This document shows, one piece after another, positions 1 through 64,000 of a DNA stretch of 64,000 bases. The translations under genes and the position numbers were made by a program. The notes below the pieces were generated by a model. That model ran no database searches. It was not told the origin of the DNA and saw nothing but the letters and a program-made list of their open reading frames with translations. The first letter of the stretch is position 1. Each line of letters begins with the position of its first letter. This stretch comes from Caulobacter segnis (GTDB lineage: Bacteria > Pseudomonadota > Alphaproteobacteria > Caulobacterales > Caulobacteraceae), in contig NZ_CP082923.1 of assembly GCF_019931575.1 (NCBI RefSeq), positions 992,001 through 1,056,000 on the forward strand. Reading direction: 5' to 3'.

Positions 1-1
1 G

Positions 2-1015
2 GCGTCCGAGATGCGCCGCATCCGGCTGGGCGGCGAGGGGAGCCTCGGCGCGGGGATCGGCTACAAGCTGGAACTGGAGCTGTCGGACAACGCCGTCGAC
101 CTGGTCGACACCTTCGTCAGCTACAAGACCGGCCCCTGGCTGCTGGCCTTGGGCAACCAGAACCAGTTCCAGTCGCTGGACGAGCTGACGGGCGACACCT
201 CGGGCGCGTTCATGGAGCGGGCGGCCTTTACAGACGCCTTCAACTTCGAGCGCCGCCTGGGGCTGTCGGCCCAGTACGAGAAGGGCGGCTGGGTGTTGCA
301 GGCGGGCCTGTTCGCCGACGATGTCACCGCGCTGTCCAACAGCAGCGACGGCCCGGCCGGCGGCGACGAGAACAACAGCCACGGCGTGGACGGCCGGGTG
401 GTCTGGGCGCCGAAGTGGGGCAAGACCCAGCTGCACTTCGGCGGTTCGGCCCACTGGCGCGACCTTGGACGGGTGGCCGACACCGCCACCCGCTATCGCC
501 AGCGGCCCTACCTGCATACCAGCAACAGCCGCCTGATCGGCGCGCCCGCCTTGGCCGTGCGCGAGGAGACCCACTACGGCCTCGAGGCGGCGTTCGTGCG
601 CGGCCGCTGGCACGGCGCGGCCGAGGTTCACGGGCTGGAAGCCGAGTTGAAGACCGGTCCTGACGCCCGCTTCCTCGGCGGCTACGCCGAGCTGGGCTAT
701 TTCCTCACGGACGACACGCGCGGCTACAAGAGCGGGATCTTCGATCGCGCCAAGCCCTCCAAGCCCTTGGGCGGCGGCGGTCTCGGGACGCTGCAACTGA
801 ACGTCCGCTACGACCATCTGGACCTCAACGACCGGGTGATCGTCGGCGGCAAGCAGGACGCCTGGCTGGCGGCCCTGATCTGGCAGCCGGTCGAGTATCT
901 GCGCTTCAACCTGAACGGCGGGGTCCTGGCCTACCGGGACGCCACGCCGCTGCCGGACGGCGACCGCGACTATACCGCGCAGGTCGTCGGGGCCCGAATG
1001 GAGCTGGACTTCTAG
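2..1015 (+). CDS. Phosphate-selective porin (OprO/OprP-like) family protein, 5' partial
   Basis: The reading frame is open to the left edge of the window, so the N-terminus and any signal peptide are missing; the first in-frame ATG is at 11. The visible ~335 residues are an alternating hydrophobic/polar beta-barrel pattern rich in Gly, Tyr and Trp, and end in Leu-Asp-Phe, a typical outer-membrane C-terminus. Segments such as 'RAAFTDAFNFERRLGLSA' and 'GGYAELGYFLTDDTRGYK' resemble the OprO/OprP porin family, outer-membrane channels often linked to phosphate or other anions. Substrate cannot be read from the sequence. The stop overlaps by 4 nt the end of the convergent oxygenase gene. Confidence 0.75.
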   Translation, partial: ASEMRRIRLGGEGSLGAGIGYKLELELSDNAVDLVDTFVSYKTGPWLLALGNQNQFQSLDELTGDTSGAFMERAAFTDAFNFERRLGLSAQYEKGGWVLQAGLFADDVTALSNSSDGPAGGDENNSHGVDGRVVWAPKWGKTQLHFGGSAHWRDLGRVADTATRYRQRPYLHTSNSRLIGAPALAVREETHYGLEAAFVRGRWHGAAEVHGLEAELKTGPDARFLGGYAELGYFLTDDTRGYKSGIFDRAKPSKPLGGGGLGTLQLNVRYDHLDLNDRVIVGGKQDAWLAALIWQPVEYLRFNLNGGVLAYRDATPLPDGDRDYTAQVVGARMELDF

Positions 1016-2352
1016 GCGGCGGCCGGCTTGGCGTTTCCGGCCGGCCTGTACTTGTCGGCGTCCGACGTGAACTCGGCGTGGCCGTAGCGTTTCAGCTGGC
1101 GCCTCAGCTTGGCCACCAGGTGGGCGTCGGCCAGGTCGGAGACGCCGGGGACGTTGCGGGCCAGGCGGTAGGCCATCAGCTGGCTGGTCACCAGCAGGGC
1201 CACTAGGCCGAACATCATGAAGTCGCGCGGGCCGATCTCGACGCCCATGCGCCGGGCGGCGGCCAGGTCGCCGTTCATGAAGTTGCGCAGGAAGAACACC
1301 TTGGAGAAGCGGCGCTCGACCTTGTCGAACAGGCGGTTCTCGGGGCGCTCGTCGGGCGGCAGGTAGGCGTTCAGCGTGGCGCGGACCAGCTCGCCGCAGG
1401 TGGCGTCGTCGAAGCCGGCGCGCAGGGTGGCGCTGCGGGCGTTCATGGTGTCGACGACCCCTTGCGGCGTATCGGCCAGCAGGTCCTCGGGCAGGCCCAG
1501 CAGGAAGCAGCGGTAGCGGGCCAGCTCGACCCGGGCGCGCTCCTCGGCGGTGAAGGTCTTCCGGCCGCTGGCGACGATCTTGTAGCTCATCAGGAAGATC
1601 GGGATCAGGCCGGCGGGCATCTGGTCGACCTGCGGGATCGGGATCCCGTAGACCCCGACGTCCCAGCGGTCCGAGCGCTTCAGGGCGTTGAACCGCACCA
1701 TCGAGTGCATCAACCGCACCATGGCGGCAGCCTTGAAGCCGGCGCCGTGGCGCTCAAGCGAGCCGGGCAGCAGGGTGGTGGTGAAGAAGGTCGCCGTCTC
1801 GTTGACCCGCCGGGCGGCGGTGTCGTTCGACAGGGTTCCGGTCAGGGCCATGGGCAAGGCGGCGTACTTGTTCATGAAGGTGGCGATGAACGCGCCCCGG
1901 ATCGCGAATGGCCCCAGGTTGGCGGCGGCGTTGCGGTCCAGGCGCTGGCCCTCGCGGACCAGGTCCATGTCCAGCCACTCGGGGACGCGCTCCATGTCGG
2001 CGATGAAGGCGGCCAGCTCCGGCGGCGCGTCGGCGACGGCCGCGATCCCCTCGTCGCAGGCCTTGGTCAGCATCTGGATCAGCGGGCGGAAGCCGTACGT
2101 CGGCATCAGGGCGGCGTAGGCGTCGGCCACCACGTCGCCCAGCATGGTGTAGGCCTTGATCAGCGCCACCTTGTCGGGATCCAGCCCACCTCGGGCCAAA
2201 CGCGGCGCGACGCTGGCCTTGGGATCGTCGGTGAAGCGCTCGGGCGTGATGTCGAAGTCGATGTCGCCATACAGCGCGGGCAGGGCGGCCTTCTGCGCGG
2301 CGACCTTGGCGCGGACGCGTTCCAGGGGCGTGGGGGGCAGCGGCGTTTGCAT
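1012..2352 (-). CDS. MpaB-type oxygenase family protein (DUF2236)
   Basis: About 446 residues. The body matches the ER-bound oxygenase mpaB/rubber oxygenase catalytic domain family, heme-dependent oxygenases, with His/Arg-rich helices such as 'VRLMHSMVRFNALKRSD'. The reading frame extends upstream to 2418, but the ATG at 2352 has a strong GAGGAAG ribosome site just upstream and gives a natural start (MQTPLPPTPLERV); the extra upstream residues look non-coding. It is divergent from the TetR gene at 2472, which probably regulates it. No signal peptide is seen. The substrate is unknown. Confidence 0.8.
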   Translation of the reverse strand: MQTPLPPTPLERVRAKVAAQKAALPALYGDIDFDITPERFTDDPKASVAPRLARGGLDPDKVALIKAYTMLGDVVADAYAALMPTYGFRPLIQMLTKACDEGIAAVADAPPELAAFIADMERVPEWLDMDLVREGQRLDRNAAANLGPFAIRGAFIATFMNKYAALPMALTGTLSNDTAARRVNETATFFTTTLLPGSLERHGAGFKAAAMVRLMHSMVRFNALKRSDRWDVGVYGIPIPQVDQMPAGLIPIFLMSYKIVASGRKTFTAEERARVELARYRCFLLGLPEDLLADTPQGVVDTMNARSATLRAGFDDATCGELVRATLNAYLPPDERPENRLFDKVERRFSKVFFLRNFMNGDLAAARRMGVEIGPRDFMMFGLVALLVTSQLMAYRLARNVPGVSDLADAHLVAKLRRQLKRYGHAEFTSDADKYRPAGNAKPAAA

Positions 2353-2471
2353 GCTCTTCCTCTCGTGACGGCCCGAGGGCCCTCGTCTCGGATCGAAGCC
2401 TATGTAATCGTCGTTCATCGGCCTACTCGCCTTGCCCGCCGGGGCGGGCCCTGAGCGGAGCCAGCTGGCAA

Positions 2472-3095
2472 GTGACTGAAAAGACGAGGCGAACGCCGCG
2501 CCAGCCGCGCTCGGAAGCGACGGTCGAGGCGATTCTGGAGGCGGCCTTTCAACTTTTGGAGCAGGGCGGCGTCGAGGCCCTGACCACCAACCACATCGCC
2601 GAGCGGGCAGGGGTCAGCGTCGGCACGCTCTACCAGTACTTCCGCGGCAAGCAGGCGATCCTGGCGGCCCTGGCCCAGCGGCGGGCGGCGGCGGCCCGCG
2701 ACCGCATCGCGCAGATCGTGATCGGCAACTCCGCCGTGGAGAGGTCCGAGATCGGCGCGGTGCGCCTGATCGTCCGCACCCTGGCCACCGCCTTCGAGGG
2801 CTCGCCCGCCACTCGCCGCGCCCTGCTGGACGCTCTGACGGAGGAGGGCGGCGACGACGTGGTCATGCGCAACCACGTGGCCTTCTTCGACGCGATCGCC
2901 GGCAAGGCGGTGCTGGGCTTCGACCTGTCGCCCGAGGCCGGCTTCGTCCTGACCCACGCGGTCGTCGGCCTGCTGCGCGCGGCGACCGTCGAGAGCGACC
3001 TGGCCCTGGATCCGGCCAGCCTAGAGGATGAACTGGTCCGGTTGATGGAGAGCTACATCTCGGCGCTGCTGGCGACGAAAAACGCGCTCCGGTAG
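2472..3095 (+). CDS. TetR/AcrR family transcriptional regulator
   Basis: A 207-residue protein starting at GTG. An N-terminal TetR helix-turn-helix occupies about residues 15-60, with the family hallmark 'GVSVGTLYQYFRGKQAIL' forming the recognition helix and the following Tyr-Phe turn. The C-terminal ~140 residues are the usual helical ligand-binding and dimer domain; the ligand is not evident. It is divergently arranged with the MpaB-type oxygenase gene, with a 119-bp gap, the classical layout for a local repressor and its target. Confidence 0.85.
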   Translation: MTEKTRRTPRQPRSEATVEAILEAAFQLLEQGGVEALTTNHIAERAGVSVGTLYQYFRGKQAILAALAQRRAAAARDRIAQIVIGNSAVERSEIGAVRLIVRTLATAFEGSPATRRALLDALTEEGGDDVVMRNHVAFFDAIAGKAVLGFDLSPEAGFVLTHAVVGLLRAATVESDLALDPASLEDELVRLMESYISALLATKNALR

Positions 3096-3180
3096 AGCCG
3101 CGTGTCGACTCCGCGACGGAACCGTCACGGCAAGGTCACGTTGTTTCCGCCGGGAGGGGCCCTCGACGGAGAGTGAAAAC

Positions 3181-3711
3181 ATGACCAACAAGCTTGCCCT
3201 GCTCGCCGCCGCCGCGTCCCTGACGTTCGCCGGCGCCGCTTTCGCCCAGAGCACCACGACGACCAGCCAGACGACGACCTCGCCGGCCCAGACGACCGCT
3301 CCGGCCACGGCTCCGGCCACCATGCCGGACCCCGCGGCCCCGGCCGCCTCGCCGACGGCTCCGACTCAGTCGACGACGACCACCTCGACGCCGTCCAGCA
3401 CGACCACCACCCAGACCACCACCTCGCCCTCGGCCAATCCGGCCGATAGCGCCGCGACGCCGAGCTCGGCCAATGTCGCCAGCTTCAAGGTCGGTTCGGC
3501 CGTTAAGGACGCCGCTGGCGTGCCCGTCGGCCAGATCACCGGCACCAGCACGGGCGCTGACGGCTCGACCAACGTCATCGTCACCAATGGCGGCGTGAAG
3601 TTCGCCCTGCCGGGCAACAGCCTGAGCGCGGGCGCGGACGGCAGCGTCTCGACCACGGCCACCAAGGCCCAGATCGACGCCACCGTCGCCGGCGCCAAGC
3701 CGCAGCAATAA
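3181..3711 (+). CDS. Secreted Thr/Ser-rich protein with C-terminal PRC-barrel-like segment
   Basis: 176 residues. A clear Sec signal peptide (Met-Thr-Asn-Lys-Leu followed by a hydrophobic Ala/Leu stretch and Ala-Phe-Ala cleavage site near residue 22). Residues about 23-95 are low-complexity Thr/Ser/Pro, with runs of Thr. Residues about 100-176 ('FKVGSAVKDAAGVPVGQITG') resemble a PRC-barrel fold in which 'Gly-x-x-Val-x-Asp-x-x-Gly' is typical. It is likely exported to the periplasm or envelope. Function is unknown. A GAGAG ribosome site precedes the ATG, and a perfect hairpin follows at 3737. Confidence 0.7.
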   Translation: MTNKLALLAAAASLTFAGAAFAQSTTTTSQTTTSPAQTTAPATAPATMPDPAAPAASPTAPTQSTTTTSTPSSTTTTQTTTSPSANPADSAATPSSANVASFKVGSAVKDAAGVPVGQITGTSTGADGSTNVIVTNGGVKFALPGNSLSAGADGSVSTTATKAQIDATVAGAKPQQ

Positions 3712-3736
3712 GGCCCGTATCCGGACCGAAACGACC

Positions 3737-3769
3737 ACGAGCCCGCTCGGCATTGCCGAGCGGGCTCGT
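3737..3769 (+). terminator. Perfect 15-bp hairpin downstream of the Thr-rich gene
   Basis: Arms ACGAGCCCGCTCGGC and its exact complement around a 3-nt ATT loop, 26 bp past the stop at 3711. There is no U-tract behind it, so it may be a weak or factor-assisted terminator, or a 3'-end stabiliser. Confidence 0.55.
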
Positions 3770-3910
3770 CACTGGTAGCGATGGCCCCGAGCCTTTTCGT
3801 TTTACGGAAAGGCTCATGTTATGGGTGGGACGTGATAGTCGCCGAAAACCGGCGTCCATTCTCGACCATCACGTTCTGAAGAGGCGTTTGTCGCCGTCTT
3901 GGGGTTCCGT

Positions 3911-4306
3911 ATGCCTCCGGCCAACAAGTCAAAGCGTGGTTCCAATTCGCTTTTGTGGGATCTGCTGACGTTCGACCGCCTGGTCACCGGGCCGGTGATT
4001 CACTTCATCTATTGGGCCGGCCTGGGCGTCGTGGCCCTGTTCGGATTCTCGGTCGTCGGCGCCGCCGTCGGCCTGGCGCTCAAGGAGCCGGGCGTCGGCT
4101 CGCTGCTGCTGGCCTTCCCGGTGCTGATCGCCGGCCTGCTGGTCGCCGGGGCGCTGGTGCTGCTGTGGCGCGCCTTCTGCGAGTTCTATGTCGCCATCTT
4201 CCGGATCAGCGAGGACCTGCGGGCGCTTCGCCAGACCAGCGACGCCGACCACGCCGTCCATCGCGCCCGCCAACAGGCGCAACAGGCGCCGAGCGAGCAC
4301 GCTTAA
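3911..4306 (+). CDS. DUF4282 domain membrane protein
   Basis: 131 residues when started at the ATG at 3911 (an in-frame TTG at 3899 is less likely). It opens with a basic segment, then 'SLLWDLLTFDRLVTGPVIHFIYW', the DUF4282 signature, followed by two to three hydrophobic transmembrane helices (about residues 30-85) and a cytoplasmic, Ala/Gln-rich tail. The family is a small inner-membrane protein of unknown role found in many bacteria. It converges on ohrR with only 16 bp between the stops. Confidence 0.75.
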   Translation: MPPANKSKRGSNSLLWDLLTFDRLVTGPVIHFIYWAGLGVVALFGFSVVGAAVGLALKEPGVGSLLLAFPVLIAGLLVAGALVLLWRAFCEFYVAIFRISEDLRALRQTSDADHAVHRARQQAQQAPSEHA

Positions 4307-4322
4307 GAGCCGTCCCGTTCGG

Positions 4323-4769
4323 CTATTTCGCCAGCGTCTTGAGGCGCTCGCGCAGCGCGCCCAGCGCCTCGATCGGGGTGTCGAGGGCGCAGATCATCTG
4401 TTCGGGAATCGCCTCGGCCTGATCACGCAAGGCGCGGCCCTTGTCGGTCAGGGCCACGATGACCCGCCGCTCGTCCTCGGGATCGCGGCGGCGCTCGACC
4501 AGGCCGCTGGCTTCCAGGCGCTTGAGCAGCGGGGTCAGGGTGCTGGAATCCAGGTCCAGCGCATCGCCCAGGGCCCCCACCGTCTGGGGGCTCCGCTCCC
4601 ACAGCACCAGCATCGCCAGATACTGCGGATAGGTCAGGCCCAGGGCGTCCAGCAGCGGTCGATAGAGCCGCGTCATCCGGTTGGCCGCGCCATAGAGGGC
4701 GAAGCACAGCTGATTATCCAGGCGCAGGGCCTCGACAGGGCGATCGGACGACGCGGGTTTCTTGCTCAT
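4323..4769 (-). CDS. ohrR: MarR-family organic-peroxide sensor OhrR
   Basis: 148 residues. The N-terminal '[20 protein letters not shown]' contains Cys22, the peroxide-sensing residue of OhrR proteins, at the same position as in characterised homologues; the winged-helix lies at about residues 45-110, with '[19 protein letters not shown]' as the recognition helix. The protein represses ohr until the Cys is oxidised by organic hydroperoxides. The ATG at 4769 was chosen because it gives the conserved family N-terminus; the frame is open far upstream. It lies 11 bp downstream of ohr on the same strand, so the two are probably co-transcribed. Confidence 0.92.
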
Positions 4770-4780
4770 CGACCTAATGA

Positions 4781-5197
4781 TTAGAGCGCCTTGACGCTGA
4801 TGGCCACGTCCACATTGCCACGGGTGGCATTCGAATACGGACACACCTGGTGCGCGGTGGCCACAAGGGCCTCGGCTTCGGCCTGGCTCAGGCCCTGGGT
4901 CTCGACCTCCAGGGCGACTTCCAGCTTGAAGCCGACCTCCTGGGTGGCCAGGCCGACCTGGCCGGTCACAGTCGAGCCGGCGAGGCCGATCTTCTGGGTG
5001 CGGGCGACGTGGGCCATGGCGCTCTGGAAGCAAGCGGCGTAGCCGGCGGCGAACAGCTGCTCGGGATTGGTGCCGGTTTCCTTGCCGCCCAGGGCCTTGG
5101 GCATCGACAGCTGAACGTCCAGAAGGCCGTCTTCGCTGCGGACATGGCCGTCGCGGCCGCCAACGACGGTGGCGCGGGTGGTGTAAAGCGTGGTCAT
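4781..5197 (-). CDS. ohr: Organic hydroperoxide resistance protein Ohr
   Basis: 138 residues, full length for the Ohr/OsmC fold. The two catalytic cysteines are present: Cys56 in 'AAGYAACFQSAM' and Cys119 in 'AHQVCPYSNATRG'. Ohr is a thiol peroxidase that reduces organic and fatty-acid hydroperoxides in the cytoplasm using lipoylated protein as reductant. It is the first gene of an ohr-ohrR pair; a GAGGATC ribosome site precedes the ATG, and a candidate OhrR operator lies 37-50 bp upstream of the start. Confidence 0.95.
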   Translation of the reverse strand: MTTLYTTRATVVGGRDGHVRSEDGLLDVQLSMPKALGGKETGTNPEQLFAAGYAACFQSAMAHVARTQKIGLAGSTVTGQVGLATQEVGFKLEVALEVETQGLSQAEAEALVATAHQVCPYSNATRGNVDVAISVKAL

Positions 5198-5233
5198 CGG
5201 GAGATCCTCCGTTTGTGTTGATGCAAGCGATTT

Positions 5234-5247
5234 AATCGCGCGCGATT
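5234..5247. promoter_or_regulatory. ohr: Candidate OhrR operator upstream of ohr
   Basis: A perfect 14-bp palindrome, AATCGCGCGCGATT, embedded in an AT-rich direct repeat of CGATTTAAT, lies just upstream of the ohr start at 5197. OhrR proteins bind AT-flanked palindromes overlapping the ohr promoter, so position and symmetry fit; the exact binding bases are inferred. Confidence 0.5.
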
Positions 5248-5309
5248 TAATTTCAAGGCACGGGTCTCGAAAAAGATCGCGTGCGGTCGGCGGGTGCGAA
5301 GGGTGTCAA

Positions 5310-5452
5310 CTCTCCTCCCCTCAGGGGGAGGGGGACCGCCGAACGGCGGTGGAGGGGGCTTTGGGGCGCGGCCTACGCAGAACCGCTTCGCGGACCCCCT
5401 CCGTCTCGATGCGTATCCGCATCGATCCACCTCCCCCTAATGGGGAGGAGAG
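5310..5452. repeat. Palindromic intergenic repeat element, copy 1
   Basis: A 143-bp element with 11-bp terminal inverted repeats (CTCTCCTCCCC at the left, its complement at the right) and several internal hairpins, including ACCGCC-GAAC-GGCGGT and CGATGCG-TATC-CGCATCG (5407-5424). A second copy, differing at scattered bases, lies at 41636-41778. It fills the gap between the J-domain gene and ohr and ends 6 bp before the J-domain stop. It carries no reading frame of note. It resembles short non-autonomous mobile repeats or conserved intergenic repeats of Caulobacter. Confidence 0.85.
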
Positions 5453-5457
5453 GTCCC

Positions 5458-6159
5458 CTAAGCCGCCCAGGCGGCCGCGAAGCGCTTCAGCAGGGAGCGG
5501 GCCGGGCTTTCGGCGCCGGCTTCGGCGGCCTCCAGGCGCAGGAACAGGTCGCCGGCCTTGTGGTCGGCGCGGGCGGGCAGGCCCTGGCCAGCCAGGCGGA
5601 CCAGGCCGCGCTCGGCGGCCTTGGTCGAGATCCAGGCGGGGCGGCGGCCCAGCGGGGTGTCGGCGTCGACGCGGCCGCCTTCGGTCAGCACGCGCGGATC
5701 GACCTTGCCCGTCAGCCACAGGTCGTCGCCGCGCACCAGGACGCCGTCCTGTGGTCGGTGCCGGACCTCGAAGGTCACGCCCTCGACCCGGACCTTGTCG
5801 CCCTCGCGCAGGCCGGCGGGCAGCTTCAGGCGCAGGCGACGGCCGTCGATGGCCAGCTCCTCGGACCCGCCGGATACAGCGACGGCGATGTCGATCTCCA
5901 GCACCACGCGGTCGGCGACCGGGGCGCCCTGGGCCACGGCGGGTGGGAAGGTCGCCGGCTGGTACGGATGTTCCTGCAGCAGGCGGTAGGCGGCCAGCAC
6001 GTCGCGGAACAGGGCCGCATCGCCGGTCGGACGGTCTGGGTGCGCCCGCTTGGCGGCCTCGCGATAGGCCTTGCGCAGTTCGCGCTCGCCCGCGTCGGCG
6101 GCCACGCCCAGCAGGGCGCGGGCGGCCGAAAGCGTCAGGGCGGCGTGACGGGCGGTCAT
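5458..6159 (-). CDS. J-domain (DnaJ-like) protein with C-terminal substrate-binding region
   Basis: 233 residues. The J domain occupies about residues 8-62 with the His-Pro-Asp motif at 40-42 ('KRAHPDRPTG'), which stimulates the ATPase of DnaK. Residues about 85-215 resemble the DnaJ C-terminal beta domains ('LKLPAGLREGDKVRVEGV', 'GDLFLRLEA'). There is no Gly/Phe linker and no Cys-rich zinc domain, so it is a type III/CbpA-like co-chaperone rather than DnaJ proper. It is divergent from pdxH; repeat copy 1 abuts its stop. Confidence 0.8.
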   Translation of the reverse strand: MTARHAALTLSAARALLGVAADAGERELRKAYREAAKRAHPDRPTGDAALFRDVLAAYRLLQEHPYQPATFPPAVAQGAPVADRVVLEIDIAVAVSGGSEELAIDGRRLRLKLPAGLREGDKVRVEGVTFEVRHRPQDGVLVRGDDLWLTGKVDPRVLTEGGRVDADTPLGRRPAWISTKAAERGLVRLAGQGLPARADHKAGDLFLRLEAAEAGAESPARSLLKRFAAAWAA

Positions 6160-6288
6160 GGCCGGACCCTGGCGCCGGGATGGTCAACGGGGCGTTAAGT
6201 TAAGACTTTCATCCACATGACCACCCGACGGCTCCATAAGGACGCCCCGACGGTGGCCCGCGCCGCGCGCGCGGCCTATATCAGGATC

Positions 6289-6957
6289 ATGAGCGCCGAC
6301 CCGACCCTGATCCCCGCCTCGCCCAGCGAGGATGACTATGTCCGCCAGGTGACCCAGGCGGTCCCGCCGGCCCTGCTGTCGGAGGAGAACCCCTTCGCCC
6401 TGTTCGCCGAGTGGCTGGAGGAGGCGGGCAAGAAGGAGCCCAACGACCCCAACGCCATGACCGTCTCGACCGTCGACGCCGACGGCATGCCGGACTCGCG
6501 CATGGTGTTGCTGAAGGACTTCGATCCGCGCGGCTTCGTCTTCTACACCAACACGCAGAGCGCCAAGGGGCGCGAGTTGAACGGCCAGCCCAAGGCGGCG
6601 CTGCTGTTCCACTGGAAGTCGCTACGTCGCCAGGTGCGAATCCGGGGCCTGGTCGAGCCGGTCAGCGAGGCCGAGGCCGACGCCTATTTCGCCAGCCGCG
6701 CTCGCCACAGCCAGCTGGGCGCCTGGGCCAGCGACCAGTCGCGCCCGCTGCCCGACCGCCTGGCCCTGGAAAAGCGAGTCGCCGAGATGGGCCTGAAGTT
6801 CGGCCTCTCCAAGGTGCCGCGCCCGCCGCACTGGTCGGGCTACCGCATCGTCCCGGTGACGATCGAGTTCTGGCGCGACCGCCCGTTCCGCCTGCACGAG
6901 CGCCTGGTCTTCGACCGCGTCGGCCAGGGCTGGACGACCAAGCGGCTGTTTCCCTGA
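6289..6957 (+). CDS. pdxH: Pyridoxamine/pyridoxine 5'-phosphate oxidase
   Basis: 222 residues from the ATG at 6289, matching the usual length; the open frame reaches back to 6217 but the extra residues are basic and non-homologous. Diagnostic segments are '[20 protein letters not shown]' (FMN binding), '[16 protein letters not shown]', '[14 protein letters not shown]' and the C-terminal '[15 protein letters not shown]' signature. It catalyses FMN- and oxygen-dependent formation of pyridoxal 5'-phosphate in the last step of vitamin B6 synthesis and salvage. The gene is divergent from the J-domain gene and appears monocistronic. Confidence 0.95.
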
Positions 6958-7099
6958 CGGCCTAGCGACAAGAGGGTGGAGCGCCTCGACCAAGGTCTAT
7001 CCGCCCCCGACCATCGGCTAGGCCGCGAAGACCATCGCAAAAGCGACGACGGTCGGGACCCTGACATAGTCTGGCCCAGCTGACGCGGTCGGAGGGGTC

Positions 7100-9220
7100 A
7101 TGGGCGGCGTTTCGAGAAGATGTCGCGCCGCGCTGGTCGCGGGCGCCCTGGGCGTCGCCGCGTCGGGGCCCTGCCTGGCGCAATCGGGCGAGGGGACCGT
7201 CGAGGAGGTCTTCGTCACCGCGACTCACCAGAAGACGCGCCTCCAGGACACGCCCCTGGCGGTGTCGGCCTTCACATTCGAGCAACTGGAACGGGCCGGC
7301 GCGCGCGACCTGCGCGACCTGGCGGCCTTCACGCCCGGCCTGACCATCGGGACGGGCGAGGGGCAGGGCGCGACGCCGATCTCGATCCGGGGCGTCGGCC
7401 AGAACGACCTGGGCATCGGCGCCGACGCGCCAGTCGCGATCTATCTGGACGGCGTCTATCTGGCGCGCTCGTACATGAACCTGTTCGACCTCGTCGATGT
7501 CGAGCGGATCGAGGTGCTTCGCGGTCCCCAGGGCACGCTGTATGGCCGCAACGCCACCGGCGGGGCGATCAATGTGGTGACGCGCCAGCCGGGCGACGTC
7601 CCGGTGTTCGAGGCGCTGGGACGGGTCGGGAACTACAGGGCGTGGGGCGCCCAGGCGCTGGCGATGGGCCCGCTGGGTCATGACCTGTCCGGCAAGCTGG
7701 CCGTCTCGGCCAGCGGCCGCGAGGGCTATACCCACAACACGCTCACTGGCGACGACCTCGACCCCGAGAAGACTTTCGCCCTGCGCGCGGCGCTGCGCTG
7801 GCGGCCCAGCGACACGCTCGACGTCACGCTGAACGCCGACGTGGGCTATCACGACATGCCCGTGGTCGTGCACGACAGCACCGACGCCAGCTTCGACCCC
7901 AAGCGCATCGCGCTGGACGTCACGCCGCGCGAGGACCGTGACTACTGGGGGCTGTCGCTGACGGTCGTCCGCGACCTTCCCGGCGTCCAACTCACAGCGA
8001 TCACTGGATACCGGGAAGCCAAGCTGGCGAACGTCATCGACACCGACGCCAGCGCGCTCAAGGCCGTCTATTTCGAGCAGTACGACAAGACCTCGCAGGT
8101 CAGCCAGGAGGTGCGCGCGGCCTCGACCGGCGCGGGGCCCCTGCAATGGCTCGCGGGCCTCTACTATTTCCGGGAAGAGGCCGACACGTTCAGCCCGATC
8201 TATCTGGATTTCACCGCCGTCCTGGGCCTGCCCAGCGCGACCAGCGAGAACGTCCGGGGCTCGAACCGCACGACCGCCTTCGCCGCCTTCAGCCAGGCCA
8301 GCTACCGCGTCACCGACCGGCTGGCCGTCACCGGTGGGCTGCGCTGGAGCACCGAGACGAAGCGGTTCAGCTTCCAGCAGGACTTCACGGTGGATATCCC
8401 GCCGCTGTTCAACTCGTATCCGAGGTCCACGCAGGAGACCACTTGGTCGAACCTCTCCCCGCGCGTGAGCCTCGACTACCGGCCGCGCGAGCGGCTCCTG
8501 GTCTATGCGAGCTATTCCGAGGGCTTTAAGAGCGGCGGATCGACCTCGGTCAGCGTCATCACCAGCCCGCTGCCGAACGTCTTCGCGCCCGAGAAGATCA
8601 AGGCCGTGGAGGCCGGCTTCAAAGGCGACGGGTTCGGGGGCCGACTCAGGCTGAACGCCACGGCCTTCCACTACGACTACCAGAACCTGCAGGTGCGCAC
8701 GGCCGACGCGCTGGGCTTCCTGGTCGTCCGCAACGCCGCGACCGCCACGATCGAGGGCGTCGAACTGGAGATGACGGCCTATCCCGCCCGGCGCCTGGAG
8801 ATCACCGCCAGCGCCGCGCTGCTGGACGCCCGCTACGACCGGTTCATCGATCCCGTCTCATTGGCCGACTATTCCGGAGACCGCCTGAACCGGGCGCCGA
8901 AGGTTCAGCTCAGCGTGGGGGCGCAACACACCCACGCGCTCGCAGGCGGAAGCGAACTGGTCCTTCGCGGCGACTATGCCTATGCCAGCCGCATCTACCA
9001 TCAGCCCGGCGAGCTCCTGGCCTTCTCGCGCGATCCCAGCCACCTGTTCAATGCGCGCGCCGAACTGCGCGGCCCCGACCGCCGATGGGCGCTGGCGCTG
9101 TTCGGCAGGAACCTGGCGAACCATCGCTACATCGGCCACGCCTTCGTGCTGCTGGGGGAGCCCCGGTCCACGATCACGCCGCCGCGCACGTTCGGGCTGG
9201 AGCTGCGCTTCTCGCGATAG
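7100..9220 (+). CDS. TonB-dependent receptor
   Basis: 706 residues: Sec signal peptide to about residue 28 (cleavage after 'GPCLAQ'), TonB box-like 'VEEVFVTATHQ' at about 34-44, plug domain with 'ERIEVLRGPQGTLYGRNATGGAINVVT', then a 22-strand barrel ending in an aromatic/basic C-terminus 'TFGLELRFSR'. It belongs to the FecA-like group of receptors for high-affinity uptake across the outer membrane powered by TonB-ExbBD. The substrate cannot be read. The convergent TetR gene at 9225 ends 4 bp past its stop. Codon use is ordinary for the window, unlike the receptor at 17374. Confidence 0.9.
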   Translation: MGGVSRRCRAALVAGALGVAASGPCLAQSGEGTVEEVFVTATHQKTRLQDTPLAVSAFTFEQLERAGARDLRDLAAFTPGLTIGTGEGQGATPISIRGVGQNDLGIGADAPVAIYLDGVYLARSYMNLFDLVDVERIEVLRGPQGTLYGRNATGGAINVVTRQPGDVPVFEALGRVGNYRAWGAQALAMGPLGHDLSGKLAVSASGREGYTHNTLTGDDLDPEKTFALRAALRWRPSDTLDVTLNADVGYHDMPVVVHDSTDASFDPKRIALDVTPREDRDYWGLSLTVVRDLPGVQLTAITGYREAKLANVIDTDASALKAVYFEQYDKTSQVSQEVRAASTGAGPLQWLAGLYYFREEADTFSPIYLDFTAVLGLPSATSENVRGSNRTTAFAAFSQASYRVTDRLAVTGGLRWSTETKRFSFQQDFTVDIPPLFNSYPRSTQETTWSNLSPRVSLDYRPRERLLVYASYSEGFKSGGSTSVSVITSPLPNVFAPEKIKAVEAGFKGDGFGGRLRLNATAFHYDYQNLQVRTADALGFLVVRNAATATIEGVELEMTAYPARRLEITASAALLDARYDRFIDPVSLADYSGDRLNRAPKVQLSVGAQHTHALAGGSELVLRGDYAYASRIYHQPGELLAFSRDPSHLFNARAELRGPDRRWALALFGRNLANHRYIGHAFVLLGEPRSTITPPRTFGLELRFSR

Positions 9221-9224
9221 AGGC

Positions 9225-9845
9225 CTAGCGGGCCCCGTACCGCGCCAGGAACGTCTCCACCGCGTCCTCGGCGATCGCCTTGATCGGGCGTCTCGGCTGG
9301 ACCTCGTCGCCGGCCGAGAGGCCCAGGACCAGGGTCACGTGGTCCAGCATGCCCATCAGCTGGCCGGCGGCCCACGAGGGCTTGTCGACCTTGAGTTCGC
9401 CGGAACGGACCAGGTCGTTGATCACCGAGATCGACGCGCCGCCCAGCTCGTCGCGGGCGCTCTGCAGGAAGTATTCGGCGACATCCTCGAATCGGCGGCG
9501 CTCGGCCGTGACCATGCGGAACATGGCGCGGGTGTCCGGACGCGAGAAGAAGGCGGCGTAGGCGCAGGCCAGGGCGGTCAGGCGGGTGCGGGCGTCGCCC
9601 TTGACGCGCACGGCCTCGCGGACCGGGGCGGCGATGCCGCTGACCGTCTCCATGACGATGGCCTTGAAGAGGTCGGCCTTGCTGGGGAAGTAGGCGTAGA
9701 GGGTGGCCGTCGAGACCCCGGCGGCGCGCGCCACCACCTCCATGCCGGCGTCGGCATAGCCTTGGCGAAGAAACAGGCTCCTGGCGGAGCCGAGAATCTC
9801 CTCGCGCTTGTGACCCGACCGTTTCAGACCCGCGCCGACAAGCAT
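9225..9845 (-). CDS. TetR/AcrR family transcriptional regulator
   Basis: 206 residues from the first ATG at 9845; an in-frame TTG at 9878 would add 11 residues. The helix-turn-helix lies at about residues 30-60 with 'AGVSTATLYAYFPSKADLFKA'; the C-terminal domain resembles the AefR-like TetR C-terminal group ('MFRMVTAERRRFEDVAEYF'). The ligand and target are unknown. The neighbouring genes are a TonB receptor (convergent) and the fusion protein at 9914 (divergent), so the latter is a possible target. Confidence 0.82.
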   Translation of the reverse strand: MLVGAGLKRSGHKREEILGSARSLFLRQGYADAGMEVVARAAGVSTATLYAYFPSKADLFKAIVMETVSGIAAPVREAVRVKGDARTRLTALACAYAAFFSRPDTRAMFRMVTAERRRFEDVAEYFLQSARDELGGASISVINDLVRSGELKVDKPSWAAGQLMGMLDHVTLVLGLSAGDEVQPRRPIKAIAEDAVETFLARYGAR

Positions 9846-9913
9846 GTGAACACTCGCACTGGATTGGCTTTGATACAATCTAGCCGCGAAAATGGGACCT
9901 AAGCAAGGCTGGG

Positions 9914-11503
9914 ATGAAAGGTCGCGCGAGAGGACTCGCGAGCTTGTTTCGGCTATGGAGCGCCGGCGCCGGATTTCGTGCGCGGACAGATGGGATTTTC
10001 GGCGTGATCAAGGACGCGGAAGCCGCGCGCGAGCAGGAAGTGGCCGCCTGGTTCGAGGGCCGGGCCGAGAGCACGATCGAGACCTCGTGCGCCCGGGTGT
10101 TCCTGATCGGCGGCTCGGCCTTCAAGGTGAAGCGCCCGGTCGACTTCGGCTTCCTGGACTATTCGACGCTGGAGCTGCGCCGCTGGGCGCTGGAGCGCGA
10201 ACTCACCTTCAACCGCGCCGCCGCGCCGGACATCTATCGCGAGGTGCGTCGCCTGACGCGGACCGCCGATGGCGGACTCGAGTTGGAAGGCCAGGGCGAG
10301 ATCGTCGAGTACCTGCTGGAGATGCGCCGCTTCGACCAGTCGGGGGTGCTGGCTACCCAGCCCTGGGCGATCGACGACGCGCTGGAGGATTCGCTGGGCC
10401 GCACGGTGGCCCGCTTCCACGCCGGGGCCAGCTTGCGTCCGCAGGGCGGCGGGGTGTCGGCCCTGGGCTACACCATCGCCTCGAACGCCAACCTGCTGCG
10501 GGGCCTGGCCCCGCGCCTGGGCAAGCAGGCGGTCGAGCGTCTGGTGCAGGAGACCGACATCGCCCTGGAGCGCCTGGGTCCGCTGCTGGATGGCCGCGCC
10601 AAGGAGGGCTTCGCCCGCCACTGCCATGGCGACCTGCACCTGGGGAATATCCTGATCGAGGACGGGCAGCCTATCCTGTTCGACTGCATCGAGTTCAACG
10701 ACACCCTGTCGGACATCGACATCCAGTACGACCTGGCCTTCCTGCTGATGGACCTGGATTTCCGCCGTCGCCGCGACGCCGCCGGCCGGGTGCTGAACGC
10801 CTATCTGGACGAGGCCGCCCGCACGTTCGGCGAGGGGCTGTGGACGGGTCTGGCGGCCCTGCCGCTGATGCTCTCGGTCCGCGCCGCCGTGCGCACCCAC
10901 GTCTGGGCCTATACCGGCGACGACGAGGCCGCGCGCGCCTATCTCCAGACCGCGCTCGAGCACCTGGCGCCCAAGCCGGTCAGCCTGGTGGCGGCCGGCG
11001 GCCTGTCGGGCTCGGGCAAGTCGACCTTCTCGCGCGTCTGCGCTCCGGGCCTGGGCTCGGCGCCAGGCGCGGTGGTCCTGCGCACCGACGAGATCCGCAA
11101 GCGCCTGTGGGGCGTGCCCTCGCTGCAGCGCCTGCCGCGCGAGGCCTATACGCCGGAGATGAGCGCGAGGGTCTACGATCAGCTGTTCCACGACGCCGAG
11201 CTGTGCCTGAAGGCCCGGCGCTCGGTGGTGCTGGACGCGGTGTTCCTGAAGCCCGAGGAGCGCGCCCGCGCCGAGGCGCTGGCCAAGAGCTGCGACGTCG
11301 CCTTCCTCGGCGTCTGGCTGGAGGCCCCGCCCGAGGTGCTGCGCGAGCGCGTGGCCGCCCGCGTCAACGACGCCTCGGACGCCGACGTGGCGGTGCTGGA
11401 AAGCCAGCTGTCGCGGGATACGGGTGAGATCACCTGGCGCAAGGTCGACACGGTCAGCGCCTTCGAGGACGAGGCGCGGGCGTTGGCCGAGGCGATGGGC
11501 TAG
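9914..11503 (+). CDS. APH-like / P-loop kinase fusion protein
   Basis: 529 residues with two enzyme-like halves. Residues about 60-320 resemble the aminoglycoside phosphotransferase fold, with the Brenner-type catalytic loop 'HCHGDLHLGNIL' and metal-binding 'LFDCIEFND'. Residues about 355-525 are an AAA/gluconokinase-like P-loop domain with Walker A 'GLSGSGKST' and 'LRTDEIRKRLWG'. Such two-domain proteins (COG2187 + COG0645) are widespread, but the substrate is unknown. A GTG at 10004 (VIKDAEAA) is an alternative start. The gene stops inside the last 4 bp of the convergent hybrid kinase. Confidence 0.8.
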   Translation: MKGRARGLASLFRLWSAGAGFRARTDGIFGVIKDAEAAREQEVAAWFEGRAESTIETSCARVFLIGGSAFKVKRPVDFGFLDYSTLELRRWALERELTFNRAAAPDIYREVRRLTRTADGGLELEGQGEIVEYLLEMRRFDQSGVLATQPWAIDDALEDSLGRTVARFHAGASLRPQGGGVSALGYTIASNANLLRGLAPRLGKQAVERLVQETDIALERLGPLLDGRAKEGFARHCHGDLHLGNILIEDGQPILFDCIEFNDTLSDIDIQYDLAFLLMDLDFRRRRDAAGRVLNAYLDEAARTFGEGLWTGLAALPLMLSVRAAVRTHVWAYTGDDEAARAYLQTALEHLAPKPVSLVAAGGLSGSGKSTFSRVCAPGLGSAPGAVVLRTDEIRKRLWGVPSLQRLPREAYTPEMSARVYDQLFHDAELCLKARRSVVLDAVFLKPEERARAEALAKSCDVAFLGVWLEAPPEVLRERVAARVNDASDADVAVLESQLSRDTGEITWRKVDTVSAFEDEARALAEAMG

Positions 11504-13272
11504 GCCGCCTGCCGGCCCTCGTCGGGCGGATCGGGGTTCACCGCGCGGAGGATGGCGGTGATCAGGTCCGCGGGCCGGACCGGCTTGCCCAGATAGTCGT
11601 CGAAGCCCATCCCCAGGAACCGCTCGCGGTCGCCGGCCATGGCCGAGGCGGTCAGAGCGATGACGGGCAGGGCGGGATCGCCGGCGCGGCCGGCGCGGAT
11701 GGCTTCCAGGGCGGTGATGCCGTCCATCACCGGCATGTTGATGTCCATCAGCACGCAGTCGTAGCGCCGCCGGGACATCGCCTCGAGCGCTTCCTGGCCG
11801 TTCTCGACCACGGTCAGGGCCACGCCCGCCGGCTCCAGCATGGTGCGCACGACCAGCTGGTTGATGGCGTTGTCCTCGGCCATCAGCACGTGGATCTGGT
11901 CCAGGGCCTCGTCCTCGACCTCGGGTTCGGGCTGGAGCGCGACCGGCGGCTGGACCGTCGCCGCGCGGATGCTGAGCACGAAGCAGGCCCCGCCGCCGCT
12001 TCCCGGCCGAAGCACCAGGTCGCCGCCCAGCTGGCGGGCCAGGGACCGCGAGATGGCCAGGCCCAGACCCGCGCCGCCATAGCCGCGCGAGATCGTCTCG
12101 TCGGCCTGGGTGAAGCTGTCGAAAACGCGATCGGCGGCCTCGGGCGGCACGCCGGGCCCGGTGTCGCAGACCATGAAGCGGATCAGATGCTCGTCGTCCC
12201 TGGGGTCGCCCACCGGCTCGGCGCTGACCGAGACCCGGACGTGGCCCTGGGCGGTGAACTTGACGGCGTTGGAAACAAGGTTGGTCAGCACCTGGCGGAT
12301 GCGCAGGGGATCGGCGCGGACCCACGCGGGGACCTCGATATCGAAGCGGGCGAACAGCGACAGGCCCTTGGCCTCGGCGGCGTCGCGCCAGGCGTCGACC
12401 ACGTCGCCGACGATGGCGCGCGGGTCGATCGCCTCGGGGACCAGCTCGACCTTGCCGGCCTCGACGCGCGACAGGTCAAGTACGTCGTTCAGCAGCTGCA
12501 TCAGGCTGTCGCCGGACTTGATCATCAGCTCGACTTGCTGGCGCTGGGTCGGGTCGAGGTTCGAGCGTTCCAGGGCGTGGGCCATGCCCAGCAGGCCGTT
12601 CATCGGCGTGCGCAGCTCGTGGCTGGTGACGGCGATGAAGGTCGACTTGGCGCGGGCGGCCTCCAGGGCCCGCTCGCGCTCGTCGCGCAGGCCGCGCGTC
12701 AGCTCGTCCATGCGCCGGGCGGCGGCGCGGTTGCGCAGGGCGACGTTCAGGGTGACGCCGATCAGCAGCACCAGCGACCAGCGCGTGGCCTGGGTCAGCG
12801 GGTCCGAGCCGGCCAGAAAGAAGAAGGGAAACACGATCAGGCAGACCACCGGCGCCAGGGCGCTGATGATCAGCAGCGCCAGCGGCTGGTGGCGATATTG
12901 CTGGGTGAAGACCAGTTGGCCGCACCAGATGGCTACGGCCGCGATCTTCAGCCGATCCGAACCGTGCATCCACAGCAGCGTCGCCAGCGCCGCCCAACTG
13001 CCGTTGACCGGGATGGCCGCGAGCACGAAGGCGGCGCGTTCGCGGCGCGTGCCGGGCCTGCCCTTGCCGAAATCGCGCGTCGCCAGCCAGGCCAGGCCCT
13101 CGGCGACCAGGAAGCTGGCCAGCCAGGCCAGGGCCATCCGATACCCCAGGCCCAGCGCGACGATCGTCGCGCCCAGGCAGCCCGATAACACGCGGGAGGG
13201 GCCCAGCCGCCGGATGTCGGCGGCGACCTCGTCCAGCCGCTCGTCCGCCAGTGTCTCGGCCACCCAACCCAA
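11500..13272 (-). CDS. Hybrid sensor histidine kinase with C-terminal receiver
   Basis: About 590 residues. Four to six hydrophobic helices fill residues 30-180 (integral-membrane sensor, no PAS domain); HisKA has the phospho-acceptor His218 in 'FIAVTSHELRTPMNG'; HATPase_c spans about 320-435 with N box 'NLVSNAVKF', G1 'DTGPGVPPE' and G2 'GGAGLGLAIS'; a receiver at 460-580 has the phospho-acceptor Asp510 in 'DCVLMDINMPVMDG'. The start is uncertain: TTG at 13272 has a GGGAGA site upstream, and GTG at 13263 is also possible. An 11-bp palindrome, GAACAGTGTTC, lies upstream at 13291. The same architecture is seen at 24509. Confidence 0.88.
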   Translation of the reverse strand: MGWVAETLADERLDEVAADIRRLGPSRVLSGCLGATIVALGLGYRMALAWLASFLVAEGLAWLATRDFGKGRPGTRRERAAFVLAAIPVNGSWAALATLLWMHGSDRLKIAAVAIWCGQLVFTQQYRHQPLALLIISALAPVVCLIVFPFFFLAGSDPLTQATRWSLVLLIGVTLNVALRNRAAARRMDELTRGLRDERERALEAARAKSTFIAVTSHELRTPMNGLLGMAHALERSNLDPTQRQQVELMIKSGDSLMQLLNDVLDLSRVEAGKVELVPEAIDPRAIVGDVVDAWRDAAEAKGLSLFARFDIEVPAWVRADPLRIRQVLTNLVSNAVKFTAQGHVRVSVSAEPVGDPRDDEHLIRFMVCDTGPGVPPEAADRVFDSFTQADETISRGYGGAGLGLAISRSLARQLGGDLVLRPGSGGGACFVLSIRAATVQPPVALQPEPEVEDEALDQIHVLMAEDNAINQLVVRTMLEPAGVALTVVENGQEALEAMSRRRYDCVLMDINMPVMDGITALEAIRAGRAGDPALPVIALTASAMAGDRERFLGMGFDDYLGKPVRPADLITAILRAVNPDPPDEGRQAA

Positions 13273-13290
13273 GGATCGTCTCCCAACGAC

Positions 13291-13301
13291 GAACAGTGTT
13301 C
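13291..13301. promoter_or_regulatory. GAACA-N-TGTTC palindrome upstream of the hybrid kinase
   Basis: A perfect 5-1-5 inverted repeat, 19 bp upstream of the kinase start at 13272. The same motif with a different centre base is at 39319 and a one-mismatch version at 39216. It is a candidate operator; the binding protein is unknown. Confidence 0.35.
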
Positions 13302-13529
13302 GCCCACGTTGAGACTATCTCCTGGCGACAACCAAGAGTCTCTTTACGCCTCCTGCGACCGATCAGCGCGTGCGTCGGCTAGGCGACCGATATCGCCCGA
13401 TGCTTTCCCGCCGCGAGCGCCGCGCGTCGCGCGGTCCTTTCCCTTGTGAAGCGCCGCGCGTTGCGCGGCGGGCCGCGCGCCGATAGCCTTGCCTGAACAA
13501 CGATAAGCAATCCGGGAGAGCGCGTTCCG

Positions 13530-15227
13530 ATGCAGGGACTGATGCAGCATGGGGCTCTGACCCTCGACAAGATCATCGACCACGCCGCGTCGTGGCACGG
13601 CGGCCGCGAGGTGGTCAGCCGGTCGGTCGAGGGGCCGATCGTGCGCACGACCTACACGCAGGTCCATGACCGGGCCAAGCGCGTCTCCAACGCCCTGCTG
13701 GCCCTGGGAATCAAGCCGGGCGACCGGGTTGGGACCCTGGCCTGGAACACCGCCCGCCACATGGAGGCCTGGTACGGCATCATGGGTCTCGGCGCGGTGT
13801 GCCACACCCTGAACCCGCGCCTGTTCCCCGAGCAGATCGCCTGGATCGCCGACCACGCCGGCGACCGGATCATCTTCTCGGACCTGACCTTCCTGCCGAT
13901 CCTGGCGGCGATCCTGCCGCGCCTGCCGCGGGTCGAGCACGTGGTGGTCTTCACCGACCGCGGCCACATGCCCGCCGCGTTCCCCCTGTCCGGCGACGCG
14001 CCCCACTTCAAGGGCCTGCTGGCCTACGAGGATCTGGTCGAGCAGCATCACGCCGACTGCGCCTGGGGCGGATTCCACGAGGATACGGCCGCCGGCCTCT
14101 GCTACACCTCGGGCACGACGGGCGATCCCAAGGGGGTGCTGTACTCGCACCGCTCGAACTTCCTGCACACCCTGATCACCCTGCAGCCCGACGTGATGGG
14201 CCTGTCGCAGAAGGACGTGATCCTGCCGGTCGTGCCGATGTTCCACGCCAACGCCTGGGGCGTGGCGTTCTCGGCCCCGGGCACGGGCGCCAAGATGGTG
14301 ATGCCGGGCGCCAAGATGGACGGGGCCTCGATCTTCGAACTGCTGGACACGGAGGGCGTGACGTTCTCGGCCGCCGTGCCCACCGTCTGGCAGATGCTGC
14401 TGCAGCACCTGGAGGCCACCGGCGCCAAGCTGCCCTTGCTGAAGAAGGTGGTGATCGGCGGGGCGGCCTGTCCCGAGAGCATCATCCGCGCCTTCCACGA
14501 CAAGTACGACGTCGAGGTGGTCCATGCCTGGGGCATGACCGAGACCTCGCCGGTCGGAACCCTGTCGGTGATGACCGACGCGCTGGAGCAACTGCCCTAT
14601 GACGAGCAGATGCCCTATCGCCTGAAGCAGGGGCGGCCGCCGCTGGGTGTCGAGATCTGCCTGCGCGACGACGAGGGCCGGCCGCTGCCGCATGACGGCA
14701 AGGCTTTCGGACATCTGAAGATCCGAGGGCCCATCATCGCCGCCGAGTACTTCCGGGGCGCGGGCGGCAAGATCCTGGACGACGAGGGCTTCTTCGACAC
14801 CGGCGACGTCGCCACGATCGACGACCACGGCTTCATGCAGATCACCGACCGGGCCAAGGACGTGATCAAGTCCGGCGGCGAGTGGATCAGCACGATCGAG
14901 ATCGAGAACATCGCCGTCGGCCATCCCTCGGCGGCCCTGGCGGCGGTGGTCGGCGCGGCCCATCCCAAGTGGGACGAGCGGCCGGTGCTGCTGGTCAAGC
15001 TGAAGCCCGGCGAGACCGCGACCCGGCAGACCTTCATCGACTTCCTGCACGGCAAGATCGCCAAGTGGTGGATGCCCGACGATGTGCTGCTGGTCGACGA
15101 CATCCCGCTGGGCGCGACCGGCAAGATCGACAAGAAGCTGATCCGCAAGCGCCTGGCCGACGAGGGCTACCAGCTGCCGGCGACGCCGCTGCAGCCGTCG
15201 TCATCGGCCGCCGTGAGCGCCGGCTGA
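13530..15227 (+). CDS. Acyl-CoA synthetase (AMP-binding, medium/long-chain type)
   Basis: 565 residues. Adenylation motifs are complete: P-loop-like 'YTSGTTGDPKGVLYSH' (A3), 'HAWGMTETSPVG' (A5), 'FFDTGDVATIDDHGF' (A7), 'DRAKDVIKSGGEWIS' (A8) and the catalytic Lys in 'LGATGKIDKKLI' near the C-terminus. It activates a carboxylic acid to its CoA thioester with ATP. The sequence is of the FadD-like/3-(methylthio)propionyl-CoA ligase (DmdB) group, for which substrate cannot be assigned by eye. It is convergent with the MBL-fold gene, 13 bp between stops. Confidence 0.88.
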   Translation: MQGLMQHGALTLDKIIDHAASWHGGREVVSRSVEGPIVRTTYTQVHDRAKRVSNALLALGIKPGDRVGTLAWNTARHMEAWYGIMGLGAVCHTLNPRLFPEQIAWIADHAGDRIIFSDLTFLPILAAILPRLPRVEHVVVFTDRGHMPAAFPLSGDAPHFKGLLAYEDLVEQHHADCAWGGFHEDTAAGLCYTSGTTGDPKGVLYSHRSNFLHTLITLQPDVMGLSQKDVILPVVPMFHANAWGVAFSAPGTGAKMVMPGAKMDGASIFELLDTEGVTFSAAVPTVWQMLLQHLEATGAKLPLLKKVVIGGAACPESIIRAFHDKYDVEVVHAWGMTETSPVGTLSVMTDALEQLPYDEQMPYRLKQGRPPLGVEICLRDDEGRPLPHDGKAFGHLKIRGPIIAAEYFRGAGGKILDDEGFFDTGDVATIDDHGFMQITDRAKDVIKSGGEWISTIEIENIAVGHPSAALAAVVGAAHPKWDERPVLLVKLKPGETATRQTFIDFLHGKIAKWWMPDDVLLVDDIPLGATGKIDKKLIRKRLADEGYQLPATPLQPSSSAAVSAG

Positions 15228-15240
15228 GGCGCGGGGCGCC

Positions 15241-16131
15241 CTAGGCCAGCCGGTATTCCGTCTCCAGGCCCGGCGCGCCGTCGGCCGTGACCCGGCCTTC
15301 GCGCGCCAGCTGGATCATGTGGGCCAGCACCGAGTGGGCGGCGGCCGGATGCAGCCGGGGATCCACCGCGGCGTAGAGGCTGGGCACCATGGCCTTGATG
15401 GTCGTGAGGCCCGCGCCCAGGGCGTCCAGGATCTGGGCCTCGCGCGCCCGCCGGTGGGCGACATAGGCGTCGATGAACGGGCCGACCTCGCGGACCGGCG
15501 CGCCGTGGGTGGGCCACAGCGTGTCGAAGCCGCGCGCCTTCACCTTCTCCAGGCTGGCGAAATAGTCGCCCATGTCGCCATCGGGCGGGGTGATCACCGT
15601 CGTCGACCAGCCCATGATGTGGTCGCCGCAGAACAGGGCGTTCTCCTCGCGCAGGGCGAAGCAGACGTGGTTGGAGGTATGGCCGGGCGTGGTGATCGCC
15701 TCCAGCGTCCAGCCAGGACCGCTCAGCACGTCGCCGTCGGCCAGAACCACGTCGGGCCGGAAGCGATCGTCCGCGCCTTCTTCCAGCGCCGGGGCGTCGT
15801 TGGCGTAGGGCGCCGGGGCGGGCAGGCCGAAGACCTTGGCCCCGAACGCGCGGGCCAGCGGATGGGCGAGGGGAGAGTGGTCCAGGTGATGGTGGGTGAC
15901 CAGGACATGGGTCACCCGCTCACCCGCCAGGGCGTTCTTCAGCGCTTCGAAGTGTTCGGGCAGGTCAGGGCCGGGATCGATCACCGCCACCTCGCCCTCG
16001 CCGACGATGTAGACGCCGGTGCCGGTGTAGGTGAACGGGCCCGGATTGCGGGCGATGACGCGCCGGATCAGCGGCGAGACCTGGTCGCAGCGGCCATACT
16101 CGAACGCCAGCTCGCGGACGAAGGGAATCAT
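15241..16131 (-). CDS. MBL-fold metallo-hydrolase with BLACT_WH C-terminus
   Basis: 296 residues from ATG 16131; the frame is open upstream to 16275 but that part is Arg-rich and not homologous. The metal-binding motif His-x-His-x-Asp-His is at 80-85 ('VTHHHLDHS'), with further ligands in 'TTPGHTSNHVCF' and 'FCGDHIMGW'. The last ~60 residues have the beta-lactamase-associated winged-helix pattern seen in LACTB2-like hydrolases. It is likely a cytoplasmic hydrolase acting on thioesters, RNA or similar; the substrate is unknown. Confidence 0.87.
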   Translation of the reverse strand: MIPFVRELAFEYGRCDQVSPLIRRVIARNPGPFTYTGTGVYIVGEGEVAVIDPGPDLPEHFEALKNALAGERVTHVLVTHHHLDHSPLAHPLARAFGAKVFGLPAPAPYANDAPALEEGADDRFRPDVVLADGDVLSGPGWTLEAITTPGHTSNHVCFALREENALFCGDHIMGWSTTVITPPDGDMGDYFASLEKVKARGFDTLWPTHGAPVREVGPFIDAYVAHRRAREAQILDALGAGLTTIKAMVPSLYAAVDPRLHPAAAHSVLAHMIQLAREGRVTADGAPGLETEYRLA

Positions 16132-16204
16132 CGAGGTGCTCCGTGGCCGAGCGCGGCGCCGGTCTTGCGCCTCGTCCCGCCAGTAACCCCCTGGAAGGAC
16201 GGTC

Positions 16205-16363
16205 ATGGCGACGGACGCGGCGATTTTTGTGTCAAAACGGCTCCAACGCGCGGTCTTCGCCGTCCTGTGTATCATCCTGGCCCAGTTCGTCCTGGCCAGC
16301 TGCCAGGCCGAACCGACGCCGATGGCGGCCCGCGAGTCGGCCGCCCACCAAGGCGTCTTCTAG
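16205..16363 (+). CDS. Small predicted lipoprotein (52 aa)
   Basis: A short gene: ATG at 16205 to TAG at 16361-16363. The product has a basic start (Lys-Arg-Leu-Gln-Arg), a hydrophobic segment and the lipobox Leu-Ala-Ser-Cys (about residues 30-33), followed by a short polar tail. This is the pattern of a Sec-exported, lipid-anchored mini-protein. AAGGACGG upstream could serve as the ribosome site. The stop overlaps the convergent TIGR01244 gene by 4 bp. No homologue is recognised, and a chance frame cannot be fully excluded. Confidence 0.5.
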   Translation: MATDAAIFVSKRLQRAVFAVLCIILAQFVLASCQAEPTPMAARESAAHQGVF

Positions 16364-16767
16364 CGCGGCAGCACGCCGGAAAGATCGTAACCCGCCTGAA
16401 GGCCCTGGTTGACCAGGGTTTCACGGTCCTCGCCCGCCAGCGCCTGGCCGATCGACCAGGTGACGATCGAACGCGTGCCCGATCGGCAGAAGGCCAGGAC
16501 CGGGCCGTCGGCCGCCTCGACCGCCGCCCGCACCGCCTCGATCTGGTCCGGCGTCGGGCCGCCGCGCACGGGCGCATACAGATAGTCCAGGCCCGCGGCG
16601 CGCGCCGCCGCCTCCATCGTTGCGCTGGACGGTTGGTCGGGATCCTCGCCGTCCGGGCGATTGTTGATCACCAGCACGAATCCCTCGGCCGCGGCCCGGG
16701 CCATGTCGGCCTCGGCGACCTGCGGACTGACGGAAAAGGATTCTGTGACGCGCCGGAAGTCGCTCAT
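16360..16767 (-). CDS. TIGR01244 family phosphatase/sulfurtransferase-like protein (DUF442)
   Basis: 135 residues, full length. The active-site loop 'LAFCRSGTRS' places the catalytic Cys at about residue 94, as in the DUF442 'beta-lactamase hydrolase-like protein' phosphatase fold. Early segments 'SVSPQVAEADMARAAAEGF' and 'VINNRPDGEDPDQP' are diagnostic for the TIGR01244 family. Relatives are fused to or encoded beside sulfide-handling enzymes; here no such partner is present. A cytoplasmic protein, physiological substrate unknown. Confidence 0.85.
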   Translation of the reverse strand: MSDFRRVTESFSVSPQVAEADMARAAAEGFVLVINNRPDGEDPDQPSSATMEAAARAAGLDYLYAPVRGGPTPDQIEAVRAAVEAADGPVLAFCRSGTRSIVTWSIGQALAGEDRETLVNQGLQAGYDLSGVLPR

Positions 16768-17373
16768 GGGTTCGCCGAAAACTGCACGCGGCGCAGTCCG
16801 CCGCCCGGCCGCATCTTCGCGACCCGGGGGCGCCTAGGCAATGGTCAGCGGCGCCCCGACGGGTGCACGCTACACGATCAATCGCGGGGATAATGTGCTG
16901 TCAGCATGGTGAATCCTAACGGATATTTACCCGCAAATCGCGCCCAGCGGGGGATGGTTTCCCTGTTGTCAATTACCGTGAGTGAAAAACACCGTCGGAA
17001 ATACTTCGAAATGCGCGCGCTCGCGGCGCCCTTTCGGGTGGGCGAAATAACCTACGAAAATCAAGGGCGTGGCCAAGTTTTGTTCTGATTTTCAGACACT
17101 TGGACAGCGCCGTGGACCGCCGATCTTTCGAAAAGGGGCGGTGCTGTGGCGATTTTGCGACAGCGGTTGGCGATGTGGGTTACATTTTTGCAATGACAAT
17201 TGACCCTTGGCGGTGACGGCCCCTAACGTCGTCGCAACCGGGGAAATGTTTCCGGGACACTAGTGATCTCGTGGCGCGAATAGGCGGTTTTCCGCTCCAG
17301 GTCGGACAAAGTTTCTAGAGGGGGACTCGTCCGATTTGCCGCTCGCGCCATGCTCAGAGGGGATTTGAACAAG
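16768..17373. other. 606-bp non-coding upstream region of the large TonB receptor
   Basis: No convincing gene lies here; the longest frame (16906-17088) has no homology, no good ribosome site and atypical codons. The base composition is visibly more AT-rich than the neighbouring genes, as expected for a strong promoter and long leader in front of the highly biased receptor gene. Confidence 0.6.
17200..17228 (+). promoter_or_regulatory. Candidate housekeeping promoter for the TonB receptor at 17374
   Basis: TTGACC at 17200-17205, a 17-bp spacer, and CTAACG at 17223-17228 fit the Caulobacter sigma-73 pattern loosely. It would give a leader of roughly 140 nt to the start at 17374. Confidence 0.3.
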
Positions 17374-20300
17374 ATGAATTCCACCAAAGGTAGCGCCCGC
17401 GCGCGTCTACTGACGACGACCCTGCTCGCCGGTCTGGCGGCGGTCGTCACGCCCGTCGCGATCGCGACGATGGCGGTCGTGGCGCCGACCGTGGCCAGCG
17501 CCCAGGACTATTCGAGCGGCACGCTCGTCGGCACCGTCACGAACGCCGACGGCGCCCCGGTCGCCGGCGCTTCGGTCAAGGTGAAGTCGCTGAGCCAAGG
17601 CTTCGAGCGTAACCTGACCACCGACAGCGACGGTAAGTTCCGCGCCGCCCTGATCCCGCTTGGCGGCTATTCGGTGGCCATCACCGCCGCTGGCTACCTG
17701 CCGACCTCGGACGGCAACGTCCGCGTCAGCCTGGGTAACTCGAACTACGGCTTCACCCTGCCGAAGGAAGGCGAAGTCGACGCCGTCGTCGTGACCGCCA
17801 CCGCCAACCCGAAGCTGGACTTCGAAGGCACCACCACCGGCGCCGTGCTGGACGTCGAAACCCTGGTCAAGCAGGTTCCGATCGCCCGCAACGTGACCGC
17901 CCTGACCCTGCTGGCCCCGTCGGCCGTGGCCGGCGACTCGGCCTTCTCGGCCCAAGGTCTGGCCCAAGCCTCGATCTCGGGTACGTCGGTCGGTGAAAAC
18001 GTCTTCTACATCAACGGCCTGAACATCACGAACTTCGTGAACGGCATCGGCGCGGCCCTGGTGCCGTTCGATTTCTACAAGACCGTGGAAGTGAAGACCG
18101 GCGGCTACTCGGCCGAATTCGGTCGCGGCACCGGCGGCGTCGTCAACGCCGTGACGAAGTCGGGCACGAACACCTTCACCTTCGCCGTGCACGGCAACTG
18201 GGAGCCCAGCAGCCTGCGCGAGCACTCGCCGAACACCTTCCAGACCGCCAACAACCTGCGTACGTCGTCGTACAAGGATGTCGTGCTGGAAGCCGGCGGC
18301 CCGATCATCACCGATCACCTGTTCTTCTACGCCCTGTACCAAGCCCCGAAGTCGGTCTCCAAGACCGGCGCCATCACGGGCAACTACTACGGCGTGACCA
18401 AGTACAATGACCCGGTGTGGGCGGCGAAGCTGGACGGTTACATCACCGACCGTCAGCACCTCGAATTCACCTATATGAACACCCGCCAGCAGCAGGCGCA
18501 GCAACGCTACGCCTATACGCCGGCCACCGGCGTCATCGGCGGCAAGACCATCGAGCAGATCTGGGACTACGGTGGTCCGAGCTGGGTCGGTCGCTACACC
18601 GGCAACTTCACCGACTGGCTGACCGTCTCGGCCGCCTACGGCGACACCAAGTTCCTGACCGCGACGTACAACAGCCTCGTGAACGAGCCGGTCGTCGTCG
18701 ACAGCCGCTCGGGCACCGCGCGCACCATCAGCCGCCAGACCGTTGCGGCCGGCACCCGTCCGTCGGAAGCCGAACGCAAGTTCTACCGCGGCGACGTGGA
18801 CGTCTATGTCAGCCTGTTCGGCGACCACCACATCCGCGGTGGCTACGACCACGAAAAGCAGATCTACACGAACTTCAGCACGCGTAACGGCGGTCAGAAC
18901 TGGAACTACTTCACGGCCGCCGCCGGCAACACCCTGGGCCTGGCCGCCGGCCAGCAGTACGTCTCGCTGCGGACGTTCACCGGTGGTGGTATGTTCGAAG
19001 GCAAGAACCAAGCCTACTACATCCAGGACAACTGGGACCTGAACGACCGTCTGAGCCTGAACATCGGCTACCGCGTCGACAAGTTCCAGGTGCAGGACGC
19101 CGCCGGTCAGGTCTTCTCGAAGGCCGACAACAACAAGGCCTGGCGCCTGGGCTTCTCCTACGACCCGTCGGGTGACAAGACCAACAAGATCTTCGGCTAC
19201 TACGGCCGTTACTATCTGCCGGTCGCGGCCAACACCGCCTTCCGCGCGGCCTCGAACAACCTGGACGTCACGCAGTACTTCCTGCCGGCCGGTAACGCGA
19301 CGGCCTTCGGCACTCTGGACGCCGCCACGGGCCTCCCGGCCGGTGGTGTCTCGGGCCTCGGTTCGCTGATCACCGGTCAGGGCGGCATGTCGGCCTGTAG
19401 CCCGTTCTACATCTCGCGCGGCATCGTTCCGGTGACGCCGAACGTGGTGGGCTGCACCGTCGGTTCGCGCGGCGTCCCGCCGCCCCCGGAAGCCGTCTCG
19501 GCTCTGAACGTCAAGTCGACGACCGAAGACGAGTACATCCTGGGCTTCGAACACCGCTTCGACAGCCTGTGGAAGGCCGGCGTCACGCTGACCTACCGCA
19601 AGCTGCTGCGGGCCGCCGACGACGCCGCCATCGACGCGGCCGTGGTCGCCTACTGCAAGGCCAACGGCTACGCTCTGCACACCGCTTCGAACTCGGGCTG
19701 CCAAGACCTGTGGCCGGGCCTGAACCAGTACCTGATCATCAACCCGGGTGAAGACGTCCAAGCGGTGCTCTACGAGCCGCTGCCGGGCGAAACCACCCTG
19801 CGCACCCTGACGCTGAAGGCCTCGGACCTGGGCTACGCCAAGCCGAAGCGTGAATACGTCTCGCTGCAGTTCAAGGTTGATCGCGCCTGGGACGGCAAGT
19901 GGAGCCTGCAAGGTTCGTACGTGCTGTCGGAATCGAAGGGTAACTTCGAAGGCGCCGTGAAGTCCGACACCGGCCAAGCCGACGCCGGCATCACGTCCGA
20001 CTTCGACACCCTGGCCTTCATGCCGGGCGCCTACGGCCTGCTGCCGAACCACCACGGTCACCAGTTCAAGGTCTTCGGCGCCTACGCCCTGACCGACAAC
20101 ATCACGATCGGTGGTAACGCCTCGGTGATCTCGCCGCGTCACTACGGCTGCCAAGGCCTGGTGCCGGCCGGCGTCGGCTTCGACGCCGACACCGTCGGTG
20201 CGTCGAACTCGTACACCATCCTCCCGGCCCACTACTGCCAAGGCAAGCTGGTGAACCGCGGTTCGGTGGCTAAGGGCGACTGGATCAAGCGCTTCGACCT

Positions 20301-20535
20301 GTCGCTGCGCTACCAAGTGCCGGAAACCATCCTGCCGGCCGGCAACCTGGTTCTGCGCGCCGACGTGTTCAACCTGTTCAACTTCAAGGGCGCTCAAGAG
20401 CTCTACGAACAGGGCGACCTGAAGTCGGGCGGCGTGGACCCGAACTACCTGAAGCCGGGTTCGTCCTCGGGCACGATCGGCTCGGGCTATCAGACCCCGC
20501 GCTACGTCCGCCTGGGCTTCGACCTGAACTTCTAA
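17374..20535 (+). CDS. Large Oar-like TonB-dependent receptor with carboxypeptidase-regulatory N-domain
   Basis: 1053 residues from ATG 17374. The signal peptide ends near 'TVASAQDY'; residues about 50-130 form a CarboxypepD_reg-like beta-sandwich ('GTLVGTVTNADGAPVAGASV'); the plug follows with 'FYKTVEVKTGGYSAEFGRGT'; the barrel ends in 'RYVRLGFDLNF'. It is of the Oar group of giant TonB receptors. Codon choice differs sharply from neighbouring genes (frequent GAA, GGT, CGT; AAC and AAG nearly invariant), the signature of a very abundant protein. Start choice: ATG 17350 is also in frame, but 17374 gives the normal signal peptide. A strong terminator follows at 20564. Confidence 0.93.
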   Translation: MNSTKGSARARLLTTTLLAGLAAVVTPVAIATMAVVAPTVASAQDYSSGTLVGTVTNADGAPVAGASVKVKSLSQGFERNLTTDSDGKFRAALIPLGGYSVAITAAGYLPTSDGNVRVSLGNSNYGFTLPKEGEVDAVVVTATANPKLDFEGTTTGAVLDVETLVKQVPIARNVTALTLLAPSAVAGDSAFSAQGLAQASISGTSVGENVFYINGLNITNFVNGIGAALVPFDFYKTVEVKTGGYSAEFGRGTGGVVNAVTKSGTNTFTFAVHGNWEPSSLREHSPNTFQTANNLRTSSYKDVVLEAGGPIITDHLFFYALYQAPKSVSKTGAITGNYYGVTKYNDPVWAAKLDGYITDRQHLEFTYMNTRQQQAQQRYAYTPATGVIGGKTIEQIWDYGGPSWVGRYTGNFTDWLTVSAAYGDTKFLTATYNSLVNEPVVVDSRSGTARTISRQTVAAGTRPSEAERKFYRGDVDVYVSLFGDHHIRGGYDHEKQIYTNFSTRNGGQNWNYFTAAAGNTLGLAAGQQYVSLRTFTGGGMFEGKNQAYYIQDNWDLNDRLSLNIGYRVDKFQVQDAAGQVFSKADNNKAWRLGFSYDPSGDKTNKIFGYYGRYYLPVAANTAFRAASNNLDVTQYFLPAGNATAFGTLDAATGLPAGGVSGLGSLITGQGGMSACSPFYISRGIVPVTPNVVGCTVGSRGVPPPPEAVSALNVKSTTEDEYILGFEHRFDSLWKAGVTLTYRKLLRAADDAAIDAAVVAYCKANGYALHTASNSGCQDLWPGLNQYLIINPGEDVQAVLYEPLPGETTLRTLTLKASDLGYAKPKREYVSLQFKVDRAWDGKWSLQGSYVLSESKGNFEGAVKSDTGQADAGITSDFDTLAFMPGAYGLLPNHHGHQFKVFGAYALTDNITIGGNASVISPRHYGCQGLVPAGVGFDADTVGASNSYTILPAHYCQGKLVNRGSVAKGDWIKRFDLSLRYQVPETILPAGNLVLRADVFNLFNFKGAQELYEQGDLKSGGVDPNYLKPGSSSGTIGSGYQTPRYVRLGFDLNF

Positions 20536-20563
20536 GGTCGACGTCCTTCCAGGACAGAGATGG

Positions 20564-20598
20564 CGGCGGGCTCCGAAAGGAGCCCGCCGTTTTCTTTT
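20564..20598 (+). terminator. Rho-independent terminator of the large TonB receptor
   Basis: CGGCGGGCTCC, GAAA tetraloop, perfect complement, then a run of TTTTCTTTT, 28 bp past the stop. Textbook intrinsic terminator. Confidence 0.9.
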
Positions 20599-20862
20599 GG
20601 GCTGAGGGGGGGGGTGGGGCGGAGGGGTAGGCCGGGCTGCCTGCTGGCCTTCCGCCTGGAGAACGCCTTCGACGTCCGCGCCAGGCGATCGCCGCGGGAA
20701 TGATGGACAAGCCCGATCTCGACGCCCGCGCAGGGACGGGCCGCCTTCGACGACGGGCGGCCGTACGTGGCCGGTCGGGACTTGCGGCCAGGATGGGCGG
20801 TCGAGCTCGGTGCGCCCAAAGCCCTTTCTCATGGGAAAGGGGGCTTACCGCTCAAGGCCTAG
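20599..20862. other. Intergenic stretch between two terminators
   Basis: About 260 bp with no supported gene: a G-rich tract (20606-20630) followed by unremarkable sequence and an imperfect hairpin AGCCCTTTC/GGAAAGGGGGCT near 20819-20845. Confidence 0.6.
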
Positions 20863-20896
20863 CAAAAAGGCCGTCCTGGCGCTCCAGGACGGCCTT
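20863..20896 (-). terminator. sppA: Rho-independent terminator of sppA
   Basis: On the minus strand: AAGGCCGTCCTGG, 4-nt loop, exact complement, followed by TTTTTGCT. It lies 29 bp beyond the sppA stop. Confidence 0.85.
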
Positions 20897-20924
20897 CTCG
20901 TCGTTTCTTCTTATAAGAGCGGCC

Positions 20925-22712
20925 TTACCGGACCGGCGTGTCCGCCAGCACCGACGCCCCGCCCGGCGCGGCGCGAAGGCGGGCGTGGGCCATCTCGTCC
21001 AGGATCGCCTGCGAGCGCGGGTCGCCCAGGACCCAGGCGGCGGCCGCCAGGGTCTTGGCGGAGGTCTCGCTGACGCCCAGCAGGCGCTCGAAGGCCTCGA
21101 ACGGCGACTGGCCGCCATCCACCCGCTTGAGGCGCACGTCGTCCTTCAGCTTGGCCAGGGCCTTGGCCTTGTCGACCGCGTCGTAGAAACCGCCCAGTTC
21201 GTCGACCAGGCCCAGCTGCTTGGCCTGCTCGCCGGTCCAGACGCGGCCCTTGGCGATCTCGCGCACGCGCTCGGGCGGCAGCTTGCGGCCCTCGGCCACG
21301 CGGCTGATGAAGCCCGCGTAGATCCGGTCCATCCAGCCGGCGAACTTGGCGCGCTGGTCGGGGGTGAAGCCCTCGGCCGAACCGAACGCCTGGGAATAGT
21401 CCCCGCCGACGTGCAGGTCCTTGGTGTCGACGCCGAAGCGCGACAGGGCGTCGCCCAAGGCGAACTTGCCGCCATAGACGCCGATCGAGCCGGTCAGGGT
21501 CGAGGGCTCGGCGATGATCGAATTGGCCTGGCTGGAGATCCAGTAGCCGCCCGAGGCCGCGTAGGTTCCCATGCTGACGACGACGGGCTTGCCGGCCGCC
21601 TTGGCGCTCTTCATGGCCGCCAGGATCTGTTCTGACGCCGTGTCCGAGCCGCCGGGCGAGGAGACGCGGAAGACGATGGCCTTGACGTCCTTGTCCTCGG
21701 CCGCGTTGCGGAAGGCCTGGGCCACGTCGTCGGAATAGACGTTGCTGTCGCCGCCGAACGGCGAGCCGCCGCCGCTCGCGCCGGTGACGATCGCGCCCTC
21801 GGCCCCGATCACGGCGATGGCCGGGCCGGTCTTGACCGACGGCGGCTTGGAGCGGCTGGCGTAGTCGTCGAAGTCGAGCAGCTTGGCGCCCTTGCCGGCC
21901 TTTTCCAGGGCGAACGCCTGGATGTCGCTGACCTGGCCGACCTTGTCGATCAGGCCCTTGGCCTGGGCTTCCTGGGCGCTGTACGGGCCATCCTCGAGGG
22001 TCTTGGTCAGCAGGGCCGGGTCGCGCTTGCGATCGACGGCGGCGCTGACCAGGGCGGTGCGGTAGACCGAGCCCATCCACGACAGCGTCGATTCCCGGTG
22101 GGCCGGGGTGTAGTCGCTATAGAGATAGGGGTTCACGGCGTTCTTGTACTCGTAGCGCTGCTCGTACTCGGCCTTGACCCCGTACTTGTCGAAGAAGCGC
22201 TTGAAGAACATCGACTCGGTCGAGACGCCGACCGCCTGGAAGCTCGAGTCGGGCTGCATCCAGAACTCGCTGGTCGCCGCGCCCAGCATGTAGGTCGAGG
22301 TGATCATGCCCGAGGGATAGAGCCCCTGGCTGTGGGCGTAGATCGGCTTCTTGCCGACCTCGCGGAAGTGCTTGAAGGCCAGGCGCAGCTCGTCGGCCGC
22401 GGCCGGGGCGACGCCGCCCTCGGGCAGGCGCACCAGGACGCCCTGGACCTTGTCGTCCTTCTCGGCGCGACGCAGCGTCTCGATGATCGACATCACCGAA
22501 TCGCCGCCGCCGCCGCCGAGGGCCGCGAAGGGGCTCTTGGGCTCCTGGTCGGTGAGGCCGTCGCGAAGGTCCAGCTGCAGGACGGTGTGGGCGGGAACGG
22601 GCGCCGGGCGCGCGGCGCCGGCGGCCATCACGATCAGCAGGAAGGGCACTCCGACCACGAACAACAGAAGGCCGACGAAGACGCCGGCGACGGTCAGGAA
22701 GAACTGCTTCAT
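20925..22712 (-). CDS. sppA: Signal peptide peptidase SppA, 67-kDa type
   Basis: 595 residues from ATG 22712 (AGGA site upstream). One N-terminal membrane anchor (residues 4-32) then two tandem S49 domains, the long SppA form. The catalytic dyad is visible: Lys190 in '[18 protein letters not shown]' of the N-terminal domain and Ser387 in '[12 protein letters not shown]' of the C-terminal domain. The enzyme degrades cleaved signal peptides in the inner membrane. The first ~60 residues after the anchor include a Gly5 run at 66-70. The gene is monocistronic, closed by a strong terminator. Confidence 0.95.
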
Positions 22713-22886
22713 CGGAGGTCCTGCTTGCGAAACCGGCGACAGGCTAACCGCTGTTCGGGTTGCGACCAAATGAAGAGCGCGCAACGAATCGCGACGTGGT
22801 CGCCACATAGGCGAAGCGCCGCTTTCGCGGCGCCTAAGCTTCTGTATTTTTGGCAGGTTTCCCGCTTCTGGCTAGCGGGGGAGGAA

Positions 22887-22963
22887 TGGTCGGAGTGGCA
22901 GGATTTGAACCTGCGACCCCTGCGTCCCGAACGCAGTGCTCTACCAGACTGAGCCACACTCCG
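22887..22963 (-). tRNA. tRNA-Pro (anticodon CGG)
   Basis: Read on the minus strand: 7-bp acceptor CGGAGTG/CACTCCG, D arm 'GGCTCAGTCTGGTAGAGC', anticodon stem CTGCG/CGCAG around loop TTCGGGA, T arm 'GCAGGTTCAAATCCTGC', discriminator A and an encoded CCA end. The anticodon CGG reads CCG, the commonest Pro codon in this GC-rich genome. Confidence 0.95.
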
Positions 22964-23128
22964 ACTTGGAGGCCGGCCTTATAGGTGGCCGTTTCGGGGG
23001 GCGCAAGCGCCTTTTTCGAGGTTCGCGCGGGAGCCCGAAAAAACTTCTGAAATGGCCTGTTGCATCCATCCGAGTCGTGAGCTATCTCCACCGCCTCGCC
23101 GGGCCCAACAGGGTCTCGCCGTTCCTGC

Positions 23129-23202
23129 TGGGGAATGGTGTAATGGTAACACTGCGGTTTTTGGTACCGTCATTCTAGGTTCGAGTCCTAGTTCCCCAGC
23201 CA
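23129..23202 (+). tRNA. tRNA-Gln (anticodon UUG)
   Basis: 74 nt including encoded CCA: acceptor TGGGGAA/TTCCCCA, D arm 'GTGTAATGGTAAC', anticodon stem GCGGT/ACCGT around TTTTGGT (anticodon TTG), T arm 'CTAGGTTCGAGTCCTAG', discriminator G. The first anticodon-stem pair is G-U. It reads CAA (and CAG by wobble). Confidence 0.95.
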
Positions 23203-23278
23203 CTTCCCCCTTCGAAGACTTAGCGTTGCTGGAAGCGCCGCCCCGCGCGGCGGCCGCCGACTTGCGGGGGGGGCTGGG

Positions 23279-23566
23279 TCAGACGCCCCGCGCCAGCACC
23301 GCCGTGGTCCTGGCCCCCGCGTCGCGGTCGATCGAGATCTCGCGATAGAGCGGACTGTCCAGGAAACCGCGCGCCGCCGCCTCGTCATCGAACGCCAGCA
23401 TGACCAGCTTCGAATAGGGCCAGTCGCCCTCCAGCACCTGGGGCGCCTCGTCGGCGGCCAGGACGCGGCCGCCGTGACCGGCGAAGGCCTCGGGAAAGCG
23501 GGCCTGGTAGCGGCGATAGCGCGCTTCGTCGGTAAAGCTTAGCTGTGCGACGACGTAGACGGTCAT
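23279..23566 (-). CDS. DUF1330 domain protein
   Basis: 95 residues from ATG 23566, the usual DUF1330 length: 'MTVYVVAQLSFTDEARYRRY' then a Gly/Arg turn 'GGRVLAADEAP' and C-terminal 'FLDSPLYREI' resemble dimeric ferredoxin-like alpha/beta barrel proteins. The longer open frame (to 23743) is upstream sequence. Function unknown; cytoplasmic. Confidence 0.85.
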   Translation of the reverse strand: MTVYVVAQLSFTDEARYRRYQARFPEAFAGHGGRVLAADEAPQVLEGDWPYSKLVMLAFDDEAAARGFLDSPLYREISIDRDAGARTTAVLARGV

Positions 23567-23974
23567 AAACGCCTCGAAAATCCGGATGTCGGCGTGCGAA
23601 CGTTCCGCCGTCAGGTGCAGATGCGCAATGGTCGAGTCGACGAGGTCGCACCGGAAAGCGACAAAGCGTGGGGTCCGGGTGCGGCCGTGACGTCGAGGTG
23701 TCGGGATGCGGTATTTGTCCACGCGCCTGTTGATAGACCTCAAGTCCAGTTCGCAGTTGCGAGATAGATCGGCGCTCGTAAGGGTTGAGCGCCTGATTCA
23801 AGTGTCTGATAACAACGTTTGCATGCGTATAGTTGACGAAAATTCAGATCGTCGAACGTGCGCATCCGTAGTCGATTGCTACCGTACTTCACGAATTGAA
23901 ACAGAAATTCTGCTCGAACTACTTGTATTTTCGAGGTGAGGGTGTATTTGCGGACACACTAGGGGAATGGAGTT
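23567..23974. other. AT-rich regulatory region upstream of mucR1
   Basis: 408 bp without a convincing gene (a 77-codon frame at 23706-23939 lacks homology and a ribosome site). GC content drops well below the genome level; MucR-type regulators bind AT-rich DNA and often autoregulate, so this is a plausible autoregulatory leader. One GANTC (CcrM) site lies near 23792. Confidence 0.5.
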
Positions 23975-24412
23975 ATGATCGTGGAAGACAAAGCGACCCT
24001 GATCGAGCTTACCGCTGAAATCGTGGCCAACTATGTGGCCAATAATTCGACGCCGGTTTCGGATCTTCCGGCGCTCATCCGGGCCACGCATGACGCCTTG
24101 GCTGGTATTGGCGCGCCGCCCGCGCCGACCGTGGAAGCGGTGAGCAAAGCCACGCCGGCTCAAATCCGCAAGAGCATCACGCCCGAAGCGCTGATCAGCT
24201 TCGAGGATGGCAAGCCTTACAAGACGCTGAAGCGCCACCTGACGACCCACGGCATGACCGTGGCGGAGTACAAGGCCAAGTGGGGGCTGCCGAACGACTA
24301 TCCGACGACCGCGCCCGCCTACAGCGAGGCTCGTTCGAAAATGGCCAAGGCCCTGGGCCTGGGCCAAGGCGGCCGCAAGGGCAAGGCGCCGTCGCGCGGC
24401 CGCAAGGGCTGA
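23975..24412 (+). CDS. mucR1: Ros/MucR-family transcriptional regulator
   Basis: 145 residues. N-terminal oligomerisation helix (about 7-45, 'LIELTAEIVANYVANNSTPVS'), then the Ros/MucR finger at about 70-110 with 'FEDGKPYKTLKRHLTTHG' and the family end 'AEYKAKWGLPNDYP', closed by a basic Gly/Arg tail. MucR1/2 in Caulobacter control the S-to-G1 transition genes together with CtrA and SciP. The symbol rests on family plus recalled gene order with the second copy at 43368. The two Cys zinc ligands are replaced (Ser75, Asp78); His88 and His92 remain. Confidence 0.85.
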   Translation: MIVEDKATLIELTAEIVANYVANNSTPVSDLPALIRATHDALAGIGAPPAPTVEAVSKATPAQIRKSITPEALISFEDGKPYKTLKRHLTTHGMTVAEYKAKWGLPNDYPTTAPAYSEARSKMAKALGLGQGGRKGKAPSRGRKG

Positions 24413-24442
24413 TCGACTCTCAAGCCTTTCGAGAAACGAAGA

Positions 24443-24469
24443 GGGGACGCGGCGGGCGTCCCCTTTTTT
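24443..24469 (+). terminator. Rho-independent terminator of mucR1
   Basis: GGGGACGC, 5-nt GGCGG loop, GCGTCCCC, then TTTTTT. 31 bp past the stop. Confidence 0.85.
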
Positions 24470-24508
24470 GTGTCTCCAGGGACCTCTCCCCTCGCGGGAG
24501 AAGAGAAA

Positions 24509-26317
24509 CTAAGCCACGCCGCGCGTGTCGGCTTGGCCCTCGACGTCCAGAGACAGCACCTTGGCCAGGGCCTCGACCAGGCGCGGGATCTCGACCGGCT
24601 TGGGCACCAGGGCGTCCATGCCCGCCTCGGCGTACAGCGTGCGTTCGTGGGTCAGGACGCTGGCGGTGACGGCGATGATCGGGGTGCGGGGACGACCTGA
24701 ACTGCGCTCGCCGGCGCGGATCGTCTGGCTGGCCTCCACGCCGTCCATCACCGGCATGTGGATATCCATCAGGATCGCGTCCCAGTGGTCCTTTTCCCAC
24801 ATGGCCACGGCCTCGCGGCCGTCGACCGCGAAATAGCCGTCCACGCCCAGGTGGCCCAGCAGGGTCAGCAGCACGGCGCGATTGGTCTGGTTGTCGTCGA
24901 CCACCAGGATCTTGGGCGCGCCAGCCTCGACCTCGGGCGGGGCGATGTCCAGGGCCGGGGCGGGCGAGGCGGCGGGCGCGACCGCGGGCATCGGCAGGGT
25001 CACCGAGAAGCAGGCGCCGCCCTCGGGCGAGGGCGAGAACGCGATCGTCCCGCCCATCAGCTCGGCCAGGGTCTTGCAGATGGCCAGGCCCAGGCCCGAG
25101 CCGCCGGCCCGGCGAGTGCTGGAGCTGTCCAACTGGGCGAACTTGGTGAAGAGGCGGTCGCGCTGGTCCTCGGGGATGCCGACACCGGTGTCGACGACGC
25201 GCACGGTCAGGTCCTGGTCATCGCCCTCGACGATCACCCGCACGCTGCCGTCTTCGGTGAACTTGATGGCGTTGGAGATCAGGTTCGACATCACCTGGCG
25301 CAGGCGCTCGGCGTCACCCAGGCGCCAGCCGGCGGCCGACGGCGCGATCTCGAGGCTGAAGTCCAGGTCCTTGTCGCGAGCCAGGCCTCCGTAGAGCTGC
25401 CGCAGCGCGTCCAGGTGGGCCGAGAGGTCGAACGGGGCGGGGACGATGTCCATCTTGCCGGCCTCGACCTTGGAGATGTCGAGGACGGCGTTGATCACGC
25501 TGAGCAGCGAATGGCCCGAGGCGGTGATGGTGTCGAGGCGGCGGCGCTGATCGGGCGCCAGCTCGCCGGAGGCCATGATCTGGGCCATGCCCAGCACGCC
25601 GTTCAGCGGGGTGCGGATCTCGTGGCTCATGGTCGCCAGGAACTCGGTCTTGGCGCGGTTGGCGGTTTCGGCGCTGAGGGCCAGGCCCTGCGCCTCGATC
25701 TTCAGGCGGCGGTTCTCGGCCAGCTCACGCTCGAGCTCGGCGTTCAGGGCCTCGCTGGCCAGGCGCGCGCGCACCTCGCGGCCGACGACGCCGCGCATCA
25801 GGGCGGAGATCCCCAGCGACGCGAAAGCGCCGGCCAGGCCCAGGAACAGGAACTGGGTGATGAGGGCCTCGGACGTGTGCCGCATCATCCAGACCAGGCC
25901 GCCGATCGCGCCGGCCACGCTGATCAGAGCGACGCGTCGGCTGGGGGCGGACGTCGCGAAGGCCAGGGCCATCAGGACGAAGTAGAACAGCTTCTGCGCT
26001 TCGAAATGCAGGACCTGGTAGGCCATGGTGTTCGTCAGGAAGAGCGCATTCATCCCAAGGATGACCGCCTCCAGCGCGTGTCCCATGATCTGGCCGCGGC
26101 GAAGAACGACCCAGGCGCAGAAGGCGTACAGCGCCGAACCGACCGCCAGGCCTTCCAGCACCAGCAGGGCGATGCCCTTCTCGTAGAAAGGATGGGATAG
26201 GCTGATCAGGGCGTAGTAGAACGCGGACGCGATCAGGTAGCCGCGCGCGATGGGCACGTAGGCCTGCATCAGCGCGATCTTGGCTGGCCGCCCCTCGTCA
26301 GTCTTCGAAGCCGTCAA
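24509..26317 (-). CDS. Hybrid sensor histidine kinase with C-terminal receiver
   Basis: About 602 residues starting at TTG 26317, which has a GGGAG ribosome site 6 nt upstream; TTG 26344 is an alternative. Six or more hydrophobic helices (about 25-180), coiled segment (185-225), HisKA with His232 in 'EFLATMSHEIRTPLNG', HATPase_c with 'NLISNAIKF', 'DTGVGIPE' and 'GGSGLGLAICK', and a receiver with Asp518 in 'DAILMDIHMPVMDG'. No PAS domain, so the signal is sensed in or near the membrane. Architecture matches the kinase at 11500, probably a paralogue. Its gene is convergent with mucR1 after the terminator. Confidence 0.88.
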   Translation of the reverse strand: MTASKTDEGRPAKIALMQAYVPIARGYLIASAFYYALISLSHPFYEKGIALLVLEGLAVGSALYAFCAWVVLRRGQIMGHALEAVILGMNALFLTNTMAYQVLHFEAQKLFYFVLMALAFATSAPSRRVALISVAGAIGGLVWMMRHTSEALITQFLFLGLAGAFASLGISALMRGVVGREVRARLASEALNAELERELAENRRLKIEAQGLALSAETANRAKTEFLATMSHEIRTPLNGVLGMAQIMASGELAPDQRRRLDTITASGHSLLSVINAVLDISKVEAGKMDIVPAPFDLSAHLDALRQLYGGLARDKDLDFSLEIAPSAAGWRLGDAERLRQVMSNLISNAIKFTEDGSVRVIVEGDDQDLTVRVVDTGVGIPEDQRDRLFTKFAQLDSSSTRRAGGSGLGLAICKTLAELMGGTIAFSPSPEGGACFSVTLPMPAVAPAASPAPALDIAPPEVEAGAPKILVVDDNQTNRAVLLTLLGHLGVDGYFAVDGREAVAMWEKDHWDAILMDIHMPVMDGVEASQTIRAGERSSGRPRTPIIAVTASVLTHERTLYAEAGMDALVPKPVEIPRLVEALAKVLSLDVEGQADTRGVA

Positions 26318-26392
26318 GACCTGCTCCCGACCTACCCCAGCCAAGCAGTCTAGCAGCAGAGTGGTTAAGTCTTGCTTCGAAAGACAGAACTT

Positions 26393-26944
26393 TTACACGC
26401 CGCTGAGGCTCATTCCGGGTGCGTCGGGCGGCGTGTCGCCACCGCCGTTCAGGGAGCGCTGCATCCAGACTAGGTCGACCCAGCGGCCGAACTTGTGGCC
26501 CATGCTGGGGAAGACGCCCTGTTTGGCGAAGCCCATGGCGGCGTGCAGGCCGATCGAGGCGGCGTTGCCGCTGTCGCCGATCACCGCGCAGATCTGGCGC
26601 AGGCCCAGCGCTTCGCACTGTTTGATCAGCTCGCTCAGCAGCGCCTTGCCCACGCCCTTGCCCACGGCCTTGGGCGAGACATAGACGCTGTCCTCGACCG
26701 TGTAGCGATAGGCCGCGCGCAGTCGGAACGGGCCGGCGTAGCAATAGCCGGCCACCTCGCCGTCCAGCTCGGCGACCAGATAGGGCAGGCCCCGGTCGAG
26801 GAAGGCCGCGCGGCGGCGGCCCATCTCGGCCTCGTCCGGCGGGACTTCCTCGAAGGTGCCCAGGCCGTTCAGGACGTTCCAGGCATAGATGGCGGCGATC
26901 GCCGGCACATCGGCGTCGGTCGACGCCCTGATCACTAAGCTCAC
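26393..26944 (-). CDS. GNAT family N-acetyltransferase (phosphinothricin-like)
   Basis: 183 residues. GTG 26944 overlaps the TGA of the upstream peptidase gene as GTGA, which fixes the start and implies translational coupling. The acetyl-CoA pocket is 'VYVSPKAVGKGVGKALLSEL', followed by 'VIGDSGNAASIGLHAAMGF', typical of the Pat/Bar-type subgroup that acetylates small amines (phosphinothricin, methionine sulfone). The C-terminal 'GHKFGRWVDLVWMQRSL' is a family hallmark. Physiological substrate is not known. Confidence 0.85.
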   Translation of the reverse strand: MSLVIRASTDADVPAIAAIYAWNVLNGLGTFEEVPPDEAEMGRRRAAFLDRGLPYLVAELDGEVAGYCYAGPFRLRAAYRYTVEDSVYVSPKAVGKGVGKALLSELIKQCEALGLRQICAVIGDSGNAASIGLHAAMGFAKQGVFPSMGHKFGRWVDLVWMQRSLNGGGDTPPDAPGMSLSGV

Positions 26945-29133
26945 GCCTTGGTCCAACCCTTGTCCACCGCCCACACCGCGAAGGCGTAGTCCAAGGCGAT
27001 CTCCTTGAGGAAGTCAAAGCGTCCGGACGCCCCGCCGTGCCCGGCCTCCATATTGATCTTCAGCAGGACAGGTTTGCCGCTGGTCGTGGCAGGGCGAAGC
27101 TTGGCGACCCACTTCTCGGGCTCCCAGTAGGTGACGCGCGGGTCCGACAGGCCGCCGGTGGCCAGGATCGCCGGATAGGCCTTGGCGGCCACGTTGTCGT
27201 AGGGGCTGTAGCTGGCGATGTAGTCGTAGGCTTCCTTGTCCTCCAGCGGATTGCCCCATTCGGGCCACTCCGGCGGGGTCAGGGGCAGAGACGTGTCGCT
27301 CATGGTGTTGACCACGTCGACGAACGGCACCGCGGCGATGATCCCGGAGAACAGGTCCGGCCGCATGTTGGTGATCGCGCCCATCAAGAGGCCGCCGGCC
27401 GAGCCGCCATAGGCCACCGTGTTGGCGGGCTTGCCGTAGCCGGCCGCGTGCAGGTGTTCGGCGCAGGCGATGAAGTCGGTGAAGGTGTTCTTCTTCTTGA
27501 ACTTCTTGCCGTCCAGGAACCAGCCCCAGCCCTTTTCCGAGCCGCCGCGCGGGCAGGCCGTGGCCCAGATCCAGCCGCGGTCGACCAGGCTGAAGTTGCG
27601 GATCGAGAAGCTGGGCTCCATGGCGATGCCGTAGCTGCCGTAGCCGTACAGCAGCAGCGGCGCCGAGCCGTCCAGCTTGGTCCCCTTCTTCATCAGGATG
27701 AAGATCGGCACGTCGGTCCCGTCGCTGGCCTTGGCGTTCAGGCGGCGGGTCTCGTACTGGGCCGGATCGTGACCCGAGGGGATTTCCTGGGTCTTGCGCA
27801 GGGTCCGCTGGCGGCTCTTCATGTCGTAGTCGAACCACTGCCGGGGCGTGGTCATCGAGTTGTAGACGAAGCGCAGATTGTCGGTGTCGTACTCGTAGCC
27901 ACCCTCGAGGCTCAGGGCATAGGCGGCCTCGTCGAAGGCGATGGCGTGCTCGGTCCCGTCCGTCGCGGTGACGGTGACGCGGTTCAGGGCGTCGACCTTC
28001 TCCAGGCGCACGAACCAGGCCTTGAAGGCCATGGTCCCGGAGATCAGGCGGCCCGGCTGGTGGGCGATCCAGTCCTTCCAGTGCGCCTTGCCGGTAGCGG
28101 TCTCGGGCGCGGTGACCAACTTCCAGTCGACGGCGCCGTCGGCGTTGGTGCGGATCACCCAATGGTCGTTCCAGTGCTCGACCTCGTAGCGGACGCCGAC
28201 CTCGCGGGGGTGGAACACGACCGGGCTCGCCGTCGGGGTCGAGGCCGGGATGATCAGCGCCTCGCTGGTCTCCTGGTTGCCGCACGAGATGACGACGAAC
28301 TTCTCGGAACTGGTGACGCCGACGCCGATGAAGAAGCCCTCGTCGGGCTCGTCATAGATCAGCACGTCGTCCTTGGCGGTCCCGCGCGCCGGGCGGCGGT
28401 AGATCTTGGCCGGACGGCCGTTGTCGTCGCGGAACGTCCAGAACAGCCACTGGCTGTCGGGCGAGAAGCAGAAGTCGCCGGTGGTGCTCTCCACCGGGCT
28501 GTCCAGCACCGTCCCGCTGGCCAGATCCTTGACGTGGACGCGATAGACTTCCGAGCCCTGCTCGTCGACGGCCCAGGCGTAGAGCTTGTGGTCGGGCGAG
28601 TGTCCGGCCGCGCCGACCTGGTAGAAGGCCTTGCCCTTGGACTCCTTCTCCTCGTCCAGCAGGACCTCCTCGGACCCGCCGCCCGAAGGCTTGCGGGCGT
28701 GAATCGGGTGCTGCGCGCCCTTCTCGAAGCGGGTGTAGTACGCGAAGGGGCCGTCCTTGCTGGGGACGCTGGCGTCGTCCTCCTTGATGCGCCCCTTCAT
28801 CTCCTCGAACATTTTCGCCTGCAGCGCCTCGGTCGAGGCCAGCATCGCCTTGGTGTAGGCGTTCTCGGCGGTCAGGTGCTCCTTGACGTCGGCCTTGATC
28901 AGGGTCGGGTCGCGCAGGACCTTCTGCCAGTTGTCGTCCTTCATCCAGGCATAGTCGTCGACACGGGTGCGCCCCAACTGCTCGATGGTCTTGGGGACCT
29001 TCTTGGCGACGGGCGGCGTGGGACGTGCGGCGTTGTCGGCGGACATGGGTGACCCGAAAGCTGTTCCAGACATGATCGTGGGGGCAGACGTAAGCGCGGC
29101 TGCGCCGCTCGTCATCATTTGTCGACGGTTCAT
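26941..29133 (-). CDS. ptrB: Oligopeptidase B (S9 family), Tat-type leader
   Basis: About 730 residues from ATG 29133 (GGGGGA site 8 nt upstream; a TTG two codons earlier is less likely). The N-terminus 'MNRRQMMTSGAAALTSAP' looks like a twin-arginine signal, unusual for oligopeptidase B. A seven-bladed propeller region follows, then the alpha/beta-hydrolase: catalytic Ser about 578 in 'AYGGSAGGLLMG', Asp near 'LATGGLSDPRV', and His in 'NMEAGHGGASGR'. It cleaves short peptides after basic residues. It is the first gene of a coupled pair with the acetyltransferase. Confidence 0.9.
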   Translation of the reverse strand: MNRRQMMTSGAAALTSAPTIMSGTAFGSPMSADNAARPTPPVAKKVPKTIEQLGRTRVDDYAWMKDDNWQKVLRDPTLIKADVKEHLTAENAYTKAMLASTEALQAKMFEEMKGRIKEDDASVPSKDGPFAYYTRFEKGAQHPIHARKPSGGGSEEVLLDEEKESKGKAFYQVGAAGHSPDHKLYAWAVDEQGSEVYRVHVKDLASGTVLDSPVESTTGDFCFSPDSQWLFWTFRDDNGRPAKIYRRPARGTAKDDVLIYDEPDEGFFIGVGVTSSEKFVVISCGNQETSEALIIPASTPTASPVVFHPREVGVRYEVEHWNDHWVIRTNADGAVDWKLVTAPETATGKAHWKDWIAHQPGRLISGTMAFKAWFVRLEKVDALNRVTVTATDGTEHAIAFDEAAYALSLEGGYEYDTDNLRFVYNSMTTPRQWFDYDMKSRQRTLRKTQEIPSGHDPAQYETRRLNAKASDGTDVPIFILMKKGTKLDGSAPLLLYGYGSYGIAMEPSFSIRNFSLVDRGWIWATACPRGGSEKGWGWFLDGKKFKKKNTFTDFIACAEHLHAAGYGKPANTVAYGGSAGGLLMGAITNMRPDLFSGIIAAVPFVDVVNTMSDTSLPLTPPEWPEWGNPLEDKEAYDYIASYSPYDNVAAKAYPAILATGGLSDPRVTYWEPEKWVAKLRPATTSGKPVLLKINMEAGHGGASGRFDFLKEIALDYAFAVWAVDKGWTKA

Positions 29134-29266
29134 GCGCAAAATCCCCCGTAACCCTGCACAACGCGCGACTGCGTCAGAACGACAACTTGCGGTGCGAGAT
29201 TCCTGTGGTCAAATTCACTTCGTAGTCGGGCGACGAGTAGTAGCTAAGCGTAACCAAGGGGGCGTC

Positions 29267-30115
29267 ATGCCGTTGGATCTGTCCGTAGACCTGATCAAGG
29301 CCACGGTTCAGCTTGAGCAGCCGCTGGGCGACGGTTCGCGGACCGTCGGCACGGGCTTCCTCATTTCCGATCCGACCCCGGACGGCAAGCCGCGCACCAT
29401 CCTGGTGACCGCGGCCCACGTCTTCGAGAAGATGCCGTCGATGTCGGCCAAGATCGGCTACCGCATCGAGGGCAGCGACTCCGTCTGGCGCTATGATCCA
29501 GAGACCCTGAAGATCCGCGACGGCGACCATCCGCTGTGGGTCAAGCATCCGACCCGCGACGTCGCGGTCATGGTGGTCGAGGCCCCGCCGGAGTTCGTCA
29601 AGGCGGCGATCCCGCTGAACTACCTGGCGCAGGACGACACCTTCAACAAGTTCAACCTCGGCCCCGGCGACGAGATGATGGCGCTGGGCTTCCCGCGCGG
29701 TCTGTCGGCCAATCCCGCTGGCTTTCCGATCCTGCGCTCGGGCCGCGTTGCGTCCTACCCCTTGGCGCCGGCGACCAACTTCCCGACCTTCCTGATGGAC
29801 TTCTCGGTGTTCCCCGGCAATTCGGGCGGCCCGGTGTTCATGGCCGAGGGCGCGCGCCGCCGGCCGGGCGCCAACGAGAGCCAGGAGGTCCAGTTCGTGG
29901 CCGGCCTGCTGACCCAGCAGGTCGAACTGTCGGGCGAGCGCCTGGAGATCGGCATCGTCACCCACGCCAAGTTCATCCGCGAGACCCTGGCCATGCTGGA
30001 CAAGGTTCCGGGCGCGCCGATCACCCAGGCCCGAGCGACCAAGCCCGAGCCGGTCATGCCGGGCGCGACCCCGGCGGCGGCGGTCTCGGCCCTGGCCATG
30101 GGCGCGTCGCACTAA
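29267..30115 (+). CDS. Trypsin-like serine protease
   Basis: 282 residues from ATG 29267 with an AAGGGGG ribosome site; open frame extends far upstream. The triad is His51 ('LVTAAHVFE'), Asp98 ('HPTRDVAVM') and Ser186 ('VFPGNSGGPVF'), of the S1/S1C chymotrypsin fold. There is no signal peptide and no PDZ domain, so it differs from DegP/HtrA; it may act in the cytoplasm or be exported by another route. The Ala/Pro-rich C-terminus (about 250-282) is low complexity. Confidence 0.85.
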   Translation: MPLDLSVDLIKATVQLEQPLGDGSRTVGTGFLISDPTPDGKPRTILVTAAHVFEKMPSMSAKIGYRIEGSDSVWRYDPETLKIRDGDHPLWVKHPTRDVAVMVVEAPPEFVKAAIPLNYLAQDDTFNKFNLGPGDEMMALGFPRGLSANPAGFPILRSGRVASYPLAPATNFPTFLMDFSVFPGNSGGPVFMAEGARRRPGANESQEVQFVAGLLTQQVELSGERLEIGIVTHAKFIRETLAMLDKVPGAPITQARATKPEPVMPGATPAAAVSALAMGASH

Positions 30116-30201
30116 GCCGTCTGTCGGCCCGTTTTCTCGGAACGCTAGGGGCGCGCGGCCCGTTCTTGTTGGGACTTCAACACCAACATCAGGAGCGAGC
30201 C

Positions 30202-30384
30202 ATGAGCACCAATCGTGTCGAAGGCGCCATCGACAAGGGCGCGGGCGCCGTCAAGGAAGCGTTCGGCAAGGCCACGGGCAACGAACGCCTCGAAGCCGAA
30301 GGCGCCGTCCAGAAGGCCAAGGGCGACGTGCAGAACAAGGTCGGCAAGGCCCAGGACAAGATCGGCGACGCGATCAAGCGCTGA
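30202..30384 (+). CDS. CsbD family stress protein
   Basis: 60 residues: ATG 30202 behind AGGAGCGAGCC. The composition and 'GAIDKGAGAVKEAFGKATG' / 'GDVQNKVGKAQDKIGDA' repeats are the CsbD domain, a small Lys/Ala/Gly-rich disordered protein induced by general stress in many bacteria. Its role is unknown. A bidirectional-looking terminator follows directly. Confidence 0.9.
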   Translation: MSTNRVEGAIDKGAGAVKEAFGKATGNERLEAEGAVQKAKGDVQNKVGKAQDKIGDAIKR

Positions 30385-30408
30385 ACGCCGAGCTACGACT
30401 AGGAAAAG

Positions 30409-30438
30409 CGGCCGCCGGAGCGATCCGGCGGCCGTTTT
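30409..30438 (+). terminator. Rho-independent terminator of csbD, probably shared
   Basis: CGGCCGCCGGA, GCGA loop, exact complement, then TTTT. AAAA precedes it, so it can also end the minus-strand M1 peptidase transcript. Confidence 0.85.
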
Positions 30439-30447
30439 GCGTTCAGG

Positions 30448-32373
30448 CTATTTGACGATCCCGTCTACCGTCTGGCGGGTCACGGCGTGGTACAGCGGCC
30501 GGGTCCTGGCGTAGAGCGCCTTGGCGATCGGCTGGCCCCAGTCGCCCTGGGCCATCAGGTCCTTGAACAGCGGCGCGACGAACTTGCGGCGGCCCTGCTC
30601 GGTCAGGAAGGCTTCCAGCGACGGGACGGCCGGCTGGTAGCGGTTGGCGACGGCCAGCTCCAGCCAAACGAAGCGGATCTCGCTGTTGCCCTGGGCCGAC
30701 AGACCGAAGGCTTTATCCAGGGTCGCTAGGCGCTCCGTCGACAGAGCTCTCGGCAGGCTGGCGACGAAGCGGGTGCGCTCGGGCGTGCTCCAGACCTTCC
30801 ACTTGGCCAGCGGGACCGGGCCGCCCTGGGCGTAGGCGGCGGCCAGGGCGTCCACCGCCGGGAAGGCGGCCGACTTCACATGCACGGCGTTGCCCGGCAG
30901 GCCGACCTCATAGACCCACTGGTCGATGCCAATAGCGGCTTCCAGCTTGGGATCGCCCTTGATCAGGTTCTGGCGCAGATCGGCGACGAAGCCGGCCGTG
31001 GTCTGGCTCTGGAAGGCGTGGCGGGCGAAGTAGCTCTTGAGATAGGCGTCCCAGCGCGGCCGGCCGACGGCCTTCTCGATGGTGCGCAGGAAGGTCGCGC
31101 CCTTCTGATAGGCGATGTCGGTCATGCCGTCGTCGGGGTCACGGCCGGTCAAATCGAGGTGTAGGCGGGTGTCGGCGCCGCTCAGACCGCCGGCGTCCTT
31201 GATGGCGGCCTGCAGGTCGCTCCAGCCCAGATCGGCCAGCATGTCGGCGCGCGGCTTGCCGTAAAGCGTCTCCATGATCCGGTTCTCGAAATAGTCGGTG
31301 AAGCCCTCGTTCAGCCAGAAGTCCGACCAGGTGGCGTTGTTGACCAGGTTGCCCGACCACGAGTGGGCCAGTTCGTGCGCCACCAGGCTGACCAGCGAGC
31401 GGTCGCCGGCGATGATGGTCGGGGTGGCGAAGGTCAGGCGCGGGTTCTCCATGCCGCCGAACGGGAACGACGGCGGCAGGACCAGCAGGTCATAGCGACC
31501 CCAGGCGTAGGGGCCGTAGAGGCTCTCGGCGGCGGCGACCATCTTCTCGACATCGACCAGCTCGTTGGCGGTCTTCTTCATCACCGAGGGCTCGGTATAG
31601 ACGCCCGTGCGCTTGCCCAGCGGGGTGAAGGTCAGGTCGCCGATCGCGATGGCGATCAGGTAGGAGGCGACCGGCTTGTCCATGCTGAAGCGATAGGCGC
31701 GGGAACCGTCGGCCCCAAGTTTACCAGGCAGCGGTTCGCCGTTGGGCGTCAGCATCCGGGCGCTCATCACCGCCTTAAGCCCCTTGGGCGCGACGATGCG
31801 GGCGGTCCAGGTCTGGCGGACGCCCGGACTGTCCTGGGTGGGGATCCAGCTGCGGTTCAGGATCGCCTCGCCCTGGCTGAACAGGTAGGGCGACTTCTTG
31901 CCGGCCGTCTGCGAGGGGGTCAGCCATTGTAGCGCGGCGCCGCCGGGCGCGCTGTCGTAGGCGACGACGATGCGCTTGGCGCCATTCAGTTGGACCGTCA
32001 GCGGCGCGCCCAGGATCGGGTCGGCCTTGCCCAGGCTCCAGGGCAGGGCCTTGCTCTTGGCGTCGGTGACGCCGTGGATGACCAGGCCCTTGGTGTCGAG
32101 GATCACCTCTTTCGCGCCCGGCGCGGCGGCGATGTCGAGGGCGGCCGTGCCGGTCATCTTGTGACCGACGAAGTCGGCGGTCAGGTCCAGGTCGACATGG
32201 GTGACCCGCGCGACCAGCGGCTGGGCGTAGGAGTGGATGTCGCGCGCCTCGGGCGTCGCCAGGATCGCGGGAACGGGCGGCGTCTGGGCCCTCTTCGCCG
32301 TCTGGGCCAGCACGGGCGCGGCGACGCCGCACAGCAGGAGCGACAACAGGACGGCGCGAGCTTTCGAGGTCAT
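30448..32373 (-). CDS. M1 family metallopeptidase (leukotriene A4 hydrolase-like), secreted
   Basis: 641 residues from ATG 32373; a Sec signal peptide ends at 'AAPVLAQ'. Zinc ligands are His333, His337 and Glu356 in 'AHELAHSWSGN' and 'NEGFTDYFE'; the exopeptidase motif 'FGGMENP' is also present. The C-terminal Arm/LTA4H-like helices end at about 640. It is an aminopeptidase likely active in the periplasm. The frame upstream of 32373 is Arg-rich and lacks homology, so the ATG was preferred. Confidence 0.92.
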   Translation of the reverse strand: MTSKARAVLLSLLLCGVAAPVLAQTAKRAQTPPVPAILATPEARDIHSYAQPLVARVTHVDLDLTADFVGHKMTGTAALDIAAAPGAKEVILDTKGLVIHGVTDAKSKALPWSLGKADPILGAPLTVQLNGAKRIVVAYDSAPGGAALQWLTPSQTAGKKSPYLFSQGEAILNRSWIPTQDSPGVRQTWTARIVAPKGLKAVMSARMLTPNGEPLPGKLGADGSRAYRFSMDKPVASYLIAIAIGDLTFTPLGKRTGVYTEPSVMKKTANELVDVEKMVAAAESLYGPYAWGRYDLLVLPPSFPFGGMENPRLTFATPTIIAGDRSLVSLVAHELAHSWSGNLVNNATWSDFWLNEGFTDYFENRIMETLYGKPRADMLADLGWSDLQAAIKDAGGLSGADTRLHLDLTGRDPDDGMTDIAYQKGATFLRTIEKAVGRPRWDAYLKSYFARHAFQSQTTAGFVADLRQNLIKGDPKLEAAIGIDQWVYEVGLPGNAVHVKSAAFPAVDALAAAYAQGGPVPLAKWKVWSTPERTRFVASLPRALSTERLATLDKAFGLSAQGNSEIRFVWLELAVANRYQPAVPSLEAFLTEQGRRKFVAPLFKDLMAQGDWGQPIAKALYARTRPLYHAVTRQTVDGIVK

Positions 32374-32481
32374 GGATCTTCCCTGTGCGAGGGGAACGTC
32401 TATGCGCCCGAGGGCGCGGGCGGCGCAACGGTCTTGCCTGTCGCGCCCCCGACCTGGAGGATCGCGGGGGGAGGACACTAC

Positions 32482-32922
32482 ATGCGCGCTTTGGCCGGAA
32501 TGACGCCGCCGATCGAGGGGAGCTGCCTATGCGGCGCGGTGACCTATGTGTGCTCCGCCGCGCCGTTCTGGTCGGTGAACTGCCACTGTCGAGCCTGCCA
32601 GAAGCTGAGCGGCGCGCCCTATGTCTCGGCCTTCTCCGTGCCGGCCGAGAGCTTCGCGTTCGCGGGCGAGACGCGGCCGTTCCACCGCCCGTCCGAAGCT
32701 GGCCACCAAGTGACCACCTGGCATTGCGCGGCGTGTGGGACCCGGATGTTCGCCCAGTCGGCCGCCGGGACCGGGCACATGAACGTCTTCGCCGCCACCC
32801 TCGCCGACCCTTCGACCTTCAAGGCCATATCCAACGTCTATCTCAGCGAAGCCGCGCCCTGGGTCGAGCCGCCACCGGCGCGGTTCAACTTTTCCAAAAT
32901 GCCGCCCCGGCCCAAGGACTAG
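32482..32922 (+). CDS. GFA family protein (glutathione-dependent formaldehyde-activating fold)
   Basis: 146 residues from ATG 32482 (GGAGG 7 nt upstream); ATG 32500 is possible. Cys motifs 'CLCGAVTYVC', 'CHCRACQKLSG' and 'CAACGTR' provide two zinc sites of the Mss4-like fold. The family name comes from Gfa of Paracoccus; most members have no proven activity. The stop overlaps the convergent OsmC gene by 4 bp. Confidence 0.87.
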   Translation: MRALAGMTPPIEGSCLCGAVTYVCSAAPFWSVNCHCRACQKLSGAPYVSAFSVPAESFAFAGETRPFHRPSEAGHQVTTWHCAACGTRMFAQSAAGTGHMNVFAATLADPSTFKAISNVYLSEAAPWVEPPPARFNFSKMPPRPKD

Positions 32923-33392
32923 TCCACCTCCTCGTAGGTCGCCGCGTAGTCGACCGGGAAGTTCACCGAGCGGGCGATGAAGCAGACCTTGTGGATCTCG
33001 TGGTGGATCGCGTCGGCCTTGGCCAGGTCGGCGCCGCGCTGGACCAGGATGTGCGGCTTCAGGGTCGCGCGCAGGAAGCGGCCGGCGCCGTCGGGCGTGC
33101 TTTCGCCCACGCCGACCGGCTGGTCACGATAGCCGCGCACGACGATCCCGGCGCTGCTGGCCAGGTGCAGGTACCAAAGCATGTGGCAGGCGGAGAGCGA
33201 GGACAGCAGCAGGTCCTCGGGATTGTGCAGGGTCGGGTCGCCGCCCAGCAACGGGTCGTTGGAGCACGCCACCGGCGGCTTGCCGGGCGTGGCGATGGTC
33301 CAGGTGCGGTCATAGCCGCGATAGGTGCGCGTGCCCTGGCCGCGATCGCCCGTCCATTCGATCAGGCTGGTGTAGTCGTGCTGCTTGGCCAT
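32919..33392 (-). CDS. OsmC family peroxidase
   Basis: 157 residues from ATG 33392. Two reactive cysteines: Cys69 ('SSLSACHMLWYL') and Cys137 ('HKVCFIARSVNFP'), with the family segment 'TLHNPEDLLLSSL'. It is an OsmC/YhfA-like thiol peroxidase for organic peroxides, related to but distinct from Ohr. It lies 14 bp downstream of the DUF1272 gene on the same strand, likely one operon. Confidence 0.9.
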   Translation of the reverse strand: MAKQHDYTSLIEWTGDRGQGTRTYRGYDRTWTIATPGKPPVACSNDPLLGGDPTLHNPEDLLLSSLSACHMLWYLHLASSAGIVVRGYRDQPVGVGESTPDGAGRFLRATLKPHILVQRGADLAKADAIHHEIHKVCFIARSVNFPVDYAATYEEVD

Positions 33393-33406
33393 CTGGCGCT
33401 CCTCCT

Positions 33407-33724
33407 TCACCGGTCCTGGGGCGGGACGTCCTTCAGCCGCGCGGTCATGGCGGCGATCTGGTCCCGACTCCAGCGGCTGTGTTTGCGCACGTCGCTCGCT
33501 GGATGGAAGCCCAGGCCGAGTGAAATATGCGGATGGTGGTAGGCCTGCCGGGGTCGGACGGGGCGAGGCGCCAGGCCGCCGCCGCAGGTCGGGCAGACGT
33601 TCTTCAGCACCTCGTCGGCGCATGCGGCGCAGTAGGTGCACTCGTAGCTGCAGATCCGAACGTTTATGGCGTCCGGCGGCAGATCGACGTCGCACAGTTC
33701 GCAGTTGGGGCGCAGTTCGAGCAT
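33407..33724 (-). CDS. DUF1272 domain protein (Cys-rich, zinc ribbon-like)
   Basis: 105 residues from ATG 33724. The N-terminal ~60 residues are the DUF1272 signature: 'MLELRPNCELCDVDLPPDA', 'ICSYECTYCAACADEVL', 'NVCPTCGGG', with paired Cys likely to bind zinc. A His/Arg-rich tail of ~45 residues ('HHPHISLGLGFHPASDV') is not part of the usual domain. It is the upstream partner of the OsmC gene. Function unknown. Confidence 0.85.
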   Translation of the reverse strand: MLELRPNCELCDVDLPPDAINVRICSYECTYCAACADEVLKNVCPTCGGGLAPRPVRPRQAYHHPHISLGLGFHPASDVRKHSRWSRDQIAAMTARLKDVPPQDR

Positions 33725-33792
33725 GCGCCTGGCTAGCGCGCGGGGAGGGGCCGCGAAATGACGGCTATCCCTCGATTTACGCCAAATCCAGC

Positions 33793-33834
33793 GTGTCATC
33801 CCGGGACTCCGCTTCGCTGCGGCCGGGATGACAC
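33793..33834. repeat. REP-like palindrome (GTGTCATCCCGG)
   Basis: Perfect 12-bp arms GTGTCATCCCGG and CCGGGATGACAC around an 18-nt loop, between the DUF1272 gene and the MaoC gene. The CATCCCGG core is common in alphaproteobacterial intergenic palindromes. May act as terminator for the MaoC gene. Confidence 0.6.
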
Positions 33835-33850
33835 GGGAAGATGGGCTGGA

Positions 33851-34300
33851 TCAGGCCCCGTAGATCACCGAGATCGTCTCGGCCACGCAGGCCGGGCGCT
33901 CCTCGCCCTCGATCTCGATGGTGCACTCGTTCTTCATCTGCAGGCCGCCCGACTTGGGCTCGGCCGAAAGCAGCTTCTGGCGCATGCGCACGCGCTTGCC
34001 GACCCGGACCATGCCGGTGAAGCGGACCTTGTCGCAGCCATAGTTGATGCCGCGCGTGACGCCCGTGACGCGCAGGATGTCGGCGCCCAGCATCGGGATC
34101 AGCGACAGGGTCAGGTAGCCGTGGGCGATCGGGCCGCCGATCTCGCGGGTGGCGCGCTCGACATCGACGTGGATCCACTGGTGGTCGCCAGTGGCCTCGG
34201 CGAACAGGTTGACGCGCTCCTGGGTGACCTCGACCCAGTCCGACACCCCGATCTCCTGGCCGACCAGGCCGGCGACGTCGGCGTAGGCGACTTCCTTCAT
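33851..34300 (-). CDS. MaoC family (R)-specific enoyl-CoA hydratase
   Basis: 149 residues from ATG 34300, chosen over an upstream in-frame GTG. The hot-dog fold motifs are clear: 'LFAEATGDHQWIHVD' carrying the Asp/His catalytic pair and 'GGPIAHGYLTLSLIPML'. It hydrates trans-2-enoyl-CoA to (R)-3-hydroxyacyl-CoA, as in the NodN/MaoC family. It may supply beta-oxidation or polyester routes. No partner gene is directly adjacent. Confidence 0.9.
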   Translation of the reverse strand: MKEVAYADVAGLVGQEIGVSDWVEVTQERVNLFAEATGDHQWIHVDVERATREIGGPIAHGYLTLSLIPMLGADILRVTGVTRGINYGCDKVRFTGMVRVGKRVRMRQKLLSAEPKSGGLQMKNECTIEIEGEERPACVAETISVIYGA

Positions 34301-34367
34301 GATGCGTTTCTCCCCAAACACTCTGGCAAACAGTTGTTTGGTTAGAGACCAGCCAGAGCCGTTCAGG

Positions 34368-35702
34368 TCAACCGGAGAAGGTCGAAACCACCAGCCAGAC
34401 GTTGGCCGCCGAGATCACCACGAACAGGAACCAGGCCACCGTCTTGGTCATCCAGCCATTGGCGAAGGGCCCCATCAGCGCCTGGTTGTCGGTGAAGCGC
34501 AGCAGCGGCCAGATGGCGAACGGCAACTGGGCGCTCAGCACCACCTGGGTCAAAACCAGCAGCTTGCCGACCGAATGCTCGCCCAGTGTGAGAACCCCGA
34601 TCAGGGCCGGGACGATGGCCAGGCCCCGGGTGATCAGCCGCCGCTGCCAGCAGGGGATCTTCAGGTCCAGGAAGCCCTCCAGGATCACCTGGCCGGCGAT
34701 GGTGCCGGTGAAGGTCGAGCTCTGGCCCGAGGCGAACAGGGCGACGGCGAACAGCACCCCGGCCAGTGCGCCGCCGGTGATCGGGGCCAGAAGCTGGTGG
34801 GCCTCCTCGATGCCGGCCACCTCCGTGAGGCCCGAGCCATGGAAGGCCGAGGCCGCCAGGATCAGGATGGCGGCGTTAATCAGCAGGGCCAGCAACAGCG
34901 AAACGACGGTGTCGATTGTCGACAGACGGATGGCGGCCCGCTTGCCCGGCTCGTCGGCCGGGGTCACCCGCGTCTGCACGATCGCCGAGTGCAGATAGAG
35001 ATTATGCGGCATGATCGTCGCGCCCAGGATGCCGATAGCCAGGTAGAGGGCGTTGCCCTGTTGAAGCGCCGACAGCGACGGCACAAGACCGCGCGCGACG
35101 TCACCAGCGTTCGGCGGGGCCAGGATCAGCTGGACCAGAAAGCAGATCCCGACCGTCGAGATCAGGCCCAGGATGATCGCCTCCAGTTGCCGGAAGCCCT
35201 TGCCCTTCAGGCCCAGCACGATGACCGTGTCCAGCGCCGTCAGCAGCACCCCGGCCCACAGCGGTATGCCCAGCAGCAGCTTGAAGGCCAGGGCGCTGCC
35301 CAGCACCTCGGCGATGTCGCAAGCGATGATGGCCAGCTCGGCCAGCAGCCACTGGACCTTGACCGTTCTCGGCCCGAACCGCTCGCGCGACATTCGAGCC
35401 AGGTCCTTGCCGGTGACCAGGCCCAGCCGCATCGACAGGGTCTGCAGCACGATCGCCGCCAGGCTGGACAGCACCACCACGAACAGCAGGCTGGTCCCGT
35501 AGCGCGAGCCAGCCTCGATGTCGGTCGCCCAGTTGCCGGGGTCCATGTAGCCGACGCTGACCAACAGGCCCGGGCCCGCCACCCGCAACATCCGTTTCCA
35601 GGTCGGCAGGCCGTCGGGCACGGTCACCGCGCCCCGCACCTCGGACGGGCAGAACGGCGCGGTGGCGGTTTTGGGAAGGCGGTCGAGCAGGGCGGCGAAC
35701 AT
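34368..35702 (-). CDS. mntH: Nramp family Mn2+/Fe2+ transporter
   Basis: 444 residues with 11 hydrophobic helices. The Nramp signature 'SVGYMDPGNWATDIEAGS' (DPGN in helix 1) and 'LGATIMPHNLYLHSAIV' (MPHN in helix 6) form the metal site. Proton-coupled import of divalent metal across the inner membrane. No Mn-sensing leader or Mur/MntR box could be identified in the short upstream gap. The length is full. Confidence 0.93.
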   Translation of the reverse strand: MFAALLDRLPKTATAPFCPSEVRGAVTVPDGLPTWKRMLRVAGPGLLVSVGYMDPGNWATDIEAGSRYGTSLLFVVVLSSLAAIVLQTLSMRLGLVTGKDLARMSRERFGPRTVKVQWLLAELAIIACDIAEVLGSALAFKLLLGIPLWAGVLLTALDTVIVLGLKGKGFRQLEAIILGLISTVGICFLVQLILAPPNAGDVARGLVPSLSALQQGNALYLAIGILGATIMPHNLYLHSAIVQTRVTPADEPGKRAAIRLSTIDTVVSLLLALLINAAILILAASAFHGSGLTEVAGIEEAHQLLAPITGGALAGVLFAVALFASGQSSTFTGTIAGQVILEGFLDLKIPCWQRRLITRGLAIVPALIGVLTLGEHSVGKLLVLTQVVLSAQLPFAIWPLLRFTDNQALMGPFANGWMTKTVAWFLFVVISAANVWLVVSTFSG

Positions 35703-35952
35703 GCGGCCTAGTTAGGGGCGCGTCGCCGGGATTGTCAGCCCTGGCGCCGACAAGCTGGGCGCTGGTGCTCGCCTCTTGAGCGAATCCAGCCGATTTGCGC
35801 GTTGAAGGCTTCCGTAGCGGAACAATGGCGGTCGGGCAGCTCTTCCGCTGGAACTCGCCCCGTGTCTCCCCGGTCCCCGGCGAGTCCGCCCGATCCCTGG
35901 CGGCGGCCCCGGCGAGCGACACGCCGGGGCTAGCCGCCCGGCGCGCGCGGCC

Positions 35953-37491
35953 CTAGACGATCCGGCTCTCGCTCTTGCCCCAATACCCATCCCGGATCAG
36001 CCGCTTGTAGAGCTTGCCCGTGGGGTGCCTGGGCAGCTCGGCCATGAAGTCGATGCGCCTGGGCGACTTCACGTGGCTGAGATTGGCGCGGGCGAAGGCC
36101 ATCAGCTCGGCGGCCAGGGCCGTCTGGTCCTCGGCCGGGTCCATCGGCTGGATGACGGCCACCACCTGTTCGCCCATTTCCTCGCACGGCGCGCCGACCA
36201 CGGCGGCGTCGGCGACCTTGGGGTGGGTGATCAGCAGGTTCTCGATCTCCTGCGGATAGATGTTCACCCCGCCCGAGATGATCATGAAGCTCTTGCGGTC
36301 GGTCAGGTAGAGATAGCCGTCTTCGTCGGCCCAACCGACGTCGCCCAGGGTGGTCCAGCCGTGCTGGTTGTAGCTCTCGGCGGTCTTGTCCGGGGCGTTG
36401 TGGTAGTTCACCGCCGGGCCGTTGGCGAAATAGACCGCGCCCTCGGTGCGGGGCGGGAGCGGGTCGCCGGCCTCGTCGCAGATGCGCAGCTCGCCCAGCA
36501 CCGCCTGGCCGACGCTGCCCTTGTGGGCCAGCCAGTTGTCGGAATTGATCCAGCAGAAGCCGTTGCCCTCGGTGCCGGCGTAGTACTCGTAGATCACCGG
36601 TCCCCACCAGCCGATCATCTGTTCCTTGACCGGCACGGGGCAGGGGGCGGCGGCGTGGACCGCCGACTTCATCGACGAGACGTCGTATTTCGCCCGGACG
36701 TCCTCGGGCAGCTTCAGCATCCGCACGAAGTGGGTCGGGACGAACTGGCCGCAATTGACCTTGTGCGTCTCGATCAGGGCCAGGGCCGTCTCGGGATCGA
36801 ACTTCTCCATCACGATCACCGTGCCGCCCAGCTTGTGGACGGTCATGCACCAGCGCAGCGGGGCGGCGTGGTAGAGCGGGGCGGGCGAGATGTAGACGCT
36901 GTCGCCGCTGAAGCCGAACAGGCCTTGGGCCATCATCTGCAGGGCGTTGGGCGCGTCGATGGGGCCGCCGCTGAGCGCCGGCTTGACGCCCTTGGGCCGG
37001 CCCGTGGTGCCGGACGAATAGAGCATGTCCGAGCCGGCCGTCTCGTCGGCGATCGGCGTCGTCGGCTGGTCGGCGAGGGCCGCGCCCAGATCGGCGTAGG
37101 CGCCGTGCGGACCGCCGACGGCGAACAGGGTCAGGTTCGGGACCAGCCGGGCGACCTCGTCGATCAGCGGACCCATGGCCACCGAGGTGACGAACACCTT
37201 GGCCCCGCAGTCCTTGAGGATGTACTCGACCTCGCCCGCCGTCAGCTTGGTCGAGACGCAGACGAAATAGAGGCCCGCCCGCTGGGCGGCCCAGGCGACC
37301 TCGAAGGAGCGGGCGTTGTTCTCCATCAGGATGGCGATGACGTCGCCGGCCTTCAGGCCCAGAGAGCGGAACAGATGCGCCCCCTGGTTCGAGCGCGCGT
37401 CCAGCTGGGCGTAGGTCACGACCTCGCCGGAGCCGGCCATGATGTAGGCCGGTTTGTCGCCTTGGGCTTGGGCGTGGAGGTAGGGGTGCAT
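35953..37491 (-). CDS. Acyl-CoA synthetase (AMP-binding)
   Basis: 512 residues. Motifs: 'YSSGTTGRPKGVK' (A3), 'YEYYAGTEGNGF' (A5), 'GWTTLGDVGWADEDGYLY' (A7), 'DRKSFMIISGGVNIYP' (A8), catalytic Lys in 'HPTGKLYKRLIRD'. It activates an acid with CoA. Lying 18 bp downstream of the GMC oxidoreductase gene on the same strand, the two form an operon that could oxidise an alcohol and then activate the acid. The substrate is unknown. Confidence 0.9.
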   Translation of the reverse strand: MHPYLHAQAQGDKPAYIMAGSGEVVTYAQLDARSNQGAHLFRSLGLKAGDVIAILMENNARSFEVAWAAQRAGLYFVCVSTKLTAGEVEYILKDCGAKVFVTSVAMGPLIDEVARLVPNLTLFAVGGPHGAYADLGAALADQPTTPIADETAGSDMLYSSGTTGRPKGVKPALSGGPIDAPNALQMMAQGLFGFSGDSVYISPAPLYHAAPLRWCMTVHKLGGTVIVMEKFDPETALALIETHKVNCGQFVPTHFVRMLKLPEDVRAKYDVSSMKSAVHAAAPCPVPVKEQMIGWWGPVIYEYYAGTEGNGFCWINSDNWLAHKGSVGQAVLGELRICDEAGDPLPPRTEGAVYFANGPAVNYHNAPDKTAESYNQHGWTTLGDVGWADEDGYLYLTDRKSFMIISGGVNIYPQEIENLLITHPKVADAAVVGAPCEEMGEQVVAVIQPMDPAEDQTALAAELMAFARANLSHVKSPRRIDFMAELPRHPTGKLYKRLIRDGYWGKSESRIV

Positions 37492-37509
37492 GGCGATACC
37501 TCTTGAATT

Positions 37510-39177
37510 CTAGGCCGCGACCGGCGCGCGGGCCGCCTCGCGGATCATGTCGGCGGCCTTCTCGGCGATCATGATGGTGGGGGCGTTGGTGTTGCCCGAG
37601 ACGAGGCGCGGCATGACCGAGGCGTCGACGACGCGCAGGCCCTCCAGCCCGCGCACGCGCAGCTGAGCGTCGACCACGGCCATCGGCCCGTGACCCATCT
37701 GGCAGGTGCCGACCGGGTGATAGATCGTCGAGCCCGACAGGCGCGCGTAGTCCAGCAACTGCGAGTCCGTGCGGAACTCACCGCCCGGATTGATCTCGCT
37801 GTCGACATAGGGCGACAGGGCCGGGGCCTCGCCGATCTTGCGCGCCCACTTCAGGCCGGCGACGGCGACCTCCTGGTCCAGCGGATCGGCCAGGTAATTG
37901 GCGAAGATGCTGGGATACTCCGCCGGATCGGCCGACTTGATGCGGATGTGACCGCGGCTCTCCGGGCGCAGCTGGCAGGGGGCGATGGTCAGGCCCGGCA
38001 GGTCCTCCAGCTCCATCTTCTGCTCGTTGACCAGCTTGTCCAGGTCCATGGTCGCGGGCAGGATGTGGAACTGGATGTCCGGTCCTGCGAGATCCGGTCG
38101 AGATTTACAGAACGCGGCGATGTGCGCGGCCGAAAGGGTCAGCAGGCCCTTTCGCTGGAACAGGTAGCGCAGCGCCTCGCCGGCCAGGCGGCCGCCCTTG
38201 GACTGCTCGTTGACCGAGACGACGCCGGCCTTCAGCCGATAGCGCACGCTCATCACGTAGTGGTCCTGCAGGTTCTCCCCGACGCCAGGCAGGTCGGCGA
38301 CCACGGGCACGCCGTTGCGGATCAAGAGCTCGGCCGGGCCGACGCCCGACAGCTGCAAGAGCTGAGGCGAGTTGATCGCCCCGCCGGCCAGGATCACCTC
38401 CGCGCGAGCCATGGCCACGCGCTTGACGCCGTTCTGGGTGAACTCGACGCCGGTCGCCCGGCGGCCCTCGAACAGGACGCGGCCGGCCAGGGCGTTGGTC
38501 TCGACCTGCAGGTTCGGGCGGTTCATGGCCGGGTGCAGGTAGGCGACCGCCGCCGAGCAGCGCTGCCCGTTCTTGACCGTCAGCTGGTAGTAGGTCGCGC
38601 CCTCCTGGGACGAGCCGTTGACGTCGTCGTTGCGCGGGATGCCGGCCTGCTCGCAGGCCTCGATCACCGCGTCCGAGACCGGGTGCTTGGTCGTCACGTC
38701 CGAGACGTTCAGCGGGCCGCCCGTGGCGTGCCAGTCGCAGCCGCCGCGCTCCTGGTGCTCGGCGCGGCGGAAGTAGGGGGCGACGTCGTCCCAGCCCCAG
38801 CCCTCGCAGCCCAGCTGCCGCCAGCCGTCATAGTCGGCATGCTGGCCGCGGATGTAGAGCAGGCCGTTGATCGAGGACGAGCCGCCCAGCACCTTGCCGC
38901 GCGGCCAGACGTGGGTGCGCCCGCCCGTGCCGGGGTCGGGCTCGGTGGTGTAGAGCCAGTTGACCTTGGGATCCTTCAAGGTCGAGGAGTAGCCGACCGG
39001 GATGTGGATCATCAGGTTCGAGGCGAATTGGCCAAGGTTCTTGGTTGGGCGGTCGTCGCCGCCGGCTTCCAGCAGCAGAACCTTGAACTTGCCGCCCTCG
39101 GACAGCCGCGCCGCCAGCACGCAGCCAGCCGAGCCCGCGCCCACGATCACGTAGTCGGCCTCGATGATCCCGGTCAT
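37510..39177 (-). CDS. GMC family FAD-dependent oxidoreductase (choline/alcohol dehydrogenase-like)
   Basis: 555 residues from ATG 39177 with AGGGAGAG site; the frame upstream is non-coding. The FAD-binding 'DYVIVGAGSAGCVLAARLSEG', GMC signature 'GRTHVWPRGKVLGGSSSINGL', 'AGGAINSPQLLQLSGVG' and the catalytic His-containing 'YHPVGTCQMG' are present. It oxidises a primary alcohol, with FAD in the cytoplasm. It is divergent from the P450 gene with a 168-bp gap containing two palindromic sites. Confidence 0.92.
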   Translation of the reverse strand: MTGIIEADYVIVGAGSAGCVLAARLSEGGKFKVLLLEAGGDDRPTKNLGQFASNLMIHIPVGYSSTLKDPKVNWLYTTEPDPGTGGRTHVWPRGKVLGGSSSINGLLYIRGQHADYDGWRQLGCEGWGWDDVAPYFRRAEHQERGGCDWHATGGPLNVSDVTTKHPVSDAVIEACEQAGIPRNDDVNGSSQEGATYYQLTVKNGQRCSAAVAYLHPAMNRPNLQVETNALAGRVLFEGRRATGVEFTQNGVKRVAMARAEVILAGGAINSPQLLQLSGVGPAELLIRNGVPVVADLPGVGENLQDHYVMSVRYRLKAGVVSVNEQSKGGRLAGEALRYLFQRKGLLTLSAAHIAAFCKSRPDLAGPDIQFHILPATMDLDKLVNEQKMELEDLPGLTIAPCQLRPESRGHIRIKSADPAEYPSIFANYLADPLDQEVAVAGLKWARKIGEAPALSPYVDSEINPGGEFRTDSQLLDYARLSGSTIYHPVGTCQMGHGPMAVVDAQLRVRGLEGLRVVDASVMPRLVSGNTNAPTIMIAEKAADMIREAARAPVAA

Positions 39178-39215
39178 CGCCTCTCTCCCTTCACCGTCGC
39201 GCGTGTTTTCCGCGT

Positions 39216-39226
39216 GATCAGTGTTC
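39216..39226. promoter_or_regulatory. Imperfect GAACA-N-TGTTC palindrome (GMC side)
   Basis: GATCA-G-TGTTC, one base from the perfect motif at 39319, 39 bp upstream of the GMC start (39177). Candidate operator. Confidence 0.35.
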
Positions 39227-39318
39227 AGTTGAGAGCATGCGCCCACCTTCCGCGATCGCGCAAGTTGCCGTCGCGGCGCCGTTGGTCCGACGGCTTTCCG
39301 GGTTATCGTTGGGCCAAA

Positions 39319-39329
39319 GAACAATGTTC
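39319..39329. promoter_or_regulatory. GAACA-N-TGTTC palindrome (P450 side)
   Basis: Perfect 5-1-5 repeat GAACA-A-TGTTC, 17 bp upstream of the P450 start at 39346. Same motif as at 13291; candidate operator for a regulator of this divergent locus. Confidence 0.4.
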
Positions 39330-39345
39330 ATGGGATGGACGCGCG

Positions 39346-40680
39346 ATGGACCTGATCAGCCAGACAGTAGTGGACGGCGTGGCCGGCCCCGGCGCGCCGC
39401 CGACCTATCCGACCTTGAGCGGCGTCGACCTGGCCGACATCTTCCGCTTCGCCAACGGCCAACCCTGGGCCGACTTCGCGCGGATGCGCCGGGAGGCGCC
39501 GGTCATGTGGCATCCCGAACCGTTCGGCGGGCCGGGCTTTTGGGCCCTGACCCGCTACGAGGACGTCCAGCGGGTCAACGGCGATCCGGAGACCTTCTCG
39601 TCCCAGCGCGGCGGCATCCTGATGTCGATGGGACCCCCGGACCGCCGCCACGCCCTGCTGTTCCGGGCGTCGATGGACACCATGATCAACCTCGATGCGC
39701 CGCATCACCTGCAGCTGCGCCGCGAGCACATGCCCTATTTCACCCCGGCCTATCTGCGCGGCCTGACCGAGCGGGTGAAGGGCGAGGTGACCCGCCTGCT
39801 GGACGAAATGGAGCCGCTGCTGGCCGGCGGCGCCGAGATCGACATGGTCGAGCACTTCAGCTCGGTCCTGCCGCTGTTCACCCTGTGCGAGATCCTGGGC
39901 GTGCCGCCCGAGGACCGGAAGAAGTTCCTGACCTGGATGCACTACCTGGAGCGCGCCCAGGACCTGGCGGTGCAGCAGGCGACCGCGCCGATTCAGCCGA
40001 CGCTGGAGCTCATGCAGTTCGTCATGGACTTCAACAACAACGTCGAGGAGATGTTCGAGTACGGCCGGACCATGCTGCACAAGCGGCGGCAGGATCCGAA
40101 GGAAGACCTGATGACCGCGATCGCCCGCGCCCAGGTCGACGGCTCGGTGCTGTCGGACGAATATCTGGACGGCTCGTGGCTGCTGATCGTGTTCGCCGGC
40201 AACGACACCACCCGCAACACCCTGTCGGGCGCGATGAAGCTGCTGACCGAGTTCCCGGACCAGAAGCAGCGGCTGATCGACGATCCCTCGCTGCTCTCCG
40301 GGGCGGTCGACGAGTTCATCCGCATGGTCAGCCCGGTGATCTACATGCGCCGCACGGCCGCGCGCGACGTCGAGGTCAATGGCCAGCTGATCCGCGAGGG
40401 CGAGAAGGCGATCATGTACTACGGCGCGGCCAACCGCGATCCGGCCATGTTCGAGAACCCCGACCAGCTGGACGTCACCCGCGCCAATGCGGGCAAGCAC
40501 ATCGCCTTTGGTTACGGCCCCCACACCTGCATCGGCAAGCGCGTGGCCCAGATCCAGCTGGAGGAGGCCTACCGCCAGATCCTGGCGCGGTTCCCGGACC
40601 TGACGTGGACGGGGAACATCGAGATCGCGCCGAACAACTTCGTGCACGCGATCAGCAAGCTGGGGGTGAAGCGGGGGTAG
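39346..40680 (+). CDS. Cytochrome P450
   Basis: 444 residues from ATG 39346. I-helix oxygen-activation 'FAGNDTTRNTL', K-helix ExxR in 'VDEFIRMVSPVI', and the heme loop 'FGYGPHTCIGKRVAQ' with the proximal Cys395. It is a soluble, three-component class I bacterial P450. Bulk similarity is to P450s of terpene or steroid-type substrates (linalool 8-monooxygenase annotations), but the substrate is not inferable. No ferredoxin gene is adjacent. An enoyl-CoA hydratase gene follows 62 bp downstream. Confidence 0.92.
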   Translation: MDLISQTVVDGVAGPGAPPTYPTLSGVDLADIFRFANGQPWADFARMRREAPVMWHPEPFGGPGFWALTRYEDVQRVNGDPETFSSQRGGILMSMGPPDRRHALLFRASMDTMINLDAPHHLQLRREHMPYFTPAYLRGLTERVKGEVTRLLDEMEPLLAGGAEIDMVEHFSSVLPLFTLCEILGVPPEDRKKFLTWMHYLERAQDLAVQQATAPIQPTLELMQFVMDFNNNVEEMFEYGRTMLHKRRQDPKEDLMTAIARAQVDGSVLSDEYLDGSWLLIVFAGNDTTRNTLSGAMKLLTEFPDQKQRLIDDPSLLSGAVDEFIRMVSPVIYMRRTAARDVEVNGQLIREGEKAIMYYGAANRDPAMFENPDQLDVTRANAGKHIAFGYGPHTCIGKRVAQIQLEEAYRQILARFPDLTWTGNIEIAPNNFVHAISKLGVKRG

Positions 40681-40742
40681 GGCGGTTGCCGCGATTTCAT
40701 ACGCGTGTTTGACTGTTCGAAAATCACGAGGAAACCGCCGCC

Positions 40743-41627
40743 ATGTCGCAACCGACCTTCGAGACTATCCTGTACGACGTTGAGGAAGGGATCGCGACGA
40801 TCACCCTGAACCGTCCGGAGCGGATGAACGCCTTCACCGCCCGGATGATGAAGGACCTGATCGAGGTGTTCGACGTCACCGACGCCGACGACGCGGTGAA
40901 GGCGGTGATCATCACCGGCGCGGGCCGGGCGTTCTGCGCGGGGGCCGACCTCGGCGGTGGCGGGGCCACCTTCGACCGCACCTCGCCCCAGGCCATCGAG
41001 CGCGAGGAGGGCAAGGTCGGCGACGTCTATCGCGACGGCGGCGGCCGCGTGACCCTGCGGATGTACGACAGCCTGAAGCCGATCATCGGCGCGATCAACG
41101 GCGCGGCGGTCGGGGTTGGCGTGACCATGCAGCTGCCGATGGACATCCGCCTGGCCTCGACCGAGGCCAAGTTCGGCTTCGTCTTCGCCCGCCGGGGGAT
41201 CAATCCCGAGGCCGCCTCCAGCTGGTTCCTGCCGCGCCTGGTCGGCCTGCAGACAGCGCTGGAGTGGTGCTACACCGGCCGCGTCTTCCCGGCGACCGAG
41301 GCGCTGGAGAAGGGGCTCGTCCGGTCGCTGCACGCGCCCGACGAACTGTTGCCCGCCGCCCGCGCCCTGGCCCGCGAGATCGCCGACAACACCGCCCCCG
41401 TCTCGGTGGCCCTGACCCGCCAGCTGCTGTGGCGCATGGCCGGCGCTTCGCACCCGATGGAGGCCCACAAGGCCGACAGCCGCGCCATCCAGTCGCGCGG
41501 CGCCTCGGGCGACGCCAAGGAGGGCGTGACCTCGTTCCTGGAAAAGCGCGCGCCGGTCTATCCGAACAAGGTGTCGACCGATGTCCCCGACATCTGGCCG
41601 GAGTGGCGGGAGCCGGAATTCCGCTGA
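40743..41627 (+). CDS. Enoyl-CoA hydratase/isomerase family protein
   Basis: 294 residues. Crotonase motifs: 'ITLNRPERMNAFTARMM', oxyanion-hole 'GAGRAFCAGADLGGGG' and 'GAINGAAVGVGVTMQLPMD'; the acid/base loop is 'FGFVFARRGINPEAASSWFLPRLVG'. Hydrates or isomerises enoyl-CoA; fits with the neighbouring P450, GMC and ligase genes as part of a degradation route. Confidence 0.9.
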   Translation: MSQPTFETILYDVEEGIATITLNRPERMNAFTARMMKDLIEVFDVTDADDAVKAVIITGAGRAFCAGADLGGGGATFDRTSPQAIEREEGKVGDVYRDGGGRVTLRMYDSLKPIIGAINGAAVGVGVTMQLPMDIRLASTEAKFGFVFARRGINPEAASSWFLPRLVGLQTALEWCYTGRVFPATEALEKGLVRSLHAPDELLPAARALAREIADNTAPVSVALTRQLLWRMAGASHPMEAHKADSRAIQSRGASGDAKEGVTSFLEKRAPVYPNKVSTDVPDIWPEWREPEFR

Positions 41628-41635
41628 GTTCCCCT

Positions 41636-41778
41636 CTCTCCTCCCCCTTAGGGGGAGGGGGACCGCCGAACGGCGGTGGAGGGGGCCTTGGGGCGAGGCC
41701 TGTTCAGCACCGCTTCGCGGACCCCCTCCGTCTCGGCGCGTAGTCGCGCCGATCCACCTCCCCCTAATGGGGAGGAGA
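41636..41778. repeat. Palindromic intergenic repeat element, copy 2
   Basis: Second copy of the 143-bp element at 5310-5452. The terminal inverted repeat is CTCTCCTCCCC with one mismatch at the far right end. The internal hairpin is CGGCGCG-TAGT-CGCGCCG (41734-41751), pairing in spite of base differences from copy 1. It follows the enoyl-CoA hydratase stop by 8 bp and precedes the DUF2336 gene. Confidence 0.85.
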
Positions 41779-41837
41779 ATTGGGTCGGAGGCCTTCGCTC
41801 ACGGCCCGTTAAGCGCGGTCTGCTCTATGTCGAACTG

Positions 41838-43061
41838 ATGAACTCAGCCGCGCGGACATCGTCGCTCGTGGAGCCGGAGGCGCCGAAGGCTCCGCCGCGT
41901 TCGCGCCTGACCCTGTTCAAGCGCCTGACCGACGTGGTCTGCCTGCCGACCAGCCGCATCAACGCCTTCGAGCGGGCGATGAGCGCCGACCTGCTGGTCG
42001 AGATGCTGCGCGACGCCAGCGTGGCCGAGCGCGAGAAGGTCGCCCGCCGCCTGGCCATGCTGAACGAGATGCCGGGCGTGCTGGCGCGCCTGCTGCTGCG
42101 CGACGAGCTGCCGGTGGCGCGGGCCCTGCTGGTCGAGGCCGAGAAGCTGACGGACGCCGACCTGATCAGCTGCCTCTACAACGCCTCGATGGAGCACCGC
42201 CGCCTGATCGCCCATCGGCGCGGGGTCAGCGAGGTGGTGGCCGACGCCCTGGTCGACATGGGCGAGCCGCCCGTGATCGAGGCCCTGCTGCGCAACGAGC
42301 TGGTCAGGCTCAGTCACCAGGGCGTGGAGAGCATCGTCGCGGCCACCCGCGACGCGTCCTACCTGATCCCGCTGCTGCTGCGCCGGGCGGAGCTGCGTCC
42401 CAGCCACGCCTATGTGATGTTCTGGTGGGCGGACGCCGAGGTGCGCAAGACCATCCTCCAGCGCTTCGCCGTGTCGCGCGAGATCCTGCAGGAGGCGGTC
42501 GACGACGTCTTCGGCCTGGCCTCGGCCGAGGGCTGGGAAGACCCGCTGTCGGGCAAGGCCCTGCAGTTCATCGCGCGCGAGCAGCGCAACCGCGCGGCCA
42601 TCGGCGAGAGCCCGTTCGGCAGCCTGGAGGAAGCCGTCGCCGCCGGCGCGAACGGCCTGACCCGTGAGATCGCCGAGGAGATTTCGTACCTGTCGGGGCT
42701 GAAGCCGATCACCGGCGCCAAGATCTTCACCGATCCCGGCGGCGAGCCCCTGGCCGTCCTGTGCAAGGCCGCAGGCCTGCCGCGCGGCTGCGTGCGTCAG
42801 CTGTGGCGCGGCCTGGACCGGCAGGAGGTCGACCGCAGCGGCGAGCTCGACCACGCGCTGGAACGGGTGATGACGATCTACGACATGGTCGCCGTCGATC
42901 GCGCCCAGACCGTGCTGCGCTACTGGAACTGGTCCCTGACCTCGGCCCTGAGCCCGGCCCTGCTGAAGGCCATCCGCGAGGGCGAGGAGGCCGCGCTCGG
43001 TGAATATTCGACGCCGCAGCGCTCGGCGATGCTGGCGCTGTCCCGCGACTTCGATCGCTAG
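41838..43061 (+). CDS. DUF2336 domain protein
   Basis: 407 residues from ATG 41838; the frame upstream runs through the repeat element. All-helical, HEAT-repeat-like sequence with many Leu/Ala/Arg helices ('ARRLAMLNEMPGVLARLLLRDELPVARALLVEAEKL' is typical; shortened here for format). The DUF2336 family is found in Caulobacterales and other alphaproteobacteria and has no proven function. There is no signal peptide or membrane segment, so it is cytoplasmic. Confidence 0.82.
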   Translation: MNSAARTSSLVEPEAPKAPPRSRLTLFKRLTDVVCLPTSRINAFERAMSADLLVEMLRDASVAEREKVARRLAMLNEMPGVLARLLLRDELPVARALLVEAEKLTDADLISCLYNASMEHRRLIAHRRGVSEVVADALVDMGEPPVIEALLRNELVRLSHQGVESIVAATRDASYLIPLLLRRAELRPSHAYVMFWWADAEVRKTILQRFAVSREILQEAVDDVFGLASAEGWEDPLSGKALQFIAREQRNRAAIGESPFGSLEEAVAAGANGLTREIAEEISYLSGLKPITGAKIFTDPGGEPLAVLCKAAGLPRGCVRQLWRGLDRQEVDRSGELDHALERVMTIYDMVAVDRAQTVLRYWNWSLTSALSPALLKAIREGEEAALGEYSTPQRSAMLALSRDFDR

Positions 43062-43367
43062 AGCCCGTCCCGGGGCTTCCAAGTCTAAAGCGCGTTTCGC
43101 GAGCGGCGGCGCGTACGCTTTCGTCCTGCGTGCCTTAGAAATGGGATATCGCCGGTTTTTCGCGCGGCTGCTTGTGCCCGCTTAGGAACTCAACCTCCCT
43201 TACTTCCGGTCTGGGGTCTTCATCCCAATCAGTGAACACTAGATTATTACGTGTGATCTCTTGAGAGGTCCGTATTGCCCGAGGCATGCAATCTTTGTAT
43301 GCACCCTTCGACTGGAACAGTGAATCAGCCGCATCAACAAAAAGATTTGGCTTACGGGCGAGGCCTT
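43062..43367. other. AT-rich region upstream of mucR2
   Basis: 306 bp with no supported gene; frames here are short and lack a ribosome site. Includes CATGCAATCTTTGTATG, an imperfect palindrome near 43287, and one GANTC site near 43322. It resembles the leader of mucR1 in composition. Confidence 0.5.
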
Positions 43368-43787
43368 ATGGAAGACCAATCCGATCTGATCGAGATGACG
43401 GCGGGCATTGTCTCCGCCTATGTCGGCAACAACGTGGTCGCCACCGCGGATCTGCCGGCCTTGATCAAGCAAGTTCACGCGGCGCTGGCCACCGTCGGCG
43501 CGCCGGCATCCGAACCGGCTCCGGCGCCGAAGGAGCCCGCCGTCCCGGTCAAGAAGTCGATCACGCCCGACTTCCTGGTCTGTCTGGAGGACGGTCGCAA
43601 ATTCAAGTCGCTGAAGCGCCACCTGCGCACCAAGTACGACATGACCCCCGAGGACTACCGCGCCAAGTGGGGGCTGCCCAAGGATTACCCGATGGTCGCC
43701 CCGAACTACGCCGAGGCGCGTTCGAACCTCGCCAAGCAGATGGGCCTGGGCCAGGGCGGTCGCAAACCGGCTCGCAAGGCGAAATAG
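43368..43787 (+). CDS. mucR2: Ros/MucR-family transcriptional regulator, second copy
   Basis: 139 residues from ATG 43368. Same architecture as the gene at 23975: N-terminal helix ('[21 protein letters not shown]'), Ala/Pro linker, finger '[19 protein letters not shown]' and tail '[26 protein letters not shown]'. Here one Cys (72) and His85 remain, while the second Cys is Asp75 and the second His is not conserved. Upstream open sequence (from 43275) is not coding. Followed by a terminator and the mopJ-like PAS gene. Confidence 0.85.
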
Positions 43788-43834
43788 TCGAGTCGGAACA
43801 GAAGCTTGGCCTTAAGCGGCCCGAGACATCGCAG

Positions 43835-43872
43835 CGCCCGTCGTCCGAACCCGGACGGCGGGCGTTTCCTTT
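43835..43872 (+). terminator. Rho-independent terminator of mucR2
   Basis: CGCCCGTCGTCCG, AACC loop, nearly exact complement (one G-U pair), then TTTCCTTT. Confidence 0.8.
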
Positions 43873-43879
43873 GACGGTT

Positions 43880-43964
43880 GACTCCCACAGGGAATCTCGT
43901 CGCGCGGCATGTTTTTCGCTTGCCGCCGATTCGTTCCTTAAGCGATAGTGAATCGAAGTGATTC
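43880..43964. promoter_or_regulatory. Cluster of five GANTC (CcrM) sites upstream of the mopJ-like gene
   Basis: GACTC 43880, GAATC 43892, GATTC 43928, GAATC 43950, GATTC 43960: five CcrM methylation sites in 85 bp, where about one per 300 bp is expected at this GC content. Confidence 0.6.
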
Positions 43965-43989
43965 CAAGGGCTTGTTGAGGACTCTGAAG

Positions 43990-44478
43990 ATGTCCGCGCA
44001 ATTGAGCGCATCCGCTACGGCGGCCCGCGCTCATCAGGAGATGTTCGCCTACTGGGCGTCCCTCCGTCGGGGGGCGAGCCTCCCCGCGCGCGTCGATCTG
44101 CATCCCTCGAGCATGAAGCGGCTGCTGCCGACCGTATCGTTGATCGATGTGGTCAACCAGCCGCGCGACTATCGCCTGCGCCTGGCCGGCACCGGTCTCT
44201 ACGGTGTCTACGGCCGCGAGATCACCGGCCGCATGCTGGGCGACGTCTACAACACCGCCGCCTCTGAGTACTGGCGCAAGGAGCTGGACAAGGTGGTCGA
44301 CGAGCGTCGTCCAGGCGTCGGCGTCCACAGCCTGGCTTGGCGCGGCGCCCCGCACATGTCGATCCTGTGGCTGCGCCTGCCGCTGGCCACCAACGGCAAG
44401 GACGTCGACATGATCCTCGGCTACGACGCCGTGGTCGGCGCCCAGGCCGAAAGCGCCTCGGGCATCCGGGCGGCCTGA
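43990..44478 (+). CDS. mopJ: Single-domain PAS protein, MopJ-like
   Basis: 162 residues from ATG 43990 (GAGGA 8 nt upstream). The PAS core spans about 45-145 with 'YRLRLAGTGLYGVYGREITGR' and 'VHSLAWRGAPHMSILWLRLPL', of the PAS_5 type; there is no output domain. Single-domain PAS protein MopJ of C. crescentus promotes motility at the cell poles through the cell-cycle circuit; the symbol is assigned on fold plus position directly after mucR2 and close to fliOP, as I recall from that species. It is not verified by alignment. Five GANTC sites lie upstream. Confidence 0.6.
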   Translation: MSAQLSASATAARAHQEMFAYWASLRRGASLPARVDLHPSSMKRLLPTVSLIDVVNQPRDYRLRLAGTGLYGVYGREITGRMLGDVYNTAASEYWRKELDKVVDERRPGVGVHSLAWRGAPHMSILWLRLPLATNGKDVDMILGYDAVVGAQAESASGIRAA

Positions 44479-44496
44479 CCGCCGCGAAAAACCGCA

Positions 44497-44973
44497 ATGG
44501 TCAAGCTTGCCCGTCGGGCGAACGCGCTTAAGGTCGCGCGCTTCGTAGGGGCGACTTGTCGAGACGGCGTGACCGGTGATCCTGACGTTCTGAGCTTCAT
44601 CCGCGAACACATCCGGTCGGTGTGGGCGCTAGAGCTGCTGCTGAAGCTAAAGGCCGATCCCGAGCGGTGCTGGGCGGCCAACGAGCTGGTCGAGGCCATG
44701 CGCGCCAGCCACGCCCTGATCGACGACAACCTGGCGGCCCTGATGGCCGCGGGCCTGGTGATCCCCGACGATCGCGGCTGCTTCCGCTATCGCCCGGCCG
44801 CGCCGGTGCTGGCCAGGCTATGCGACGAGCTGGAAGAAACCTATCGCGTCCGCCCCGTGACCGTGATCCGTTGGATCTCGGCGCCGACCGAACGGCTGCG
44901 GTCGCTGGCCGACGCATTCAAGTTTTCCGGCAAGCTCCCCGGCAAGTCCGGACCCAAGGGAGGGGACAAGTGA
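44497..44973 (+). CDS. Winged-helix hypothetical protein, first gene of DUF5985 cassette
   Basis: 158 residues from ATG 44497 (GTG 44569 is an alternative). Residues about 32-105 form a winged-helix-like stretch 'FIREHIRSVWALELLLKLK', 'ANELVEAMRASHALIDDNLAALMAAGLV', with wing 'DRGCFRYRPAAP'. The C-terminal ~40 residues are basic. No family recognised with confidence. Its stop overlaps the next start as GTGA, so the three genes are translated together. Confidence 0.7.
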   Translation: MVKLARRANALKVARFVGATCRDGVTGDPDVLSFIREHIRSVWALELLLKLKADPERCWAANELVEAMRASHALIDDNLAALMAAGLVIPDDRGCFRYRPAAPVLARLCDELEETYRVRPVTVIRWISAPTERLRSLADAFKFSGKLPGKSGPKGGDK

Positions 44974-45236
44974 CGCCCGCCGTCGTCTACGGACTCTGCC
45001 TGGCGGCCAGCCTGCTGTGCGCGGGCCTGCTGATCCGGGCCTGGCTGGCGGCGCGCACGCGCCTCCTGCTGTGGACCGCCGTCTCGTTCGGCTTCATCGC
45101 CCTGAACAACCTGCTGCTGGTCGTCGACCTGGTGCTGCTGCCGACCCAGGTGCAGCTGTGGTGGCCGCGCCAGATCTCGCTGATCGTGGCGATCGGCGTG
45201 CTGATCTACGCCTTCATCTGGGAGGTGGATCAATGA
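44970..45236 (+). CDS. DUF5985 small membrane protein A
   Basis: 88 residues, start GTG 44970 overlapping the upstream TGA as GTGA. Three hydrophobic helices at about 5-25, 32-55 and 68-85. Similar in length and layout to the next gene, with the shared motif 'F-x-x-x-A-x-N-x-L/A-L' at the start of helix 2. DUF5985 has no known function; the protein is likely in the inner membrane. Confidence 0.75.
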   Translation: MTPAVVYGLCLAASLLCAGLLIRAWLAARTRLLLWTAVSFGFIALNNLLLVVDLVLLPTQVQLWWPRQISLIVAIGVLIYAFIWEVDQ

Positions 45237-45508
45237 GCGGGCAGGAGGGATTGGTCGCCGGGGCGCTGTCCGCCGGCTTCCTGGTGCTGGCGGCGTTCTT
45301 CCTGCGGTTTTGGGGGCGGACGCGCGAGGGCCTGTTCCTGGCCTTCTCGGCCGCCTTCGCCCTGATGGCGGTGAACCAGGCCCTGCCGGTGATGCTGCAC
45401 ATCCCGCAGGAGGAGCGCGGCGGCATCTACCTGATCCGCCTGGTCGCCTTCCTGCTGATCATCGTGGCGGTGGTCGGCAAGAACCTGAAGCGCGATCCCG
45501 AGGGCTAG
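45233..45508 (+). CDS. DUF5985 small membrane protein B
   Basis: 91 residues, ATG 45233 overlapping the upstream TGA (ATGA). Three hydrophobic helices and 'LAFSAAFALMAVNQALPVML' in the middle, a paralogue of the preceding protein. The C-terminal basic tail 'KNLKRDPEG' may be cytoplasmic. Its end overlaps the convergent rbsK by 4 bp. Confidence 0.75.
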   Translation: MSGQEGLVAGALSAGFLVLAAFFLRFWGRTREGLFLAFSAAFALMAVNQALPVMLHIPQEERGGIYLIRLVAFLLIIVAVVGKNLKRDPEG

Positions 45509-46416
45509 CCTTCGAGAAACGCCTCGACCTCGCGGCGGGACGGCATCGACGGCGCGGCGCCGGCCTTCTGCACCGACAGGGCGGCGGCGGCGTTGGCCAG
45601 TTCGACGGCCTCGCGCAGGTCCATGCCGGCGGCCAGGGCCGCGGCCAGGCTGCCGCAGAAGCAGTCGCCGGCCCCGACGGTGTCGACCGCCTTGACCTTC
45701 TTGCCCTCGACCAGGAACGCCTCGTCGCGGCGCACGGCGGCGACGCCGGCCACGCCCAGGGTGACGATGATCGTCTGGTCCGGACGGCTCATCAGCTTGC
45801 GGGCGGCGACGGAGACGTCCTCCAGCCGCACCGGTTCGTGATCCAGCTTGGCGTAGGTGGCCAGCTCGGTCTGGTTGACGATCAGGATGTCGGTCAGCGG
45901 AAACAGGGCCGCGCCCTGGGGCAGGGCCGGGGCGGCGTTCAGCACGCGCAGGGCGCCCTTGGCCGCGCCGGTGCGGAACAGGCTCTCGATCGCCGTGGCC
46001 GGGGTCTCCAGCTGGCAGAGCAGCACGCGCTGCCCCTCCAGCGGGGTCGAGGCGACGTTCTGCGGCGTGACCATGGCGTTGGCCCCGGCGGTGACCACGA
46101 TCATGTTCTCGGCGTTGTTGGCCACCCAGACGTGGGCCTGGCCGGTCGGCACGCCGGAGAGCTCCATGACGTCGGCCACCTGCACGCCATAGCCGGCCAG
46201 CTTGGCCTTCAGGTTGCGGCCGCTGTCGTCGCCGCCGACCGCCCCCATCAGGCGGGTGGCCGCGCCCATGCGCGCGGCGGCCACGGCCTGGTTGGCGCCC
46301 TTGCCGCCCAGGAACAGTTCCAGGGACAGGCCGGCCACGGTCTCGCCCGGGCGCGGCAGGTCGTCGACCCGCGCCACGGCGTCCAGATTGATCGAGCCGA
46401 GAACGAAAACAGTCAT
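45505..46416 (-). CDS. rbsK: Ribokinase
   Basis: 303 residues, PfkB family. Signature 1 'GGKGANQAVAAARMGA' at about 37-52 and signature 2 'DTVGAGDCFCGSLAAAL' (about 248-264, with the catalytic Asp in 'GAGD'); the substrate-binding Asn/Asp at 'GSINLDAVARVD' is also typical. It phosphorylates ribose or another pentose with ATP. Placed 25 bp downstream of fliP on the same strand, it may be read from the flagellar promoter, an odd partner. Confidence 0.92.
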   Translation of the reverse strand: MTVFVLGSINLDAVARVDDLPRPGETVAGLSLELFLGGKGANQAVAAARMGAATRLMGAVGGDDSGRNLKAKLAGYGVQVADVMELSGVPTGQAHVWVANNAENMIVVTAGANAMVTPQNVASTPLEGQRVLLCQLETPATAIESLFRTGAAKGALRVLNAAPALPQGAALFPLTDILIVNQTELATYAKLDHEPVRLEDVSVAARKLMSRPDQTIIVTLGVAGVAAVRRDEAFLVEGKKVKAVDTVGAGDCFCGSLAAALAAGMDLREAVELANAAAALSVQKAGAAPSMPSRREVEAFLEG

Positions 46417-46441
46417 GGTCGTGTCTTCTAGAGGTCTGTTC

Positions 46442-47242
46442 TTATCCGCCGCCGCCGCGCTGGAAGCTCTCGACGAGGCTGCCCGCGACGAGTCGCCAGC
46501 CGTCCACTAGCACAAAGAAAATAAGCTTGAACGGAAGACTGATCGTCGCTGGCGGCAGCATCATCATGCCCATGCTCATCAGCACGCTGGCCACGACCAG
46601 ATCGATGACCAGGAACGGGATGAACAGCAGGAAGCCGATCTCGAAGGCGCGCTTCAGCTCCGAGATCATGAAGGCTGGTGTGACCACCTTCAGCGGCAGC
46701 GCCTGGGCGTTCTGGGTCTGGGGGATCTTGGACAGTCGCACGAACAGGGCCAGGTCGTCGCGGTCGACCTGGCGCAGCATGAACTGCTTCACCGGGCCGC
46801 CGGCGGCCTCGAAGGCCTCGGGCAGCTCCATCTGATGATCCAGCAGCGGCTTGATGCCGGCGTCGTACGAACGCTCGAAGGTCGGGCCCATGACGATGGC
46901 GGTCAGGAACAGGGCCAGGCTGATGATCACCGGGTTGGGCGGGCTGGACTGGATGCCGATGGCGGTGCGCAGCAGGCCCAGCACCACCACGATCCGCACG
47001 AACGATGTGGTCATGATCACGATCGACGGGGCCAGCGACAGCACCGTCATCAGGCCGACCAGCTGGACCACGCGGTCGGTCAGGCCGGCGCCGGTGCCCA
47101 GGTTGATGTTCACCGCCGACTGGGCCATCGCCACGGCTGGCATGACCGCGCAGGCGATGGCGGCCAGCACCGAGATGATCGCGGCGCGGCGGAGGTCCTC
47201 CGGCTGGGCGCCCGTCACGGACTTGATCAGGTCGCGGATCAT
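46442..47242 (-). CDS. fliP: Flagellar type III export protein FliP
   Basis: 266 residues. Long N-terminal leader with a cleavable signal (about 20-42), then four membrane helices. FliP signatures 'SFVRIVVVLGLLRTAIG' and 'PPNPVIISLALFLTAIVMGPTF', and the C-terminal 'FLLFIPFLVIDLVVASVLMSMGMMMLPP'. It forms the export gate core with FliQ and FliR. Start ATG overlaps the fliO stop as TGATG. Confidence 0.95.
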   Translation of the reverse strand: MIRDLIKSVTGAQPEDLRRAAIISVLAAIACAVMPAVAMAQSAVNINLGTGAGLTDRVVQLVGLMTVLSLAPSIVIMTTSFVRIVVVLGLLRTAIGIQSSPPNPVIISLALFLTAIVMGPTFERSYDAGIKPLLDHQMELPEAFEAAGGPVKQFMLRQVDRDDLALFVRLSKIPQTQNAQALPLKVVTPAFMISELKRAFEIGFLLFIPFLVIDLVVASVLMSMGMMMLPPATISLPFKLIFFVLVDGWRLVAGSLVESFQRGGGG

Positions 47243-47562
47243 CAGACCACGGGCTCCGGAGCGGAAACGGTCGGGGCGGGCGCGGGCGTGGCCGCCGGCC
47301 TGGCGGGCGGGACCCAGTCCAGCAGCCTGCCGTCGCCCAACAGGACCAGGCGCTCCTCGCCGTCCAGGCTGACGACCACCAGGCGGCGGGTGGGATCCAG
47401 GGCCAGGCTCTCGACGACCTTCAGCCGGCGGTCCTGCCGGGCGGCGATCGCGCGGCCGATCGCGTCGGGCCCGTATTTGCGCATCGCCCAGGCGGCCAGG
47501 CCGATCAGGCCCAGGGTGACCGCCAGCGCCGCGAGGGCGCGGATGAATTCGATGACGTCCAT
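47242..47562 (-). CDS. fliO: Flagellar assembly protein FliO
   Basis: 106 residues: one N-terminal membrane helix (about 8-28) then 'RRLKVVESLALDPTRRLVVVSLDGEERLVLLGDG', the FliO beta-rich domain, and a Pro/Ala-rich end. FliO helps assemble FliP. First gene of fliO-fliP-rbsK, overlapping fliP by 1 bp. Divergent from flgB over the CtrA-type box at 47640. Confidence 0.88.
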   Translation of the reverse strand: MDVIEFIRALAALAVTLGLIGLAAWAMRKYGPDAIGRAIAARQDRRLKVVESLALDPTRRLVVVSLDGEERLVLLGDGRLLDWVPPARPAATPAPAPTVSAPEPVV

Positions 47563-47639
47563 GGGGCCTGGAGGTGGGGATGGCGAGACAACTTGGCGCA
47601 GGCGAATGCCCCCGCTGACCCTGGTGTGCCTGACGGTTC

Positions 47640-47656
47640 TTAATGTCGAATTAACC
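47640..47656. promoter_or_regulatory. CtrA binding box (TTAA-N7-TTAA) between fliO and flgB
   Basis: TTAA TGTCGAA TTAACC, exact CtrA consensus with 7-bp spacing, in the divergent flagellar intergenic region. It is 78 bp from the fliO start and 13-30 bp from flgB start candidates; the position fits the fliO side better. Confidence 0.75.
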
Positions 47657-47669
47657 CTGTTTCTTCACC

Positions 47670-48122
47670 ATGTTCGTCATGGGACCCGACGATATCGCCC
47701 TCTTCGGCATGCTCAAGAGCCGCCTCGGTTATCTGACCGAGCGCCAAAAGCTTGTCGCCCAGAACGTGGCCAACGCCGACACGGCCGACTACAAGCCCAG
47801 CGACCTGAAGCCCTTCAGCTTCCAGGCCTCGCTGATGAACCAGGGCACGGGCGCGGCCTATCGCGGCGGCGCCAGCGCCCCGACCAACGGCGTCCAGATG
47901 ATCGCGACCTCGGCGTCGCACCTGGCGCCGGCCAAGGCCCCCAGCGCCTGGCGCGAGACGTCGGGAGCCGACTCGGAAGTCACCCTCGACGGCAACGCGG
48001 TCTCGCTCGAGGACCAGATGCTCAAGATGACCGACGCGCGCATGAACTACGACGCGGCGATCACCTTCTACCAGAAGTCCATGAACATGCTGCGCACGGC
48101 CGCGCGCAAGCCGAACGGCTGA
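47670..48122 (+). CDS. flgB: Flagellar basal-body rod protein FlgB
   Basis: 150 residues. Rod signature 'DIALFGMLKSRLGYLTERQKLVAQNVANADTADYKPSDLKP' (quoted partly) at the N-terminus and 'SLEDQMLKMTDARMNYDAAITFYQKSMNMLRTAARKPNG' at the C-terminus (the conserved C-terminal helix). ATG 47670 or ATG 47679 could start it. FlgB is the proximal rod subunit exported by the flagellar type III system. First gene of flgB-flgC-fliE. Confidence 0.95.
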   Translation: MFVMGPDDIALFGMLKSRLGYLTERQKLVAQNVANADTADYKPSDLKPFSFQASLMNQGTGAAYRGGASAPTNGVQMIATSASHLAPAKAPSAWRETSGADSEVTLDGNAVSLEDQMLKMTDARMNYDAAITFYQKSMNMLRTAARKPNG

Positions 48123-48133
48123 GGATTTAGGCG

Positions 48134-48553
48134 ATGCCCGAGATCAAGTCCCAATCGCTGGCGACCATGGCCGTGGCCTCCTCGGCCCTTCGCGCCCAGC
48201 AGGGCCGCATGCGCGTCATCGCCGAGAACCTGGCCAACGCCAACTCGACCGCGCGTACCGCCGGCGGCGACCCCTATCGTCGCCAGGTCCCGGTGTTCCG
48301 GCCGGCGAACGTCCAGGGCGCCGAGGGCGTGCAGATGGTGCGCGTCAGCCCCGACGAGAGCGATTTCAAGACCGAGTACGACCCCGGCAACCCGGCCGCC
48401 GACGCCAAGGGCTACGTCAAGCTGCCCAACGTCAACACGCTGGTCGAGGCGCTGGACATGAAGGAGGCGCAGCGCGCCTACGAAGCCAACCTCAATGTCA
48501 TCGAGACCGCGCGGGCCATGGAATCCCGCACCCTCGACATCCTGAAGAAATAG
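48134..48553 (+). CDS. flgC: Flagellar basal-body rod protein FlgC
   Basis: 139 residues, full length. N-terminal 'MAVASSALRAQQGRMRVIAENLANANSTART' pattern and C-terminal 'VNTLVEALDMKEAQRAYEANLNVIETARAM' are rod-protein hallmarks (both shown only in part). It lies 11 bp after flgB and 10 bp before fliE, one operon. Confidence 0.95.
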   Translation: MPEIKSQSLATMAVASSALRAQQGRMRVIAENLANANSTARTAGGDPYRRQVPVFRPANVQGAEGVQMVRVSPDESDFKTEYDPGNPAADAKGYVKLPNVNTLVEALDMKEAQRAYEANLNVIETARAMESRTLDILKK

Positions 48554-48563
48554 GGGCTAGGCC

Positions 48564-48878
48564 ATGATCACCGCGCTCGCCGCCGCCAAGGCCTATGCCT
48601 CGCAAGGCGCCATGTCCGTCGGATCGATCGGCTCGCTCGGCGGGACGGACAAGGCGAAGGGCATGGACTTCGGCGACATGCTGAAGTCGGCCATGGACGG
48701 CGCGACCAAGGCCTCCAAGATCGCCGAACACAAGATCGCCGACCAGGTGGCGGGCAAGGCCGAACTGGTCGACGTCGTCACCGCCATCAGCTCGGCCGAG
48801 GCCAGCCTGGAAACCGTGATGGCCGTGCGCGACCAGGTGATTTCGGCCTACCAGGAAATCATGCGCATGCCGATCTAG
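48564..48878 (+). CDS. fliE: Flagellar hook-basal body complex protein FliE
   Basis: 104 residues: '[78 protein letters not shown]' is the FliE family core (segment described, not listed whole); it has the C-terminal helix with '[15 protein letters not shown]'. FliE joins the rod to the MS ring. Last gene of the flgB-flgC-fliE group. Confidence 0.95.
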
Positions 48879-48910
48879 GCGCGGCGCTTTCCTTCACATC
48901 TCCCACGAAC

Positions 48911-48945
48911 AAAAAATGGGCCGCGTCCGAGGAGGACGCGGCCCA
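48911..48945 (-). terminator. Terminator of the small membrane protein gene
   Basis: 12-bp perfect arms (TGGGCCGCGTCC), 5-nt loop; the A6 tract on the plus strand becomes the U-tract for minus-strand transcription. It lies 52 bp downstream of the stop at 48997. It also may end fliE reading from the other side as a hairpin without a U-tract. Confidence 0.8.
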
Positions 48946-48996
48946 GTTCGCTTCAGGGGAGAAGAAAGAAACGCTACGCTTACTGAAAGGCGTGGC

Positions 48997-49152
48997 TCAC
49001 AAATGCAGGAACGCCCGGGCCACCGCGAGCAGCCCGCCCCAGACGATCGCGTTCAGCACCGCAGCCAGCAGCACCGCGAAGCCCAGCGGCCATTGGCGCG
49101 GCGCGCGGCGGGCGCGGGGATCGAACGGACGGGCTTGGGTCGCGACGGTCAT
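48997..49152 (-). CDS. Small single-span membrane protein (51 aa)
   Basis: ATG 49152 is preceded by AAGGAG at ideal spacing, so the start is well supported; the in-frame ATG 49179 is less so. The product has a basic N-terminal half (Arg-Pro-Phe-Asp-Pro-Arg-Ala-Arg-Arg-Ala-Pro-Arg) and one hydrophobic helix ('PLGFAVLLAAVLNAIVWGGL') with a short cytoplasm/periplasm end. It has its own terminator. No homologue recognised. Confidence 0.6.
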   Translation of the reverse strand: MTVATQARPFDPRARRAPRQWPLGFAVLLAAVLNAIVWGGLLAVARAFLHL

Positions 49153-49302
49153 GAAGGGCTCCTTGAACCTGTCGCTCATGGTCGAGATTGACTCGGCCCC
49201 TGCGAACCTGACGACCTGTCGCGCGCCGCCTTGTCGCACCCGACTTTTGAGTCGACGCTCGCGGCCGACACGGGTTGAGTCCCGCGCCGCCCCGGAGTTC
49301 GC

Positions 49303-50067
49303 ATGACCCCCGCCATCGTCCTCGACCAGGTCAGCAAGACGTATGGCGGCCAGGCGGTGCTAGCGCCGACCGCGCTGACGATCGCCAAGGGCCGTTTCGT
49401 CGCCCTGGTCGGCGGCTCGGGCGCGGGCAAGACCACGCTGCTGAAGCTGATGAATGGCCTGCAGACGCCGACGAGCGGCCGGGTGCTGGTCGAGGGCGCG
49501 GACATCGCCGCCCGACCCGGGCCCGAGCTGCGGCGCGGGATCGGCTACGTCTTCCAGGAGATCGGCCTCTTCCCGCACATGACCGCGGCCCAGAACATCG
49601 GCATCACGCCCGAACTGCTGGGCTGGGGCCAGGACGCGATCGCCGCGCGGGTCGATGAGTTGCTGGACCTCGTGGCCCTGCCGCGCGAGGTCGCCGGCCG
49701 CTCGCCCTCCCAGCTGTCGGGCGGCCAGCGCCAGCGGGTCGGCGTGGCCCGGGCCCTGGCGGCGCGGCCGTCGATCCTCCTGATGGACGAGCCGTTCGGG
49801 GCGCTAGACCCGGTCACGCGCGTGGCCCTGGCCGACGACGTCCGCCGCCTGCACGAGGCCCTCTCCCTGACCACGGTGATGGTCACCCACGACGTCGGCG
49901 AGGCCCTGCTGCTGGCCGACGAGGTGGTGGTGATGGCCGGCGGCGAGGTCCTGGCCCACGCGCCGCCACGCTCACTGCTGGCCGGGCATCCCGACCCCGT
50001 CGTCGCCGACCTGATCGCCGCACCAAGAAAGCAGGCCGAACGTCTCGCGGAGCTGGCCCGTGGCTGA
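49303..50067 (+). CDS. ABC transporter ATP-binding protein, osmoprotectant/quaternary amine type
   Basis: 254 residues. Walker A 'LVGGSGAGKTTLLKLMNGL' at 36-54, Q-loop 'GYVFQEIGLFPHMT', signature 'LSGGQRQRVGVARALAARP', Walker B 'ILLMDEPFGALD', H-loop 'VMVTHDVGEA'. The Gln-Glu-Ile-Gly and Met-Thr pattern fits OpuCA/OsmV-like ATPases. There is no C-terminal CBS domain, unlike OpuCA of Bacillus. It overlaps the permease gene by 8 bp. Confidence 0.9.
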   Translation: MTPAIVLDQVSKTYGGQAVLAPTALTIAKGRFVALVGGSGAGKTTLLKLMNGLQTPTSGRVLVEGADIAARPGPELRRGIGYVFQEIGLFPHMTAAQNIGITPELLGWGQDAIAARVDELLDLVALPREVAGRSPSQLSGGQRQRVGVARALAARPSILLMDEPFGALDPVTRVALADDVRRLHEALSLTTVMVTHDVGEALLLADEVVVMAGGEVLAHAPPRSLLAGHPDPVVADLIAAPRKQAERLAELARG

Positions 50068-51603
50068 TCGCCTGAACGCCGCGCTCGCCGTCCTGCCCGA
50101 ACGGCTGGGCTGGCATGTCGCCCTCTCGGCCTCGGCCCTGGCCCTGGGCCTGGCCATCGCCCTGCCGCTGGGGATCGCCGCCGCCCGCAGCCCGCGCCTG
50201 AAATGGATCGCCCTGGCCAGCGCGGGCCTCGTCCAGACCATTCCCAGCCTGGCCCTGCTGGCGCTGTTCTATCCGGTGCTGCTGCTGCTCTCTGGCCTGG
50301 CGACGAAGGTGCTGGGCCACGGCTTCCCGGCCCTGGGCTTCCTGCCGTCGCTGCTGGCCCTGACGCTCTATTCGATGCTGCCGATCCTGCGGAACGCGGC
50401 GGCGGGCGTCTCCGGGATCGACCCGGCCGTGGTCGAGGCCGCGCGGGGCGTGGGCATGACCGATCGCCAGCGACTGTGGCGGGTCGAACTGCCCCTGGCC
50501 GCGCCGGTGATCATGGCCGGGGTCCGCACCGCCGCCGTCTGGACGATCGGGGCGGCGACGCTGTCCACGCCCGTCGGCCAGACCTCGCTGGGCGACTACA
50601 TCTTCTCGGGCCTGCAGACCGAGGACTGGGTGGCGGTGCTGGTCGGCTGCGCGGCCTCGGCGGGCTTGGCGCTGGTGGTCGACGGCCTGCTGGGCCTGAT
50701 CGAGGCCGGCGTGGCCCGGCGCGACGGGCGGCGCCTGTGGGCTGGCGGCGCGGGCCTCGCGATCGGCCTCCTGGCGGCGCTGGCGCCCCTTGCCGGCGCG
50801 GCGCTGTCGCAGGGCCGCCCGGCCTATGTGGTCGGAGCCAAGAACTTCTCCGAGCAGTACATCCTGGCCGAGCTTATGGCCGGCCGGCTGGAGGCCCAGG
50901 GCGCCAGCGTCCAGCGTCGCGTGAACCTGGGCTCGGCCGTGGCCTACCGCGCTCTCGCGGCCGGCGAGATCGACGCCTATGTCGACTATTCGGGCACCCT
51001 GTGGGCCAACGTCCTGAACCGCGCGGACAATCCCGGCCGGGCGGCGGTGCTGGACGGTCTGCGGAAGGAGCTGAAGGCCCGCGACGGCGTCGTCCTGCTC
51101 AACGCCCTGGGCTTCGAGAACGCCTACGCCCTGGCCATGCGCCGCGACCGCGCCGAGGCGCTGGGCGTGAAGACCCTCGCCGATCTGGCGACGAAGGCGC
51201 CGGACCTCGTCATGGGCGGCGACCTGGAGTTCTTCTCGCGACCGGAATGGGCGGCGGTGGTCAAGGCCTATGGCCTGCGCTTCAAGACCAAGCGCCAGTT
51301 CCAGCCGACCTTCATGTACCGGGCCCTGGAGAGCCGCGAGGCCGACGTGATCTCGGCCTTCTCGTCGGATGGCCGGATCGCCGCCGACGACCTCGTGCTG
51401 CTGGCCGACCCCAAGGGCGTGCTGCCGCCCTACGACGCGGTGATCCTGGTCTCGCCGAAGCGGGCCGGGGATCGGCGGTTGGTCGAGGCCTTGAGGCCGC
51501 TCGGCGGGAGCATCGACGTCAAGGCGATGCAGGCGGCCAACTACGCGGTGGATCGGGATGCGGGAAAGAAGAGCCCGGCCGAGGCCGCGGCGATGCTGGC
51601 GCG

Positions 51604-51607
<4 letters not shown>
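50060..51607 (+). CDS. ABC permease fused to substrate-binding domain (osmoprotectant type)
   Basis: 515 residues from GTG 50060. Residues about 15-245 are a permease with six helices and the EAA-like loop '[21 protein letters not shown]'. Residues about 255-515 are the glycine betaine/osmoprotectant-binding (OpuAC/YehZ) domain, with '[21 protein letters not shown]' and '[12 protein letters not shown]'. The binding protein and permease are thus one chain, like the known fusions of OsmX/OsmW-type systems. Ligand presumably quaternary amine; not proven. Confidence 0.9.
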
Positions 51608-53264
<1,657 letters not shown>

Positions 53265-53268
<4 letters not shown>

Positions 53269-54080
53269 GCGTTGGTTCTCGCGAACTGGAGGCAAGCGTT
53301 GAGGACGTCTTCCAGCACCGCGCGCAGGGGCTCGGCGCGGTCGGCGTGGAAGGGCGTAGGCCAGGTGTCTTCGGTGGGCGGCTCGGCCGGGTCGTCCATG
53401 TAGCCCCGGCAGGCCAGCTCCATCTGGATGGCATGGACGCCGGTCGACGGCTGGCCATAGTGGCGCGTGGTCCAGCCGCCCCTGAAGCGGCCGTTGGTGA
53501 CGCGCGAGCGTCCGGACGCGTCGCAGGCGGCCTCGACGGCGGCGGTCAGTTCATCGGCGCAAGACGCGCCGCTGTTGGTTCCGAGATTGAACTGCGGCAG
53601 CTCGCCGTCGAACAGGCGCGGCACATGCGAGCGGATCGAATGGGCCTCGTACAGCACGACGGTCGGATGGGCCGCGCGCAGGCGGTCGATCTCGGCGCGC
53701 AGGGCGGCGTGGTAGGGCTCGAAATAGGTCTCGCGCCGCCGGTCGATCTCGGCCGCATCCGGCCCACCGTCACGCCACAGCGGCTCGCCGTCGAAGGTGG
53801 TGGTGGGACACAACTCGGTCGTCGTCTGGCCCGGATAGAGCGAGGCGCCCGACGGGTCGCGATTGACGTCGATGATGGTGCGCGAGATCGCCGTCCGAAC
53901 GATCGTCGCCCCCATCCCCTCGGCGAAGGCGTAGAGGCGATCGACCCACCAGTCGGCGTCCTTGCGCGCCAGCCAGGGGGAGACGAGGCGGGCCTCGATC
54001 TCGGGCGGGATCTCTCGGCCGGTGTGAGGGAGGCTGACGATCAGCGGGGCGTCGCCGCGCGTGACCTGGAGCCAACTCAC
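53265..54080 (-). CDS. hutG: N-formylglutamate deformylase
   Basis: 271 residues from GTG 54080, which overlaps the hutH TGA (GTGA). '[21 protein letters not shown]' (part) and '[13 protein letters not shown]', '[25 protein letters not shown]' are the FGase family motifs with likely metal-binding His/Asp. Hydrolyses N-formylglutamate to formate and glutamate, the last step of the five-step route that begins with HutF, which matches the gene content here. Confidence 0.93.
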
Positions 54081-55618
54081 TCGGAAATCCCCGGCAGCGC
54101 GCCAGCCGCCGCGGTCACCGCGCCCGATCGCACCAGGGCGTTGGCCGCCTCCAGGTCCGGGTGGAAGTGGCGGTCGTCGGTCAGGTGCGGGACCTTGCTC
54201 CGGGTCAGCTTGCGCACGGCTTCCAGCGTCGCGCTGGATCGCAGCGGGGCATGGAAGTCGCAGCCCTGGGCCGCCGCCAGCAGTTCGATGCCCAGGACGG
54301 CGGTGGCGTTCTCGACCATGCCCAGCAGGCGCCGCGCGCCGTGGGCGGCCATCGAGACGTGGTCCTCCTGGTTGGCCGAGGTCGGGATCGAGTCGACGCT
54401 GGCGGGATAGGCCTTCTGCTTGTTCTCCGAGACCAAGGCGGCGGCCGTGACCTGCGGGATCATGAAGCCGGAGTTCAGGCCCGGCTTCGGCGTCAGGAAG
54501 GCCGGTAGGCCCGACAGCGCCGGGTCGACCAGCATGGCGATGCGGCGCTCGGCGATCGAGCCGATCTCGCAGACCGCCAGGGCGATCATGTCGGCGGCGA
54601 AGGCCACCGGCTCGGCGTGGAAGTTGCCGCCCGACAGGGCCTCGTCCGCCAGATGGCTGTCGCCTGGGAAGATGAGGGGGTTGTCCGAGACGCCGTTGGC
54701 CTCGGTCTCCAGCGTTGTGGCCGCTTGGCGCAGCACGTCCAGCGCCGCGCCCATCACCTGTGGCTGGCAGCGCAGGCAGTAGGGGTCCTGGACGCGCTCG
54801 TCCTCCTTCAGGTGCGAGGCGCGGATCTCGGAGGCGGCCATCAGGGCGCGCAGGGCGGCGGCGGTCTCGATCTGGCCGGCGTGACGGCGCAGGGCATGGA
54901 TGCGCGGGTCGAACGGCGTGTCCGAGCCCTTGGCGGCCTCGGTCGACAGGGCGCCGGTGACCAGGGCCGACTGGAAGAGGCGCTCGGCCTCGAACAGACC
55001 CGCCAGGGCGTTGGCGGTCGAGAACTGGGTGCCGTTGAGGAGCGCCAAACCTTCCTTGGGTCCGAGCGTCAGGGGCGTCAGGCCGGCGGCCTTCAACGCC
55101 TCCGCGGCCGGCAGCCGCGCGTCGCCGACGAAGATCTCGCCGACCCCGATCATGGTCGCGGCCATGTGGGCCAGCGGCGCCAGGTCGCCCGAGGCGCCGA
55201 CCGAGCCCTGGCAGGGCACGACCGGCGTCAGGCCCTGGACCAGCAGGGCCTCCAGCAGCCGCACGGTCTCGACCCGCACGCCCGAGGCGCCTTGCGCCAG
55301 GCTGGCCAGCTTCAGGGCCATCATCAGGCGGATGACCGGAACGGGCGAGGGCTCGCCGACGCCGGCGGCGTGGGACAGGACGATGTTGCGCTGCAGGGTC
55401 TCCAGATCCGCGTCGCCGATGCGGACGCTGGCCAGTTTCCCGAAGCCGGTGTTGATACCGTAGACGGGCTGGTGGCGGGCCAGGATGCGCCGTACCGCCG
55501 CCGCGCTCTCGTCGATGACCGGCCAGGCGCTGTCGGCCAGGCGCGCCGAGGCCCCGCGATAGATCGCCTTCCAGTCGGCCAGGGCTACGTCGCCGGGGTT
55601 CAGAACAAGCTGGGTCAC
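54077..55618 (-). CDS. hutH: Histidine ammonia-lyase
   Basis: 513 residues from GTG 55618, overlapping the hutI TGA (GTGA). The MIO prosthetic group comes from Ala142-Ser143-Gly144 in '[14 protein letters not shown]', the same position as in the Pseudomonas enzyme. '[12 protein letters not shown]' and '[26 protein letters not shown]' (quoted in part) are further hallmarks. Deaminates histidine to urocanate. Confidence 0.96.
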
Positions 55619-56820
55619 TGGCCTCTCCACACGCGCGCATGGAGCCGATTGTGGCCCATGCGATAGACAAGTTCGGCGGGACGCTGGACGTCCCAGAGGG
55701 CGAGATCGCAGGCCTTGCCGGCCTCCAGCGTCCCGCGATCGTGCAGCAGCCCCAGCGCCCGCGCGGCCTCGCGGGTGACGCCGGCCAGGCACTCCTCGAC
55801 GGTCATCCGGAAGAGGGTGGCGGCCAGGTTCATGACCAGCAGCGGCGAGGTCAGGGGCGAGGTGCCAGGATTGCAGTCGGTGGCCAGGGCCATCGGGACT
55901 CCGGCTTCGCGCAAGGCCTCGATCGGCGGGGCCTTGGTCTCGCGGGTGAAGTAGTAGGCGCCGGGCAGCAGGGTGGCGACCGTCCCCGAGGCGGCCATGG
56001 CGGCGATCCCGGCCGCGTCCAGGTGCTCCAGGTGATCGGCCGACAAGGCGTCGAACGCGGCGGCCAGGGCGGCGCCGTTCAGGTTCGACAGCTGTTCGGC
56101 GTGCAGCTTGACCGGCAGGCCGTGGGCGCGCGCGGCCTCGAACACGCGGCGGATCTGGGCGGGTGAGAAGCCGATGCCCTCGCAGAAGCCGTCGATCGCG
56201 TCGGCCAGACCGCGCGCGGCGATGGCGGGGATCATCTTGTCGCACACCAGGGCCACATAGCCGTCCGGGTCGTCGCGGTATTCGGGCGGCAGGGCGTGGG
56301 CGCCCAGGAAGGTGGTGCTGATCCCCACGCGGCGGATCTCTGCCAGCGCCCGGGCGGCGCGCAGGCTCTTGAGCTCGTCGTCGAGGGACAGCCCATAGCC
56401 GGACTTGATCTCGACCGTGGTGACGCCCTCGGCGATCAGGGCGTCCAGGCGGGGCAGGGCGGCCTGGACCAGCTCGGCCTCCGAGGCCGCGCGGGTGGCG
56501 CGCATGGTCGAGACGATGCCGCCGCCGGCCCGGGCGATCTCCTCATACGAGGCGCCGGCCAGACGCAGCTCGAACTCGTGGGCGCGGTCGCCGGCGAACA
56601 CCAGGTGAGTGTGCGGGTCGATCAGGCCGGGGGTGATCCAGCGGCCTTCGCAGTCGATGGTCCGCGCGGCCTCGAAGGCGGGGGCGTCTTCGGCCGAACC
56701 AGCGTAGACGATGCGGCTGTCGCGGGCGGCGATCACGCCGCGCTCGATGATCCCCAGGCCCGGCCGCGTCGGGTCGAGGGTGGCGAGACGGCAAGTTATC
56801 CACAGGGTGTCGCAACGCAT
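55615..56820 (-). CDS. hutI: Imidazolonepropionase
   Basis: 401 residues from ATG 56820 (GGGAGG 8 nt upstream). Amidohydrolase motifs: metal-binding '[19 protein letters not shown]', '[10 protein letters not shown]', 'SADHLEHL' and '[13 protein letters not shown]'. Hydrolyses imidazolonepropionate to formiminoglutamate. It is the first gene of the minus-strand operon; the palindromic operator at 56867 lies 47 bp upstream. Confidence 0.95.
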
Positions 56821-56866
56821 CCTGTCCGCCTCCCTCTCTTGCGGCCAAACCTTGTAAGGGGCTTCA

Positions 56867-56882
56867 ATATGTATAGACATAT
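56867..56882. promoter_or_regulatory. HutC-type operator between hutI and hutF
   Basis: ATATGT-ATAG-ACATAT, perfect 6-bp arms with 4-bp spacer, centred in the 85-bp divergent region. GntR/HutC repressors bind such TGT-N4-ACA palindromes; hutC is in the locus. Confidence 0.8.
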
Positions 56883-56905
56883 TTGCGAACGATGAGGCTT
56901 GTCCA

Positions 56906-58294
56906 GTGACCGACGCGCACAATTCCGAGATCTCGCCAGATGCGTCCAAGGTCGTCTGGTGCGAGAGCGCCCTGCTGGCGGACGGCTGGGCGCGGGGCGT
57001 GAAGTTCACGATCGTCGACGGCCGCATCGGACGGATCGACACCGACACCAGCGCGGGGGACGCCCAGCGCCTGGGTCCCGCCCTGCCGGGCCTGGGCAAT
57101 GTCCACAGCCACGCCTTTCAGCGCGCCATGGCCGGTCTGGCCGAGACGCGGGGCGACACGGGGGACAACTTCTGGACCTGGCGCGAGGTGATGTACCGCT
57201 TCCTGGAGCGGCTGAATCCCGACATGGCCCAGGCCATCGCGGCCATGGGCCAGGTCGAGATGCTGGAGGGCGGCTTCACGCGGGTGGGCGAGTTCCACTA
57301 TCTGCACCACGCGCCCGATGGCGGGTTCTACGACAACCCGGCCGAGATGGCGGCGCGGATGGCGGCGGCGGCGGACGAGACCGGGATCGGCCTGACCCTG
57401 CTGCCGGTGTTCTACGCGCACAGCAACTTCGGCGGCCTGCCGCCCACCGAGGGCCAGAAGCGCTTCATCCATGACGTCGACGGCTTCGCGCGGCTGGTCG
57501 AGGCCTGCCGGGAGATCGTCGCGCCCCTGCCTGACGCGGTGGTGGGCGTCGCGCCGCACAGCCTGCGCGCGGTGACCAGCGAGGAGCTCTCCGCCATCCT
57601 GCCCATGGCCGCTGGCGGGCCGATCCACATGCACGTGGCCGAGCAGACCAAGGAGGTCGACGACTGCCTGGCCGCCACCGGCGCGCGTCCCGTCCGCTGG
57701 CTGATGAACCATACCGAGGTCGACCAGCGGTGGTGCCTGATCCACGCCACCCACATCAACGCCACCGAGACCGAGCGCCTGGCCAAGAGCGGCGCGGTCG
57801 CGGGCCTGTGTCCCGTGACCGAGGCCAATCTGGGCGACGGGATCTTTCCGGCCCCGGACTACCTGGCCGCTGGCGGAAGCTTCGGAATCGGCACCGACTC
57901 CAACATCGTGATCAACGCCGCCGAGGAGTTGCGGACCATGGAGTACGCCCAGCGCCTGACCCGCCGGGCCCGCAACGTGCTGGCGGGCGGCCCGCGCCGT
58001 TCGACCGGCGGCGACCTGTGGCGCGCGGCGGTCATGGGCGGCGCGGCGGCCCTAGGCGTCGGGCGCGGCGGGCTGCGGCGCGGCGCGACGGCGGACTTCG
58101 TCACCCTCGACCGCGAGCATCCCAACCTGGTTGGCCGCGCGGGCGACACCTTGATCGACAGCCTGGTCTTCGCCGGCGGCGGGATCGACACCGTCTGGCG
58201 TCATGGCCGGCAGCTGGTCTCCGGCGGCCGCCACCACGCCCGCGAGGCGATCGCCGCGCGCTATCGCGACACCCTGAAGGCCCTGCTGGCGTGA
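56906..58294 (+). CDS. hutF: Formimidoylglutamate deiminase
   Basis: 462 residues from GTG 56906. Amidohydrolase fold with '[18 protein letters not shown]' (metal-binding His-x-His), '[14 protein letters not shown]', 'HATHINATE' and '[22 protein letters not shown]'. Converts N-formimino-L-glutamate to N-formyl-L-glutamate and ammonia, the route used with HutG. It overlaps hutC by a GTGA. Confidence 0.94.
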
Positions 58295-58998
58295 CCGGGC
58301 CCCTGCACCAGCGCATCCGCTCGGACATCGAGGCCAAGATCCGCTCCGGCGAATGGGCGCCGGGTCACCGGGCCCCGACCGAGGCCGAGCTGCTGGACCA
58401 GTACGGCTGTTCGCGGATGACGGTGAACAAGGCCATGACCGCCCTGGTCGAGGCCGGGCTGATCGTGCGCCGCAAGCGCGCCGGCTCCTTCGTGGCCCGG
58501 CCGAAGGTCCACGCGCCGGTCCTGAACATCCCCGACATCCAGTCCGAGATCATCGCGCGCGGCGAGGCCTACGCCTTCCGCCTGCTGGCCCGGGCGGTGC
58601 GGAAGGCCGATCGCGACAGCGCCGAAGAGGTGGAGCTGGCGGCGGGCGGCAAGCTGCTAGCGCTTGAAGGCGTCCACGACGCCGGCGGTCGGCCCTTCGC
58701 CCTGGAGCAGCGCCTGGTCGGTCTGAAGGCCGCGCCCGGGATGGAGGCCGCCGACTTCACCGAGCATCCGCCCGGCGCCTGGCTTTTGGAGCACGTCGCC
58801 TGGACCGAGGCCGAGAGCCGGATCAGCGCCATCAACGCCGACGCCGCCGACGCCCGCCTGCTGGCCCTGGACGAGGGGGCGGCCTGCCTGGTCGTCGACC
58901 GCCGCACCTGGCGCGAGGGCCAGCACGTCACCCGCGTGCGCCAGGTCTTCCCCGGGGAGGCCTACGACCTGGTGGCGCGGTTCGGCCCTGGCGCCTGA
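58291..58998 (+). CDS. hutC: Histidine utilisation repressor HutC
   Basis: 235 residues from GTG 58291. GntR winged-helix at about 5-72 ('GEWAPGHRAPTEAELLDQYGCSRMTVNKAMTALVEAGLIVRRKRAGSFVA' pattern) and UTRA ligand-binding domain (about 90-230). HutC binds urocanate and represses hut genes. The operator at 56867 fits. Stop codon is followed by the DUF1993 gene 43 bp later. Confidence 0.92.
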   Translation: MTGPLHQRIRSDIEAKIRSGEWAPGHRAPTEAELLDQYGCSRMTVNKAMTALVEAGLIVRRKRAGSFVARPKVHAPVLNIPDIQSEIIARGEAYAFRLLARAVRKADRDSAEEVELAAGGKLLALEGVHDAGGRPFALEQRLVGLKAAPGMEAADFTEHPPGAWLLEHVAWTEAESRISAINADAADARLLALDEGAACLVVDRRTWREGQHVTRVRQVFPGEAYDLVARFGPGA

Positions 58999-59041
58999 CG
59001 CCGAGTCCAGCTTAGCTCTCCGCCAAACCGGAGAAGACGCC

Positions 59042-59581
59042 ATGGACCTGTACGCGATCGCCGTCCCGACCTACGTCCAGATGCTGAAGGGGCTGTCGGG
59101 CCAGCTGACCAAGGGCGAGGCCTATGCCGCCGAGGGCGTGCTGTCGCCCGAGGCGCTGATCGGCGCGCGCCTGGCCCCGGACATGTTCCCGCTGTCGACC
59201 CAGGTGCGGTTCGTCTGCACCCAGGCCAGCGACATGCTCAGGCAGCTGGCGGGCGGCGAGGCGTTCGCCCCGGCCGAGGACGCGACCGACTTCGACGGCC
59301 TGCGGGCCCAGCTGGCCGAGGCGATCGCGCGGATCCAGGCGACGCCGGCTTCGGCGTTCGATGGCGCGGCCGAGCGGGCGATCGAACTGAAGATGCCTAA
59401 CGGGATCATCTTCGACCTGACTGGCGAGCAGTTCCTGCGCGACTGGGCCCTGGCCCAGTTCTACTTCCACCTGACCGCCGCTTACGCGATCCTGCGCCAC
59501 AAGGGCGTGCCGCTGGGCAAGCCCGACTGGGTCCCGCACATGTTCGCCTATATCCGGCCGGGGACGCTGCCGGGTGGGTGA
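59042..59581 (+). CDS. DUF1993 domain protein
   Basis: 179 residues. Four-helix-bundle-like DUF1993 signature: 'YVQMLKGLSGQLTKGEAYA', 'LAPDMFPLSTQVRFVCTQASDMLRQLAG', 'LRDWALAQFYFHLTAAYAILRHKGVPLGK'. The His-rich segments recall DinB/YfiT metal-binding folds. No signal peptide. Function unknown. Overlaps the next gene by 8 bp, so the two are probably co-translated. Confidence 0.88.
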   Translation: MDLYAIAVPTYVQMLKGLSGQLTKGEAYAAEGVLSPEALIGARLAPDMFPLSTQVRFVCTQASDMLRQLAGGEAFAPAEDATDFDGLRAQLAEAIARIQATPASAFDGAAERAIELKMPNGIIFDLTGEQFLRDWALAQFYFHLTAAYAILRHKGVPLGKPDWVPHMFAYIRPGTLPGG

Positions 59582-60137
59582 GGGCGCTCATCCCGCCCAT
59601 GGCGCGGTGCTGCTGCTGATCGACCTGCAGAAGGCGATCGACCATCCGTCGTGGGGCGTGCGCAACAACCCGAACGCCGAAGCCAACCTGGCCGCGCTGC
59701 TGGCCCTGTGGCGGCGCGAGGGCTGGCCGGTCTGGCACGTGCGCCACGACTCGGTCCACGCGACCTCGCACTACCGTCCGGGCCAGCCGTTGCACGCCTT
59801 CCGGCCCGGCGCCGAGCCGCTGGCCGGCGAGCCGGTGATCGGCAAGCAGGCCAACAGCGCCTTCATCGGCACGGCGCTGGAAGCCGATCTCAAGGCGCGC
59901 GGCGACCTTCGCCTGGTGGTCGCCGGCGTGATCACCAACAATTCGGTCGAGGCCACCGTCCGCATGGCCGGCAATCTGGGTTTTGTGACCTGGCTGGTCG
60001 AGGACGCCGGCTTCACCTTCGACCGCATCGACTTCAACGGCGTCCACCGGACGGCCGACGAGGTCCACGCCATGAGCCTGGCCAATCTGGACGGCGAATA
60101 CTGCGCGGTCGTCCGTGCGCGCGAGCTTCTGGCCTAG
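59574..60137 (+). CDS. Isochorismatase-like hydrolase with Ser at the nucleophile position
   Basis: 187 residues from GTG 59574. The cysteine hydrolase fold is plain: Asp17 ('LLIDLQKAID'), Lys91 ('VIGKQANSAFIGT') and the cis-peptide loop 'AGVITNNSVEATVRMAG'. In family enzymes that loop carries the catalytic Cys in an Asn-x-Cys-Val pattern, but here the base sequence gives Ser124 (TCG). It may be an altered hydrolase, a binding protein, or a member using another mechanism. The gene is coupled to DUF1993. Confidence 0.75.
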   Translation: MGEGAHPAHGAVLLLIDLQKAIDHPSWGVRNNPNAEANLAALLALWRREGWPVWHVRHDSVHATSHYRPGQPLHAFRPGAEPLAGEPVIGKQANSAFIGTALEADLKARGDLRLVVAGVITNNSVEATVRMAGNLGFVTWLVEDAGFTFDRIDFNGVHRTADEVHAMSLANLDGEYCAVVRARELLA

Positions 60138-60691
60138 CGCCCCGCCCAGGGCGCGGCGGGATCGCGCGGTTCGCCCCAGCGGTTGACGGCCGGATCGTCC
60201 GAGGGGGCGGGGCAGGTCTCGGTGGGCAGGTTCGCCTTCTTGTCGATCGCGCAGGCGCAGAGGCCGCAGACCTGGCTCTGCCCGGCGCCGACCAGCCTAT
60301 GGATCAGGTGCTGACCTGGCGGCCGCAGTTCCGGGCAGGCCTGGCAGGCCGCCTTGCGTTTCTGGACCTGGGCCTCGGGCACGGGGCGAAAGCCGATCAG
60401 GGCCCACCGCGTCAGGGCCATCGTGGCCGCGCCCAGCAGCCCGAGCGTCGGGGCGGGCGCCCATTTGGGCAGGCTGGTCTCGACCGCGCGGGCGGCGACC
60501 TCCGACGTCGCCAAGTTGGCGGGGCGCTCCTCGATCAGGTCGCGCAGGAAGATCGGATCGACGGCCGCGCGCAACGCGACGGCCTGGGGAATGGGCTCGT
60601 CGAGATCCAGCGCCTTGGCCAGCGACCAGGAGAAGGCCACAAGGGCCCCCTCCTGACCGTCGAGATGCTCAGGCGGCCTCTCGGAGGACAC
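60134..60691 (-). CDS. Unknown protein with Cys-rich (zinc ribbon-like) C-terminus
   Basis: 185 residues. N-terminal half helical and acidic (about 10-75), a weakly hydrophobic stretch at about 82-101, then a Cys array: Cys116-x2-Cys119, Cys142-x2-Cys145-x-Cys147, Cys160 ('CQACPELRPP', 'VCGLCACAIDKKANLPTETCP'). The spacing resembles small zinc-binding modules seen in phage and host proteins ('CGxCxC...K...L...CP'). It follows the 96-residue Cys-rich gene by 10 bp on the same strand. No function known. Confidence 0.65.
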   Translation of the reverse strand: MSSERPPEHLDGQEGALVAFSWSLAKALDLDEPIPQAVALRAAVDPIFLRDLIEERPANLATSEVAARAVETSLPKWAPAPTLGLLGAATMALTRWALIGFRPVPEAQVQKRKAACQACPELRPPGQHLIHRLVGAGQSQVCGLCACAIDKKANLPTETCPAPSDDPAVNRWGEPRDPAAPWAGR

Positions 60692-60701
60692 CGGGCTCGC
60701 C

Positions 60702-60992
60702 CTAGGTGAAGGCCGCCAGGTTGGCGCCGCTCGACTGGTAACAGCCGTCGATATTGGATTGCAGGGTGCTGTTGATGGCCGAGCAGGGCACGATCCAGGG
60801 GCTGTCGGTGCACTGGACCGAGGCCAGTTCGGTGCTGGGATTGTAGGACCAGACGAAGGTGAAGCCGCTCTTGGTGAACGACCCGCTGTTGGGGAACGGG
60901 TTCGGGCCGCCGTTGTTGATGGCCAGTTGGCTGACGCACGCCCAGACCGCGGGCGTGACGTTGTTGTAGTTGAGTTGAGCGCAAGCGGACAT
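60702..60992 (-). CDS. Unknown Cys- and Asn-rich small protein
   Basis: 96 residues from ATG 60992, with a good GGGAGG site 7 nt upstream. Five Cys (4, 19, 61, 70, 84), many Asn and Ser, no signal peptide and no membrane helix. Sequence features such as 'NNGGPNPFPNSGSFTK' and 'TDSPWIVPCSAINS' match no family I know. It is first in a two-gene operon with the Cys-rich zinc ribbon-like protein. The leader upstream is AT-rich and contains two inverted repeats. Could be a secreted or modified peptide, a structural protein, or a phage remnant; undetermined. Confidence 0.65.
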   Translation of the reverse strand: MSACAQLNYNNVTPAVWACVSQLAINNGGPNPFPNSGSFTKSGFTFVWSYNPSTELASVQCTDSPWIVPCSAINSTLQSNIDGCYQSSGANLAAFT

Positions 60993-61012
60993 GACAGGCC
61001 TCCCTCATAAAT

Positions 61013-61034
61013 GCAATTTCTCGGCGAGAATTGC
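61013..61034. promoter_or_regulatory. Near-perfect palindrome in the leader of the Cys-rich pair
   Basis: GCAATTTCTCG-G-CGAGAATTGC: arms match except for one bulged T; 21-42 nt upstream of ATG 60992. Candidate operator or RNA hairpin. Confidence 0.45.
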
Positions 61035-61084
61035 TGATATAAACCTATTAAGTGTGTTGAGGGATCAATGCAAGCAATAGGTGT

Positions 61085-61110
61085 CTTATGCGATATAATT
61101 CTCGCATAAG
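61085..61110. promoter_or_regulatory. Inverted repeat CTTATGCGA / TCGCATAAG
   Basis: Perfect 9-bp arms, 8-nt AT-rich loop, in an AT-rich block about 93 bp upstream of the Cys-rich gene and 60 bp past the stop of the GFA gene at 61170. May be a terminator of the latter or an operator. Confidence 0.45.
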
Positions 61111-61169
61111 GTGTATATCCAGGCGGTGTGCGTCGGGGGGCGTGCGTCGAGATGCGAGGGTGGCCGCGC

Positions 61170-61583
61170 CTAGTCCGGCATGGTCTCGAACCGCGTCACG
61201 CCCTCGGGCGGGATCACCCAGGCCGGGCGGTCGCGGTCGAACAGCAGCATGGCCGGCTTGAACAGGCCGGGGTCGTCCAGGCTGCCGGCATAGATCGTGT
61301 GGCTGTCGTGCAGCCCGTGCTCGCCGCCGAACACCAGGCCAGCGCAGGTTGGGCACGAGTTGCGCGTCGCCTCGCCGCCCCGGAAGGCGCGGCTGCGGTA
61401 CTGGCGCGCCGGACCGGTGATGGTCAGGGCCGAGGCCGGAAAGCCCATGAACGGAATGAACCCCGACCCCGAGGCCTTGCGGCAGTCGCCGCAGCAGCAG
61501 AAGCCCATGTAGTCGGGCGCGCGATCCGCCTCCCAGCGCAGCGCGCCGCACAGGCATCCGCCCTTGTAGCGCGAGGTGCTCAT
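61170..61583 (-). CDS. GFA family protein
   Basis: 137 residues. Cys ligands in 'YKGGCLCGALRWEADRAP', 'GFCCCGDCRKASGSGFIP' and 'SCPTCAGLVFGG'. Same Mss4-like fold as the protein at 32482 but a different subfamily. The zinc sites are complete. Activity unproven. Confidence 0.87.
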   Translation of the reverse strand: MSTSRYKGGCLCGALRWEADRAPDYMGFCCCGDCRKASGSGFIPFMGFPASALTITGPARQYRSRAFRGGEATRNSCPTCAGLVFGGEHGLHDSHTIYAGSLDDPGLFKPAMLLFDRDRPAWVIPPEGVTRFETMPD

Positions 61584-61709
61584 GCCGAGACACTAGAGGC
61601 GGCGGACGACCGCGTACAAGTATCGCGCGACGGATCAACCTCAGAAGGGTGCGCCACCCTGTTGCCTCCTTAGGTTTGTGGGGCTAGCCAGGGTGTTCGG
61701 GGGATTTGG

Positions 61710-63809
61710 ATGGTTCGTTCCGTGTCCGGCGGCTTGGCCGTCGCTTTGGTGTGCGCCCTGGCTGGCGAGGCCCGGGGGCAGGAGTCGCCGCCGCCCGCCT
61801 CCGGCGACCAGACGATCTTGTCGGATGTGGTGATCGAAAGCGTCCGGCCTGGCGTGGCGCGAAGGATCGACCGCACGTCGTACGACATCAGGGACGACCC
61901 GCAGGCCAAGGCCGCCGCGCTGATCGACATTCTGGGCAAGCTGCCCTCGGTCAGCGTGGGCGCCGACGGCAAGGTCCGCCTGCTGGGGGCGGGCGGCGTC
62001 ACCGTCCAGTTCGACGGCAAGCCGGTCCAGGGCGTGGACGTCAAGCTCAACACCCTGACCGGGGCCGATGTCGAGCGCATCGAGGTGATCACCAATCCCT
62101 CCAGCCAATTCGCGGCCCAGGGAACCGGCGGGATCATCAACATCATCACCCGCAAGCGCCAGCGGCCGGGCTGGTCCGGCCAGGCCGGGGTGGTGGCGGG
62201 AACCGACGGCGTCCAGACCCGTCTGTCGCCCAGCGTGACCCTGGGCAAGTGGACGCTGGGCGCGACGCTGAACATCAATGACCAGCATATCTCCAATCGC
62301 CGACGGGCGGACCGGACCTATCTGGACACGGCGGGGACGGCGCTGGGAACGCGGGCCGAAACCAGCCGCGTCCGGCAGAAGAACGACGGCCGGCAGGCCG
62401 AGTTCAAGGTCACCTACCGGCCGACGGACAAGCAGAGCCTGACCCTGAGCTCCAGTACGTTCTGGCTGGACGGCGACGAGCAGGGGCGACGCGTCGTGCG
62501 CTCGGCCTATGCCGGCGCGCGCGCCTACGCGGAGACTCGCGACGGCGACACGCGGATGCGCGACCAGAACCATGACCTTTCCTACGAGCGCGAGGGGCCG
62601 CGCGAAGGCGAGACGCTGAAGCTGAACGCCAACTATGAGCGCTGGCGCTGGATCCGGGCGGCCGACTTCCTGAACCAGGAAGAGGGCGTGGACCAGCGTT
62701 TCGTCACGCGCCAGGGGATCATGGACGGCGACACGACGCTGAAGCTCGACTACGAGCGGCCTCTGGGCGGCAAGGTGATGCTGACCGCCGGCGGATCGTG
62801 GGTGGGCAGCGACCACGTCAGCGAGCAGGGGCTGGACAACATCTCCGGCCCCGTCGGCCTGGGCGCCTCCTATGCCCGGCGGCTGACCAGCCGGCGCGAG
62901 ACGAGCGCCGCCTATGCGACGGTCCAGTTCCCCGCCCTGGGCTGGACGGTGCTGCCCGGCCTTCGCTACGAGGACATGACCCTGGACCTGGCGGCGGCCG
63001 GCCGCGCGGTGCGCGTCCGCGACAGCGACCTGTTCCCCAGCGTGCATGTCAGCAAGGACGTGGCCAAGGGCGTGACCCTCAAGTTCAGCTATTCACGGCG
63101 CATCGACCGTCCGGACCCGGATAATCTGGATCCTAGCCTGCAATATGCGACCGGCGACAGCGCCTGGTCGGGCAATCCAGACCTGAAGCCGACCTTCACC
63201 GACGCCTACGAGGCCAAGTTCACGCGGGTGGGCGGACGGGCCAGCCTCGACGTGACCGTCTACGAGCGCGTGTCCCGCGGAGAGGTCTCCCAGATCAGAC
63301 GGCTGACGCCGGAGGGGACGTCGATCACCATGCCTGTCAACGCCGGCGACGTGACGCGGCGCGGCGGCGAGGCCTCCGTGCGCGGGCCGCTGGGCGCGCG
63401 GGTCAGGTACGTGGCGACGGCGAACGTCTATCAGCGCGACGGCGAGAGGCTCGAGAGCGGCGTGGCGCGCCGGGAGCGGGCGCTGTCCTATGACGGCAGC
63501 CTGCAGCTGGACTACAAGGCCGCCGCCCCGACCAGCGCCGAGGCCCAGCAGTTCCAGCTGTCGCTGCGGGTGTTTGGCCCCAGCCGGTCCCTGCAATCGC
63601 GCGCGTCGGGCTTCTACCGCGCCGACTTCACCTGGCGGCGGCCGGTGACGAAGAAGGTCTCGGGCGTGCTGACCGTGACGGATCTCTTCAAGACCCAGAA
63701 GTACCGCAATCGCGAGTGGGGGGCGGGCTATGTCGACCTGTCGGAGGGTCGGGCCGCCGCGCCGCGGGTGCGCCTGTCGCTGACCTATCAGATCGGCGGC
63801 AAGCCGTGA
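61710..63809 (+). CDS. TonB-dependent receptor, outer-membrane beta-barrel type
   Basis: 699 residues. Signal peptide ends after 'GEARGQ'; plug domain has 'LPSVSVGADGKVRLLGAGG', 'GADVERIEVITNPSSQFAAQGTGGIINIITRK'; the barrel fits the outer-membrane beta-barrel family and ends in 'RLSLTYQIGGKP', not the usual aromatic residue. The plug lacks a long TonB box, so energy coupling needs checking. Its stop overlaps a possible downstream gene as GTGA. Confidence 0.88.
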   Translation: MVRSVSGGLAVALVCALAGEARGQESPPPASGDQTILSDVVIESVRPGVARRIDRTSYDIRDDPQAKAAALIDILGKLPSVSVGADGKVRLLGAGGVTVQFDGKPVQGVDVKLNTLTGADVERIEVITNPSSQFAAQGTGGIINIITRKRQRPGWSGQAGVVAGTDGVQTRLSPSVTLGKWTLGATLNINDQHISNRRRADRTYLDTAGTALGTRAETSRVRQKNDGRQAEFKVTYRPTDKQSLTLSSSTFWLDGDEQGRRVVRSAYAGARAYAETRDGDTRMRDQNHDLSYEREGPREGETLKLNANYERWRWIRAADFLNQEEGVDQRFVTRQGIMDGDTTLKLDYERPLGGKVMLTAGGSWVGSDHVSEQGLDNISGPVGLGASYARRLTSRRETSAAYATVQFPALGWTVLPGLRYEDMTLDLAAAGRAVRVRDSDLFPSVHVSKDVAKGVTLKFSYSRRIDRPDPDNLDPSLQYATGDSAWSGNPDLKPTFTDAYEAKFTRVGGRASLDVTVYERVSRGEVSQIRRLTPEGTSITMPVNAGDVTRRGGEASVRGPLGARVRYVATANVYQRDGERLESGVARRERALSYDGSLQLDYKAAAPTSAEAQQFQLSLRVFGPSRSLQSRASGFYRADFTWRRPVTKKVSGVLTVTDLFKTQKYRNREWGAGYVDLSEGRAAAPRVRLSLTYQIGGKP

Positions 63810-64000
63810 CGGCGCTCCGGTCCGTGGACGAGGCGGCGGGGAACCGCGCGGGGCGACGGAAGTTCGGCAACCTGTTGGTTCAGACGCTTTGGGTCGGCGC
63901 GCTTCTGTTCCTGATCTCGTTTGTCATCCGGGTTTGTGGCCAACACGTTGGTGGGTCACGCCACCAATGGGCCCGGAGAGCCCGCGAGCCTCGTCGACGG
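63806..64000 (+). CDS. Possible membrane protein, 3' partial
   Basis: GTG 63806 overlaps the receptor stop (GTGA) and opens a frame running to the window edge. The first 22 residues are polar and basic, then 'LLVQTLWVGALLFLISFVI' looks like a membrane helix, followed by a Arg-rich stretch. Too short to name; the later Arg-rich part could be out of frame noise. Confidence 0.3.
   Translation, partial: MTALRSVDEAAGNRAGRRKFGNLLVQTLWVGALLFLISFVIRVCGQHVGGSRHQWARRAREPRRR

Follow-up and report, generated by a model that had tools for sequence, protein, structure and literature searches.

A conserved array of GANTC sites, unusual in its density, in the mopJ promoter of Caulobacter

The promoter of mopJ (PmopJ), known from a model species and found here in another Caulobacter, carries GANTC sites in an array that is conserved and unusually dense. 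By direct count, six sites lie within the 105 bp (43880-43984) ahead of the ATG at 43990 in the window, that is, the whole stretch of 64,000 nucleotides of Caulobacter segnis DNA that was analyzed (features are collected in Table 1, where sites are named by their distance from this ATG). An earlier sequence-only reading had reported five sites in 85 bp (43880-43964), directly before this start codon. All five positions were correct, as was the placement before the ATG, but a sixth site at 43980-43984 had been overlooked; the cluster is thus confirmed, and is stronger than first stated. We consider it very probable that PmopJ belongs to the sigma70 promoters and is activated by GcrA acting on GANTC methylated by CcrM. 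Control of mopJ by GcrA and CcrM, the core of this interpretation, has already been published for C. crescentus; the comparison across relatives is new.

Table 1. Features of the mopJ locus, in window coordinates; rows refer to the alignment of 105 upstream regions
Feature	Position	Strand	Basis or conservation
mucR-family gene (mucR2)	43368..43787	+	Pfam ROS_MUCR, 177.9 bits
Terminator-like hairpin 3' of mucR2, then TTTCCTTT	43834..43865	+	Folding
GANTC site -110 (TTGACTC)	43880..43884	+	GANTC in 68/105 rows
GANTC site -98	43892..43896	+	GANTC in 37/105 rows, all of the same genus as the window
Putative -35 region CTTGCC	43919..43924	+	Conserved columns, 3-14 changes each
GANTC site -62 (CGATTCG), in putative spacer	43928..43932	+	GANTC in 93/105 rows
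CtrA-box-like TTAA-N7-TGAA over putative -10	43938..43952	+	Row counts
Putative -10 GATAGT	43944..43949	+	Conserved columns (3-13 changes per column); 18 nt separate it from TTGCCG at 43920-43925
GANTC site -40, right after putative -10	43950..43954	+	81/105 rows, N = A or T
GANTC site -30 (GTGATTCCAA)	43960..43964	+	94/105 rows, N = T or A
Shine-Dalgarno-like GAGGA, overlaps the -10 GANTC	43977..43981	+	Direct reading
GANTC site -10, the sixth	43980..43984	+	87/105 rows; N = C 36, A 36, T 14, G 1
mopJ, single-domain PAS_5 protein, 162 aa	43990..44478	+	NCBIfam and Pfam

The gene that follows the cluster is mopJ: its product passes the NCBIfam model CellCycRegMopJ with 282.6 bits (cut-off 200) and scores 68.3 bits with Pfam PAS_5. 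In C. crescentus, where the gene is CCNA_00999, GcrA is reported to occupy PmopJ by ChIP-seq, the promoter carries m6A (its trace is shown beside that of a ccrM deletion strain) and GcrA depletion lowers PmopJ-lacZ activity, while MopJ accumulates in S phase together with CtrA, and induction by (p)ppGpp is also described (PMC4432633). MopJ is further described in the literature as supporting CtrA accumulation in this species. The sequence-only reading had proposed a promoter controlled by GcrA and CcrM and timed to the cell cycle; by analogy with the same gene in C. crescentus, GcrA-bound and m6A-marked at its promoter, these data support the proposal (PMC4432633). It is also backed by C. vibrioides DSM 9893 (L013/L038), which has all six GANTC sites at the positions of the window, and by the content of the host genome, which encodes GcrA-family proteins and a full-length relative of CcrM. 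Two GcrA-family genes are present, with 209 bits (L118) and 179 bits (L119) to PF07750. The only PF01555 methylase of the genome carries a RAMA domain and gives a full-length match of 817 bits to the solved CcrM chain 6pbd_A; its NCBIfam CcrM score of 641.6 bits is below the cut-off of 830, yet CcrM is still its best NCBIfam model. The second GcrA-family gene (179 bits) lies at G000:C1:2906733-2907179, beside the main gene.

GANTC is rare in this genome. The earlier expectation of about one site per 330 bp holds as a figure derived from base composition (1364 sites expected in 464 kb), but avoidance of GANTC brings the actual density below this: the window contains 73 sites, whereas its dinucleotide shuffles average 276, and 843 were counted in 864 kb of the genome, about one per 1025 bp. 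With a uniform Poisson model, its density taken from the first 464 kb and scaled to the whole genome, 0.012 clusters of five sites in 85 bp and 0.0006 of six in 105 bp are expected, values that somewhat understate chance, given the reported enrichment of GANTC in the intergenic DNA of such bacteria (PMC3973325). That enrichment is the point in favor of a functionless cluster produced by chance or composition, a reading to which we give almost no credence. The cluster survey, which covered 864 kb including the window, or 17% of the genome, detected seven stretches with at least three GANTC in 105 bp, of which PmopJ has six, one has five and five have three; PmopJ is the densest cluster of this sample and its sole stretch with six sites. 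Comparable clusters before many genes would have weakened the sequence-only reading, and the 864 kb hold a single other one with five sites. Among seven control pentamers of matching composition, none exceeds four copies in 105 bp (first 464 kb). The neighboring gene offers a local control: the 110 bp before mucR2 contain on average 0.85 GANTC, versus 5.6 before mopJ, in 27 usable loci of the genus (out of 30; at L010 mucR runs off the contig, and L029 and L030 have no mucR match).

A split of GANTC between coding and intergenic DNA by a crude mask of open reading frames was dropped: in a genome this GC-rich, the mask is unusable because spurious long frames arise, covering even PmopJ. The stretch with five GANTC sites lies between two flagellin genes (Pfam assignments) at G000:C1:4159981-4160078, two of its sites, as judged by eye, being inside a terminator-like palindrome.

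Conservation across the family weighs most heavily against chance, which it renders very unlikely. The alignment comprises 105 upstream regions from Caulobacter, 20 further genera of the family and one unassigned MAG; these rows correspond to 67 distinct upstream sequences plus 40 from other genera, minus two duplicates (L066 and L067). L020/L016 and L048/L017 are identical over the compared stretch and yet were kept among the 105. The 40 were drawn from 87 matches outside the genus, and the set leaves aside five further genus genomes of the same search. Among the 67 distinct sequences the same GANTC positions recur, and the contigs with names that carry these sequences are mostly Caulobacter. 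Each of the four proximal sites (-62, -40, -30 and -10) is present in 77-90% of the 105 rows. On the tree of mopJ coding sequences, the GA and TC letters of these four sites underwent a mean of 5.4 inferred changes, against 12.3 for their own N columns; the other columns of 43915-43989 have the same mean of 12.3, and the comparison of GA/TC with all other core columns, taking columns as independent, gives a Mann-Whitney P of 1.3e-5. The GA/TC letters appear to be kept while N drifts, which is what selection for a methylation site, rather than for a fixed longer motif, would leave. The -30 site is an exception, with 6 changes in N and 3-6 in its GA/TC letters, and does not by itself show drift of N.

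The array is not uniform across groups. Among 22 group labels, the -62 site is missing from 4, the -40 site from 10, the -30 site from 6 and the -10 site from 8; part of this absence is due to long leaders and misalignment, as in the g15 loci with long leaders (L150, L152 and L153), which are misaligned and were scored as lacking sites. Spacing was counted relative to the -30 site in the 87 rows with a recognisable GANTCCAA: the three other proximal sites lie exactly at -32, -10 and +20 in 39 rows and are shifted by 1-2 bases in a further 20, and 28 rows lack at least one site within the counted range. Common distances between sites are 22, 10-11 and 20 bp, and one Caulobacter group has 11 additional bases, about one helical turn, between -62 and -40. 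These spacings near one, two and three helical turns are suggestive, the comparison having no chance model behind it. Upstream of the array, TTGACTC and TTAAC seemed largely to exclude each other (both in 1 of 105 rows, Fisher P 0.0002), but this contrast was not used, as it ignores relatedness and the anchor is misplaced in some rows.

A consensus promoter scan of the region upstream of mopJ returned no match, and the putative -35 and -10 elements of Table 1 are read from conserved columns. CGATTCG, at 43927-43933, stands between CTTGCC and GATAGT, so that the site at 43928 likely lies between -35 and -10. An extended GcrA motif is said to have been defined by Haakonsen 2015. It is given as YGAKTCK (PMC7987155), and in the window only the -62 site fits it on direct reading, unlike the other five. 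The same holds across the alignment, in which YGAKTCK is found at -62 in 87 of 93 rows and elsewhere in few or none (-110, 3/68; -98, 0/37; -40, 10/80; -30, 5/94; -10, 0/87). The -40, -30 and -10 sites of the window are conserved and yet do not match this motif.

One explanation for the conservation of two of these sites is that they are kept not for methylation but as a hairpin of the mopJ leader RNA, GAUUCC pairing with GGANUC and hiding the Shine-Dalgarno sequence. The -30 and -10 sites are indeed complementary apart from N, and the latter overlaps the Shine-Dalgarno-like GAGGA, but any two palindromic GANTC sites are complementary in this way. The pairing was predicted in 3 of 8 folded leaders (L058, L161 and L165), with energies 0.9-1.7 standard deviations better than single-letter shuffles; against this, the leader of the window folds no better than its shuffles (-7.0 versus a mean of -7.1), and the central N pair is impossible in 48 of the 84 rows having both sites. 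Failing on both the N pairing and the folding of the window leader, this explanation is not supported, and we regard it as improbable.

The positions of the sites can be compared with those at other cell-cycle promoters of C. crescentus. Here, 96 cell-cycle start sites are reported to have a GANTC in their upstream 50 bp, only 11 of them with more than one, against the six in 105 bp of PmopJ (PMC4287350). At 40-60 min, a GANTC between -10 and -35 is associated with activation and one outside these elements with the lowest levels; a third group of start sites peaks at 80-100 min (PMC4287350). GANTC is found within 50 bp upstream of only 31% of GcrA-bound cell-cycle start sites; the S-phase promoters ctrA P1, mipZ and podJ resemble PmopJ in that their promoter regions contain GANTC or are bound by GcrA (PMC4287350).

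For activation by GcrA, the reading we prefer, the methylated -62 site between the -35-like and -10-like elements would recruit GcrA together with RNA polymerase, and transcription would start near 43956. Replication of the locus would leave the sites hemimethylated and so tie firing to S phase. MopJ made in S phase would then help CtrA to re-accumulate. On the contig, dnaA is found at base 726, and mopJ at 1.036 Mb out of 5.17 Mb; if the terminus is opposite, mopJ lies about 40% along the replichore from origin to terminus. The -40, -30 and -10 sites, about one to two helical turns apart, are on this reading under selection as GANTC, and would most likely add contacts for GcrA or strengthen the readout of the methylation state. 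CtrA may in turn switch PmopJ off again through a CtrA-box-like sequence that covers the -10.

This last element has TTAA in 78 rows, TKAA in 77 and both halves in 71 of 105, counts to which no chance model is attached; in the 24 rows without the -40 GANTC, TTAA is kept in 12 and a second half starting with TKA in 12. In genus g7, which holds a named Phenylobacterium, none of 10 rows reaches 7 or 8 of the 8 positions of the box, one row being unscored because of a misplaced anchor. Levels of mopJ RNA are reported to rise on loss of CckA function (PMC12421884), and we offer the hypothesis, which fits both this result and the CtrA-box-like sequence, that CtrA represses PmopJ.

How the further sites act can be conceived in two ways. 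Tentatively, PmopJ may be a multi-site sensor of methylation, in which the spacer site recruits GcrA, the three other proximal GANTC sites, lying close to one face of the helix, are co-selected with the CtrA box on the -10, and the number of methylated or hemimethylated sites is read to give a sharp pulse; no graded, spacing-dependent GANTC array of this kind was found in the portions of the literature searched. Slightly more doubtful to us is a scheme in which the extra sites oppose activation: GANTC around the start, when bound or hemimethylated, would repress and so narrow the pulse, and CtrA would repress later from the -10 box. Some PmopJ sites could indeed act in this manner, given that in C. 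crescentus a GANTC located outside -10/-35 is associated with the lowest levels at 40-60 min (PMC4287350), and the frequency of TTAA-N7-TKAA and the rise of mopJ on loss of CckA function would agree with it. This literature support, however, consists of group averages rather than of tests at PmopJ, and the box counts carry the limits given above, including the genus g7 rows.

How many GANTC sites PmopJ has, or how they are spaced, is not discussed in the literature text searched, figures and supplements aside; nor did the portions searched offer an explanation for the purpose of sites beyond the one that is likely activating. C. crescentus and Brevundimonas subvibrioides are reported to have strongly different targets of GcrA and CcrM, and in the latter no YGAKTCK-type preference was described, apart from a slight preference for a C preceding the site (PMC7987155). 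Within Caulobacter, rewiring of these targets looked limited, ctrA and divL being among those that look conserved (PMC7987155). PmopJ would be a further member of this conserved set, its GANTC sites holding their positions in much of the family, and, because its sites differ (one fits YGAKTCK and several do not), it provides a compact promoter for asking what non-activating GANTC sites do.

A MopJ match at E<=0.001 was found in all 61 genomes of the genus, strong in 59 and weak only in G018 and G039, and at E<=1e-15, 21 of 22 genera have a match in at least one genome. In genus g3, 11 listed genomes of 2.5-3.4 Mb are without a MopJ match at E<=1e-15; 19 further matchless genomes are not itemized. 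Of 30 loci checked in the genus, 28 have a MucR gene beside mopJ in the same orientation, truncated in one case by the end of the contig, and no MucR gene was found beside mopJ at the other two, L029 and L030. The cluster had been placed downstream of a mucR2 terminator, and this placement stands: a terminator-like hairpin at 43834-43865 follows mucR2, with a 14-pair stem, a 4-base loop and a z-score of -4.4 versus shuffles, though a simple terminator scan did not report it. A second MucR-family gene lies in the window at 23999-24364 (G000:C1:1015999-1016364), and the genome contains five genes of this family.
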